Below are positions 1 through 43,698 of a stretch of DNA of 43,698 nucleotides, one piece after another; positions within the stretch are counted from its first letter, which is position 1, and each line of letters starts with the position of its first letter. Source of the stretch: a virus. The stretch lies in IMG/VR virus record IMGVR_UViG_3300037041_000924, positions 1-43,698 of that record; one strand, 5' to 3'. The position numbers were made by a program, and so were the translations under genes. A model generated the notes under the pieces. It was not told the DNA's origin. It searched no databases and saw only the letters and a list, made by a program, of their open reading frames with translations.

Positions 1-1
1 G

Positions 2-316
2 GTGGATATGTACACCGGGTGGAGAGCGGCAAAGAAGCTGCGCGGTGAACGCTTCAACTCCAAGGGCATGGGCGGCACGATCGAGAAGACGGTGCTGTAC
101 ATGCTGGCGGTGCTAATATGCCGTGGCGTAGATGTGTCATTCGGAATGGATGGGAACATAGGCACAACATACGTGGTCGCTGGTCTGATAACAGGTCGTG
201 AACTACTGAGCAACCTTGAGAACATCGGCAAGGTGACCGGACTTGATCTTGCGACGAAAGTACGGGAGGCGTTCGGACACCTGTTCACCTCAAAGCCAAA
301 AGATGACAATCAATAG
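2..316 (+). CDS. Holin, 3' part (5' end cut by the window edge)
   Basis: This is the last 104 residues of the holin encoded in full at 42788-43258. It matches that protein except at three positions (T for C, A for M, K for N). The VDMYTGW start of the visible part followed by a conserved SKGMGGTIEK segment is typical of the phage holin_4 (phi29/TcdE-like) family, which makes pores in the inner membrane to time lysis. The endolysin gene starts 5 bases downstream, as expected for a lysis cassette. It is incomplete only because the contig begins here. Confidence 0.8.
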   Translation: MDMYTGWRAAKKLRGERFNSKGMGGTIEKTVLYMLAVLICRGVDVSFGMDGNIGTTYVVAGLITGRELLSNLENIGKVTGLDLATKVREAFGHLFTSKPKDDNQ

Positions 317-321
317 GGAAC

Positions 322-732
322 ATGCGGAGCATCACCCATTGCATAGTTCATTGCACGGCAACGCCCCAAGGCGCAACGGTCGCAAGCATCCAAAGGTATT
401 GGAGGGAGGTAATGAAGTGGCGGTCAAGCGGCTATCACGTGATCGTGACGCCATCCGGTGCCGCTGTGAGACTTGCACCCGACGAGGCAATTTGTAACGG
501 CGTGGCAGGCCATAACAGGACAAGCCTGCACGTTAGCTATATCGGTGGGGTGGATGCCAAAGGTAAGCCGCTGGACAACCGTACACCGGAGCAAAAGGCC
601 ACGTTGAGACTGGTGCTGAAGGCATGGATGGAAAAGTACCCGACCGCCAAGATATGCGGACATCGGGACTTTGACGGGGTGAAAAAGGCTTGTCCGAGCT
701 TCCACGCCAAGGATGAGTATCGCGACCTGTAA
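322..732 (+). CDS. Endolysin, N-acetylmuramoyl-L-alanine amidase (left variant)
   Basis: A 136-residue protein resembling T7 lysozyme and other Amidase_2 zinc enzymes, which cut the bond between MurNAc and L-Ala in peptidoglycan. Predicted zinc ligands are H10 (VHCT), H114 (GHRD) and C124, and the T7-like KACPSF motif supplies K122; Y38 (GYH) corresponds to the catalytic tyrosine. There is no signal peptide, so release through the upstream holin is expected. The full-length right copy differs at nine residues (I8V, I23V, M31L, S36P, I57L, A79T, K80N, L84M, M102R), none of them a predicted metal or catalytic residue. The next gene is convergent and ends 5 bases away. Confidence 0.88.
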   Translation: MRSITHCIVHCTATPQGATVASIQRYWREVMKWRSSGYHVIVTPSGAAVRLAPDEAICNGVAGHNRTSLHVSYIGGVDAKGKPLDNRTPEQKATLRLVLKAWMEKYPTAKICGHRDFDGVKKACPSFHAKDEYRDL

Positions 733-737
733 CGCAA

Positions 738-971
738 TTACCGAACCTCCACCATTGTGGAGGCTCGGAAAGATGCGCGACCCTTATTTCCGCCTTTGCT
801 GACCATCGGAGGAACTCCGCGATGCTTGATGGTGTGCGGAAGGTCAACGTAGTCGATGAACACGTCCTTTGTTCCGTTCCCGATGGTGTAGGCATCGGAT
901 GTTGCAACTGCTGGCGTGTTGCCATACTTGAACTTCATCCCTGCTTTGATTTCGGTGGCTTGCGTTTTCAT
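738..971 (-). CDS. Small phage protein, unknown; the only leftward gene
   Basis: A 77-residue protein, MKTQATEIKAG... with a KAGMKFKYG segment that suggests a small beta barrel, but I do not recognise the family. It is supported as a real gene by its own promoter and leader. On the minus strand a TATATTTG box (997-1004) and the leader CATCAACAAACAACAACAC precede the ATG, the same arrangement found ahead of the rightward genes at 7730, 8552 and 19136. It converges on the endolysin gene. Its last 19 bases recur at 43680-43698, where the contig ends. Divergent transcription from the putative origin region makes an early or regulatory role possible. Confidence 0.7.
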   Translation of the reverse strand: MKTQATEIKAGMKFKYGNTPAVATSDAYTIGNGTKDVFIDYVDLPHTIKHRGVPPMVSKGGNKGRASFRASTMVEVR

Positions 972-996
972 GGTGTGTTGTTGTTTGTTGATGGGT

Positions 997-1057
997 CAAA
1001 TATATGTCAAAGAATTGAACCCGCAATACCCCGACCCAACTTTGTGACAAACGGTTA
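997..1057 (-). promoter_or_regulatory. Leftward Bacteroidota promoter with upstream box
   Basis: Read on the minus strand: TAACCGTTTGTCACA (1043-1057), then TATTG (1024-1028), a 19-base spacer, then TATATTTG (997-1004), then a CCCATCAAC leader to the ATG at 971. The -7 element is a perfect TAnnTTTG. The same three-part layout appears at 7644-7704 and 8472-8522. Confidence 0.75.
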
Positions 1058-1059
1058 AC

Positions 1060-1310
1060 CGGAACGGATCGCAATGCAAATGCATTGCAACTGTATGCAA
1101 ATGCAATGCACGATGTTTTGATGCGATCGCATTTGCGACGATTGCGCCCCCTTTGCGATCCGCGCCCGGCCCCATAGGTTGTTGTGTGTCAAGCATTTAG
1201 GCAAATAGTGCCGATGTATGCAATTGCATTGCAAATGCCTATATGTATTATAGTAGTATTATAGTAGTAGATTACTATCATTAAGAGTAAATTACTATAC
1301 TACCAAAAAC
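1060..1310. other. Candidate replication origin: TGCAAT iterons plus AT-rich block
   Basis: No gene. The left part holds GCAATGCA-AA-TGCATTGC (1071-1088, perfect 8-base arms), a related copy at 1095-1110, and TGCAAT-TGC-ATTGCA (1219-1233). Between them lie GCGATCGC and several TTTGCGA words (1122-1160). The right part (1240-1303) is very AT-rich: the 11-base unit TATTATAGTAG occurs twice in tandem (1246-1267), ATTACTAT occurs twice, and GTAGTAT/ATACTAC form an inverted pair. Iterons beside an easily melted tract are typical of initiator-bound origins. The phage also encodes a DnaA-domain-IV protein (13481-14131). Function is inferred. Confidence 0.45.
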
Positions 1311-1336
1311 GCGCAAACGATTTTTGAGCGAAGCGC

Positions 1337-1470
1337 TATCTTTGGCGCAATGTCTCGCCCCGCTTCCCGACGAACAGCGCGCTCAGGGCGATGCCAGCAA
1401 GCCCGCTGGCACGACGGCAGGCGGTAGGACGTAGCCGATAGGGGCGGGCCTTTACGGGTCCGCCCCTTGG
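1337..1470 (+). ncRNA. Possible small structured RNA, promoter to hairpin
   Basis: A perfect -7 box TATCTTTG (1337-1344) is followed by about 120 bases with no plausible gene. The stretch holds the stem GCCAGC/GCTGGC (1393-1410) and ends in a strong GC hairpin (1441-1466). No good -33 element is seen at the right distance. It could be a small RNA or merely the attenuated leader of the pentapeptide-repeat gene downstream. Confidence 0.25.
1441..1466 (+). terminator. GC-rich hairpin, terminator-like
   Basis: GGGGCGGGCC pairs with GGTCCGCCCC around a short TTTACG loop, giving a stem of about ten pairs with one wobble. There is no U-tract after it, so termination strength is uncertain. Confidence 0.4.
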
Positions 1471-1498
1471 CTTTGTGATGAACAGTTAGGGGGTGGCC

Positions 1499-1529
1499 TT
1501 GTGGGTATCGGTCCAGTGCATTAGTTTTG
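1499..1529 (+). promoter_or_regulatory. Promoter of the pentapeptide-repeat operon
   Basis: TTG at 1499-1501, a 20-base spacer and TAGTTTTG at 1522-1529 fit the Bacteroidota consensus. The A/C-rich leader CAAACACTAACACGAACACA leads directly to the ATG at 1553; nearly the same leader precedes 2199 and 10505. Confidence 0.6.
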
Positions 1530-1552
1530 CCGCAAACACTAACACGAACACA

Positions 1553-2188
1553 ATGACACACGAACAACTGACCGAAGTGCTGCGGCTGCATAAGATGTGG
1601 CTGAACGTCGAGACTTGCGGCGTCCGAGCGAACCTGATAGGCGCGAACCTGAGCGGCGCGAACCTGAACAGTGCGAACCTGAGGGGCGCGGACCTGAGCG
1701 GCGCGAACCTGAGCGGCGCGGACCTGAGGGGCGCGAACCTGAGCGGCGCGAACCTGAGCAGTGCGGACCTGAGCGGCGCGAACCTGAGCAGTGCGAACCT
1801 GATAGGCGCGGACCTGATAGGCGCGAACCTGAGCGGCGCGGACCTGAGCGGCGCGAACCTGAGCAGTGCGGACCTGAGGGGCGCGGACCTGAGCGGCGCG
1901 AACCTGAACAGTGCGAACCTGAGGGGCGCGGACCTGAGCGGCGCGGACCTGAGCGGCGCGGTACACGCATGGTCACAGGTGGCGTTTATGGGTCACGGAG
2001 CATGTGGCCGAATGCTTACTGCGGTGGTATTCAAAGATGGCGGTGAGGCCGTGTATCAGTGTGGATGTTTTTCGGGCAGTGCTGACAAATTGCGCGAGTA
2101 CATCGAGAAAGGTGAAGAGCGGCTAAAAGCAAGCAGAACGCGGGCTTTTGAGGTGGCTACTGAACTGCTGAACATTCCGAAGGCATAA
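1553..2188 (+). CDS. Pentapeptide-repeat protein
   Basis: A 211-residue protein. Residues 26-135 are 22 uninterrupted pentapeptides of the form A(N/D)LxG/S, expected to fold as a right-handed quadrilateral beta helix with about five and a half coils. A C-terminal domain of about 75 residues follows, with VYQCGCFSG and a charged helix. Some helices of this type mimic DNA and inhibit gyrase, others are scaffolds; nothing here decides. I chose the ATG at 1553 over an in-frame GTG at 1493 because the former follows a promoter and the phage's standard A/C-rich leader. The repeat DNA is a near-perfect 15-base tandem array, so copy number may vary between isolates. It opens a run of tightly packed small genes. 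Confidence 0.9.
1628..1957 (+). repeat. 22 tandem 15-base repeats
   Basis: Each 15-base unit encodes one pentapeptide, with consensus GCGAACCTGAGCGGC. Variation is confined mainly to the second codon (AAC/GAC) and the last two codons. Units are similar enough for slippage or unequal recombination. Confidence 0.95.
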
Positions 2189-2198
2189 CACGAACACA

Positions 2199-2411
2199 AT
2201 GAGCGACCAAATGAAACCCGGCCATCTACACACGGCCACCGTTGACGGCAAAGAGGCTATCGTTTACCTGTCACTTCGCTGCGAAGGCAAGGACGCCGGA
2301 CGCCGTGACCATTGCTATCGGTATGGGCCACCGTCCCACGACATCATCCCGAAAGATGCGGAGGTGATTATCTTGGCGCTCGTTGAACGCAACAAAGCAC
2401 CACGGCCATGA
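2199..2411 (+). CDS. Small protein, unknown
   Basis: 70 residues, MSDQMKPGHLHTATVDGKE.... The start is set by an AACACGAACACA leader that repeats the one before 1553. The stop overlaps the next start by ATGA, so it is translationally coupled to the gene at 2408. No family recognised; the sequence looks like a small globular beta-rich protein with one cysteine pair. Confidence 0.7.
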   Translation: MSDQMKPGHLHTATVDGKEAIVYLSLRCEGKDAGRRDHCYRYGPPSHDIIPKDAEVIILALVERNKAPRP

Positions 2412-2593
2412 AGTCTGAGGTGGACTTTTGGCGAGGTGAGGCGATGCGTAACGTTGCACGATACGCCGAGGAACATGAGCGCCGGAAGGCAGACCGCATC
2501 CGTTACCGCAGTGCTATCTTGGCGCTGTTAAGGTGGGCCAAGGCACAAGGCAAATACACCGAAGCACTAAACGCACTGAAAGGACATGAGTGA
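2408..2593 (+). CDS. Small charged helical protein, unknown
   Basis: 61 residues, rich in Arg, Glu and Ala and predicted almost wholly helical. The start overlaps the upstream stop (ATGA) and the end overlaps the next start at 2586 by 8 bases. No family recognised. Confidence 0.65.
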   Translation: MKSEVDFWRGEAMRNVARYAEEHERRKADRIRYRSAILALLRWAKAQGKYTEALNALKGHE

Positions 2594-2957
2594 CGAACTT
2601 CACAAGTACCCCGGCAACTTGAAGCATCACAAGGTGGACAAGGAAGGGCAGCGCAAGTTGCTTTGCGAGATGATGGAGGACGATGATAATAGCGGTCTGT
2701 ATGACATGGCGAAACGACCCCCGCTGTTGAGCGATGACGCCTTGGTCGAACTCACATACGTAAAAGAAGATGGCAGGCGACCATCGGAGCAGGTGCGCGA
2801 CATCTACGAAGAAGCACGCGCCAAGGATGCGGAGTTGATACAGCGGCTGGTGGATGGGCTTCAGCAGATAGCAGACGAAGGGCATTGGACACCAGATATG
2901 GACGAGCTACTGAATGTTTCCGCCGCCGCAGGCTTCAAACCAACACAAGCCGAATGA
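2586..2957 (+). CDS. Phage protein with ARAKDAELIQ / AAGFKP motif
   Basis: 123 residues. The last third carries EARAKDAELIQRLVDGL and ends in AAGFKPTQAE. The same two motifs, around a different spacer, end the otherwise unrelated protein at 6751-7047, and the underlying DNA is identical over 28 and 18 bases. This tail is a recognisable but uncharacterised phage accessory motif, probably a helix that mediates assembly. Stop overlaps the exonuclease start (ATGA). Confidence 0.7.
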   Translation: MSDELHKYPGNLKHHKVDKEGQRKLLCEMMEDDDNSGLYDMAKRPPLLSDDALVELTYVKEDGRRPSEQVRDIYEEARAKDAELIQRLVDGLQQIADEGHWTPDMDELLNVSAAAGFKPTQAE

Positions 2958-3730
2958 GTAACCAATTCCGCCGCCTATTTGTTGACATCGAGACATCCCC
3001 CAACGTGGGGTACTTTTGGCAACCGGGCTATGCCGTAAACCTGCCGTATCAGTCAATCAAAAAGGAACGCGGCATCATTACCATTTGCTACAAGTGGCAG
3101 GATTGCAAAGAGCCGGAGGCGTTGACGTGGGATAAGGGCGACGACAAAGCGATGCTGACCAAGTGGGCGAAGATTGCGTGCGGTGCGGATGAGATAGTAG
3201 CCCACAACGGTGATAAGTTCGACTTTGCGCACATACGCACACGGTGCATGGCCCATGGAATAACCCTGCCGGAAACCTACACGCAGGTGGATACGCTGAA
3301 GATTGCCCGCTATCGCTTCAAGTTCAATAGCAACCGCCTTGACTACCTTGGGAAGTTCTTAGGCGTTGGTGGCAAGATGCAAACGCCGCCAGACCTATGG
3401 GACAAGGTAATGGAGGGCAATAGGGCAGCGTTGCGTGAAATGGTTGACTATTGTAAACGAGACGTGTTGATGCTGGAAGCGGTGCATGAGCGGCTGACGC
3501 ATTACAGCAAGGCGACCACGCATGTGGGTGTGGCGGCTGGATATGACCGCCTGACGTGTCCGCATTGCGGCGGAGAGAGGACGAAGGTGAATAAGACGCG
3601 CACCACGTCCGTGGGCATGATACGCCGTGAAATGGTGTGCAAGGGGTGCAGTAGGAATTGGACGGTGGCGGATGGCACCTATCGCAGCGTAATGAAGATG
3701 CGCGAAATGATGAAGCGCAAGGGCGAATGA
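2954..3730 (+). CDS. 3'-5' exonuclease (DEDD, RNase H fold) with zinc ribbon
   Basis: 258 residues. Exo I is VDIET (D11, E13), Exo II is AHNGDKFD (N85, D90) and Exo III is YCKRD (Y166, D170), the DEDDy pattern of DnaQ/PolB-type proofreading exonucleases, here without a polymerase. The C-terminus adds a zinc ribbon with CPHC (202-205) and CKGC (229-232). The ATG at 2954 overlaps the previous stop by ATGA; a longer frame exists upstream but would overlap the previous gene. It probably trims DNA or RNA ends during replication or recombination. Confidence 0.85.
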   Translation: MSNQFRRLFVDIETSPNVGYFWQPGYAVNLPYQSIKKERGIITICYKWQDCKEPEALTWDKGDDKAMLTKWAKIACGADEIVAHNGDKFDFAHIRTRCMAHGITLPETYTQVDTLKIARYRFKFNSNRLDYLGKFLGVGGKMQTPPDLWDKVMEGNRAALREMVDYCKRDVLMLEAVHERLTHYSKATTHVGVAAGYDRLTCPHCGGERTKVNKTRTTSVGMIRREMVCKGCSRNWTVADGTYRSVMKMREMMKRKGE

Positions 3731-3987
3731 AAGCAACGCTCAGGGGCAAGCGGTACAAGGTGCGGCGGTGCAGGATGCCTACCGATGCGCTTGGGTGGTG
3801 CGACCCGCCCGACCATCCCGGAAAGGAGATACGCATATGCCACACGCTGAAAGGGGAAAAGGAGTTAGACGTGACCATTCACGAGTTGCTACATGCCTGC
3901 TTTTGGGACATGGACGAAACGGCGATTAACGACAGCGCAACGGACATAGCCCGTGTACTTTGGCGGATGGGATACCGCAGAACGTGA
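3727..3987 (+). CDS. Small HExxH metallopeptidase-like protein
   Basis: 86 residues. IHELLHACFWDMDE contains the zincin motif HELLH (H52, E53, H56), with an acidic stretch shortly after that could supply the third ligand. It is about the size of minimal phage zincin-like proteins. The ATG overlaps the exonuclease stop (ATGA). Whether it is an active protease cannot be said; substrate unknown. Confidence 0.7.
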   Translation: MKATLRGKRYKVRRCRMPTDALGWCDPPDHPGKEIRICHTLKGEKELDVTIHELLHACFWDMDETAINDSATDIARVLWRMGYRRT

Positions 3988-3988
3988 C

Positions 3989-3996
3989 TATATTTG
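3989..3996 (+). promoter_or_regulatory. TATATTTG -7 box, probably leaderless transcript
   Basis: A perfect -7 element ends five bases before the ATG at 4002, so the predicted transcript would start at or next to the start codon. The same geometry recurs at 21748-21755 and 36819-36826. Confidence 0.5.
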
Positions 3997-4001
3997 GGAC
4001 C

Positions 4002-4253
4002 ATGAAACGAACGAACTACATCTACATCAAGGTCAAAAAGGGCAAGCACAAGTCGCAGCCTTGGACCTTTGAAATTGACATGCCGGACGCTACGCTATCG
4101 ACCATTGTGCCGGAGCGGTATAGCTGCAAAAAGGCGGCGATCCGTGGTGCGCTGCGGAAGCTGGACTTGTGGAATGGCAGGACTACCGGAACATGGAACA
4201 CCGTGGTCGGCAGGAAGAACTACATCGTAACAACCCAACTCGTAAGCAAATGA
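4002..4253 (+). CDS. Small basic protein, unknown
   Basis: 83 residues starting MKRTNYIYIKVKKG, basic, with a predicted alpha/beta fold. I prefer the ATG at 4002, directly after a TATATTTG box, over an in-frame ATG at 3960 inside the previous gene. The stop overlaps the next start (ATGA), coupling it to the large secreted protein. No family recognised. Confidence 0.65.
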   Translation: MKRTNYIYIKVKKGKHKSQPWTFEIDMPDATLSTIVPERYSCKKAAIRGALRKLDLWNGRTTGTWNTVVGRKNYIVTTQLVSK

Positions 4254-6754
4254 TCCGACTACTTCACCGCCTGTTCTTTGCGGCCCTTGTGCTGCTGATT
4301 GTTACGCCGTCAGAGGCCCAACGAAAGACGTTCTATGTGGACGTGGACTTTCCCGAAATGACCCACGCCAACGGCACCAAGACCTTGGCACAAGCGGGCA
4401 TCACAGGAAGCACCAAGTATCCCAACGCGTTCCGCTGGTGGACGCAGATCCTTTCACAGCCTGCCGCATCGTTCCAAGACTTCACGGTAGCGAGTGCTGT
4501 GCTGAACGAAGCGCACTACGCTGGCAACGGTGCTGGGTTCGCAGCGGGTACGCAAAGCACCAGCCGCAACAATGTAGAACGCATCCCTGGCGGCGTGTAT
4601 GACGTCAACGTAGGCATCACCGTGCTACAAGGGCGGTTCATTGGTGGTGGCACGTCCATCGGCCTGAACGGTAACGCCTCCACGGAACTGCGGTACGATC
4701 ATGCGCGATGGATGGACCCGCGTGCTATTCGTGCCGTTATCATTTCGGCGAATTGGGGAACGTCAACCTACCTCGAAAGTTGCTACATCAGCGATGTGCG
4801 GGTGAACGGTAACGGGCCGCACTGGAAGGACGCAGGCTATGACCAGCACGGTATCGCCTTGCAGATCATGGGTGAGACTGCGGCCATTGGTCGGGTATAC
4901 GTTGAGAACTGCAACGGCCACGGCGTATGGGTGAACGGTGCAGGGCCTGGCCGCATCGAACACCTGACCACCTTTGATAACGCATTGGCGGGATTGTATG
5001 CCACGAGCGAAAAGAGCGGCGGCACGAACGGTAATTCGTTGGGCTTCCTCGAAGTGCAGCACATCAGCGGGGATAATAACGGCTGGGTGGTATTGAACCG
5101 CAACGGACCCGCCATGTCCATCGGCTACCTGAAGAACGAAGACGGCCTTAGCGCCCAACGCGGACGGCCAAAGAAAGGGCAGGTATGTATCGAGGCACAC
5201 GGCTGGGTGAACATCCACGCCACGCAGATCACGCACGCCGTCAACGGTGCAAGCGGCCCCGCGTTCGTGATGAACAGCACGGCGAACAAGTCACGGTTGC
5301 GTGTTGAACAATACAGCGTAGTGGCCAATAACGCAAGCGTAGACCAAGGCAGCAGCGCATTGGTGGCCGATGTCCGCAGTAAGCAGGCATGGCGCACGTC
5401 AAACCAAAACGCACAGGACTTGACGGTGATGGACTTCACATGGACGGCAAGCGGCACGGCCTCGACCATGACGTGCAGCGAACCGCTGGTGAGCATTGCG
5501 TTCAATGGCACCACGCGCCTCGGCATTGCCACGACCTACGCCGCCTACAATTACACGTCAGCGACGCCTGTATGGGATGCAACTGGCGGCACGGTGGTAA
5601 CACCTCCGCCCGTACCCGCCTGCACGTTCACATACGGCGCATGGAGCGCCTGCACGAATGGGCAGCAGACGCGATTTGCTACGGCTACGCCCACGGGTTG
5701 CACGGGTACACCGCCTGCGGATAGCCTTTCACGCGCCTGCACGGTAACGCCACCGCCTACGGTCAATAGCGAGATCAACCCGGCTGACGTTATCGTGGTG
5801 GTCAATACGCAAGATCCACTATCCGCACCGATGGCCGTGGCATATATGGCCGCATGGGGCATCCCCAACACGAACGTGGTGAACGTAGCATTGGGGGCGA
5901 ACGATGAACTGACCACTAAGGCAACGCTTGACGCGGCACGGTCTGCCATCAACGCCAAGGGCGGGCAGTACACGGTGCTGGCCATGTCCAAACCATCGCG
6001 GTATACGGGCGGGCAAAGCATCACTTCGGCTGTTGCTTTTGGGCAACGTAGCGTGTCTAATCTGACCGCTTCGGTGCTTTATAACTACACTGGCACGAAG
6101 CCCCGCACGGATCGCGGTATAGCGCCTGCGTTCCTTTTGGTGAGCAGTAACTACATCCGGCGCGATGCACACGCCACACGGCCAACGGGTCAGAGCATTC
6201 TGCTACTGGCCAAGGACAGCCAAAGCCAAGGCAACCCACGGGGCAGCGCACGGGCTGGACAGACGGCAACGGGTGTCACCGTATGGGATAACCGCAGCCT
6301 GTCCAATGTCGGTAGTGGCAGCAATGCCTGCAACTATCTCAGCAACCTGTGCTGGGTGTCCACGCGCAAGCCGAACGCCACGCCTATTGTTGCGGCTTAT
6401 CAGTCCATGTTCCAGTTGGGCGATGATGGCGGCGCTGTATGGGCCAAGGGCTTCTACGGTGACCATGTGACCAGCTTCGGAGGGTTCCTGCCTGTGGTGA
6501 GCAACGGCGTGAACGCACAGAGCCAAACGCCGCTGACGTATCACCTCGACCGTGGAGCATCCATGAGCGTTGGCAGCGTTTCAGAGCCGTGGCAAGGTGC
6601 CAACGGTAGCCTCGTTCAGCAGTTCGTGGACGTGCGGATCTTCCACCCGCTGTTCATCGGTGGCCGTCCCGTTGGTGTAGCTGCGTGGGCTGCGGTGCAA
6701 AGCCCCGACCGGATGCTGTTCGCTGGGGATCCACTAACTGCGCCCATGCGATGA
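4250..6754 (+). CDS. Secreted beta-helix / thrombospondin-like / TIGR03790-like fusion
   Basis: 834 residues. Residues 1-23 are a clear Sec signal peptide (hydrophobic core, SEA cleavage). Residues about 60-430 have the turn-rich, Asn/Gly-rich pattern of a right-handed beta helix, as in tailspikes and pectate-lyase folds. Residues about 458-500 form a Cys-rich YGAWSAC...GC...RAC module resembling a type 1 thrombospondin repeat. From about 506 to the end, VIVVVNTQDPLSAPMAVAYM...GIP and the final LFAGDPLTAP match the start and end of the TIGR03790 family, a protein class of unknown function. The ATG overlaps the upstream stop. It lies far from the structural genes, and a signal peptide is not expected on a virion tailspike, so a host-surface or secreted role is plausible. 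Confidence 0.7.
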   Translation: MIRLLHRLFFAALVLLIVTPSEAQRKTFYVDVDFPEMTHANGTKTLAQAGITGSTKYPNAFRWWTQILSQPAASFQDFTVASAVLNEAHYAGNGAGFAAGTQSTSRNNVERIPGGVYDVNVGITVLQGRFIGGGTSIGLNGNASTELRYDHARWMDPRAIRAVIISANWGTSTYLESCYISDVRVNGNGPHWKDAGYDQHGIALQIMGETAAIGRVYVENCNGHGVWVNGAGPGRIEHLTTFDNALAGLYATSEKSGGTNGNSLGFLEVQHISGDNNGWVVLNRNGPAMSIGYLKNEDGLSAQRGRPKKGQVCIEAHGWVNIHATQITHAVNGASGPAFVMNSTANKSRLRVEQYSVVANNASVDQGSSALVADVRSKQAWRTSNQNAQDLTVMDFTWTASGTASTMTCSEPLVSIAFNGTTRLGIATTYAAYNYTSATPVWDATGGTVVTPPPVPACTFTYGAWSACTNGQQTRFATATPTGCTGTPPADSLSRACTVTPPPTVNSEINPADVIVVVNTQDPLSAPMAVAYMAAWGIPNTNVVNVALGANDELTTKATLDAARSAINAKGGQYTVLAMSKPSRYTGGQSITSAVAFGQRSVSNLTASVLYNYTGTKPRTDRGIAPAFLLVSSNYIRRDAHATRPTGQSILLLAKDSQSQGNPRGSARAGQTATGVTVWDNRSLSNVGSGSNACNYLSNLCWVSTRKPNATPIVAAYQSMFQLGDDGGAVWAKGFYGDHVTSFGGFLPVVSNGVNAQSQTPLTYHLDRGASMSVGSVSEPWQGANGSLVQQFVDVRIFHPLFIGGRPVGVAAWAAVQSPDRMLFAGDPLTAPMR

Positions 6755-7047
6755 GCACGAAAAGAGAGCCGCTGAAAGAGCAGGACATACTGGATGTATG
6801 TGAGCGATACGCGGACAACTACCCTATCGAGGGTCGCATTACAGTCAACTCACGGTCAATGCGACTTGCTGTTGAGCCGTTGGTCGAAGCCGCCCGCGCC
6901 AAGGATGCGGAGTTGATACAGCAGTTGTTCGACTGCCTTCACGCAGTTGCAAACCTTGCCGATGTCGATGCCGACGAACGTTCTACGGTAGCGCGGCCCG
7001 GACTTGAGGCTGCATACGCCGCAGGCTTCAAACCTTCCGAGCAATGA
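6751..7047 (+). CDS. Phage protein with ARAKDAELIQ / AAGFKP motif (paralogous tail)
   Basis: 98 residues. The N-terminus (MSTKREPLKEQDILDVCERY) is unrelated to the protein at 2586, but residues from about 48 onward share ARAKDAELIQ and the closing AAGFKP. The start overlaps the stop of the secreted fusion by ATGA, and its own stop overlaps the spanin-like gene. Function unknown. Confidence 0.7.
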   Translation: MSTKREPLKEQDILDVCERYADNYPIEGRITVNSRSMRLAVEPLVEAARAKDAELIQQLFDCLHAVANLADVDADERSTVARPGLEAAYAAGFKPSEQ

Positions 7048-7496
7048 AACCCCTCCACATCCTCGCCATTGCCGCGCTGCTGGTGGCCTGTTCGCCGGAG
7101 CGCCGCCTGCAAAAGCTGTTGCGCGACAATCCCGAACTGAGCCGCGTGGATACCATCACGGTGACCGATACCGTATTCGTTCCCGGTGATACCCTGTGGC
7201 GGTCTGTGCTGCTGCGGGATACGGTCACCATCGAGAACGAGCGGCAGGTGGTCAAGGTGCAACGCATCCGCACGGGTTCGCCATGTGATACCGCAGCCAT
7301 TGCGCTGGACATTGAAGCCCGTGTAAAGCCGGACACCGTTTACAGCACCGTGACCGTAGAGGTGCCGCGTGTGGTGCCTTGCCCGCCCGATGCGAAGGTC
7401 CACAAGTGGTGGCGCACCGCTGCCCTTGTGCTTGGCGTGTTCAGCTTGGCGCTGTTCCTGCTTTACCGTTACCCACCTAATCGTTCACGCGAATGA
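7044..7496 (+). CDS. Unimolecular spanin-like lipoprotein
   Basis: 150 residues. A short signal peptide ends in the lipobox LVAC (C16 lipidated), which would anchor the N-terminus in the outer membrane. A soluble beta-strand-like stretch with repeated DTVxxxDTV motifs follows, then one transmembrane helix (about 127-143, ALVLGVFSLALFLLY) and a basic tail in the inner membrane. This topology, N-terminal lipoprotein plus C-terminal helix, defines u-spanins such as T1 gp11, which fuse the two membranes in the last step of lysis of Gram-negative cells. It lies apart from the holin and amidase genes. Assignment rests on topology, not sequence similarity. Confidence 0.65.
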   Translation: MKPLHILAIAALLVACSPERRLQKLLRDNPELSRVDTITVTDTVFVPGDTLWRSVLLRDTVTIENERQVVKVQRIRTGSPCDTAAIALDIEARVKPDTVYSTVTVEVPRVVPCPPDAKVHKWWRTAALVLGVFSLALFLLYRYPPNRSRE

Positions 7497-7585
7497 GCTT
7501 CCTGCGCTACGTCTTGAACCGCGCTGGCCTGCTGGCCTACATCGCCGAGGCCGTGGTAGTGCTTATCTTTGCCCTGTTCGTTTAG
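7493..7585 (+). CDS. 30-residue membrane peptide
   Basis: MSFLRYVLNRAGLLAYIAEA followed by VVVLIFALFV. The ATG overlaps the upstream stop (ATGA) and the frame ends just before a hairpin terminator, so it is the last gene of this operon. One amphipathic start and one transmembrane segment suggest an accessory lysis peptide, but this is only a guess. Confidence 0.5.
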   Translation: MSFLRYVLNRAGLLAYIAEAVVVLIFALFV

Positions 7586-7610
7586 TTGTTCCGTGTGTCA
7601 GTTGTTCGGC

Positions 7611-7634
7611 AGGGCCATCCTTCGGGGTGGCCTT
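7611..7634 (+). terminator. Hairpin with UUCG loop
   Basis: GGCCATCC and GGGTGGCC form a stem closed by TTCG, extended to ten pairs by A-T and G-T at the base. It follows the last gene of the operon by 25 bases. Confidence 0.65.
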
Positions 7635-7643
7635 GTCCGTTCC

Positions 7644-7704
7644 TAACCATTCGTCACATTTTTCCGTTGGGGTATTGCAGGTTCGGAAATTATCCCAATC
7701 TTTG
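7644..7704 (+). promoter_or_regulatory. Promoter with TAAC-N6-TCACA box
   Basis: TAACCATTCGTCACA (7644-7658), TATTG (7673-7677), 19-base spacer, AATCTTTG (7697-7704), then leader CCCATCAACGAACAACAACA up to the ATG at 7730. The layout matches the leftward promoter at 997-1057 almost base for base in the boxes. Confidence 0.7.
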
Positions 7705-7729
7705 ACCCATCAACGAACAACAACACGCC

Positions 7730-7996
7730 ATGAACACCTACACCAGCACCAGCAGCGAAACCACCACCGCTACCCGCAACAGCAAGAACGCAGGTTTTAC
7801 CTTCGCCGTATGGATGGCAAACACCGAAGCCAACGCCGCCCGCAACTGGTGGCTGGCCGGGCCGCGAGACATGAGCCTGCGCTGTACAAATTGGTTCAGC
7901 AGCATGAAAAGCGCGGAAAGCATCGCGAACAAGTACCGCAAGGATGGCTTCAGGGTTGAAATTCGCCCCGCCATTCAAACCACCGCCACCCCATGA
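7730..7996 (+). CDS. Small protein, unknown
   Basis: 88 residues with a Ser/Thr-rich start (MNTYTSTSSETTTATRNSK) and a basic, aromatic middle (ARNWWLAGPRDMSLRC). It is the first gene after a strong promoter with the shared CCCATCAAC leader, so it is probably expressed early and well. No family recognised. Confidence 0.65.
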   Translation: MNTYTSTSSETTTATRNSKNAGFTFAVWMANTEANAARNWWLAGPRDMSLRCTNWFSSMKSAESIANKYRKDGFRVEIRPAIQTTATP

Positions 7997-8037
7997 CCCC
8001 ATACCAAATCGCCAAGGCCACCGGAGCGAACATCTAA
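7993..8037 (+). pseudogene. 14-codon remnant resembling the start of a helix-turn-helix protein
   Basis: The ATG overlaps the upstream stop and reads MTPYQIAKATGANI, then stops. That is the usual opening of a Xre/Cro-type helix-turn-helix (TPYQIAKATG...), cut off before the recognition helix. It may be a truncated gene or a chance short frame. Confidence 0.3.
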
Positions 8038-8058
8038 CACCTAAACACCCAACACACC

Positions 8059-8445
8059 ATGAGCCACCGCCCCGCAGTACAGACAACCGCACTACCCACC
8101 GTGCCGCCCGCAAACTTCAACGAATGGGCTGAACACATCTATTCGTCCCTCCGCGAAGGATACCCAGACAAGTGGTGCAGCGCCACCGTTGACCGGGAAG
8201 ATAACTCCGTAGTATTCTACGACCAGGAAGGCGACGAAGTGCGCAGCGCAAGCCTTGACGCTATCATGGGGGACACCCGCGTAGAGGTGTTTGCAAAGGA
8301 CGGCAACGGACCTGCCGACTATTCGAGCGAATGGGTGAAGTGGTACAACCTTTCGACGGATATGTTCCGCGAGACGTGCGAAAATGCCGTGAAGGAATGG
8401 GCGAAGCACAAGAACCTTGACGTGGACAGCGTGGAGTTCTGCTGA
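8059..8445 (+). CDS. Acidic protein, unknown
   Basis: 128 residues, acidic, rich in Trp and Asp/Glu, with alternating strand and helix character. It is preceded by an A/C-rich leader (CACCCAACACACC) without Shine-Dalgarno. No family recognised. Confidence 0.65.
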   Translation: MSHRPAVQTTALPTVPPANFNEWAEHIYSSLREGYPDKWCSATVDREDNSVVFYDQEGDEVRSASLDAIMGDTRVEVFAKDGNGPADYSSEWVKWYNLSTDMFRETCENAVKEWAKHKNLDVDSVEFC

Positions 8446-8471
8446 ACCTAACGGTTACGCTACCGCGTTAC

Positions 8472-8522
8472 TAACGTCTCATCACAAACATTTGCACACG
8501 TCAGAACGAACCGCCATCTTTG
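8472..8522 (+). promoter_or_regulatory. Promoter with TAAC-N6-TCACA box
   Basis: TAACGTCTCATCACA (8472-8486), TTTG (8491-8494), a 20-base spacer and CATCTTTG (8515-8522), then the CCCATCAACGAACAACAACA leader. Third member of the shared promoter family. Confidence 0.65.
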
Positions 8523-8551
8523 GCCCATCAACGAACAACAACAACACGAAC

Positions 8552-8926
8552 ATGAGCAACACGAACGACAACTTTGGCCCGCTGTGGGCAAACTTCCGCG
8601 AACAGGTGGCACAGGCCCGAACCAAGCGGGAAGCAGTCTACACCTTCGACGAAGGTCCGTCAACGCAGCAGTTCGGCGGCAGGGTCAGCCTTGCTGGAGA
8701 CATTGACACACATCATGGTCGGCCATACATTACACTGAGTGTAGGGCGTGGATCTTGGGGAGGCCCTATGACTTGCCGAAAGTCCGACCTTATCGCCATC
8801 GCCGCGCAATGTATGGCCGTGGCGGAAGAGATGGAAAAGGCCGAACCTACGCCTGTCCATTTCGACGCAATGGCCCACGGGCATCTGATCACCGAACGCG
8901 CACCCTCTGACGACGAACAGCCATGA
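8552..8926 (+). CDS. Small protein, unknown
   Basis: 124 residues, MSNTNDNFGPLWANFREQV.... The ATG at 8552 follows the shared leader; an in-frame start 135 bases upstream would lie inside the promoter. The sequence has a central beta-rich part (GRPYITLSVGRGSWGG) and an acidic C-terminus. Stop overlaps the next start (ATGA). No family recognised. Confidence 0.65.
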   Translation: MSNTNDNFGPLWANFREQVAQARTKREAVYTFDEGPSTQQFGGRVSLAGDIDTHHGRPYITLSVGRGSWGGPMTCRKSDLIAIAAQCMAVAEEMEKAEPTPVHFDAMAHGHLITERAPSDDEQP

Positions 8927-9123
8927 GTGACGCACGATACCAAGTTCCGCACATCCACGCGGATAGCAGCTACTTGGAGTACCAAGAGGCGATGTATTGG
9001 GCCGAACGGGAGCGCATGGAACGCAAGCCGCACCGCCGATTGTGGCGTAAATTGCAGGCATTCGCGGACTGGTTTGATAACCGCTTCGGATGGTTCTTTT
9101 GCCCGCGCCGATACCCCAACTAA
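8923..9123 (+). CDS. Small basic/aromatic protein, unknown
   Basis: 66 residues with a basic helix (MERKPHRRLWRKLQAF) and a Trp/Phe-rich end. Coupled to the upstream gene by ATGA. A small GCCC-GAAA-GGGC hairpin (9133-9144) follows the stop. Function unknown. Confidence 0.6.
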   Translation: MSDARYQVPHIHADSSYLEYQEAMYWAERERMERKPHRRLWRKLQAFADWFDNRFGWFFCPRRYPN

Positions 9124-9160
9124 GTAACCCCGCCCGAAAGGGCATAACACCCAAAACAAG

Positions 9161-9736
9161 ATGAGTGATTTGATGATGAGCAACGAGAGCAGTAACAGAG
9201 AGTTCGACGTACACCCGGAAGGCACATTCGTAGCCGTCTGCCGTGACATCTACGTGGAGCGGAAGCCGAACCCTAAGTACCCCGGCATCAATATGTACGG
9301 GAAGCCTGAGCCGGAAATTAGCGTTCGGGTGGTCATGGAGTTCCTGACCGATGAGGCCATTGAGATCAACGGCGAGTTGTTGCCCCGTTTCCTGCGCACC
9401 AAGTTCAACCAGTCGTGGAACGAAAAGAGCGGTCTTCGCAAGTTCGTGACGCTGTGGAACCCCAAGGTCGGAAAGGCGGACAAGGCCGATCTTGATACGC
9501 TGGTGGGCCTTGGCGGATACCTGACGGTGACGCATACCAAAAGCACGGACGGGAAGGTGTACGCCAATATCACGGGCATTGCGCCGCCTCCCAAGGGTGC
9601 GACCATTCCGCTCATCCCTGCGGACTTCGTGCGTAACAATGGCAAGGCCGCGAACGCACAGGCAGCACCCGCGAAGGTGGCACCTGTTGCACCCGCACAG
9701 GTTCAAGATAGCGAAGGCGACCCGCTCCCCTTCTGA
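9161..9736 (+). CDS. Single-stranded DNA-binding-like protein
   Basis: 191 residues. A beta-rich N-terminal two thirds is followed by an Ala/Pro-rich linker (AAPAKVAPVAPAQ) and a terminal acidic, aromatic tip DSEGDPLPF. A flexible linker ending in an acidic PF tip is the hallmark of bacterial and phage SSBs, where it docks replication partners. The core itself is not a textbook OB-fold match by eye. It opens the replication gene cluster. An in-frame ATG at 9176 is an alternative start. Confidence 0.6.
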   Translation: MSDLMMSNESSNREFDVHPEGTFVAVCRDIYVERKPNPKYPGINMYGKPEPEISVRVVMEFLTDEAIEINGELLPRFLRTKFNQSWNEKSGLRKFVTLWNPKVGKADKADLDTLVGLGGYLTVTHTKSTDGKVYANITGIAPPPKGATIPLIPADFVRNNGKAANAQAAPAKVAPVAPAQVQDSEGDPLPF

Positions 9737-9942
9737 TGCACCTAAGTGATACGGCCACGGATGCGGAGGTGTGGAGCCTCATTTACCGCCTGCAAGGGGC
9801 AGACGGTCAACGCATATCATCCCGCACCGTGGCCGCTATTCACCGCATCATAGATCAAGCACAGCCGACGGACTTCCCGGACCTTGAAAGTCAGACAAGG
9901 CAGGCGGCATGGATACGGCAAAGGGCAGAACGCGATGAGTGA
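9736..9942 (+). CDS. Small helical protein, unknown
   Basis: 68 residues, helical and rich in Arg and Gln. The ATG shares one base with the upstream TGA (TGATG), and the end overlaps the next start at 9935. The tight coupling suggests a role with its replication neighbours. Confidence 0.6.
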   Translation: MHLSDTATDAEVWSLIYRLQGADGQRISSRTVAAIHRIIDQAQPTDFPDLESQTRQAAWIRQRAERDE

Positions 9943-10348
9943 ACACTTTGGACATTGGGACGGCAGGCGGCTGCGGGCTGAAACCTTCGCGGCGGATGTC
10001 AAGTCCTACCCCACCGGAACACCGTTACGCTTGTCCGTTGGGCCTGTGGTAAACCGCAAGTCAACGCCACAGAACCGATACCTTCATTTGCTGTTCCGCA
10101 TCGCCGCCAAGGAACTAAGCGCCTTGGGTACGCAGTGGACACCTGAGGAGGTCAAAAGCTATTGCAAGGGGGCGAAGCTGTACCCGATGGAAGATAGGAC
10201 GTTGCCAGGTGGCGAGTTGGTACAGGTGGCGAAGGACACGGCACCGATGGATAAGGAAGACACGGCTGCAACCATTGACAGGATACACGCGCACTTTGCG
10301 GAGTTGGGAATTATTTTGCCTCTGCCGGGCGAGCAGTTGGAATTGTGA
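9935..10348 (+). CDS. Putative recombination protein, NinB-like
   Basis: 137 residues. The segment STPQNRYLHLLFRIAAKELSA, then WTPEEVKSYCKGAKLYP, resembles the helical core of NinB/Orf-type recombination mediators and related Bacteroidota phage proteins, which load recombinases onto single strands. The match is by pattern only. Position after an SSB-like gene and before a helicase fits. Start chosen at 9935, overlapping the previous stop. Confidence 0.45.
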   Translation: MSEHFGHWDGRRLRAETFAADVKSYPTGTPLRLSVGPVVNRKSTPQNRYLHLLFRIAAKELSALGTQWTPEEVKSYCKGAKLYPMEDRTLPGGELVQVAKDTAPMDKEDTAATIDRIHAHFAELGIILPLPGEQLEL

Positions 10349-10379
10349 AAATGATGCCGTAACATTGCGGCCTCAACAT

Positions 10380-10486
10380 AGCGCCATAGTCCAAGGGTAG
10401 GACGTGGCATCGGTGACCACGCAAATATAAGTGCTGGGTTTATGAACTCCGGTGCCAAGGTGCGGGTTCGACCCCCGCTGGCGTTA
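10380..10486 (+). tRNA. tRNA-like element with a very long variable region
   Basis: AGCGCCA (10380-10386) pairs with TGGCGTT (10479-10485). D-arm GTCC-AAGGGTA-GGAC (10389-10403) and T-arm GCGGG-TTCGACC-CCCGC (10462-10478) are canonical. Between them, CGTGG/CCACG enclose CATCGGTGA, giving a nine-base loop or a seven-base loop with a C-A mismatch; CGG would be the anticodon (proline). A 40-base variable region contains a ten-pair hairpin (10431-10455). No CCA is encoded. It may be a genuine odd tRNA, a decayed one, or a tRNA-like RNA signal. Confidence 0.45.
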
Positions 10487-10504
10487 CAAACACTAACACG
10501 AACA

Positions 10505-11878
10505 ATGGAGTACGAACAGTTCTTAGAAGCGAAGCGGCACAGGCCAGCGAATTACGGCATAGAGCCGTCATGGATGCCGGATGGCCTATTCGACTATCAA
10601 CGCTATGTCACCGAATACGCTATCCGCAAAGGTCGGTGCGCGGTGTTCCTTGATACCGGATTGGGTAAGACCATTATCGAGATCACCACGGCGGTGAACT
10701 ACCGCGCCCACACTGGCAAGCCTACATTGATCTTGACCCCGTTGGCGGTAGCGTTTCAGTTTATCAAAGAGGCGCAGAAGTTCGGGGTAACGGACATCCA
10801 ATACAGCAAGGACGGCAAGCACGATGCCGGGATAGTGGTATGCAATTACGAACGACTTGACAAGTTCAGCGCTGATGACTTTGGGTGCGTTATCCTTGAC
10901 GAGAGCAGCATCCTAAAGAACTTTGACGGGGCTATCAAATCGCACGTCACGCAGTTCATGCGCAAGGTGCCATATCGTTACCTGTTCACGGCTACGCCAA
11001 GCCCGAACGACTTTATCGAGCTGGGTACAAGTTCTGAGGCGTTGGGGTACATGGGATATATGGACATGCTGGGCAAGTTCTTTGCGAACAATGAAAACAA
11101 CATCCGCCCTCAGGACATCGGCACGAAGTTCTATCTAAAGCCGCACGCCGTGGATGCGTTCTTTGAGTGGGTTAGCGGTTGGTCCATTTCGATGCGCAAG
11201 CCATCGGACCACGGTTTCAGCGACGAGCGCCACAAGCTACCCGAAAAACTGGTGAACCTTCACGCTGTGCGCAATGAAGATAACTGGATCATTGACGGTC
11301 AGATGCTGATGTTCAACATCGTGGCAAAGACCATGAGCGAGGTGCGGCAAGAGCAGAAGATGACGCAGCAAAAGCGATGTGAGCGGGCCTTTGAGTTGAC
11401 CGCTGGCCACGATTGTAGCGTCTACTGGTGCAACTTCAACGGCGAAGGCGACCTGCTGGAAGAGATGGACAAGGACGCGCGGCAGATTAGCGGTTCGATG
11501 GACATTGACGAAAAGGAGGAACTACTGTTAGCCTTTGCAAGTGGACAGATTAAGCGACTGATCACAAAGCCGAAGATTACCGCGTTCGGCCTGAACTGGC
11601 AGCACTGCGCCCACACGGTCTACTTCCCGACCTTTAGCTATGAGCAGTACTACCAAGCAATCCGCCGCTTTTGGAGGTTTGGGCAAACGCGCCCGGTGAC
11701 GGTGGACATCGTGCATAGCGATGGACAAAAGCGAGTTATCGAAGGGCTTACCAGTAAGTCCGCCAAGATGGATGAACTCTTTTCACGTCTTAACTCCAAG
11801 CTGAACGAATACCACGCGGACAACCGACCCCGCTTTGATGTGCCGGTAACCCTTCCTTCATTCCTTCAACACGCCTGA
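10505..11878 (+). CDS. Superfamily 2 helicase (SNF2/DEAD-like)
   Basis: 457 residues. Motif I is DTGLGKT (50-56), motif II LDESS (131-135), motif III TATPSP (162-167) and motif VI QAIRRFWRFGQ near the end, the arrangement of SNF2-like SF2 ATPases. The ATG at 10505 follows the leader ACTAACACGAACA seen before 1553. The DNA methyltransferase gene starts two bases after the stop, and such helicase-methylase pairs recur in phages of Bacteroidota. A role in opening or translocating on duplex DNA during replication, or with the methylase, is inferred. Confidence 0.85.
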   Translation: MEYEQFLEAKRHRPANYGIEPSWMPDGLFDYQRYVTEYAIRKGRCAVFLDTGLGKTIIEITTAVNYRAHTGKPTLILTPLAVAFQFIKEAQKFGVTDIQYSKDGKHDAGIVVCNYERLDKFSADDFGCVILDESSILKNFDGAIKSHVTQFMRKVPYRYLFTATPSPNDFIELGTSSEALGYMGYMDMLGKFFANNENNIRPQDIGTKFYLKPHAVDAFFEWVSGWSISMRKPSDHGFSDERHKLPEKLVNLHAVRNEDNWIIDGQMLMFNIVAKTMSEVRQEQKMTQQKRCERAFELTAGHDCSVYWCNFNGEGDLLEEMDKDARQISGSMDIDEKEELLLAFASGQIKRLITKPKITAFGLNWQHCAHTVYFPTFSYEQYYQAIRRFWRFGQTRPVTVDIVHSDGQKRVIEGLTSKSAKMDELFSRLNSKLNEYHADNRPRFDVPVTLPSFLQHA

Positions 11879-11880
11879 AC

Positions 11881-12897
11881 ATGGTAAAGCAACAACACGT
11901 AACAGAGGACTTTGCGTTGTACAATTCGGATTGCATGTACGTGCTGCCGACATTGCCGGACAAGTCTATCGACCTGAGCGTTTACAGCCCGCCGTTCTGT
12001 GGTCTGTACAATTACAGCAGTTCGGAGAATGACTTTAGCAACTGCGACACTTACGAGAAGTTCAGCGAGCAATATGAGTTCCTGGTGAAAGAAATTGCGC
12101 GGGTCACCAAGCCCGGACGCATTACGGCTGTGCATTGTCAGGACATTTGCGAGAACGTCACGGAAAACTTCCTGTATGACTTGCCGCACGCCATCATTGA
12201 GGCACACCTTCGCAACGGTTTCAAGTATTGCAACCGCATCACCATTTGGAAGGAACCGCTAAAGGTCCGCATCCGCACAATGGTTCGTTCACTGATGCAC
12301 AAGTTGATAGTAGAGGACAGCACGCAGAACTTTACCGCCATGCCGGACTATGTGCTGATCTTCAAGCGTGTAGGAAAGAACGAAGTGCCTGTTACCCATC
12401 CTAACGGCCTGACGCGCTACGCTGGTGACATGCCTTTGCTTCCCGCAATGGAAAAGCGGTACGGGCCTTGGGAGCATATCGTGGCCAAGTACAAGGACTG
12501 GAAAGACCAGCGCACGAACAAGCGTTCGCACATCATTTGGCAGCGGTATGCTTCGAGCGTATGGGATGACATCCGAAATGACAACGTGCTCCAATACAAA
12601 GAGGCACGCGAAGATGACGATGAAAAGCACGTTCACCCTTTGCAGCTTGACGTTATCGACCGGATTGTTGACCTTTACAGCAACCCAGGCGAAACGGTGC
12701 TGACCCCTTTCATGGGTGTAGGGTCGGAGGTTTACAGTCCCGTCAGCATGGGGCGCAAGGCCATCGGCATCGAACTCAAGGAAAGCTACTTTAAGCAAGC
12801 TATCCGAAACTTGGCCACGGTGAAAAGCCGCTTTGAGAATGAAAAGGAGTTGACCCTTTCGTTCGATGAACAACCCGAAGAAATAGAAGAGGCATGA
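11881..12897 (+). CDS. DNA methyltransferase, beta class (N4-C or N6-A)
   Basis: 338 residues. Catalytic motif IV YSPPF lies near the N-terminus (35-39) and the SAM-binding motif PFMGVGSEVY near residue 280, the order of the beta class (N6_N4_Mtase). SPPF/Y is commonest in N4-cytosine enzymes but not exclusive to them. No restriction endonuclease lies beside it, so it is an orphan methylase that probably protects phage DNA from host restriction. The HPLQLDVIDRIV segment preceding motif I is typical of the family. Its stop overlaps the next start (ATGA). Confidence 0.9.
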   Translation: MVKQQHVTEDFALYNSDCMYVLPTLPDKSIDLSVYSPPFCGLYNYSSSENDFSNCDTYEKFSEQYEFLVKEIARVTKPGRITAVHCQDICENVTENFLYDLPHAIIEAHLRNGFKYCNRITIWKEPLKVRIRTMVRSLMHKLIVEDSTQNFTAMPDYVLIFKRVGKNEVPVTHPNGLTRYAGDMPLLPAMEKRYGPWEHIVAKYKDWKDQRTNKRSHIIWQRYASSVWDDIRNDNVLQYKEAREDDDEKHVHPLQLDVIDRIVDLYSNPGETVLTPFMGVGSEVYSPVSMGRKAIGIELKESYFKQAIRNLATVKSRFENEKELTLSFDEQPEEIEEA

Positions 12898-13226
12898 GCG
12901 CGAACGAACTATACGAAGGAAACATTGACGGGATGTTGCGTGTTATCCATGATGTTTCATTTGAGCGCGGCAGGCAGCTACAAAAGTTCGGCGTTCAGAA
13001 TTGGGAGCCGCGCGATTGGCTGATGATACTTGCCGAAGAGGTGGGCGAGGCCAACCGCGAAGCATTGGAGGCCCGCTTTGCAAACCTGTTCCCCGAACAC
13101 TACACCGAAGACGCGCAGCGGATGCAACGACTACGGGCGGAGCTTATACAAGTCGCTGCCGTAGCCGTTGCCGCTGTGGAGAGTTTGGACAGAAACGAAC
13201 TGAAAGATGCAAACCCAACTATTTGA
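12894..13226 (+). CDS. MazG-like nucleotide pyrophosphohydrolase
   Basis: 110 residues, all helical. LAEEVGEANREAL supplies the E48-E49-xx-E52 metal-binding motif, and RAELIQVAAVAVAAVESLDR gives the second helix with E83. This is the pattern of all-alpha NTP-PPases (MazG/DUF550-like), which hydrolyse NTPs or dNTPs and in phages are thought to lower ppGpp or non-canonical nucleotides. The usual ExxD is ExxQ here, which also occurs in phage members. Coupled to the methylase. Confidence 0.75.
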   Translation: MSANELYEGNIDGMLRVIHDVSFERGRQLQKFGVQNWEPRDWLMILAEEVGEANREALEARFANLFPEHYTEDAQRMQRLRAELIQVAAVAVAAVESLDRNELKDANPTI

Positions 13227-13467
13227 AATGACGGACGAAGAGCGGGAGGAATGGCACAGCGAACGCATGTGCCGCGAAGGGGAAAAGCAAGCAGCACGGG
13301 ACTGGCGGGAATACAAAGTCCGCAAGCCCATCGAGAACGAAAAGCACCGCGCCAAGATGCTATCGGACTTTGAACAGTGGGCAAAAGGTGGCATCTTTGA
13401 CCCGAATGAATGTAGCTGCTGGCTGATCGGTGGCACGGATAAGATACCCGGTCAGTATTGGCCGTAA
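13207..13467 (+). CDS. Small charged protein, unknown
   Basis: 86 residues beginning MQTQLFEMTDEEREEWHSER, with a Cys-containing end (NECSCWLIGG). It overlaps the MazG-like gene by 20 bases; a start at the in-frame ATG 13228 would remove the overlap. No family recognised. Confidence 0.6.
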   Translation: MQTQLFEMTDEEREEWHSERMCREGEKQAARDWREYKVRKPIENEKHRAKMLSDFEQWAKGGIFDPNECSCWLIGGTDKIPGQYWP

Positions 13468-13480
13468 ACGAACAACGAAC

Positions 13481-14131
13481 ATGAACGCAGAGACAATAAT
13501 CGAAGCCGTACTAACGGTATGGAACAGGCGATACGACCAAGCCGTAACGATGGAAGATGTGAAATCACGGACACGGGTTAACTCCGTGCAGCAATGCAGG
13601 CTGCTATCGGTGTTCTGTATTCGCAGAATGACCCGAAAGACCACCATCGACATTGGCAAAATATTCAGTCGCGATCACAGCACGGTGGTACATTCGTGCA
13701 AGGTCATTCAAGGCCGTATTGATATGGGCTTTGAGGAGGCTCAGATAGTGAGCGAGGTGGTAGGGCTGTTGGGGGACATTGAAGATACTGACGGAGTTGT
13801 GGAGAACCCAGCACAGCGCAGCCTTTTGACAATGTACAAGGCAGCGCGTAGGCGTGCCAATGAACTCGACCTTGAGTTGATAACCCTTCGCGGAAAGGTG
13901 TCTGAACAGCGGAAGGAAATGGCCGAACTTCGCAATCTGAACGACCTGCTCAACGAAAAGCTGTACGGTTCGCAATATGTGCAGCCGAAGAACTGGACCA
14001 AGGAAGAGCGGCGAAAGTTGGCGGAGTGGAGAAGCCAAGGCATTGGGGCAAAGCAATTTGGCAAATCATCTGGCATGAGAACTGATGCGCCGAAGGTCAA
14101 TATATCCGGTGACAGAAACTTTGCAAGATGA
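13481..14131 (+). CDS. DnaA domain IV-like DNA-binding protein
   Basis: 216 residues. Residues about 25-80 resemble the C-terminal DNA-binding domain of DnaA, ending in its signature helix-turn-helix DIGKIFSRDHSTVVHSCK (57-74), where the RDHSTV core contacts DnaA boxes. The AAA+ ATPase part of DnaA is absent. A coiled coil (about 125-165) and a basic tail follow. It could bind the phage origin or compete for host DnaA sites. The ATG follows an A/C-rich leader and the stop overlaps the replisome organiser (ATGA), an operon pairing that supports a role in initiation. Confidence 0.8.
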   Translation: MNAETIIEAVLTVWNRRYDQAVTMEDVKSRTRVNSVQQCRLLSVFCIRRMTRKTTIDIGKIFSRDHSTVVHSCKVIQGRIDMGFEEAQIVSEVVGLLGDIEDTDGVVENPAQRSLLTMYKAARRRANELDLELITLRGKVSEQRKEMAELRNLNDLLNEKLYGSQYVQPKNWTKEERRKLAEWRSQGIGAKQFGKSSGMRTDAPKVNISGDRNFAR

Positions 14132-14772
14132 AACCGCGCCCCGCGTTCAGCATGTATGCAGCGGAGTTCTTCAGTGACACAGCCGCGCTATCGCAGGCGG
14201 AGGTGGGTGCGATGGTGCGTATCATGTGCCAGTATTGGCGGCATGGCAAGATGCCGGACAACCTGGAGGCATGGGCATTGGGTGAGGTTACTGACGCGGT
14301 GCGGCAGCACCTTGAAGTTGAGCGGGAGCGATTGGACGAACTACGCGCCGAATGTGATGCGTTGAGCGATGTGCGGTCTAAGGCAGCGCGGGAACGGTGG
14401 GAAAAGCCCGAACCCATGCCGAAGGTCAACCCGTTCACGGCTGAACTGTGGCCTACCTTTATCGACTGGTGGGAGGTGTATGCAAAGAAGGTGGACCGCG
14501 CGAAATGTGAACGCAAATGGGCGGCAATGACGCAAAAGGAACGGGAGCAGGCATACCGCCACACGGAGGCCTATGTGATAGCTACGCCTGAACTGCAATA
14601 CAGACGGCACCCGGCAACGTACTTGAACAACGCGAATTGGAACGATGAAGAACTCACACGACCACGAACGCAGGGAGGTGGTCAAGGCCACCGAAGCCTC
14701 ACTTTCGCCGAACGTGTTGCCGCCGCCGCTGGCATTACGCCCGACCGTGGCAATGGGCCTGACGCTGGATAA
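14128..14772 (+). CDS. Replisome organiser / replication initiation protein (DUF1376-like)
   Basis: 214 residues. The N-terminus (FSMYAAEFFSDTAALSQAE, then MVRIMCQYWRHG) fits the DUF1376/YdaU winged-helix domain found in phage replication proteins. The C-terminal half, WPTFIDWWEVYAKKV...HPATYLNNANW, fits the tail of lambda O-like and other helicase-recruiting proteins. It would bridge origin DNA and the host replicative helicase. It follows the DnaA-like gene with an ATGA overlap and overlaps the next gene by up to 128 bases. Confidence 0.7.
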   Translation: MKPRPAFSMYAAEFFSDTAALSQAEVGAMVRIMCQYWRHGKMPDNLEAWALGEVTDAVRQHLEVERERLDELRAECDALSDVRSKAARERWEKPEPMPKVNPFTAELWPTFIDWWEVYAKKVDRAKCERKWAAMTQKEREQAYRHTEAYVIATPELQYRRHPATYLNNANWNDEELTRPRTQGGGQGHRSLTFAERVAAAAGITPDRGNGPDAG

Positions 14773-15229
14773 AGCCACCGCGCCCACGTCCTACCCCATC
14801 CGTAGGTTGATGCGCGAACGTGGCGAAGATGTGGCCCGCCTGTGGGTGTGCGCTGTGCTGACCGAGGCGGATATGATGGTAGGCGGGAAGAACGAGCCTG
14901 CTGTGATCGGGATGTGGGCAAGGATGCTGTTGAGCCAATGGGCGCACCGCAGCATGGAGAGCGTGGTAATGGCTATCCGTGACGGCATGACGGCGAAGGT
15001 TTACGGGGCGTTGACGTATCCGCAAATATCCGAATGGATGAACGCGCATGAGGCGGCTATCATCGGCATGAGCGAGAGCGAGGCAGGGCGGCACAGGTTC
15101 ACGGGTGACAATTTAGGAACGACATACTTGGATAGGTTGGAACAGAAAGGTGACGAACGGCTGTACATGAGTTTGGAGATTGACAGATTGCGGCGTAAAC
15201 TTGCTACGAAACAAAACAACGACCAATGA
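14645..15229 (+). CDS. Phage protein of the replication operon, unknown
   Basis: 194 residues, mostly helical, with YPQISEWMNAHEAAIIGMSE in the second half. If it starts at 14645 it overlaps the replisome organiser by 128 bases; the in-frame ATG at 14753 would cut this to 20. Position after the initiator suggests a helicase loader or accessory factor, but there is no Walker motif, so a DnaC-type loader is excluded. Confidence 0.6.
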   Translation: MKNSHDHERREVVKATEASLSPNVLPPPLALRPTVAMGLTLDKATAPTSYPIRRLMRERGEDVARLWVCAVLTEADMMVGGKNEPAVIGMWARMLLSQWAHRSMESVVMAIRDGMTAKVYGALTYPQISEWMNAHEAAIIGMSESEAGRHRFTGDNLGTTYLDRLEQKGDERLYMSLEIDRLRRKLATKQNNDQ

Positions 15230-15411
15230 CAAAGCAGGAACTAATTGAGGCCATGGAGCAAATGTCACAGGCATGTCGAAGCTTCCAATTTGCTTACAGC
15301 CAATACGAAGGCGGCGCGCCTGAGCAAATGGATGAACTTTGGGACTTGTCTGAAAACATTGTCGCCTATTCGGAAGGCGCATGGAGAGAAAAGTTTCTTT
15401 CCAATGACTGA
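15226..15411 (+). CDS. Small acidic protein, unknown
   Basis: 61 residues, acidic and helical. ATGA overlap with the upstream stop and an 8-base overlap with the nuclease gene downstream. No family recognised. Confidence 0.6.
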   Translation: MTKQELIEAMEQMSQACRSFQFAYSQYEGGAPEQMDELWDLSENIVAYSEGAWREKFLSND

Positions 15412-15763
15412 AGCACAACTACAACGAGCCGTTGCCAAGGTGCTGGATGCGTCCGGCCTGCTATGGCAGCACAGCCCCAATGAAGGCAAGCGCAACGCGC
15501 GCACAGGGGCAGCATTGAAGGCAGCAGGCATGAAGGCTGGATGTCCTGACGTGATGGTGTTCAACTCCTTTTGGAGTTCGTCTAAAGTATGGACCAACGG
15601 CCTTGCCATTGAACTGAAGGTTGGAAAGAACAAGCCCACGGCAACGCAGTCTAAATGGCTGTTTGACCTTGAAAGCATTGGGTGGCGCTGTGAAGTGTGC
15701 TATACCTTGGACGCGGTGTTAGACGTGCTGCGAGAGTGTTACCCGCACAAGTTCCCGAAATGA
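15404..15763 (+). CDS. VRR-NUC domain nuclease
   Basis: 119 residues. GCPDVMVF, then LAIELKVGKNKPTATQSKWL is the VRR-NUC core of the PD-(D/E)xK fold: D (in PDV), E and K (in IELKV) and Q (in TQSKW) are the catalytic set. Stand-alone VRR-NUC proteins in phages act as structure-specific or Holliday-junction nucleases during recombination and packaging. Starts inside the end of the previous gene and is coupled by ATGA to the glycan cassette that follows. Confidence 0.85.
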   Translation: MTEAQLQRAVAKVLDASGLLWQHSPNEGKRNARTGAALKAAGMKAGCPDVMVFNSFWSSSKVWTNGLAIELKVGKNKPTATQSKWLFDLESIGWRCEVCYTLDAVLDVLRECYPHKFPK

Positions 15764-16428
15764 GACTACTGATAAAATACCCGACCCGGCAACGGCCTAA
15801 GCAGTTCATCGAAACGCTTGCCGCATACGCCGGACGCCTTGCCAAACCGGAGCAAACGGTTATAATGGTGACGTGTGACAGCGATGACCGCACCATGCAG
15901 CGCCCCGATGTGCTACACGCCGTGCGAACCTGTGGCGTGGAGTGCCATATTATCTACGGGCCGAACAGGTCCAAGATAGAGGCCATCAATTACGGCATGA
16001 ACGCCGTAGACCTGTGGGACATTGTGCTACTGGCATCGGATGACATGATCCCGCAGGTGGATGGATACGATGAGGCTATCCGTATCGCCATGCGCGAAAA
16101 CTACCCGCGTACGGACGGGGCGCTGTGGTGGTGGGATGGTCGTCAAAAATCCATCAATACTATTCAATGCCTTGGGCGTTTGGAATATGAGCGCATGGGT
16201 TACCTTTATCACCCGGACTACCTTTCTTTGTGGTGCGATAACGAAGCCACGGACGTAGGTATAAAGGACGGAAAGCTGCGGTTCATTGACCGCTGCATCA
16301 TTAAGAACGAAAGCCCGGATTGGGGCGGGAACCAGCGAAAGGACGCGCTATACACGCGCAACAACAAGCTCTACCACATTGACCGCAGAACCTACGAACG
16401 CCGCAAGGCATTAGACTTCCCGCGATGA
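15760..16428 (+). CDS. Glycosyltransferase, GT-A fold
   Basis: 222 residues. The opening VIMVTCDSDD, the NRSKIEAINYGM helix and LASDDMIP (SDD at 93-95, the metal/nucleotide-sugar site) follow the GT2-like GT-A pattern. The middle DGALWWWDG and the LSLWCDNEATDVG segment are typical acceptor-side elements. It begins a four-gene run in which every start overlaps the preceding stop by ATGA, so all four are made together. Sugar and acceptor are unknown; virion or cell-surface glycans are both possible. Confidence 0.75.
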   Translation: MRLLIKYPTRQRPKQFIETLAAYAGRLAKPEQTVIMVTCDSDDRTMQRPDVLHAVRTCGVECHIIYGPNRSKIEAINYGMNAVDLWDIVLLASDDMIPQVDGYDEAIRIAMRENYPRTDGALWWWDGRQKSINTIQCLGRLEYERMGYLYHPDYLSLWCDNEATDVGIKDGKLRFIDRCIIKNESPDWGGNQRKDALYTRNNKLYHIDRRTYERRKALDFPR

Positions 16429-17030
16429 ACAGCCAAGGCAACGAAGAGCAGCTTATCCGCCGATACTTCGGCAACCGTAAAGGCACGTTCCTTGACATCG
16501 GGGCAAATGATGGCAAAACGCTGTCCAACGTTTACGCCTGCGCGAAGCGCGGATGGTCGGGGGTATGCGTAGAGCCATCCCCGCAGGCGTTCGTGCGACT
16601 GGAGGTAAATATGTCCATCTTTGGGGACCGTGTGCAATGCCTTAATTATGCCATCGCTGACAAGGCCGGGGCAATGACGCTATACGAAAGCGGGCCGCAC
16701 CTGAGCGGTAATGATGTGGCGTTGCTGTCCAGCTTGGATGAAGCGCAGACGCACAAGTGGAATGAAGACTTTGCGCCGGTTGAAGTGCAGGCCGTTACCT
16801 TTGCCCTCATGCTGAAGATGACGGACGTTCAGCGGTTCAACTTGGTCAGCATTGATGCGGAGGGCGTTGACCTTGACATCTTGCGACAGATGGACCTTGA
16901 CGCCTTGGCCGTGGAAATGGTCATTATAGAGCATGAACACGGCGACGAACAGGCCATGCGCCAATACTGCGAAGCGTTCGGGATGCGGCAATACGGGCGG
17001 AACAGGCAAAATCTGATCATGGTGCGATGA
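16425..17030 (+). CDS. FkbM-family methyltransferase
   Basis: 201 residues. FLDIGANDG (22-30) is the SAM-binding loop, VEPSP (49-53) the acidic end of the second strand, and SIDAEGVDLDIL the later FkbM motif. FkbM enzymes O-methylate sugars or similar small groups, often capping glycans. Its place between two glycosyltransferases supports methylation of a phage-made glycan. Confidence 0.85.
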   Translation: MNSQGNEEQLIRRYFGNRKGTFLDIGANDGKTLSNVYACAKRGWSGVCVEPSPQAFVRLEVNMSIFGDRVQCLNYAIADKAGAMTLYESGPHLSGNDVALLSSLDEAQTHKWNEDFAPVEVQAVTFALMLKMTDVQRFNLVSIDAEGVDLDILRQMDLDALAVEMVIIEHEHGDEQAMRQYCEAFGMRQYGRNRQNLIMVR

Positions 17031-17614
17031 ACCCCGACCTGTCCATACTTGTGGCCACCATACCGGAGCGCAAATCGCAGTTTCGCCGCCTTATGGCCCA
17101 TCTTGAAGCAATGGCCGAAGGTGAGCCGGCAGAGATCCTGTCCGACGATGCGCCAAAGGGTGACATTTCCATCGGGTCTAAGCGTCAACGCCTGTTAGAA
17201 CGTGCAAAAGGTCGTTACGTGGTGTTCATTGACGATGACGATTGGGTGCCGTTGTACTACGTGCCGGAAATACTTGACGCCATCGAAAAAGGCCCGGACT
17301 GCATTGGGTTCCTTATCGAAGTTCATGGCCTGTCGCGCGTGGTGCAACGCGCCGCATCTTCTAACCGATACTACGGATGGGCAAGCAATGCGGACGGGTT
17401 CGATTACGTCCGCACGATATACCACAAAACGCCTGTCAAGCGTGAACACGCACTTGCCATCGGTTACGCCGATATGCGCTTTGCAGAGGACAAGGATTAC
17501 AGCGACCGGCTAAAGGCATCCGGCCTGCTCAAAAAAGAGGTGTTCATCAACCGCACGATGTATATTTACCGATACAGATTTCAGCCCATCAATAGAAAGT
17601 TCGGCATCAAATGA
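17027..17614 (+). CDS. Glycosyltransferase family 2-like
   Basis: 195 residues. SILVATIPER at the N-terminus, GSKRQRLLERAKGRYVVFID and the DDDD acid cluster (69-72) are the nucleotide-sugar and metal-binding elements of GT2 enzymes. The end, YRYRFQPINRKFGIK, is basic. Third gene of the glycan cassette; start and stop overlap its neighbours. Confidence 0.8.
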   Translation: MNPDLSILVATIPERKSQFRRLMAHLEAMAEGEPAEILSDDAPKGDISIGSKRQRLLERAKGRYVVFIDDDDWVPLYYVPEILDAIEKGPDCIGFLIEVHGLSRVVQRAASSNRYYGWASNADGFDYVRTIYHKTPVKREHALAIGYADMRFAEDKDYSDRLKASGLLKKEVFINRTMYIYRYRFQPINRKFGIK

Positions 17615-18363
17615 ATATATTGACCGTATCGCACAACGCCGGGTTGACATCTTGCCTTTCGGTGCGGCTCCATGAGGCTGCGAAGTTTCGCCGTGAACAT
17701 GGCCAATGGCCTGACGCAATAGACAGCATCGGACAATTTGAGGCATACCGTGCGCTACCCGGTGAACGCATTGACCTTTTGCTATTGGGTGATTACGATA
17801 AGCCGGATGGATACACCGAATACGACCACGGTTGGCAGTACGGCTATTACGACGAAATCGGCATACCGCAGCTATCGCGGATAGCCATGCAGGTATGCAG
17901 GCCATCGACCGCCGTCCTTGCCCGTGCTATGCACTTTAGACAGTTGATCGGGGAGCGCACCGCTGTGCTGTACCGTGGCAATGACAAGGCGAAGGAAGTG
18001 CCGCCAACGTCCTATGATGATGTGATATTGGCAGCACAGGAGGCGGGAGGGCCGTACCTGCTGCAAACCGATGAGGACAACTTTTACCAGTACTTCACCG
18101 AACGCTTCCCGGATACCATTGCGCTACCTGGTTTGCCGCGCATCAAACGGGACACAAGCCGCTATGTGATGCCATCGGGTCCGCAGCGCCCGGAGTTTGC
18201 GCTGAACTTTAACGCGGCACTGTATGCCATTGGCCAAGCTAACAAGGTAGTGTGTACAACTGGCAATACGGCTATATGGTCGATGCTATACCGTGGCCAT
18301 GTGCGCAACGTATGGCAGTTGCATGGACATTCCCAAACGTGGCGTAAATTGGCAGCAGAATGA
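17611..18363 (+). CDS. GT23/NodZ-like glycosyltransferase (possible fucosyltransferase)
   Basis: 250 residues. YRGNDKAKEVPPTSYDDVI, then YLLQTDEDNFYQYFTERFP resembles the donor-binding part of alpha-1,6-fucosyltransferases and NodZ, where an R-x-x-DK motif binds GDP-fucose and a TD-rich loop follows. Near the end, TGNTAIWSMLYRGH is a typical acceptor-side helix. Fold assignment is by pattern; the sugar is inferred. Last of the four-gene glycan cassette. Confidence 0.55.
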   Translation: MNILTVSHNAGLTSCLSVRLHEAAKFRREHGQWPDAIDSIGQFEAYRALPGERIDLLLLGDYDKPDGYTEYDHGWQYGYYDEIGIPQLSRIAMQVCRPSTAVLARAMHFRQLIGERTAVLYRGNDKAKEVPPTSYDDVILAAQEAGGPYLLQTDEDNFYQYFTERFPDTIALPGLPRIKRDTSRYVMPSGPQRPEFALNFNAALYAIGQANKVVCTTGNTAIWSMLYRGHVRNVWQLHGHSQTWRKLAAE

Positions 18364-18494
18364 GGAAGATACTTGCACACATCATCGGCCTGCCGATTGC
18401 TGTTTTAGCGTGGCTGTTGGCCATGCTTCCGGCCATGTACGTTATCATCGTTGCCTATATTGCGGGCGTGAAAGGTCATGGGAACAAAGGTTAG
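18360..18494 (+). CDS. 44-residue membrane protein
   Basis: MRKILAHIIGLPIAVLAWLL continuing into a second hydrophobic stretch, then a short basic tail. The ATG overlaps the glycosyltransferase stop and the 3' end overlaps the next gene. Probably one or two membrane helices; function unknown. Confidence 0.5.
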   Translation: MRKILAHIIGLPIAVLAWLLAMLPAMYVIIVAYIAGVKGHGNKG

Positions 18495-18690
18495 CACATC
18501 GCCACGGTTCAGCGATGTATTCGCCAAGGCGGAACAGATTGCTGTGGAGTTTCAGGAATACGAACTTGCCGACTTCATAGCATCTGACGGCCTTAAACGG
18601 GATGCGTTAGCGGCTGTGATGAGTTCGCGCGATGTGCAGCGATACGAGCGTGTGATGGATGCCGCATTTGCCAAGTTGGAAGTGCGATGA
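18478..18690 (+). CDS. Small helical protein, unknown
   Basis: 70 residues, helical (DVFAKAEQIAVEFQEYELAD). Overlaps the upstream gene by 17 bases and the next by ATGA. No family recognised. Confidence 0.6.
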   Translation: MGTKVSTSPRFSDVFAKAEQIAVEFQEYELADFIASDGLKRDALAAVMSSRDVQRYERVMDAAFAKLEVR

Positions 18691-18839
18691 ACATTCAGCC
18701 CGATACTACCAAGGCCAGCGAGGTCACCTATTGCGTGTTGGACTTTGCATTGGGGCCTGTGTGGATGACATTGGAGGTTAGTGGATGGTGGACGGATGAG
18801 GCACGGTGGTCGCAGTTGGTCAATGTGTGCATGAACTGA
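18687..18839 (+). CDS. 50-residue protein, unknown
   Basis: MNIQPDTTKASEVTYCVLDF, then a Trp-rich segment. Coupled to the previous gene by ATGA and followed within 5 bases by a large hairpin, so it is the last gene of the operon. Confidence 0.5.
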   Translation: MNIQPDTTKASEVTYCVLDFALGPVWMTLEVSGWWTDEARWSQLVNVCMN

Positions 18840-18843
18840 CTAA

Positions 18844-18931
18844 GGGGGCGCGGAGAGGCGAACATGGGTATGCCTATCCCTCAGTACCTTCACAGGCACC
18901 GCGCCCCCAACCGTCCGTCACTATTTTTTTG
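18844..18931 (+). terminator. Long hairpin followed by a T-run
   Basis: GGGGGCGCGG (18844-18853) and CCGCGCCCCC (18899-18908) form a perfect ten-pair stem around a 45-base partly folded loop; seven Ts follow at 18924-18930. This probably terminates the operon that carries the glycan cassette. The large loop could also be a small RNA. Confidence 0.5.
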
Positions 18932-18958
18932 AGGTGTCATATTGGGTGTTTACTTTTG
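18928..18958 (+). promoter_or_regulatory. Promoter TTTG-N19-TACTTTTG
   Basis: TTTG at 18928-18931, exactly 19 bases, then TACTTTTG at 18951-18958: a full match to the Bacteroidota consensus. Transcription would start just before the hairpin at 18972-19006. Confidence 0.5.
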
Positions 18959-18959
18959 G

Positions 18960-19016
18960 GCCTAACAATCCGCAGGTTGTGGGTCGTTTTAATGCCCACA
19001 ACCTGCTGTTATGGGC
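18960..19016 (+). repeat. attC-like site A
   Basis: Starts with GCCTAACAAT (R''-like, 18960-18969), continues with a perfect 12-base stem GCAGGTTGTGGG/CCCACAACCTGC (18972-18983, 18995-19006) and ends with GTTATGGGC (R'-like, 19008-19016). TAAC pairs with GTTA, with unequal spacers (5 and 1 bases) between outer and inner stems, as in integron attC sites. It lacks the bulged extrahelical bases I would expect in the inner stem. Confidence 0.45.
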
Positions 19017-19077
19017 TGGCCTACCCCCTTCTAAAACCCTTGGTAAATGCGGGAAAGTGAAAATAGTTGCAGATTTA

Positions 19078-19110
19078 TTTGGTCCGCTCGGAACTATGTA
19101 CATATATTTG
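19078..19110 (+). promoter_or_regulatory. Promoter with shared CCATCAAC leader
   Basis: TTTG (19078-19081), 21-base spacer, TATATTTG (19103-19110), then GGCCATCAACAAACAACGAC to the ATG at 19136. Fourth copy of the leader family, without the TAAC-N6-TCACA box. Confidence 0.65.
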
Positions 19111-19135
19111 GGCCATCAACAAACAACGACACACC

Positions 19136-19342
19136 ATGAACGCCCCTAAGAACATCACCACCGCAAAAGGAACCAAGCTCACACTGGTTGAGCAAATGAC
19201 CGGCATCTCCGACATCGGCTGCACGATGCAAGCCGGGTACGTTGGCGGAAAAGGAGTAGAGTATTTGGTGCAGTTCTTCGGCAGCAAGATCGCCCGCATC
19301 ATCAGCACCGGAAGTGGCAAGGTTGAAACCATAATCCTCTGA
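19136..19342 (+). CDS. Small protein, unknown
   Basis: 68 residues, MNAPKNITTAKGTKLTLVEQ..., Gly-rich with predicted short strands. First gene after a strong promoter with the shared leader. It lies inside the interval bounded by the inverted pair GTTATGGGC (19008) and GCCCATAAC (20295). No family recognised. Confidence 0.65.
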   Translation: MNAPKNITTAKGTKLTLVEQMTGISDIGCTMQAGYVGGKGVEYLVQFFGSKIARIISTGSGKVETIIL

Positions 19343-19345
19343 GCC

Positions 19346-19675
19346 ATGAAAAAGCTGGACTACATAACGCTGTACGGACCGCCAATGCAAGGTGGATACG
19401 ATATCCATGTCGAGCGCAAGATGCACATCTTTGACAGCGAGACAAAGGCGGCAGTGGCCACGATTGAGCACTCTTTGAAAGACCAAGATGCCAAGCAGTA
19501 CGCAAACCTATTCGTCGCTGCACCCATGCTCTTAGAAAGCCTTGAGGACGTGCTTCGCATGTGGAAGAATGAACGCGACCATTACGAGACACATTGCCGC
19601 CCATACGTAGAAGAGGCTGAAAAAGCGATACGTATGGCCAGGGGCATCGAAGACACGTCTAACCTACCCATGTAG
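19346..19675 (+). CDS. Phage protein, unknown
   Basis: 109 residues. The middle KQYANLFVAAPMLLESLEDVL is a motif common in small phage accessory proteins (NLFVAAPMLLExL), of unknown function. Three bases separate it from the previous gene and two from the next. Confidence 0.65.
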   Translation: MKKLDYITLYGPPMQGGYDIHVERKMHIFDSETKAAVATIEHSLKDQDAKQYANLFVAAPMLLESLEDVLRMWKNERDHYETHCRPYVEEAEKAIRMARGIEDTSNLPM

Positions 19676-19677
19676 CC

Positions 19678-20037
19678 ATGAGCATCACACTTGACCAACT
19701 CGACAAAATCGTTCACGCGCTGAACGAAGACATCGGAGGTTCATCCGGTTACATGGCCGGGCTTTACAGCACCGGATACACATACGGAATTTCAATCGGC
19801 GACTTTGCCCTATACGACCCAGACCACCACACTACCGACGATGATAGCGACGAGGCCGAACAGGTAGAAAGGATTTGCAGGGATAGCCTTATCGACTTCT
19901 GTAACTTTTGGGCGGAGTGCCGTGTGCGCATTTACGCCACACGAAAGGATAGACTTCACCCTATGGAAGATGATGATGAGCGGGAGCCTCTTGATCTTTG
20001 GGACATTGGCGATACTCACGATTGCTCAAACGGATAG
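19678..20037 (+). CDS. Acidic protein, unknown
   Basis: 119 residues, very acidic (TTDDDSDEAEQVER, MEDDDEREPLDLWD). Such charge suggests a DNA mimic or interaction protein, but nothing more specific can be said. Followed after four bases by the regulator gene. Confidence 0.65.
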   Translation: MSITLDQLDKIVHALNEDIGGSSGYMAGLYSTGYTYGISIGDFALYDPDHHTTDDDSDEAEQVERICRDSLIDFCNFWAECRVRIYATRKDRLHPMEDDDEREPLDLWDIGDTHDCSNG

Positions 20038-20041
20038 CCGC

Positions 20042-20290
20042 ATGACACCTAAGCAGATCGGCGCAGCGGTGCGCAAGGCAAGAGGCCAGCGGAGCATCCG
20101 GGAAGTATCCGGGGCCGCTGGCCTCCACCGCGATCAGGTGACGGGCATCGAGCAAGCGACGAAGGCTTACACAGTGCTCAGTCTCTTGGCTCTTTGTAAG
20201 GTCGTTGGGCTGCATTTGCATTTACAGGCCAAAGGCTCAGAGGCTGCATTTACCAAGGATGCAACTGACTCAGACGATGTTCGGGGGTAG
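20042..20290 (+). CDS. Helix-turn-helix regulator, Xre/Cro type
   Basis: 82 residues. IGAAVRKARGQRSIREVSGA with AGLHRDQVTGIEQATKAYTV has the five-helix Xre layout: scaffold helix, turn (GAAG), recognition helix and the IEQ helix. The ATG at 20042 was chosen because the longer frame would run inside the previous gene. It is the only full repressor-like protein seen. The stop is followed after four bases by GCCCATAAC, the start of attC-like site B, which is the usual spacing of a cassette gene and its attC. Confidence 0.75.
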   Translation: MTPKQIGAAVRKARGQRSIREVSGAAGLHRDQVTGIEQATKAYTVLSLLALCKVVGLHLHLQAKGSEAAFTKDATDSDDVRG

Positions 20291-20294
20291 GCTT

Positions 20295-20353
20295 GCCCAT
20301 AACGGACAGGCATTGACGCCGCGCTCTGGTGGCGACAATGCGGTGTTAGGCCA
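20295..20353 (+). repeat. attC-like site B
   Basis: CATAAC (20298-20303) faces GTTAGG (20345-20350) with TAAC/GTTA paired. Inside lies GCATTG-A-CGCC (20310-20320) paired with GGCG-A-CAATGC (20331-20341), with a single A-A mismatch. Spacers between outer and inner stems are unequal (6 and 3 bases). GCCCATAAC is the exact reverse complement of GTTATGGGC at the end of site A. Confidence 0.5.
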
Positions 20354-20393
20354 CGTTCTTTCTCTCATCAGGTGACAGGTAAAAAGCAACAAC

Positions 20394-20630
20394 ATGGAAA
20401 CGGGTAAGTGGATTGACATCAACGAAAAGCTGCCAGACCCACATCAGTCGGTATTGCTCAGGATGAGGCACGGAGGCGAAACGGTTGTAGGCTTTCTACA
20501 CATGGGAGAAACGCTGAGGTGGACGGCACCAAAGCCGTATCCTGCAAGGATTGGCGGAGCGGATGGCTGCTATGAAGGCGGGTTCGAGTTCTCCAGAGTT
20601 TCTCACTGGTGTCCTTGTCCCTCTTTTTGA
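20394..20630 (+). CDS. DUF551 family protein
   Basis: 78 residues. GKWIDINEKLPDPHQSVLLR, then a W-x-P stretch and the closing VSHWCPCPSF match the DUF551 pattern (W-I/V-x-V-x-E-x-LP ... V-x-HW-x-P-L/C-P), a small domain widespread in phages and of unknown function. The gene sits exactly between GTTAGGCCAC (20345-20354) and GTGGCCTAAC (20633-20642), which are perfect reverse complements, as 5' boundary and R'' box of an integron cassette would be. Confidence 0.8.
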   Translation: METGKWIDINEKLPDPHQSVLLRMRHGGETVVGFLHMGETLRWTAPKPYPARIGGADGCYEGGFEFSRVSHWCPCPSF

Positions 20631-20632
20631 AT

Positions 20633-20725
20633 GTGGCCTAACGTGCAGCTATGCGGCGCGTGTTGGGATCGTGCGGTGGAAAAGTGCCGTATAGCGTGTG
20701 TTCTGCGCCGTGCTTTCTTAGGGTA
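20633..20725 (+). repeat. attC-like site C
   Basis: Begins two bases after the DUF551 stop. CCTAA (20637-20641) pairs with TTAGG (20718-20722); inside, CGGCGC (20654-20659) pairs with GCGCCG (20705-20710), extended by two wobbles, around a variable region of about 45 bases. The R'-like end is CTTAGGG instead of GTTRRRY, so this end looks decayed. Confidence 0.4.
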
Positions 20726-20768
20726 TTGAGGCCATTGGGCCAGTGGTGTAACTAAACAATGAACGACG

Positions 20769-20963
20769 ATGGAAGACAAACTCTATGAACGGGCCAAGGC
20801 AGTAATCAAGAAGCACAATATTGCAAGCGCCCCGTTCCTGCAACGCAAGCTCTACATCGGGTGGAGGATGGCCTGTTCAATAATTGACAGGCTTGAGGCT
20901 GATGGCATCATTGGTCCGCACAACGGAGCAAGGCTTCGCACCATTGACATGAGCAAGTTGTAA
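20769..20963 (+). CDS. FtsK gamma domain-like winged-helix protein
   Basis: 64 residues, all of it one domain: LYERAKAVIKKHNIASAPFL, then QRKLYIGWRMACSIIDRLEA and DGIIGPHNGARLR. This closely follows the gamma domain of FtsK/SpoIIIE (S-x-x-x-LQR-x-x-x-IGYNRA-x-x-I-x-x-LE-x-x-GI-V/I-G), which reads polar sequences on the chromosome and activates XerD at dif. Here it stands alone, without motor. It could occupy host polar sequences, act on Xer recombination, or simply be a transcription factor of that fold. Confidence 0.8.
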   Translation: MEDKLYERAKAVIKKHNIASAPFLQRKLYIGWRMACSIIDRLEADGIIGPHNGARLRTIDMSKL

Positions 20964-21027
20964 TTGCATGGCGCAGAGCATACGATAAACCACAGTCCGT
21001 CCAACAAACGACAGCAAACGGTTACAA

Positions 21028-21195
21028 ATGGCAAAGAAAAAAGACCCATGCCCATACTGCGAAGGCCACGGCCTATGCGCTGGGCTATGGGCCAAGGGAT
21101 ACCGCCGTACCGTACCACGTGGGCCATACGGGGCCATCCACCCAGCATGGAAAACCGCTAAACGTGTGCCATGCGACCGCTGCGGCAAGATGTGA
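21028..21195 (+). CDS. Small zinc-finger protein
   Basis: 55 residues. CPYCEGHG (C8, C11) near the start and CDRCGKM (C49, C52) at the end would bind one zinc, in a DnaJ-like CxxCxGxG style. Preceded by an A/C-rich leader (CCAACAAACGACAGC). Function unknown. Confidence 0.55.
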   Translation: MAKKKDPCPYCEGHGLCAGLWAKGYRRTVPRGPYGAIHPAWKTAKRVPCDRCGKM

Positions 21196-21223
21196 ACATG
21201 TCGGGATCATTGACAGGTTGACC

Positions 21224-21367
21224 ATGAACAGCTACACCATACAGTTCACGGATAGTTCGGGCCTGACGTTCTACGCTACGGTCGTTTGTGCCACTGTGGA
21301 GGAAGCGGTGGCGATAGTCCAGGCCAACTACCCGTGGGGCGTAGATGTGCGCCCTGCGTTGCGTTGA
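21224..21367 (+). CDS. Small protein, unknown
   Basis: 47 residues, MNSYTIQFTDSSGLTFYATV, then a helix (CATVEEAVAIVQANYPWG), a compact beta-beta-alpha arrangement like many small phage proteins. The ATG at 21224 was chosen; the longer frame upstream overlaps the zinc-finger gene. Confidence 0.55.
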   Translation: MNSYTIQFTDSSGLTFYATVVCATVEEAVAIVQANYPWGVDVRPALR

Positions 21368-21368
21368 C

Positions 21369-21376
21369 TATATTTG
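21369..21376 (+). promoter_or_regulatory. TATATTTG -7 box
   Basis: Perfect -7 element immediately after the stop at 21365-21367. The nearest downstream structure is a terminator hairpin only about 40 bases on, so it would make a very short RNA. Confidence 0.4.
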
Positions 21377-21411
21377 CAGCGCGGACGTTTCGCGTATCAT
21401 GTTCCAGCTTC

Positions 21412-21437
21412 AGCGCCTCGGTTAACTCCGGGGCGTT
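21412..21437 (+). terminator. Terminator hairpin
   Basis: CGCCTCGG (21414-21421) and CCGGGGCG (21428-21435) pair with one wobble around TTAACT, followed by TTGTTG. It closes the early region before the late genes. Confidence 0.6.
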
Positions 21438-21511
21438 GTTGCATCCCATCATTTACTTTCCATGGAAAATAATACAGCGGAAAGCATTTTCGAACGTGGT
21501 CGGACTTGTGC

Positions 21512-21740
21512 TATATTTGCCCCATCCTGAAAATAACAGGGGGCATCGTGGACCGTCATTGTTGCGGCTCACCTTGGGGCGTAGGCGTCCGGGGCTAACG
21601 ACCGAAAGCGACCGACCGACGGATAGTCGAGAGGAATAGCAGACGGAAAGCCACCTTTCACCTCTTGCCTTTGGGTATGGGGGGAAAGGGGGGTCTTCTC
21701 CCTCTGCTCCCTCCCTCTGGATAGTCAGGTCTATAAGAGC
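21512..21740 (+). ncRNA. Promoter-led non-coding stretch before terS
   Basis: TATATTTG (21512-21519) is followed by about 220 bases with no plausible gene but many short stems, for example CCTG/CAGG around AAAATAA (21525-21539). The end is a strand-asymmetric tract: G-rich 21673-21693, then pyrimidine-only except for one G to 21718. Candidates are a late leader RNA, a small RNA or part of the packaging site. No known RNA family recognised. Confidence 0.3.
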
Positions 21741-21747
21741 AATAGAC

Positions 21748-21755
21748 TATATTTG
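21748..21755 (+). promoter_or_regulatory. Late promoter TATATTTG, leaderless
   Basis: Perfect -7 box ending six bases before the terS ATG at 21762; transcription would begin at the start codon. Confidence 0.5.
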
Positions 21756-21761
21756 TATCAT

Positions 21762-22184
21762 ATGGCACACGACAAAAAAAAGATTATCCCCGAAGTGCTG
21801 GAGGACATCCAAAATGGCCTGTCACTACGCCAAGCCGTAGAAATACACGGCATCAACCCATCAACGTTCCTCAAATGGGTGGATGGGGATAAAGAACTCG
21901 CGCAACAATACGCCCGCGCGCGCGAGGTTCAGGCTGAGTACTATGCCGATGAGATCATCCGCATAGCCGATAGTTCACAGGACGCGGTGAAGGGCAGGTT
22001 ACAGGTGGACGCGCGGAAATGGATCGCGTCGAAGTTGCTGCCTAAGAAGTTCGGGGATAGGATCGACATGACATCCAACGGCAAGGAACTAAAGGCCGGG
22101 GCGGTAACGATTGAACGTGTGCTAATAACGAAAGAGAATGGGGCTGCTAAAGGCGGTGAAAAGGACGGCGAAGCGCAGGGCTAA
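21762..22184 (+). CDS. terS: Terminase small subunit
   Basis: 140 residues. The N-terminal helix-turn-helix (IQNGLSLRQAVEIHGINPST) recognises packaging DNA. The middle EYYADEIIRIADSSQDAVKG with DARKWIASKLLPKKFGDR is the well-known central part of Sf6-like small terminases, which forms the oligomer. The ATG at 21762 follows a -7 box by six bases. Next comes a small overlapping gene and then the large subunit. Confidence 0.9.
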   Translation: MAHDKKKIIPEVLEDIQNGLSLRQAVEIHGINPSTFLKWVDGDKELAQQYARAREVQAEYYADEIIRIADSSQDAVKGRLQVDARKWIASKLLPKKFGDRIDMTSNGKELKAGAVTIERVLITKENGAAKGGEKDGEAQG

Positions 22185-22314
22185 GGTCAACCGTGAACAA
22201 ACGCGGCGCATCATTGACACGTTCAAAGATGACCTTTTGTACACGCTGACACTTCCCGGCAAGGAGCCTATGCGGATGACTGGCAAGGAATGGAAGGAAC
22301 TGGCATCAGTCTAA
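22138..22314 (+). CDS. 58-residue basic protein between terS and terL
   Basis: MGLLKAVKRTAKRRAKVNRE followed by RRIIDTFKDDLLY and GKEPMRMTGKEWKELASV. It overlaps terS by 47 bases and the terL start by 25, filling the only gap between them. Strongly basic at the N-terminus, so it may bind DNA during packaging. Supported by protein-like composition and position, not by a family match. Confidence 0.5.
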   Translation: MGLLKAVKRTAKRRAKVNREQTRRIIDTFKDDLLYTLTLPGKEPMRMTGKEWKELASV

Positions 22315-23621
22315 CCTATACGCAGCCTCAGCTTGACATCTTTTTCGGCGATGTCAAGCGGTTCAACGCCATTGCCAAGGGGCGAAGGTTCGGGGCTACC
22401 CGTGGCGCTGCCCATGCCTGCATAGAGTGGTGCATAGAAGGGATGCCAGTCCTTTGGGGCGATACCGTGCAGGGCAACATATCGCGCTACGTGGACAGGT
22501 ACTTTTTGCCTGTGCTACGGGCATCGTCCATTGACCACGAATGGAGGCAGCAGGAACGGATACTGAAGGTGGGGTCAGGATACATTGACTTTCGCAGCGC
22601 GGATAGGCCGGAGAATTGGGAGGGATTTGGGTACAAGCGCATCGTGCTGAACGAGGCGGGCATCATCCTAAAAGACCCATACCTATATTTCAACGCTGTG
22701 CTGCCAATGATGATGGACTACCCGGACGCTAAGTTGTTCGCGCTGGGTGTGCCAAAGGGCAAGGTGTTAAGGGATGGCAGGGACCACCCATTTTGGAGGC
22801 TGTACGGGGCGAATACGCCAGACCATAGGGCATTGACCTATTCGACCTACGATAACCCTTTCCTAAGCGACGACGACATCGAGGCGACCAAGGCGGAGAT
22901 AGCGGCCATGTCACCGGAGGAGGTGGCACAGGAAATCTATGGGGAGTTCCTCGACAGGACAGGCGATATACCATTCGCCCATGCGTTCGACCAAGCTAAG
23001 ACTATCGGCCCGTGTGAGCTTGACCTACGGCAACCCGTTATCGTGTCCATTGACTTCAACGTGGAGCCGTTCTGTGCCATTGTTGCACAGGTGCGCAAGC
23101 ATAGTGCGGAGGTGGTGGTGACGCATGAGATAGCTATTAGGTCCGGGACGATCAGCGAGATGGCCGAGCGCATCCGTGCCATTTGTCCGGCATCATTCAA
23201 CCTATTGCTGACGGGGGATAGTACGGGGGCAAGTAGGCGCATCGGTCGCAACTCCACCGCCTCGCTATGGGAGGATCTGAAGGACGCGCTACGGGTCAAT
23301 GATACCCAGATCAAGCTACCTACGAACCCGTCCCATGTGGAGAGCCGTGAGCAGGTCAACTACCTGTTCGCTAATCACCCATCCATCACCATCAACCCGC
23401 GCTGTTCGGGGCTGATACTGGACCTAAAGACGGTACAGGTGGACAGCGATAGGAAGTTGGTAAAGGCGGACAGGTCGCAGGGTTCGCAACGGGCGGACCT
23501 TTTGGATACGTATCGTTATCTTTGCAATACCTTCCTACACGGGTGGGTGGAACAGCATAGAAAAACCCATGCTCTGCGACAACATACCAACCGCCCAACC
23601 GCTCTATCTGTGCGTCGATGA
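22290..23621 (+). CDS. terL: Terminase large subunit
   Basis: 443 residues. ATPase: KGRRFGATRG (30-39) is a deviant Walker A and RIVLNEAG (117-124) the Walker B with catalytic E122. Nuclease: VSIDFN, LLTGDSTG and RADLLDTYRYL carry the three acidic residues of the RNase H-like domain. It powers and terminates genome packaging through the portal. Length is usual for the Sf6-like group. It overlaps the next gene by 53 bases. Confidence 0.93.
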   Translation: MEGTGISLTYTQPQLDIFFGDVKRFNAIAKGRRFGATRGAAHACIEWCIEGMPVLWGDTVQGNISRYVDRYFLPVLRASSIDHEWRQQERILKVGSGYIDFRSADRPENWEGFGYKRIVLNEAGIILKDPYLYFNAVLPMMMDYPDAKLFALGVPKGKVLRDGRDHPFWRLYGANTPDHRALTYSTYDNPFLSDDDIEATKAEIAAMSPEEVAQEIYGEFLDRTGDIPFAHAFDQAKTIGPCELDLRQPVIVSIDFNVEPFCAIVAQVRKHSAEVVVTHEIAIRSGTISEMAERIRAICPASFNLLLTGDSTGASRRIGRNSTASLWEDLKDALRVNDTQIKLPTNPSHVESREQVNYLFANHPSITINPRCSGLILDLKTVQVDSDRKLVKADRSQGSQRADLLDTYRYLCNTFLHGWVEQHRKTHALRQHTNRPTALSVRR

Positions 23622-23952
23622 TGATGCGCGGGTGTACCTTGGGGAGAGCCTGCTAAGCAACCTAAAGGCACGGCTTACGAATATGGCCACGGGCCGCGTT
23701 ATCGAATTGCCTGTTCAGCGCGATGGCGGGGATGTGTACCTTGAGGGACTTCCTGAGTTGGTGATGGGCCATGTGTACCGGGTGGAGTTGACCTATAACG
23801 CTATTCCGGTGGCGTTCTACCCGTATCAGTTGACGGGAACGAACTTCGTGGCCACGCCTACGGGGTACATGGGCGTATACGTGACCTTTGACGTGCGGGT
23901 GAATGGCGATGGTGATACCTATATCGGCCCTGACCAATGGTTGACCATTTGA
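23569..23952 (+). CDS. Virion-associated protein, unknown
   Basis: 127 residues, beta-rich, with ARVYLGESLLSNLKARLTNM and VYRVELTYNAIPVAFYPYQL. Immunoglobulin-like pattern, so a tail accessory or decoration protein is possible. Overlaps terL by 53 bases and the next gene by 16. Confidence 0.6.
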   Translation: MLCDNIPTAQPLYLCVDDDARVYLGESLLSNLKARLTNMATGRVIELPVQRDGGDVYLEGLPELVMGHVYRVELTYNAIPVAFYPYQLTGTNFVATPTGYMGVYVTFDVRVNGDGDTYIGPDQWLTI

Positions 23953-24203
23953 TAATCATGGTCTGTATGGCTGCGGTGGCCATTGGTGCGCACGTAGCAC
24001 AGGAAGACGGCATGGTGCTGCATTGGCTGACTAAGCTGTGGGCCAAGTTTCCGACCTTGTTGCACAAGCCGTTGTTCACTTGCCCTATTTGCATGGTGAG
24101 CGCATGGGGCATACCTGCGGCGCTGTGGATGGGTGCTAACCCTTTGATGTTGCCCGTTTACGTCCTTGGGGCGGCTGGAATTGTAACCGCTTGCAAGCTA
24201 TGA
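23937..24203 (+). CDS. Membrane protein with CPIC motif
   Basis: 88 residues with two or three hydrophobic segments and the motif PLFTCPICMVSAWGIP, which recurs in membrane proteins of Bacteroidota phages but has no known function. The ATG at 23958 is an alternative start. Stop overlaps the tail chaperone start (ATGA). Confidence 0.6.
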   Translation: MVDHLIIMVCMAAVAIGAHVAQEDGMVLHWLTKLWAKFPTLLHKPLFTCPICMVSAWGIPAALWMGANPLMLPVYVLGAAGIVTACKL

Positions 24204-24844
24204 CCGGGCTACTGTTCAGGCTATTCGGCAAGGCCATTCATCGCCACATTGCGGACGGATCACTTCGCCCGCGTGGGTTCGATGGTATGCAGCACGCATA
24301 CAGCGGCACCGATGGCCGTGCGTATTACACATGGGCCGACATTGCCGATATGCCACCTGTGCGGCAAAAGCACATCGAACGGTGCCTGAAGATGGCCGAT
24401 GCGGGCATAGGCGAAAAGACGCTTTCGGCGTTATGCGATGTGGCTGAAGAGGCCATTATGGGTACGCTGAAGGCGGGTAAGATAGAAGAGCGGTCAAGGG
24501 CAGCGGCCAAGGCAGCACACGCCATAGGCGAGATACGCAACCGCCCAAAGGACATCATCCCTGAAGAGGTCTACTATGACCTTGCCGCCGTGTTCGCAGT
24601 GCGTGAAGATGAGGATGCCAGATCATTTGATCCCGGTATCCATGCTCAGAAAATAGACATGATTACGAAGGCGGGGAGGGCCGGGCACACTTTTTTTACC
24701 AGTCCGCCCGCGTGGCGGAAGCTGTTAGGCTCTTCACTTACTACCGAGGCCGCATACATAGAATTGTTGAGCAGTTGGACGGCGCAGAGGCTACGGCTGG
24801 AAGCGGTCCTAACGAGGTCCGGCAAATCGTCCTCAAGCAAATGA
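24200..24844 (+). CDS. Tail assembly chaperone, zero-frame product (G-like)
   Basis: 214 residues, helical. It lies directly upstream of the tape measure gene, the standard place of the lambda G/GT chaperones. Seven Ts at 24691-24697 read ACT TTT TTT ACC in this frame, a perfect X XXY YYZ slippery heptamer. Ribosomes that do not slip end at 24844. The N-terminus (LLFRLFGKAIHRHIADGSLR) and the YTWADIADMPPVRQKHIERC segment are shared with the frameshift product. Confidence 0.7.
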   Translation: MTGLLFRLFGKAIHRHIADGSLRPRGFDGMQHAYSGTDGRAYYTWADIADMPPVRQKHIERCLKMADAGIGEKTLSALCDVAEEAIMGTLKAGKIEERSRAAAKAAHAIGEIRNRPKDIIPEEVYYDLAAVFAVREDEDARSFDPGIHAQKIDMITKAGRAGHTFFTSPPAWRKLLGSSLTTEAAYIELLSSWTAQRLRLEAVLTRSGKSSSSK

Positions 24845-25011
24845 GGGACTTCGATAGGTTCACCATGACCATTGCGGAGGGTGACCCCGTGAAGGCTTCG
24901 ACCTTGGAGCGTGGAAATATCCGGCTATATTGGGACACGGCGGAGGCGTACATGAACAGGTTATTGCACGCTAAGAAGATGACCGATAACGCAAAGAGGA
25001 AGCATGGCTGA
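24200..25011 (+). CDS. Tail assembly chaperone, -1 frameshift product (GT-like)
   Basis: Join of 24200-24697 and 24697-25011, 270 residues. A -1 slip on TTTTTTT continues as FYQSARVAEAVRLFTYYRGR and remains open for 104 codons, ending 8 bases inside the tape measure gene. The -1 extension has no good start of its own near the slip (only a GTG at 24712, or a late ATG at 24841 that overlaps the zero-frame stop). Length of overlap, slippery sequence and position all match the conserved G/GT frameshift of long-tailed phages. Confidence 0.75.
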
Positions 25012-27511
25012 CGAACAGGTAATAGTAACGCGGTTCCTTGCCGACCTGACGGACTACGAACAGGGTGTGCAGTCGTATGAGCAGTCCATGACGGATGTTC
25101 AGAACGCTAACAAGGCTGCGGATACATCGGCAAAGAGCCTAAGCGCCACGACCGGCGAGCTTGGCACAAAGTATAAGCTAACAGCGGCGGAGGCTACACG
25201 GGCTGCGGAGGCGAGTGCGGAGGTGGGCAAACAGACCCAGCAGAGCGCAAGCGTTATTCGGCGGGCTGCGGACACGGTGAAGCAGTTTGCGCTTGGTGCA
25301 AGGGATGGATTTAGGACGGCGATCAAAGAGGTGGGCGGGCTGCGGGGCATTGTGTCACAGGTAGGCACGAACATTAAGAACTTCGGGGCCAACGCATCCG
25401 GGGCATTTAAGGCGCTGGGTTCACAGGTCACGAACGTGGCCGGACAGGTGCCGTTGATCGGTGGCCTTGCCACGGCGTTGGGGCCTGTGGGCATTGGTGC
25501 GGCTGCGGTGGCCGCTGGGTTCCTGAAGATCTTTAGCAATATCGACGCGGGTGCCACGGCCTTGGATGGACTGGGTAAGACGGGCGGGCTGGTGTTCGAC
25601 AGGATAACCGGAGCGGCAGTTAGTTTCTTCGATGCGTTCACCAATAGCGATACCGTTATCGGCAAGGTGGCTGGTGCGCTGGGTGACGTGCTGGGCGTGT
25701 TGCTGGATATTGTTACCGGGCCTTTGCAGTTGCTGGGTGAGTTCACCGGGATAAGCGATGCGCTACGGGAGGACTTTGCAGCGGGTCAGTTGATTGCTAA
25801 CCAGTTGGATGAACTGGCGGATAAGCAGTTGCAGGTCAACGAGGCGGTGGCACAGAATGAGATCGGGCTAAGGAAGAACCTGGCTGCGCTCAGGGACAGC
25901 ACGAAGCCCGTGGAGGAACGGCTACGCATAGCCGATGAGATCACCCGCATTGAGGAAGAGAACCTTGCGCTTCGGAAGTCTACGCTTCAGACGGAGTTGG
26001 GCATCCTCAAAACACAAGCACAGCAACAGCAGGCAAGGAAGGGCGAAGTGGATGACGCGCTCAAGAAACAAATCAGCGACATTAGCGTAGCCATCGCCAA
26101 CGCGGAGGCCGAAAGCGTATCCCTTACGGAGCGCATATCCGCACGCCGGGCGGGTATCGTAGAGGCTGAAGAGCAGCGCAAAGCAAAAGCCCGTGAAAAG
26201 GCCCTTGCCGACCAAGCGAAACGGGAGGCCGAAGCGTTGAAGTTGGCAGAGCAACGGGTGGCCGCTGAAAAGACCCTTGACGAAGTATTGGACGGCATCG
26301 CATCGGACAGGCTTTCGCGCCAACAGAGCGAAGATGAACGCGAGGCGCAAGCGGTCAAGGACAAGTACGCCAAGCTGGAGGCAGCTACTTTGGACGGCAT
26401 AGCCAAGCTACGTGAGGCATCACCGCCCAACGCACAGAGCGAGATAACGCGCCGTGAGGCCGATGCTATCTTGGCCATCGAAAAGGCGAAGAACGAAGAG
26501 CTGGCCGCGCTGGAGGCGGAAAGGAACAAGGCGTTGGAAGATACCCGCGCCGAAGCGGTGGAAAAGATACGTTCGTCGCTACTGACATCAACACAGCGCG
26601 AACGTGAGGCGGTCACGGCCAAGTATGACGAACTGTTGGCCCTTGCTGAACAGAACATCAAAGACGAAGATGAACTTGAGCGCACGCGCCTTGAATTGAC
26701 TGCGGCCCGTGAAGCGGAGTTGACGGGCATCATATCGGACGAAGAGCGCAAGCGCACGGAAGCACAGCAGGCAGAGGCTGAAAAGCGCCTTGCCTTGCAG
26801 CAACAGAACGCGCAACTGTTGACGGACTTTGCGGTGCAGGCCACGGGCATCGTGGCGGCTGCGGCTGCGGGTGCTGAAGATTTGAGCGAACAGGCATCAA
26901 AGGCTATCGTGACCTTGTTGCTGGATACCTTGGAAAAGATCATCTTGGCCAATGCGTTCCAAGTGCAGGCCATTAGCGCGGGCGCTCCCGACCCGGCTAA
27001 CGTGGCCACTGGTGGTGTGTTCGGTATCGCCCGTGGTATCATCTTGGCGGGTTTGGTCAAAGCCCTGTTCGGGGCTGCAAAAGCGGCCATCACAGCGAAC
27101 TTTGAAGGTGACCCCTACGTGGGTGGTGACGGCACCCGCCCCATGTGGTCGGGCCGTGATGGATACCTGCGCCGCCTTGACAAAGGGGAGCGCGTGGTGA
27201 CGTCAAAGGATAACGACCGCTATTGGGATGACCTTGAGGCCATGCGCAAGGGCCGTTGGGATGACCATATCCTTGACAAGTACATCGGCCCAGCGGTGAG
27301 CGCCCTGCAATGGGAAGATGATCGAAAGGCATCCGACTTTGTGGCCTCCGACTTCGGTAGCCGCATGGCATCGAGTGTGATGCTTGCAAAATACTACGAT
27401 GCCAACATCGTGAAGGGGTTGAAGGACAACGCCCGCATCGAACGGCAGCAGACGGAATTGCTTGGTACCATTGCCCGCAACCTGAAGGGCGCTAATCGCC
27501 GCTACTACTGA
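25004..27511 (+). CDS. Tape measure protein
   Basis: 835 residues. A hydrophobic, Gly/Ala-rich part (about 120-260, including LATALGPVGIGAAAVAAGFL) is followed by a very long coiled coil rich in Ala, Glu, Lys and Arg (about 270-640), a second hydrophobic stretch (about 645-700) and a soluble end. This is the standard build of tape measure proteins, which set tail length and pass through the membrane during DNA ejection. By comparison with lambda, about 835 residues would fit a tail somewhat above 100 nm. Coupled to the chaperone upstream and the tip protein downstream. Confidence 0.9.
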   Translation: MADEQVIVTRFLADLTDYEQGVQSYEQSMTDVQNANKAADTSAKSLSATTGELGTKYKLTAAEATRAAEASAEVGKQTQQSASVIRRAADTVKQFALGARDGFRTAIKEVGGLRGIVSQVGTNIKNFGANASGAFKALGSQVTNVAGQVPLIGGLATALGPVGIGAAAVAAGFLKIFSNIDAGATALDGLGKTGGLVFDRITGAAVSFFDAFTNSDTVIGKVAGALGDVLGVLLDIVTGPLQLLGEFTGISDALREDFAAGQLIANQLDELADKQLQVNEAVAQNEIGLRKNLAALRDSTKPVEERLRIADEITRIEEENLALRKSTLQTELGILKTQAQQQQARKGEVDDALKKQISDISVAIANAEAESVSLTERISARRAGIVEAEEQRKAKAREKALADQAKREAEALKLAEQRVAAEKTLDEVLDGIASDRLSRQQSEDEREAQAVKDKYAKLEAATLDGIAKLREASPPNAQSEITRREADAILAIEKAKNEELAALEAERNKALEDTRAEAVEKIRSSLLTSTQREREAVTAKYDELLALAEQNIKDEDELERTRLELTAAREAELTGIISDEERKRTEAQQAEAEKRLALQQQNAQLLTDFAVQATGIVAAAAAGAEDLSEQASKAIVTLLLDTLEKIILANAFQVQAISAGAPDPANVATGGVFGIARGIILAGLVKALFGAAKAAITANFEGDPYVGGDGTRPMWSGRDGYLRRLDKGERVVTSKDNDRYWDDLEAMRKGRWDDHILDKYIGPAVSALQWEDDRKASDFVASDFGSRMASSVMLAKYYDANIVKGLKDNARIERQQTELLGTIARNLKGANRRYY

Positions 27512-29442
27512 TGGACGGGGAAATCATCCATTACCTTGACGGGTTGCCCGTGGAAGAGCCGTTAGGGTGGCGGGACTTCGAGGAAGAACTTGACCGAGAT
27601 ATTCGGGAGCGTATCATCACGGTAAAGTATGCTTCGGAGCTGACCTTTACGGGCCAAGGCCACGCATATCTTGAAGGTGTGTACAACGAGGTCGGAGAAT
27701 GCCACATCGTGCTGTATGAGGCGAAGCAACGCTGCAACGGTCAGTTGTCAACGTGCGCTCAAGGGGTTATCATCCTGGCCGATGCGGAATGGAACCTGAC
27801 GCGGTGCGAGGTGCGTGTGCCTGTGGTGGACAATGGCATCGGGGCGCGGGTGATAAACAACAGAGACATCCCCGTAAGCCCGACCGCAGAAGCGTCAAAA
27901 AATGACGTAGTGATAGCGCCCGTGCCTACCATCGCGCTATCCATCCATGACCCGCAAGGCGATGGAACGGACCTGCTCCCCGATACGCGCCGGGTGTGGG
28001 ATTGGTATGAGGCCATAAAGCACGCCGTGGCGTACATCACAGATGATACGGTGACGCTGGTATCGAATTGGTATGAGACGCTTGACGATGCACAAAAGTG
28101 GGCCATCGTTGACGGCTTCGAGTTGCGTGAACACACGGGCGCGAATAACCGCGTAGTGTGGACGTTCAAACAGCTATTCGATGAAATGTCGGGGCGGTTC
28201 AACCTGTGGATGTTTGCGGATAAGGACGCAAGTGGGAACCCGCAGCTAAGGATTGAGCCGGAAAGCTACTTCTACGGCAGCGTTGGTAGCGTTATGCAAC
28301 TTGACATCCAAGATTTGAGCCGCACCATTGACGCGGATAGGCTTTACGCCCGCGTTATCGTTGGCTGTGATACCTACATCCGGCAGTTCACCAATACGCC
28401 GTTAGCGTTGCCGTATGTGCCGCTAAAGACGCAAGGCAAAGAGGAATACCACTTCAAAGGGGTATGCAATACGGCGGAAACGCTGGAGCTGTCCTTTGAC
28501 TTCATCAGCGACAGCAACGCTATTGAGGACGTGGTATTGAACGCGAACGAGGAGTACGACGAAGACCTGTTCCTATTGCAGTATTACGATGGTCCGCTAA
28601 CGCCGGGGCCTGAGACATCGCGGTGGATGTTCAGCCCTGACGGGGTGCTGACCGTGTGGCCATTTAATGAACAGGGATTGAACGCAGCTATCTTGGAGCG
28701 GTACTATTTGCCGTCTCCGGTGGGGGCCAACTTCGGCCCGCAAACGCCATATCAACAGACAACCGCAGCGGCAACGGCTACCGTGTCGCTATCTGCCCCA
28801 TCGGATGAAACGGTGGCGGCTACTCTGTTCGCATCTGACTACACAGCAGCGCAGGCAGAATACGCATTCTTTGAGGCTTCGATACCTTGGCGGGTAGTAA
28901 GCAACACCCCGCAAGAGATAGCCGCTCTGGTGCTGTATTTGGCGGGTGGGTTTCGAGTATTGGCACAGCGGTACAACGCGGCCAACGTATTGGAACAGGA
29001 ACTGACCTTTGACGGGGGCGCAATACAGGTAGCGCCGGGCGTGGTCAACTATGCGTTCAGCTTCGGGTTCAGCCTGAACGATGGGGACTACGTTCGCATT
29101 CAGTACCAATTCCTGACCAGAAACGGGTTCAACAACGGCCCTACGGGGATAACGCCTTCGGCCTTTGAGATCAAGTTTGAGATACCCGCAGGGGCCACGA
29201 TTGAAAAGACCTTTGCCGATGGCGGTGGCTTTGCCGATGGGGTCGGACCTGCTCCCGTGGTGAAGTACACTTTTGAAAGGCACGTATCTTTGCAGGAGTG
29301 GCTATCTTTGACGCTAAATCCGTCTGAGGCATTGACTATTTCACCGACATCAGTACCATTGACATCCGGTTGGGTGGCTAACGCACGGCGCAACGTAGCG
29401 ACCGGGGCGGCGCAATGGGAGGTAATAGCACAGCGCCAATGA
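27511..29442 (+). CDS. Tail tip / baseplate protein
   Basis: 643 residues. First gene after the tape measure, sharing one base with its stop. The N-terminal third is alpha/beta (YEAIKHAVAYITDDTVTLVS, WKFKQLFDEMSGRFNLWMF-like pattern) and the rest is beta-rich with Ala/Thr-rich linkers. Gene order suggests a distal tail or tail-hub protein. No enzymatic motif seen. Confidence 0.6.
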   Translation: MDGEIIHYLDGLPVEEPLGWRDFEEELDRDIRERIITVKYASELTFTGQGHAYLEGVYNEVGECHIVLYEAKQRCNGQLSTCAQGVIILADAEWNLTRCEVRVPVVDNGIGARVINNRDIPVSPTAEASKNDVVIAPVPTIALSIHDPQGDGTDLLPDTRRVWDWYEAIKHAVAYITDDTVTLVSNWYETLDDAQKWAIVDGFELREHTGANNRVVWTFKQLFDEMSGRFNLWMFADKDASGNPQLRIEPESYFYGSVGSVMQLDIQDLSRTIDADRLYARVIVGCDTYIRQFTNTPLALPYVPLKTQGKEEYHFKGVCNTAETLELSFDFISDSNAIEDVVLNANEEYDEDLFLLQYYDGPLTPGPETSRWMFSPDGVLTVWPFNEQGLNAAILERYYLPSPVGANFGPQTPYQQTTAAATATVSLSAPSDETVAATLFASDYTAAQAEYAFFEASIPWRVVSNTPQEIAALVLYLAGGFRVLAQRYNAANVLEQELTFDGGAIQVAPGVVNYAFSFGFSLNDGDYVRIQYQFLTRNGFNNGPTGITPSAFEIKFEIPAGATIEKTFADGGGFADGVGPAPVVKYTFERHVSLQEWLSLTLNPSEALTISPTSVPLTSGWVANARRNVATGAAQWEVIAQRQ

Positions 29443-30653
29443 GTTTCACAGCTATCCCTAACCAGCCCGTGAACCTTGTGGGGTCTACCTTGCAGGGGTG
29501 CGTATGCGACCCTTTGCAACCCGCAACGCTTATCGGGGAGGATGATGCATTTGAGTTTGCTCTACGGGCGTTCTCTTGCCAAGATGCGGAGCAGTTGCTT
29601 TCTCAGGACTTCGCGTCCGACGATTGGAAGGGCAATAGAGGGTTCATCCTGTTCCCCGGTTCGGCGTGTTGCTCCGTGAATAACGCGGGGGCCACCTTGA
29701 CGGAGAACGCCTTTACCCCTGTGGTGGGTGATGCCTACGAATTGCGGCTGCTATTTAGCGATGTGCAAGGGTCTATTCAGGTGGCGTTCGGTGGCTTGGT
29801 GGAAACGATAAGCGAAGCGGGGCAGTACAGCTTTACGTTCGTGGCCACTTCGACCCAGCGGTTCCGGTTGACGCTGGTGGATGACCTTTCGTTGGTGTGC
29901 GTGGATACGGCACAGGTATTCGAGGGGAATAAATCCATCGAAGTGAGTTTCCGCGATGCCGAAAGCGGTGCGGAGTTGTTCGCTGTGGATGCCACCAACG
30001 ACCCCGACTATTTCACTTATACAGGTGATGCCGTTATCGTATCCATCCCGATGGGGGAGACGGGCGTAACGGGGTGCTTTACGGTGCGGGTAACGGATTG
30101 CGATGATGAGGTGGGCGTGAACTCGCAAACGTTTCAAGTGATTAGCGATACGTCATGCACGTTGCTACTGAGCGCGTGTAACGATTACGCGGCTATGGGC
30201 CTGCCTGAAGGGTTCACGCCACGGATGCGGGCCAACGCTAAGTTGGTGCGACCATCGTGGGAATACGATGTAAGCGAGGAAAGGCGAAGCAATGGCCGAT
30301 GGATGCGGCACTATGCGGATCGGCAGACCCGCTACGAACTGCGCATAGACCTTCAGAACGAATACACGTTGCCGTTCGTGGCGGCGTGGCCTGTGTTTCA
30401 TCATTTCTACGTAGGTCAACAGGAGTTCAGTATTGACCCGGAGGCTATTGAGCCGACCTATCAGGATGTGTTCGATGGGACTGGTGGAGTTATCTTGAGC
30501 GTGCGGCCTAAGCAAGAACTGCTACGGAACGTGCGCTGCGTGGAAGAGAATGAGGCCGGATGTCCGCCGCCTCCGAACTACTTGGTGCAAGGCACCGGAC
30601 CTAACACGGACTACATTTTAACCCAAGCGGGCGACCGCATCTTACTTGCCTGA
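29439..30653 (+). CDS. Tail protein ending in the YLVQGTGPN module
   Basis: 404 residues, beta-rich and cysteine-rich in the first 80 residues (GCVCDPLQ, SCQDAEQ, SACCSV). The C-terminus, YLVQGTGPNTDYILTQAGDR, followed by ILLA, matches the 28-residue segment encoded in the -1 frame right after the major capsid stop codon. The ATG at 29439 overlaps the previous stop (ATGA); an in-frame ATG 24 bases upstream is the alternative. Likely part of the tail tip. Confidence 0.65.
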   Translation: MSFTAIPNQPVNLVGSTLQGCVCDPLQPATLIGEDDAFEFALRAFSCQDAEQLLSQDFASDDWKGNRGFILFPGSACCSVNNAGATLTENAFTPVVGDAYELRLLFSDVQGSIQVAFGGLVETISEAGQYSFTFVATSTQRFRLTLVDDLSLVCVDTAQVFEGNKSIEVSFRDAESGAELFAVDATNDPDYFTYTGDAVIVSIPMGETGVTGCFTVRVTDCDDEVGVNSQTFQVISDTSCTLLLSACNDYAAMGLPEGFTPRMRANAKLVRPSWEYDVSEERRSNGRWMRHYADRQTRYELRIDLQNEYTLPFVAAWPVFHHFYVGQQEFSIDPEAIEPTYQDVFDGTGGVILSVRPKQELLRNVRCVEENEAGCPPPPNYLVQGTGPNTDYILTQAGDRILLA

Positions 30654-30655
30654 CC

Positions 30656-31129
30656 ATGCCAAGCAAAAGCATTCACCAACTGACGTTCAGCCCTACGCGG
30701 CAAGATGACGACCGCTTGTATGTGGTGCGTAGCGGGGTTGATTATCAAATCCCGATGTCATCCCTTTCGCCGGAACTGCTGTCACAGACCACGGTTATTC
30801 CTGCTGCGGATGTGCTTACGCTGAACAGCGACCCCGTGCAGGTAGTGGATACTGCCCCTGCCGGGTTCGTGGCGTTCCCCGTGCGGGCTGTGGTGCAGTT
30901 CAGCGGGGGTAGCGTTGACTATGCCAGCAATACGGTAATCGTGGTAGGCGTTAATCTTTTGGGGGACATTGGGGACAGGTCTCAGCCCATTGGGTTATCA
31001 TCCACAAATACCTCGTCAACCTTTTTCATCGGGAACGCTCTTTTTGCAACGGTTGAATCTGGAAACCCAACGGCAGGGAATAGCGACCTTACCATTACCA
31101 CGTTCTACTACCTTGTCCCTATCGCATGA
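30656..31129 (+). CDS. Minor virion protein, unknown
   Basis: 157 residues. A short N-terminal motif (SIHQLTFSPTRQDDDRLYVV) precedes a beta-rich domain (AADVLTLNSDPVQVVDTAPA). The same plan, linker then beta sandwich, is seen in the next protein, so the two may be distant paralogues that decorate the tail. Confidence 0.6.
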   Translation: MPSKSIHQLTFSPTRQDDDRLYVVRSGVDYQIPMSSLSPELLSQTTVIPAADVLTLNSDPVQVVDTAPAGFVAFPVRAVVQFSGGSVDYASNTVIVVGVNLLGDIGDRSQPIGLSSTNTSSTFFIGNALFATVESGNPTAGNSDLTITTFYYLVPIA

Positions 31130-31617
31130 GCGCAATTCGCATAGATACCCTTCCCGTCCTTGAAAACCTTGAGGACCGCGATCTGGTGAACTTTCAGCGC
31201 CTTGTTGATGGGGTATGGACGGACTACCACACCGATGCGGCAACGTTGCAAGGGGCTATTCGGACCTTTTCGCTTTTCTTTGACTTTGCTTCGCCCCTTC
31301 CGCAACCAGAGGACTACATTGTTTATACGCCTGCTGCGGATGAGCTTGTGGTGCCTATCTGTGCATGGGCCATTGCCGATGATCCGGGCGATGGAGCATG
31401 GAACTATGTTATAGCTGACGAGAATTTTGGAACAGGCGTTTTGACTGGTGGAGATTATGTTTTCATAAATGGCAAATATGCCGCACCAGCAGTAGAAAGC
31501 GGAGGCAACTTCACAGGAATGGATACGCCACTAACTATATTGTTCGGCCAAAGCTTACAGCCTCCGACCACAACGGTAACCATCTTCGTTCAGTACGCGG
31601 TGGTTCCAAAAATCTGA
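31126..31617 (+). CDS. Minor virion protein, unknown
   Basis: 163 residues. Start MSAIRIDTLPVLENLEDRDL parallels the previous protein, followed by a beta-rich domain. Coupled by ATGA. Last gene of its transcription unit, as a new promoter follows. Confidence 0.6.
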   Translation: MSAIRIDTLPVLENLEDRDLVNFQRLVDGVWTDYHTDAATLQGAIRTFSLFFDFASPLPQPEDYIVYTPAADELVVPICAWAIADDPGDGAWNYVIADENFGTGVLTGGDYVFINGKYAAPAVESGGNFTGMDTPLTILFGQSLQPPTTTVTIFVQYAVVPKI

Positions 31618-31624
31618 AGTGTAG

Positions 31625-31632
31625 TATCTTTG
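31625..31632 (+). promoter_or_regulatory. TATCTTTG promoter with structured leader
   Basis: Perfect -7 box seven bases after the stop. The leader to 31705 contains the stem GGTTAGG/CCTAAC around AAA/T (31678-31694). A dedicated promoter fits a highly expressed tail tube gene. Confidence 0.55.
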
Positions 31633-31705
31633 TGGTATCCGTCGTACCGCCCGTTCCTACCGGGGCAGATAATACAGGTTAGGGAAATCCTAACAAAGTA
31701 CGTTC

Positions 31706-32254
31706 ATGGCAGATTGCCCTAAACCGTACTACTGCTACGACTACGACCCATATCCGTCCGAAACGTCCTGCGATAACAAGGAAGCCTATCTCGCAGGCAT
31801 TTCGGCCATTGGTCTTCTTCAGTGCGGTATTACGGTCACCGACCCCAGCGATGCAGTAGAATTGCAGGGTCTTATCGACAACGGTGAACTGATCATTATC
31901 AAAGGTATCAAAGCCGGGATTGACGAACCTTCGCTGGTTCAGATCGACCCGCTTACCGCCTGCGGTGGTCAGATCACCCTCACGGCAGACCGTACCGTTA
32001 CATTCGTGGACGGTAAGGTGTCGCAGCCCATCGTGGAATGGTACAACGTGATGAAGCAGAACAGCTACGGAGGTGCGCTCCTGTTCGAGTGCGCCGAAGA
32101 TCGTGTTAGCTACGTCACTGAGCGCGTCAACATGGCCGCTAACCGTTCTATGGGTCAGCTCAACAACGAAGCGCAGGTGATCAACGGTTCGCTGTCATGG
32201 CGTTCCTTGGCCGACCCTGTGCCGTATCCCGCACCCGAAGGCATCTTTGACTAA
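31706..32254 (+). CDS. Probable major tail (tube) protein
   Basis: 182 residues. Own promoter, structured leader and a downstream terminator hairpin indicate high, separate expression. The C-terminal half (EWYNVMKQNSYGGALLFECA, then RSMGQLNNEAQVINGSLSWR) has the strand-rich pattern of tube proteins. Cys/Tyr-rich start (CPKPYYCYDYDPYP) is unusual. Major tail protein is the best guess from size and context; a second decoration protein is the alternative. Confidence 0.5.
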   Translation: MADCPKPYYCYDYDPYPSETSCDNKEAYLAGISAIGLLQCGITVTDPSDAVELQGLIDNGELIIIKGIKAGIDEPSLVQIDPLTACGGQITLTADRTVTFVDGKVSQPIVEWYNVMKQNSYGGALLFECAEDRVSYVTERVNMAANRSMGQLNNEAQVINGSLSWRSLADPVPYPAPEGIFD

Positions 32255-33131
32255 GGGAGTACATACCGAAGAAGCGAACGCCGGGGGAACTGCCCCCGGC
32301 ATCGCTATTTTCATCTACGGCAAGCGTGGATATTCCGCCGCTGCCGAACATCTTGCACTAACGCTACGCAAGCATTCCCCGCATATCCCCGTGCATCTAT
32401 GGGCGGCGGCGGGGATGTCCTTTGACCGTTCCCTGTTCCATCGTGTTCACGAACTCGCGCCGAAGTGGTTTGTGAACGGACCCGGAACGCTCAAAGTGTC
32501 CATCTATGACATCTTGCCTAAGGGCGATTGGCTGTACTTGGATGCCGATACGCTGTGCATTGCCGACATCGGGCCTTTCATCGAACGCCTAAAGGCCCAT
32601 TCCTTCGCATTGGAGGTGCTGGGCAAAGGTGGCGAAGGTGATGCCATTGCCTACACGCCTTGGGCTACACAGGCCACGATTAAGCGCGTCAACGAACTGA
32701 AGGACGGGGCAACGTATTACGGTGTTCAGAGTTCTTGGATGTGGATACGCAAGCCGTCAAAAGAAGCTGCGGACATCTTCAAGGCTGCGAAGGCTGCGCA
32801 CTATACCCGCGAAGATCTGAAAGAGCCGTGGGGTCAAGACATCCCCGACGAACTGCGGTTCGCCACGGCGCTAACGGTAACGGGGATTGAACCGTATACG
32901 GAACGCGCCCTGTTCTATGGCCAAGGCAAGGAATACAAAGGACTATCCGACGTTTCAAAGGTGTTCCCGTTGGTATGCCTGTATGGGGATAACAGGCAAC
33001 ACCGCCTGATCAGGTCCACATGGTTTGAGTCATACGACCGTTATCTTCGCAACTGTTACGCGCAAGCATCGCGGACCATGTTTTACAGCCTCCATCGTGT
33101 GATGGATGATAAATACATCAACAGAAAATGA
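32247..33131 (+). CDS. Glycosyltransferase in the structural operon (GT-A, DxD)
   Basis: 294 residues. GIAIFIYGKRGYSAAAEHLA and DWLYLDADTLC (D99, D101) are the nucleotide and metal sites of GT8-like GT-A enzymes. It begins at a TTG (32247) overlapping the previous stop; no ATG or GTG lies between it and the conserved core. A terminator hairpin (32280-32300) lies inside its first codons, so expression is probably limited to read-through. A glycosyltransferase made together with tail and head proteins suggests virion glycosylation. Confidence 0.7.
   Translation: MTKGVHTEEANAGGTAPGIAIFIYGKRGYSAAAEHLALTLRKHSPHIPVHLWAAAGMSFDRSLFHRVHELAPKWFVNGPGTLKVSIYDILPKGDWLYLDADTLCIADIGPFIERLKAHSFALEVLGKGGEGDAIAYTPWATQATIKRVNELKDGATYYGVQSSWMWIRKPSKEAADIFKAAKAAHYTREDLKEPWGQDIPDELRFATALTVTGIEPYTERALFYGQGKEYKGLSDVSKVFPLVCLYGDNRQHRLIRSTWFESYDRYLRNCYAQASRTMFYSLHRVMDDKYINRK
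32280..32300 (+). terminator. Terminator/attenuator inside a 5' coding end
   Basis: GCCGGGGG and CCCCCGGC pair perfectly around AACTG, then ATCGCTATTTTC. It lies 26 bases after the tail gene stop and within the overlapping glycosyltransferase gene. Confidence 0.65.
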
Positions 33132-33217
33132 AGTGCTGCGGACGCCCTAAGACCAAGCCTCGCCCACGCCTGAACCTTGCCAAAGTGTTCGGGCCATATA
33201 GCGAAACCAACGCCTGA
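33128..33217 (+). CDS. 29-residue basic peptide
   Basis: MKCCGRPKTKPRPRLNLAKV then FGPYSETNA. ATGA overlap with the previous stop and two bases before the portal start. Very basic with a Cys pair. May be a true small gene or a coupling leader. Confidence 0.4.
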   Translation: MKCCGRPKTKPRPRLNLAKVFGPYSETNA

Positions 33218-33219
33218 CC

Positions 33220-35334
33220 ATGCTCACGCCGGAACAGATCGACGCCATTATTGCCGACTTCGTGGAGAAGGTCAAGCCGTATTATGTAGACGGCGAAATG
33301 AAGCCTTACGGGAAGTCGGCAACGGGCATAAGTGGCCAAAAGCGCATCAAGTTGCCGGAGTTTTGGCGTGGGTATAACCGTGCGGTTACCGAACGGGACG
33401 AACTGAAGGTGCATATCGAGAGCGGGGAGTTCCCGGCACACCTTATCCACAAGCGCAGCCCTAACCAGACCGAAGCGGAGTTTGAGTACGTCAAGGCGAA
33501 CTTTAAGCAAGTGACCTTGCCGCACTATGTGGATTACGAAAACACCATCCTGCGGGCCTTGCATCAAAGCAACTGGCAGTTGCGATTTGAGCAACAAGCC
33601 GGGGAGCCGGACAATGATACGTCCTTTGCGTGGTACGTAGAGAACGGCATCGGTGAACTTGGGAGCCTTACCGATTGGGCTAAGTACATTCTGCCCAAGA
33701 TCAAGACGCTCGACCCTATGGGGGTCATTTGCGTCATGCCCGAAAGGTTGCCAACGACCGAAGGCATGGATGAAGAGGGTGTGCCTATCATGGTGGTGGA
33801 CCCAGATACCTTGGTGGACCCGCAGCCGGTTTACTTTGAAGTTGACCGCGTGCTGGGATTTGTCCGCAACCGTTACTACCTGCTTTTGACATTGGAGCGT
33901 AGCACGGTGCTAAAGGGCGGCAAGGAGGAAAAGAGCGGCATGGTGCTGTGGCTGGTGGATGATACGAATTGCTACCGTGTAGCCCAAACGGGCCGCGCCA
34001 CGGACCTGCAATTTGAGGTTAGCACCTATTTCCAGCACGATACGGGCTACGTGCCTGTGATCAACCTAATGGGCCGTCCTGTGGTCATGGACGGGGCTGT
34101 TATGTGGCAGTCGCACTACCTGCCCGCTAAAGACCTGTTTGACCTTGTGCTACTGGATAGCACCTACCTGTTTATGAGCAAGGCCAACAGCGCCTACCCA
34201 TATCGGGTGATGCTTGGCCACCAATGCGAATACACGAACGTGAACAGCGGTACCCGCTGCGTGGGTGGTGACCTGTATACGTTCGGCGAAGATGGGCAGG
34301 AGCAACAAGGCGGCAAATGCCCGGAGTGCAAAGGCACTGGAGTAGCGGCACGCCTTGGGCCTAATGGGGTGCTGTTCGTAAAAGAGCAGAACGTTCGGGA
34401 AGGTGGAACACAAACGAAGGTTCAGGACGCCATGACCTTTGTTGAGCCTGCGGCCAATACCCTCACGTTCCTTCGCCAAGAAATCATGGAGAACACGAAC
34501 GAAGGGCGGCGGATGTTGCACCTTCATAGTGAACAGCCCATGACCGGAGGCGACAGAGCAACGGCCACGGAAATAGGGGTAGGCGTAAAGGCACAGATGG
34601 CATTTATTGCGCCCATTGCCGACCAGCTATTTACGATCATCGACTTCGCGTTGGATTGCATCGGGAGGCAGCGTTACGGCATCACTGAAGGGCTGTATAG
34701 CGTTGTCCCGGCTACACAATACGAACTGCGGACAGAGGCGGACTACGTTCGGGATATGAAGCAAGCTATCGAGGCAGGCTTGCCGCCGTCAGTTACGGAG
34801 GAAATCATGCGCGGCTATGTGCATATGCGCTACGGGTCAGACCCATACATGCGCGAAGCATTCGAGGCCATTGCGTTGGCTGACCGATTGCTAACGGTGA
34901 ACTGGCAACAGATCGCAGCCATGCAGGGCAAGGGCGAAGTGAAAGGGTGGGAAGTGGCACTGCATTACGAAGCCTTGTCCATGTATGACAAGCTGATGCA
35001 GGAACAAGGCTTTGCCGCCTTGGACGTGTACGCCAAGGCCGAACGGATGCGGGCCTATGCGGAAGAGCAATACGGCCAAACCCAGCAGGCACAAACGCCA
35101 ACGGTTCCGGCGCTTCGCCCATCGGCACAGCTTGCGCAGCAACTTGTGGATGAAACGGAGGAAGAGGACGAAGGCGAAGATGATGCCGCAATGATTGACG
35201 GCGTTATCCAGATCCTTCGCGGAATTGCTGACATGGACAACCGCAGGCGCTCCGCAGAGGAGCGTCTTGCAGACTTCGCGCGAGAAGGCGTAACCGTTGA
35301 CCGTGCCGACTTCCTGCGGCGCGTTATGGAATGA
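33220..35334 (+). CDS. Portal protein
   Basis: 704 residues, the length of large SPP1-gp6-like portals with additions. The family pattern is visible in the middle (LMGRPVVMDGAVMWQSHYLP, then KDLFDLVLLDSTYLFMSKAN) and in the crown/stem helix region (TFLRQEIMENTNEGRRML). An insert at about 345-385 carries four cysteines (HQCEYTN, TRC, KCPECKGTG), a likely zinc-binding loop. The acidic C-terminus (ETEEEDEGEDD) precedes a short helical end. It forms the dodecameric DNA gate of the capsid and is coupled by ATGA to the minor head protein. Confidence 0.85.
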   Translation: MLTPEQIDAIIADFVEKVKPYYVDGEMKPYGKSATGISGQKRIKLPEFWRGYNRAVTERDELKVHIESGEFPAHLIHKRSPNQTEAEFEYVKANFKQVTLPHYVDYENTILRALHQSNWQLRFEQQAGEPDNDTSFAWYVENGIGELGSLTDWAKYILPKIKTLDPMGVICVMPERLPTTEGMDEEGVPIMVVDPDTLVDPQPVYFEVDRVLGFVRNRYYLLLTLERSTVLKGGKEEKSGMVLWLVDDTNCYRVAQTGRATDLQFEVSTYFQHDTGYVPVINLMGRPVVMDGAVMWQSHYLPAKDLFDLVLLDSTYLFMSKANSAYPYRVMLGHQCEYTNVNSGTRCVGGDLYTFGEDGQEQQGGKCPECKGTGVAARLGPNGVLFVKEQNVREGGTQTKVQDAMTFVEPAANTLTFLRQEIMENTNEGRRMLHLHSEQPMTGGDRATATEIGVGVKAQMAFIAPIADQLFTIIDFALDCIGRQRYGITEGLYSVVPATQYELRTEADYVRDMKQAIEAGLPPSVTEEIMRGYVHMRYGSDPYMREAFEAIALADRLLTVNWQQIAAMQGKGEVKGWEVALHYEALSMYDKLMQEQGFAALDVYAKAERMRAYAEEQYGQTQQAQTPTVPALRPSAQLAQQLVDETEEEDEGEDDAAMIDGVIQILRGIADMDNRRRSAEERLADFAREGVTVDRADFLRRVME

Positions 35335-36197
35335 CCCTACGTGAATACCTAAGCGGACAAGCGGCAGGCGATGAGGGTATTGAGGCCCTGTTGTCTGAAA
35401 TGTCATCCTTTCAGGAAAGGATAGCGCGAAGGATTGCCGAGATACTTGCCGACCTTGACATTTCGGGCGGTAGCCTTGTGGCATCAGAGGGCAATATCGC
35501 GCGGCTGTCAGAGGTGATGGGCCTTATCGAACAGGGCTTTGCTGATACACGTTGGCAGGGCGCTGTTCGTGACTACCTGCGGACCTTCGACGCGCTGGGG
35601 TCCAATACGGCGGAATACCTGGCCGACTTTGGGACGCTGGATAGGGGCATATTGACCGCGCTGCGGCAGCAATACAAGTTGCTGGCAGCGGACTATCTTT
35701 TGAACGCGCAATCGTTTCAGAGGTCGTTATTGAACCCCATTGCACAGGAGGTCGGGGCATACATTGCAACTGGTGGACGGTACGCCGATCTGGTGCGCAG
35801 CGTGTCCAATATCGTGACGGGTGGCGATGTTTCAGATGGGGCCATCCTTGGCAATGCTAAGACGGCGGTGAACGACCTTGTGAGCGTTTACGAACGGACG
35901 GCTACTAAGGTGGCATCTGACCAAGTGGGCGCGGAGTTCTTTCTATACCAAGGCAGGCCCATTGATACCACGCGGCCATTTTGCAGGGCAAGGGCTGGCA
36001 AGTATTGGCACCGTGAAGAGATAGCATCGTGGGGTGATGAGAATTGGAGCGGGAAAATGGAAGGAACCAACAGCGAGACCATTTTCAGCTACTTAGGTGG
36101 ATGGGGATGCCGACATCTACTCGTTCCAGTTGCGCGTAGAGACGTGCCAAAATCAGACCTTGACAGGATGGTGCAAAAGGGTTATATTGCGGCATGA
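35331..36197 (+). CDS. Minor head protein (SPP1 gp7 / Mu F-like)
   Basis: 288 residues. The C-terminal FCRARAGKYWHREEIASW, then GWGCRHLLVPVA is the conserved end of the Mu F/SPP1 gp7 family, which binds the portal and assists DNA ejection. Its last 27 residues (HLLVPVARRDVPKSDLDRM...) are duplicated, diverged, at 36733-36816 beyond the HNH gene, so the present 3' end was probably supplied by the inserted element. ATGA overlaps on both sides. Confidence 0.85.
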   Translation: MTLREYLSGQAAGDEGIEALLSEMSSFQERIARRIAEILADLDISGGSLVASEGNIARLSEVMGLIEQGFADTRWQGAVRDYLRTFDALGSNTAEYLADFGTLDRGILTALRQQYKLLAADYLLNAQSFQRSLLNPIAQEVGAYIATGGRYADLVRSVSNIVTGGDVSDGAILGNAKTAVNDLVSVYERTATKVASDQVGAEFFLYQGRPIDTTRPFCRARAGKYWHREEIASWGDENWSGKMEGTNSETIFSYLGGWGCRHLLVPVARRDVPKSDLDRMVQKGYIAA

Positions 36198-36733
36198 ATT
36201 GGAACCAACTTTTTAGCTACGACGAAGCGACCGGAAGCATTATTTGGAAGCCGCGTATTGGCACGCCGAAAATGGTCGCTGCGTTCAATAGGCGCTTTGC
36301 AGGAAAGATTGCAGGCACAAAGGCATATGCAAAGGCTGGCAAGGCCGGAAGTCCGCGCGGAATTACTGTAACGGTTCGCGGCCTTGGGCTGCGTGGAGAA
36401 TATGCCCATCGCATTGTATGGGAGATGGGTAATGGGCCAATCCCCGAAGGCATGGTAATTGACCACATCAACGGCAATGCCTTTGATAACAGGCTTTCAA
36501 ACCTTCGCCTTGCGACCCATGCGCAGAACCTTCAGAACATGCGCACAAGGCCCGCGTCTAAGAGTCAGCTAAAGGGCGTTAGATTTGACAAGGCGCGCGG
36601 GCTATGGTCTGCCGAACTTCGCGCCAATGGTCAGCGATACCGCCTCGGAAGGTTTGCTACTAAGGGCCTCGCTGCCGTTGCCCGCGCAAAAGCCGCCATC
36701 CGATATCACGGTGAATTTGCCCGGTTTGCATAG
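36194..36733 (+). CDS. HNH homing endonuclease with AP2-like domain
   Basis: 179 residues. HRIVWEMGNGPIPEGMVIDH with INGNAFDNRLSNLRLAT is the HNH_3 core. The end, KGVRFDKARGLWSAELRANG and LGRFATKGLAAVA, is an AP2-like DNA-binding domain. Such free-standing enzymes cut alleles lacking them and spread by repair. Here the start overlaps the minor head stop (ATGA) and a displaced copy of the head gene's 3' end follows directly. Confidence 0.92.
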   Translation: MNWNQLFSYDEATGSIIWKPRIGTPKMVAAFNRRFAGKIAGTKAYAKAGKAGSPRGITVTVRGLGLRGEYAHRIVWEMGNGPIPEGMVIDHINGNAFDNRLSNLRLATHAQNLQNMRTRPASKSQLKGVRFDKARGLWSAELRANGQRYRLGRFATKGLAAVARAKAAIRYHGEFARFA

Positions 36734-36816
36734 GACACGTATTGGTCCCGGTTGCCCAGCGCGATGTTCCCGCGTCTGACATTGAACGGATGCGGGGGAA
36801 GGGACTTATATCGTAG
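36733..36816 (+). pseudogene. Displaced 3' end of the minor head gene
   Basis: Reading from 36733 gives GHVLVPVAQRDVPASDIERM, then RGKGLIS and stop. This aligns with the end of the minor head protein (RHLLVPVARRDVPKSDLDRM, VQKGYIAA), with roughly two thirds identity. It has no start codon. It is best explained as the original C-terminus, cut off when the HNH element inserted with its own version. Confidence 0.8.
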
Positions 36817-36818
36817 CG

Positions 36819-36826
36819 TATATTTG
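36819..36826 (+). promoter_or_regulatory. TATATTTG, leaderless promoter
   Basis: Perfect -7 box ending five bases before the ATG at 36832, just after the head-gene remnant. Confidence 0.5.
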
Positions 36827-36831
36827 CGAAC

Positions 36832-37086
36832 ATGGAGACCAAAGAAATCCCGCACGTGACCGTCATCATTGACGGCATGGAGCGGCGGGTGCCTGCGCAC
36901 CTCGTTAACAGCAAGGCGTTCCGCATCCAAAACGCCCGTGTAATTCCTGACCGTCCGGCACCACAGCGCATCGCTCCGGTATTGGATGAAAGCTCCGTTA
37001 CTGATGTAGCGCCGGAATTTGAAGCGACCGACGAAGTAACCGAAGCGCCCGCCCGCCGTGGTCGCAAACCCAAAACCGAAGCCTGA
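36832..37086 (+). CDS. Small head-assembly protein, unknown
   Basis: 84 residues: a beta-rich start (IPHVTVIIDGMERRVPAHLV) and a basic tail ending RRGRKPKTEA. Small genes of this kind commonly precede scaffold genes in Bacteroidota phages. Its last base is the first of the next ATG. Confidence 0.6.
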   Translation: METKEIPHVTVIIDGMERRVPAHLVNSKAFRIQNARVIPDRPAPQRIAPVLDESSVTDVAPEFEATDEVTEAPARRGRKPKTEA

Positions 37087-37922
37087 TGCCTATTGAAGCA
37101 AAAGAAGCGTTCGAGGTGCTTGGCCTTGACCCGTCAAAGTTCGAGGACGTTGACGCCTTTAAGGAGGCCGTAGAAACCAAGTGGCTACCCCGTGACAGCG
37201 CACACACGGACAAGGAAGTAGCCGGAAAGATCGTGGGAAAGTTCAACCGCGTGCTGCGCACCAAGTTCGGCAAGATCGGCAACGAGCTTGGCGTTGACGT
37301 GGACGATACGCAAGACCCTATCGACATCTTTGAAAAGCAACTTGCCCCCGCCATTGTGAGCAAGGCCAAGGAGGTGGACGAATGGAAGGGCAAGGCGGAA
37401 AAGGCCGTAGGCGATGACGTGGTGAAGGAGTGGGACGGCAAGCTGAAGAACCTGACCAAAGAGCGGGACACCTTCGCATCACAGGCTAAGGAATGGCAGA
37501 CCAAGTACGAGGGCCTGGATACCGAGGTGAAGCAGACCAAGCGGAAGACGGTGGTCGATACCGAATGGAACAGCGCCCTTAACGGCATCCAATTCCACCA
37601 AGGCGTTGACGATCTCAAGCGCAAGGGGTTCGTGGCATCCATCAAGGAAAAGTACCGCGTAGAGTTGGATGAAGAGTTTAAGCCTAAGATGGTGGACGCC
37701 AACGGCAACCCCGTGAAGCACCCCAAAAAGGCGGGCGAACTGTTGTCCCTTGCGGAAGCCGTGGCGATGGAGGCGAAGCAACTGAAGTTGGTGGCCGAAA
37801 GCCCGCACGGTGGAAAGCCCGTTACCCAAACGCCGCCCCGCACCATTACGATGGGCGGACAGCCGCAAACGCCGCCCGCTGGCCAAAAGAAGGAGGTGCG
37901 TATCGCTCCCCGAATGATCTGA
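37086..37922 (+). CDS. Scaffolding protein
   Basis: 278 residues, highly charged, with a long coiled coil in the middle (about 90-170: KAKEVDEWKGKAEKAVGDDV onward) and a Pro/Gln-rich basic C-terminus that would bind capsid protein. Position directly before the major capsid gene and absence of hydrophobic core fit an internal scaffold, which is removed before packaging. No protease domain is seen. Confidence 0.8.
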   Translation: MPIEAKEAFEVLGLDPSKFEDVDAFKEAVETKWLPRDSAHTDKEVAGKIVGKFNRVLRTKFGKIGNELGVDVDDTQDPIDIFEKQLAPAIVSKAKEVDEWKGKAEKAVGDDVVKEWDGKLKNLTKERDTFASQAKEWQTKYEGLDTEVKQTKRKTVVDTEWNSALNGIQFHQGVDDLKRKGFVASIKEKYRVELDEEFKPKMVDANGNPVKHPKKAGELLSLAEAVAMEAKQLKLVAESPHGGKPVTQTPPRTITMGGQPQTPPAGQKKEVRIAPRMI

Positions 37923-37945
37923 TACCCCACATACACCATGGAAAG

Positions 37946-37970
37946 GCCCCGCACGTTCGCGGGGCTTTTT
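37946..37970 (+). terminator. Rho-independent terminator
   Basis: GCCCCGC/GCGGGGC stem around ACGTTC, followed by TTTTT. Preceding As can pair with the Ts, so it may work on both strands. It insulates the capsid gene from upstream transcription. Confidence 0.9.
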
Positions 37971-37980
37971 CGTTATGTAT

Positions 37981-38103
37981 TATCTTTGCATGGACGGATA
38001 GTTTACCTGCCGACCGCTCGGCACGATCAATAGAGCGGGATTGGGCCGAAACGCTTGCTGCCCCACTAATAAGCAAGCATCCAAACCTAAATCCCGCTCT
38101 AAT
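37981..38103 (+). promoter_or_regulatory. Capsid gene promoter and folded leader
   Basis: TATCTTTG (37981-37988). The leader holds TGCCGA-CCGC-TCGGCA (38008-38023) and a long-range perfect 12-base stem, TAGAGCGGGATT (38031-38042) with AATCCCGCTCTA (38090-38101), that encloses GCTTGCT/AGCAAGC (38053-38078). The ATG follows two bases after the long stem. Such a 5' structure may stabilise the mRNA or control initiation. Confidence 0.65.
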
Positions 38104-39195
38104 ATGAGCTACCTGAGTAATGCTCTGGTGGCCTGCGAAACCTTGCAGGGCCGACTGGAGGACTTTTGGCAAGTAACTGATGCCAATGGTGCCGATGAGA
38201 ATATGCCGCTGGCTGAGTTCCTCGCATCGCAGACCAACCGCCGTAACATCCAACAACTGATCCTTCCGGGTCAAGGAAAGAAGCGCACCGTTCGTGTGAC
38301 CTATTTCCAGCGACTGACAGAGGACATCGTGGAGGATGACGTGGCAAATCCGAACTGCGAAGCGTCGGATAAGTACGGCAACCTGTCCACCGAATACGAA
38401 ATGCCCGACAGCAACAAGGGGTCGAGCGAGTTGGTGGAGATTGACGACCTGGTGAACTTCTGCGAAGAGAACGGAAGCTACTTCCTTTCCCGCCTCGCTG
38501 CTCACCTTGACGTGGTGGAGCGTGCCGTGGCTACCCAATGGGCAGAGGAGGCCGTTCTGCTGGCTGGTCGTTGGGGTGCGTTGGGTCAGCCCAACAGCCT
38601 GTTCCCCGCTGGCACCGCCGCTGGCAGCATCAACACCAATAACGAGTACGTGTGGAAGACCCGCCTGAGCGGTGGGGCTATCGACCCTGAAGCATGGTGG
38701 GATTTGCGTTTCGCCATGAACAAGATCGGCTACGGCGGCAACGTTGCGCTGATCGGTGGTAGCACGGCGTTCAAGTATTTCGGCGCTACCCAAGTGGGTT
38801 GCTGCGCTGATACGGGTATCGACGTGGCCAACGCGATGAACTCCTACGGTTACGGTGTGGCCTACGACAAGCGACTGACCGCAGCACTTGGCAGCGAGAA
38901 CAAGCTGATGTCGTTCGTTCCCGGCAGCATCGTGCCGCTGACGTACATCAAGTCGCCTTGGAAGGATGGCGTTACCCCGCTGGTAACTGGCGGTGCCAAC
39001 TATATCCACACCAGCGTGTTCACCCGCCGTCTGGGTCTGCCTGTTGACGTGACGATTAAGGACGATTGCGGAAGCATCAGCATGGCAGTGGCGGTGTCCA
39101 CCAAGCTGATCGCTCTGCCGACCGACCAGTTCGCAACGAACGACCCGTATTTCGGGAAGAACGGCGTGAACAAGATCACGATCACGAACCCTTAA
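38104..39195 (+). CDS. Major capsid protein
   Basis: 363 residues. Own strong promoter after a terminator, position after the scaffold gene and moderate length support the assignment. LSNALVACETLQGRLEDFWQ at the start and a C-terminal region with beta strands (AVAVSTKLIALPTDQFATND) fit an HK97-like fold. The stop TAA (39193-39195) sits on CCCTTAA, and the -1 frame beyond it encodes a 28-residue module seen also in a tail protein, so an extended minor form may be made. Confidence 0.75.
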   Translation: MSYLSNALVACETLQGRLEDFWQVTDANGADENMPLAEFLASQTNRRNIQQLILPGQGKKRTVRVTYFQRLTEDIVEDDVANPNCEASDKYGNLSTEYEMPDSNKGSSELVEIDDLVNFCEENGSYFLSRLAAHLDVVERAVATQWAEEAVLLAGRWGALGQPNSLFPAGTAAGSINTNNEYVWKTRLSGGAIDPEAWWDLRFAMNKIGYGGNVALIGGSTAFKYFGATQVGCCADTGIDVANAMNSYGYGVAYDKRLTAALGSENKLMSFVPGSIVPLTYIKSPWKDGVTPLVTGGANYIHTSVFTRRLGLPVDVTIKDDCGSISMAVAVSTKLIALPTDQFATNDPYFGKNGVNKITITNP

Positions 39196-39278
39196 CAAGC
39201 TATCTTGTTCAGGGGACAGGACCGAATGAGGATTACATCGTAACTCAGGACGGCTTTTTGATCCAACTGGATAGCTAA
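39192..39278 (+). CDS. -1 frame C-terminal module after the capsid stop
   Basis: Reads LTSYLVQGTGPNEDYIVTQD then GFLIQLDS and stop. It matches the end of the tail protein at 29439-30653. No ATG or GTG start lies between the capsid stop region and the module; only a TTG at 39066, deep inside the capsid gene, is in frame. A -1 slip at CCT-TAA (CCT to CCC) would fuse it to the capsid protein, giving 391 residues. A hairpin AACAAG-CTAT-CTTGTT (39194-39209) starts at the slip. Alternatively it is a remnant. Confidence 0.45.
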   Translation, partial: LTSYLVQGTGPNEDYIVTQDGFLIQLDS

Positions 39279-39294
39279 TACCCCAAGGACCAAG

Positions 39295-39315
39295 GGCGGA
39301 GGAATGGCCTCCGCC
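39295..39315 (+). terminator. Hairpin after the capsid gene
   Basis: GGCGGAGG and CCTCCGCC pair perfectly around AATGG; no T-run follows. Probably slows or stabilises the 3' end of the capsid transcript. Confidence 0.55.
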
Positions 39316-39341
39316 TACGGTCACCAAACAAAACAAACCCA

Positions 39342-40334
39342 ATGGCCTCCTGCCTTGACAACCTTATCGGCCAAGATAACGGCTGTACGTCCACTACGGG
39401 AACTTTGTATCTCAAGGACATCGGTATCACGCAGGAGTTCATTAACGGGCTGGTGGCCAAGCATAACGCGGGGCCTGCTGACTTCATGGCGGAAAGGCGG
39501 CGACTTGCTGCTGAGTACGTGACGCGGGATGTGGTGAACCACCTTGACCGCTTCCTAATTGGTCGGACCTTTGTTGACCATGACCGATTGGGCAAGTGGC
39601 CAGATACCGAACAAGTTGTAAGCGCGGAGGCCGGGTACAGTAACGGCATCTTGGTAGAGGTGTGTACGCCTGCCTCAAATACGGCGCTTCACATTTCACG
39701 AATTGAATTCTACGGAGAGACTACCGGACCTGTGGAGGTCATGGTTTACGATATGCGGGATGGGTCAACGGTGACCACCGTGGAGTTGGATGCCGTGGCG
39801 GGTCAACTGGCATCGGCTGAAGTGAATATCACCGTTCAGGTGCGGCGTGAAAAGGTGCGGCTGTTCGTGACCACTGACCAGGATACGTTCTACCGGGCGC
39901 AGATGTCGCAAGGGTGCAGCCAATGCAAGCCTACGCAGTTCCGGCGCGGGCCTTTGGAGGCGCGTTCGGTGCGTTTCCTGACCAGTGATAAGAAAATATA
40001 TTCCAACGTGGCCACAGCACAGAATACAGGTGGCCTTAGCCTTGTGGCATCCGTTAGCTGTGACCATGCTGCGATGCTGTGCGAAATGAAGAGCGCGATG
40101 GCCTTGCCGTTGATTTACGCCCTTGGAAGGGAGGTGTTCAACGTGGCGCTGTACAACTTCGACCGATGGGGTGTCAAAGACCTACGCAAAGAGGACGTGA
40201 AGGAAAGGCGCGATGAACTTGAGGCGCTGTATTCCAAGAGCATGAGCGATGTGCTAAAGTGGATACAAGTGCCGAACGACCCATCGTGCTTCCTGTGCGA
40301 TAAGAAAGTAACGACCGGAGTTATCCTGCCATGA
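39342..40334 (+). CDS. Head or connector protein, unknown
   Basis: 330 residues. N-terminus has Cys and Thr-rich loops (NGCTSTTGTLYLKDIGITQE); the middle is a beta sandwich-like domain (HISRIEFYGETTGPVEVMVY); then a CSQCKPTQFRRG pair of cysteines. The leader AAACAAAACAAACCCA lacks a Shine-Dalgarno. Located between capsid and neck genes. Not recognised further. Confidence 0.6.
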   Translation: MASCLDNLIGQDNGCTSTTGTLYLKDIGITQEFINGLVAKHNAGPADFMAERRRLAAEYVTRDVVNHLDRFLIGRTFVDHDRLGKWPDTEQVVSAEAGYSNGILVEVCTPASNTALHISRIEFYGETTGPVEVMVYDMRDGSTVTTVELDAVAGQLASAEVNITVQVRREKVRLFVTTDQDTFYRAQMSQGCSQCKPTQFRRGPLEARSVRFLTSDKKIYSNVATAQNTGGLSLVASVSCDHAAMLCEMKSAMALPLIYALGREVFNVALYNFDRWGVKDLRKEDVKERRDELEALYSKSMSDVLKWIQVPNDPSCFLCDKKVTTGVILP

Positions 40335-40900
40335 CCGAAGGAACGAACGAAGCGGCTGAAGCGGTACGCGCCACGTTGGAACGTATTAGGACTTCCCGTG
40401 CGTTGTACTTCGCGGCTAAGGGAACAATGGTGGAGGTATCTAACCGCGTATGGGGTGATGGCAAGTTGACGGACGGCGGCGAATTGCAGTACGACGAAGA
40501 TTACGAACTGTATGCCTATACGCCCCCATCGCCGCGCAAAGTGAGCGGAGTGGGCAAGCCTTATGCGCTGTGGAAGCGCCCGCCCGCAAATGCCAAAGGC
40601 AAGGCCCGCAAGATCAAAGGCGGCTGGTATCAATCGTACCTGTCTTACAAAGAGCAGCAAGGGCGCAAGGAAACGCCGTTTGAATTGACCGGGCGGCTGC
40701 GAAAGGCTTATTTCAGCGGTAATGATAACCCTGTGTCCCTTGTTGAGCAGTCGGATACGGAGAGCTTCATCTTTCTGAGCGGAGAAAATGCCGGGAAGTA
40801 CGAAGGCCTGACCGATAGGAAGGGGGAGTTCCTGCAATTCAACGAAGCGGAAAAGGATAGCTACCGTAAGCGTATCATAGACCTACTTGCCACCGAATGA
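40331..40900 (+). CDS. Putative neck/tail completion protein (HK97 gp10-like)
   Basis: 189 residues, basic. KETPFELTGRLRKAYFSG resembles the conserved segment of HK97 gp10-like head-tail joining proteins (xLTGxLRxSx). Position two genes after the capsid supports it. ATGA overlaps at both ends. Confidence 0.5.
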   Translation: MTEGTNEAAEAVRATLERIRTSRALYFAAKGTMVEVSNRVWGDGKLTDGGELQYDEDYELYAYTPPSPRKVSGVGKPYALWKRPPANAKGKARKIKGGWYQSYLSYKEQQGRKETPFELTGRLRKAYFSGNDNPVSLVEQSDTESFIFLSGENAGKYEGLTDRKGEFLQFNEAEKDSYRKRIIDLLATE

Positions 40901-41643
40901 TAAGCACGATCATAGAGGCTTTGGACTTGGCCGCAAGTGGCAAGCTGCCCACGGCGCTACGGCATGGCCTGGCTGAATTGCAGCCGGAGATAGGGCCTGC
41001 CGTGTTCAATGGCACGGACTGGACGCCCATCGGCAATGATAACGGAACGTTCAGCTATTGGAGGCTAACGGGGCCTGTCCGTGAGCGCGTTGGTGAAAGT
41101 GCGTTGACGTGTGCCAATGTGTTCACGGTGACATATCCGATGCGCCTTGTTAGCGTTGTGGATAGGCTTATCTGTAACGACATCTTGGGCAATTCGCGGG
41201 CGGCGGCTACGGCTGTGCGCGGCGCGGAGCGCGAACTACGTACCGTGCTGGGGGCTAACCTTGTGGAAGTTGGCGCGGCCAATGTGCTAACGACAGGCGT
41301 TTACCGTGCTGAGTTTGGCGCTGATGATGTGTTGCCTACGGGAAGGTCCATCGTGGCCATTGACCTTACTATTTCGGTCACTGGCAACGCTACGTGCTTT
41401 GACCCTTGCGATGATACCAAGTCGCTGTTATGTGCGCTTGTGGAGGCTGCTACGTGGGCCAAAATAAAGGCGTGCATGAGCGAGGGGCAAATTGAGGCCG
41501 CTACGGATGACCTGTGCGATGGGGGTGGCGAAACCTGCCCGCTCGACGTGTTCATCACGGTGAACGGCGAATTGGCGCAGGTGCTCAATAACGTGGACCC
41601 TTGCGAGGAGAATAACATCACGGTGAACGTGACTTACGCATAA
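40897..41643 (+). CDS. Putative tail terminator/neck protein
   Basis: 248 residues. VFTVTYPMRLVSVVDRLICN and a later TISVTGNATCFDPC strand pattern recall tail-terminator folds, but the match is weak. It follows the gp10-like gene, where such a protein is expected. Confidence 0.4.
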   Translation: MISTIIEALDLAASGKLPTALRHGLAELQPEIGPAVFNGTDWTPIGNDNGTFSYWRLTGPVRERVGESALTCANVFTVTYPMRLVSVVDRLICNDILGNSRAAATAVRGAERELRTVLGANLVEVGAANVLTTGVYRAEFGADDVLPTGRSIVAIDLTISVTGNATCFDPCDDTKSLLCALVEAATWAKIKACMSEGQIEAATDDLCDGGGETCPLDVFITVNGELAQVLNNVDPCEENNITVNVTYA

Positions 41644-41647
41644 TAGC

Positions 41648-42781
41648 ATGGCGAACTTCAATATCGACGTGAACGCCACAATCGAGGACGGGTCCATCGC
41701 CAACGCCAAGCTGTCCGACATGCCCGATGCCACCATCAAAGGTCGCATGGTAGGCGCAGGCACTGGCGACCCGGTGGACTTGGGGCCGGACAGAGTGAGC
41801 GATATTCTCGACTTGGCTATCGACCCGTTCGTGCGCACATCGGCACTGCCTGCCGACACCGGCATCACCCAGCTAACAGGAGATGTCACAGCAGGCCCCG
41901 GCTCCGGCTCGCAGACGGCCACCATCGCCAATCAGGTGGTGACCTTCGCCAAGATGCAGCACATCTCCACGGCGCACCTGCTGGGGAGGCACGCATCGGG
42001 GACCGGAGACGTGCAGCAGATAGGCATCGGCGGTGGCCTTGAACTGAATGGGGCGAACATCCGCCGCGAAGCGCTCACGGGTGACGTGACCGCATCGGCT
42101 GGCAACAACGCCACCACCATCGCCAACGATGCCGTGACCAATGCCAAGATGGCCAACATGGCACAGGCCACCATCAAGGGACGGCAGGCAGGAGGTGGCA
42201 CGGGCGACCCTGAAGACCTGACGGCATCAGAGGCACGGACGGTGCTGGGCCTTGGCACGGCTGCACAGGTGAACACCGGGACGGGCAGCGGAGATGTGCC
42301 AACGACATCGCAGGCCGATGCACGCTACCTCACGCCGTTTGCCTATTCGTTGCTTCCCGCATGGACGGTCGGAACGCAGGCCACCACAGCCGTCACGTTG
42401 GCCGATGTGACGAATACGGAACTGACGGTACTTGGCGCGGGTATGTACGAGTTCGAGTACCGCGTGACGTACAACGCTAACGCCACGACCACGGGCGCGG
42501 GCTTCACGGCGCGTAACACCGTAGGCGGAACGGCGGACTATGCATCCGTCGAAACGGGCGTAGACACTGGATCTGGTGACCGTTCTACGTTCCGTGGCGG
42601 CTTCGTCGTTGACCTTGTAGCCGTAAGTTCGCGCGCAACAACGGGCAACCAATGCATCGTTCGGGGCCGCGCGATATTCAACGCAGCATCCGCCATCCGC
42701 CTTCAGTTCCGCACCGAAATCGTCACCACCACAACCATCACCGTTACCGATGTGATCGGGTTCATTCGCCGCGTAGCATAA
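41648..42781 (+). CDS. Tail fibre / receptor-binding protein
   Basis: 377 residues. Two copies of the element ATIKGRxxGxGTGDPxDL (about 29-46 and 174-190) and repeated LTGDVTAxxGxxxxxTIAND units form the typical modular shaft of Bacteroidota phage fibres. A C-terminal beta-rich domain (about 230-377) would bind the receptor. It is the last structural gene before lysis, the usual place for a host-range determinant. Confidence 0.75.
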   Translation: MANFNIDVNATIEDGSIANAKLSDMPDATIKGRMVGAGTGDPVDLGPDRVSDILDLAIDPFVRTSALPADTGITQLTGDVTAGPGSGSQTATIANQVVTFAKMQHISTAHLLGRHASGTGDVQQIGIGGGLELNGANIRREALTGDVTASAGNNATTIANDAVTNAKMANMAQATIKGRQAGGGTGDPEDLTASEARTVLGLGTAAQVNTGTGSGDVPTTSQADARYLTPFAYSLLPAWTVGTQATTAVTLADVTNTELTVLGAGMYEFEYRVTYNANATTTGAGFTARNTVGGTADYASVETGVDTGSGDRSTFRGGFVVDLVAVSSRATTGNQCIVRGRAIFNAASAIRLQFRTEIVTTTTITVTDVIGFIRRVA

Positions 42782-42787
42782 AGACAC

Positions 42788-43258
42788 ATGGACATCCCAC
42801 GGATTAAGCACTTGGCTGCTCAGATGATAGATCCATCTGGCGGCGCACGGGTCGCACAGATCGCAGGCGTTAGCATTGCTGCCGCCTCTTCATTTGTCAT
42901 GCCTGTAAAGCATTTCCTATTCATCATCGGTGCGCTGGTGCTGGTGGATATGTACACCGGGTGGAGAGCGGCAAAGAAGCTGCGCGGTGAACGCTTCAAC
43001 TCCAAGGGCATGGGCGGCACGATCGAGAAGACGGTGCTGTACATGCTGGCGGTGCTGATATGCCGTGGCGTTGATGTGTCCTTCGGGATGGACGGGAACA
43101 TCGGTACGACATACGTTGTTGCTGGCCTAATTTGTGGCCGCGAACTACTGAGCAACCTTGAGAACATCGGCAAGGTGACGGGCCTTGACCTTGCTACTAA
43201 GGTGCGCGAAATGTTCGGCCACCTGTTCACATCAAAGCCGAATGATGACAATCAATAG
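42788..43258 (+). CDS. Holin (complete copy)
   Basis: 156 residues. Hydrophobic segments at about 24-36 and 40-52 (HFLFIIGALVLVDMYTGW), another at about 80-95 (TVLYMLAVLICRGV) and one near 105-115 (TTYVVAGLI) fit the holin_4 (phi29/TcdE-like) family, with the DxxTG motif after the first hairpin. It permeabilises the inner membrane for the amidase encoded next. The left contig end carries a three-residue variant of its last 104 residues. Confidence 0.82.
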   Translation: MDIPRIKHLAAQMIDPSGGARVAQIAGVSIAAASSFVMPVKHFLFIIGALVLVDMYTGWRAAKKLRGERFNSKGMGGTIEKTVLYMLAVLICRGVDVSFGMDGNIGTTYVVAGLICGRELLSNLENIGKVTGLDLATKVREMFGHLFTSKPNDDNQ

Positions 43259-43698
43259 GGAACATGCGGAGCATCACTCATTGCGTAGTTCATTGCACAG
43301 CCACGCCCCAAGGCGCAACGGTCGCAAGCGTACAACGGTATTGGAGGGAGGTTCTGAAGTGGCGAAGTCCGGGGTATCACGTGATCGTGACGCCATCCGG
43401 TGCGGCTGTGAGACTTGCACCCGACGAGGCGTTGTGTAACGGCGTGGCGGGCCATAACAGGACGAGCCTACACGTTAGCTATATAGGAGGGGTGGATACC
43501 AATGGTAAGCCGATGGATAACCGCACGCCGGAACAAAAGGCCACGCTGAGGCTTGTGCTAAAGGCATGGAGGGAAAAGTACCCGACCGCCAAGATATGCG
43601 GACATCGGGACTTTGACGGGGTGAAAAAGGCTTGTCCGAGCTTCCACGCCAAGGATGAGTATCGCGACCTGTAACGCAATTACCGAACCTCCACCATT
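42943..43698. repeat. Terminal direct repeat, right copy
   Basis: Colinear with 1-756. The last 127 bases are identical to 630-756, the first 114 to 1-114. Contains the end of the holin gene, the whole endolysin gene and the first 19 bases of the convergent gene's 3' end. Confidence 0.95.
43264..43674 (+). CDS. Endolysin, N-acetylmuramoyl-L-alanine amidase (right variant)
   Basis: 136 residues, same family and same predicted zinc ligands (H10, H114, C124) and catalytic Y38 and K122 as the left copy. Nine substitutions separate the two, clustered before residue 103; the last 34 residues are identical. Being preceded by a complete holin gene, this variant belongs to the assembled main strain path, and the left copy is probably the minor allele or the reverse. 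Confidence 0.88.
   Translation: MRSITHCVVHCTATPQGATVASVQRYWREVLKWRSPGYHVIVTPSGAAVRLAPDEALCNGVAGHNRTSLHVSYIGGVDTNGKPMDNRTPEQKATLRLVLKAWREKYPTAKICGHRDFDGVKKACPSFHAKDEYRDL

Follow-up and report, generated by a model that had tools for sequence, protein, structure and literature searches.

Chained attC-like sites delimit cassette arrays without a detected integrase in the genomes of related mosaic phages

The DNA stretch analysed here (the window) comprises the 43,698 bases of an IMG/VR record and comes from an uncultivated virus of a bacterium. Its phage genes include those for the small and large terminase subunits (TerS and TerL), tape measure, portal, lysis and replication. Between a glycosyltransferase/methyltransferase block and the terminase genes lies a row of small genes punctuated by three attC sites within 1.8 kb. 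A CALIN is defined by at least two attC sites close together without intI, and a complete integron by the presence of that gene together with an attI site; no match to TIGR02249 or PF00589 was found in the window, a record that may be incomplete, and no tRNA or Rfam RNA is present at the array. The first and last 756 bases (1 to 756 and 42943 to 43698) form a direct terminal repeat which is only 90.8% identical, so that the record is probably a complete genome with circular permutation, the two ends of the contig overlapping but differing through strain variation. Elsewhere, a tRNA-like element with a long insert in its middle occurs at 10380 to 10486 (Rfam 48.5 bits; ARAGORN calls no tRNA), and an open reading frame near the lysis genes contains about 20 direct repeats of 15 bases (1568 to 2032).

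All three sites lie on the plus strand. Site A (18957 to 19017) is an orphan, with no cognate cassette start upstream; its R'' box, ..GGCCTAAC, ends at 18966, its stem is a perfect 12 bp, and its junction G|TT falls at 19008/19009. A terminator-like stem is located just upstream. Site B (20294 to 20354) starts with GCCCATAAC (20295 to 20303), 4 bases past a stop codon, and has its junction at 20345/20346. Site C (20633 to 20709) starts 2 bases past a stop codon with GTGGCCTAAC (20633 to 20642), contains the inner stem GCTATGCGGCGC/GTGCCGTATAGC, and ends in the R' box G|TTCTGCGCC, which places the junction at 20700/20701. In each site an R'' box ending in AAC and an R' box starting with GTT surround an L''/L' stem. 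Among the R' boxes, GTTAGGC fits the consensus GTTRRRY, and GTTATGG and GTTCTGC deviate from it at one or two positions. The end of site A and the start of site B (GTTATGGGC/GCCCATAAC) are exact reverse complements, as are the end of site B and the start of site C (GTTAGGCCAC/GTGGCCTAAC). An earlier note, made from the sequence alone, had described sites A and B, their hairpins and junctions, both links and the two adjacent stop codons as we find them. It had also placed the start of site C correctly, but its right end at 20725 was rejected, as the fold over that span gives z of about 0 and a covariance model built from other phages ends at 20709. The sites were also folded and compared with shuffled sequence, the bottom strand having been proposed as a check in that note. 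Site A is much more stable than its shuffles on either strand (z -5.2 and -5.5) and site B moderately so, and site C gives no signal over the span first proposed, because its right end was wrong.

The junctions delimit three cassettes, of which the first two had been recognised and are real, but the third had been missed. Cassette 1 (19009 to 20345, 1337 bp) carries four open reading frames on the plus strand: one of 68 aa without a family (19136 to 19342), one of 109 aa belonging to phrog_1273, of unknown function (19346 to 19675), one of 119 aa without a family (19678 to 20037), and one of 82 aa (20042 to 20290) that is regulator-like, with a helix-turn-helix by reading and no Pfam hit. Cassette 2 (20346 to 20700, 355 bp) holds a DUF551 gene (PF04448; 20394 to 20630). 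Cassette 3 (20701 to 20979) encodes a 64-aa protein with an FtsK_gamma domain (PF09397; 20769 to 20963) and ends in a truncated attC consisting of the R'' box GGCGCAGAGC only (20970 to 20979). Complementarity between a cassette's own R'' box and its 5' start is exact in cassettes 1 and 2; in cassette 3, GGCGCAGAGC differs at a single position from the reverse complement of the start, GTTCTGCGCC.

Directly before site A we found a promoter-like element, TTTG-N19-TACTTTTG (18928 to 18958, plus strand), which is predicted to function as a promoter. It is the sole occurrence of TTTG-N18-20-TAnnTTTG in the window, with 0.25 expected in shuffles, and TATATTTG occurs 8 times against 0.8 expected. Promoters of the TTTG/TAnnTTTG type are a trait of Bacteroidota, and on the basis of these two patterns the host of the phage is likely a member of that phylum. 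Within cassette 1, a promoter/leader copy (19100 to 19140) is common to other genes of the same phage, with further copies at 967 to 1007 (minus strand) and 7698 to 7737 and a weaker one at 8501 to 8543. The leader pattern otherwise gave only chance matches in IMG/VR, apart from one related phage, G002. The 21-mer CCTTGGTAAATGCGGGAAAGT (19038 to 19058) is identical upstream of an early HNH-HTH-ERF operon of G002, and the regulator-like protein of cassette 1 is 64% identical to the product of a backbone gene in that operon. Cassette 1 therefore has the appearance of an operon of phage origin that has been packaged in cassette form, and its large size may be due to this. One reading frame (L004, 1957 to 2697) unites an HNH nuclease with the regulator gene that is a homolog of the one at 20042 to 20290.

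We evaluated how readily such chaining arises by chance, scoring every G|TT for a perfect reverse complement of its 9-mer 120 to 2500 bases downstream, with an attC-like hairpin on both sides. At a hairpin score of at least 23 the window yields two links, joined in the one chain A-B-C, and none of 300 dinucleotide shuffles contains any link; at a score of 20, one link appears in 10 of 300 shuffles and a chain in none. Links without the hairpin requirement are not decisive, and complementarity alone was rejected as proof, since a 9-mer chain is present in 20 of 200 shuffles. As a positive control, a looser scan allowing one mismatch recovers cassettes of phage TJE1 at 250 to 1513, together with weak background.

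Searches with TerL identified two related phages, G001 (77-78% identical, 21 kb) and G002 (54%, 42.6 kb). A third, G003 (54 kb; like G002, from IMG/VR), shares replication genes that are 71-74% identical and was found via the pattern CGTGCGGTG..CGTTCTTT, whose remaining matches were due to chance. The window phage, G002 and G003 are mosaic phages of one pool. Three further arrays are encoded in these genomes, two in G002 and one in G003, and their small genes are unrelated to those of the window. The first G002 array lies about 6 kb upstream of TerL and begins with an orphan attC, followed by the cassette TTGGCCCCC..GGGGGCCAAC, which has a 70-aa gene, and then by an attC ending in G|TTCTGCGCC; its last cassette holds a 45-aa gene and ends in GGCGCAGAAC. 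An IS200/IS605-type TnpB gene is inserted downstream (L002, 1046 to 2197); its closest matches, at 45-49%, are in methanogen and Bacteroides plasmids, and its use as a tracer yielded no host. In G003, an array of four cassettes adjoins a terminase-like gene. Most G002 and G003 cassettes show exact complementarity between R'' and start, and the box pairs GTTGGCCCC, GTTCTGCGCC and GTTGTATGCA each occur in more than one array, while the cargo genes tested across the four arrays are small and have no homology to one another. Searches by DNA for similar arrays in 50,697 phage records and 72,556 plasmids returned none for the window or G003 arrays, and a search of the 72,556 plasmids returned none for the second G002 array.

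A covariance model (R1) built from four G002 and G003 sites, without window sequence, recovers site B with exact ends at 39.3 bits (E 4e-8 over 210 kb) and site C with exact ends at 16.3 bits (E 0.003 over 5 kb, 0.13 over 210 kb). The same model revealed the second G002 array, next to the lysis genes (L033, 11179 to 11850). With site B included, the extended model R2 recovers site C at 20633 to 20709 with 27.3 bits (E 1e-4 in the window). Under either model, site A remains close to noise. Compensatory changes are observed in 9 of 17 stem pairs of the aligned sites and in none of 500 shuffles; the alignment was fitted to the structure and is biased toward it, and sliding the partners destroys the signal. 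The strong palindrome of site A and the terminator-like stem beside it are what ordinary terminators or regulatory hairpins with fortuitous complementarity would produce, but this explanation is contradicted by the 0 of 300 shuffles, the R1 matches at exact ends and the covariation, and we regard it as exceedingly improbable.

The four arrays share a common frame. At the left, each begins with an attC that has no cognate cassette start, and the leftmost R'' boxes all end in TAAC. At the right, each closes with an R'' box alone, after which comes TANGAAATARAC, of which the window copy (20980 to 21013, plus strand; TANGAAATARACCAC-like in the other arrays) has decayed to ATACGATAAAC. Searched with zero mismatches in the four phage genomes, the 15-mer with AAC is found only at the three other array ends. 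A single split site on the minus strand, GTYTATTTCNTAG|TTA, would account for both ends of the arrays, and the right-end element is perhaps an inverted attI-like site; no empty copy of it was detected in G001 to G003. We tentatively propose, as a rather doubtful extension, that every array has at its right end an attI-like landing site belonging to the phage itself, and that the phages act as dedicated cassette acceptors for which a host integrase works in trans. On the minus strand, each array would then be canonical, consisting of the site, the cassettes and a full last attC, and the genes would point toward the site, to be expressed by phage promoters on the other side.

Comparison with related phages had also been suggested in the earlier note. 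The window and the first G002 array agree from TG|TTCTGCGCCGT.CTTTCTT rightward, so that cassette 3 has its start in common with G002, and the attC sites to the left are unrelated. The breakpoint falls at most one or two bases from the crossover predicted at 20700/20701, and the junction reads G|TTCTGCGCC in both phages. The closest relative, G001, has no array at this place (window position 18430 matches L001 position 9181, and the terminase genes follow), but it is not a clean empty site, because its TerS is only 33% identical to that of the window. G001 also has a counterpart of the tRNA-like element (L001, 31 to 125), 78% conserved and near the same helicase gene. Similar rows in two related viruses hold different genes, so that an exchange of cassettes among these phages, or between them and their host, is probable. 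An unlikely alternative is that the cassettes are fossils of one acquisition from a host integron, and that only homologous recombination and mosaicism, without the action of an integrase on phage DNA, have shuffled them between phages since. Such a history would fit phages that are mosaics of one pool, whose shared leaders and right-end element offer homology for exchange, and it would fit the lack of a detected integrase and the decay of the window's right end and R'' box. It is opposed by the position of the G002 join so near to G|TT, by cargo genes that all differ inside constant frames, and by compensatory changes that keep the stems pairing, the outcome to be expected if folding is under selection.

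Extrahelical bases do not settle which strand recombines: a left-arm two-base bulge is present in 3 of 11 sites and a right-arm bulge in site C and site 0 of G003, the rest having mismatches only, while the TJE1 sites used as control carry the canonical base. This lack of a uniform extrahelical base, the deviation of several boxes from GTTRRRY, the bare R'' ends, and complementarity that runs past the usual 7-base boxes could also indicate hairpin units of a different, undescribed system moved by another recombinase, each unit combining a hairpin and a constant leader with long terminal inverted repeats of the form GTTnnnnnnC[G/A]TTC..GAATGnnnnnnAAC. We consider this quite improbable, since the box spacing, the G|TT junction, the gene stop abutting R'' and the inner stem are all attC-like, and published lytic-phage sites of similar design recombine with IntI1 (PMC9892861).

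The claim that integron-type cassettes are present in this phage is therefore supported: the chained R'/R'' boxes, hairpins, covariation and matches to an independent model are observed, and relatives carry other cassettes in the same frame. We consider it probable that the locus is a phage-borne CALIN of three attC-separated cassettes that are swapped by a host integrase and whose cargo is expressed from the adjoining promoters. During infection, phage replication would generate single-stranded DNA in which attC sites fold, and the tyrosine recombinase of a host integron, the likeliest route, would act in trans and cut the folded strands at G|TT, so that cassettes could be gained and swapped. 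The promoter before site A and the phage-type promoter in cassette 1 would express the cargo, which probably provides accessory functions in host takeover or counter-defence. Against this explanation count the nonuniform extrahelical bases, the near-background scores of site A with R1 and R2, right ends without a final attC, and the state of the G001 locus. In agreement with the earlier note, no IntI was detected, nor any other tyrosine recombinase, in the window or in G001 to G003, records that may be fragments. No host array was found in a genome collection searched with one exact attC pattern. Separately, a single attC-like hairpin (GTCTAAC..GTTAGAC) occurs on the minus strand of an inovirus-like 6.1-kb genome with a Zot-like gene by reading (L021, 3640 to 3730); a single-stranded phage bearing a site of this kind would be ideally suited as an integron substrate.

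Sedentary chromosomal integrons of bacteria have attC sites that fall into families of similar sequence, and their single-gene cassettes vary. The present arrays resemble them in combining a family of similar sites with varied cassettes, but they are short, lack intI and a proven attI, and are located on phage genomes. Contrary to the earlier note, which took phage cassette arrays to be undescribed, Qi et al. (2023; PMC9892861) reported 17 CALINs in phages, including lytic TJE1, PH101 and Bacteroidota phage P12002L. In that study IntI1 recombined 5 of 6 tested sites, lytic-phage attC among them, and inverted GTTRRRY motifs were noted at CALIN boundaries in TJE1 and M16-3 (PMC9892861). Literature searches turned up no other phage survey. 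The arrays described here are similar to those of TJE1, PH101 and P12002L in having attC cassettes with R'/R'' chaining, no integrase, small cargo and a lytic-type phage as carrier. TJE1 differs in its canonical extra base in the left arm and in an array ending in a full attC. The four arrays described here belong to one site family and close with a lone R'' box and, after it, a constant element; the inverted G|TT box at the array edge recalls the boundary motifs of TJE1 and M16-3, but here the edge is a conserved element found in four arrays of three phages. What is new is the occurrence of four arrays, with one covarying site family and uniform ends, across three mosaic phages that have promoters of the Bacteroidota type, and an apparent exchange at the predicted junction between related phages. 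Phage CALINs were previously known as scattered cases; here a constant frame and constant ends hold different cargo across related phages, which points to repeated cassette exchange in the phage lineage. If this holds true, phages would not only carry cassettes of the integron pool but also use them, and their landing site would be defined and testable.
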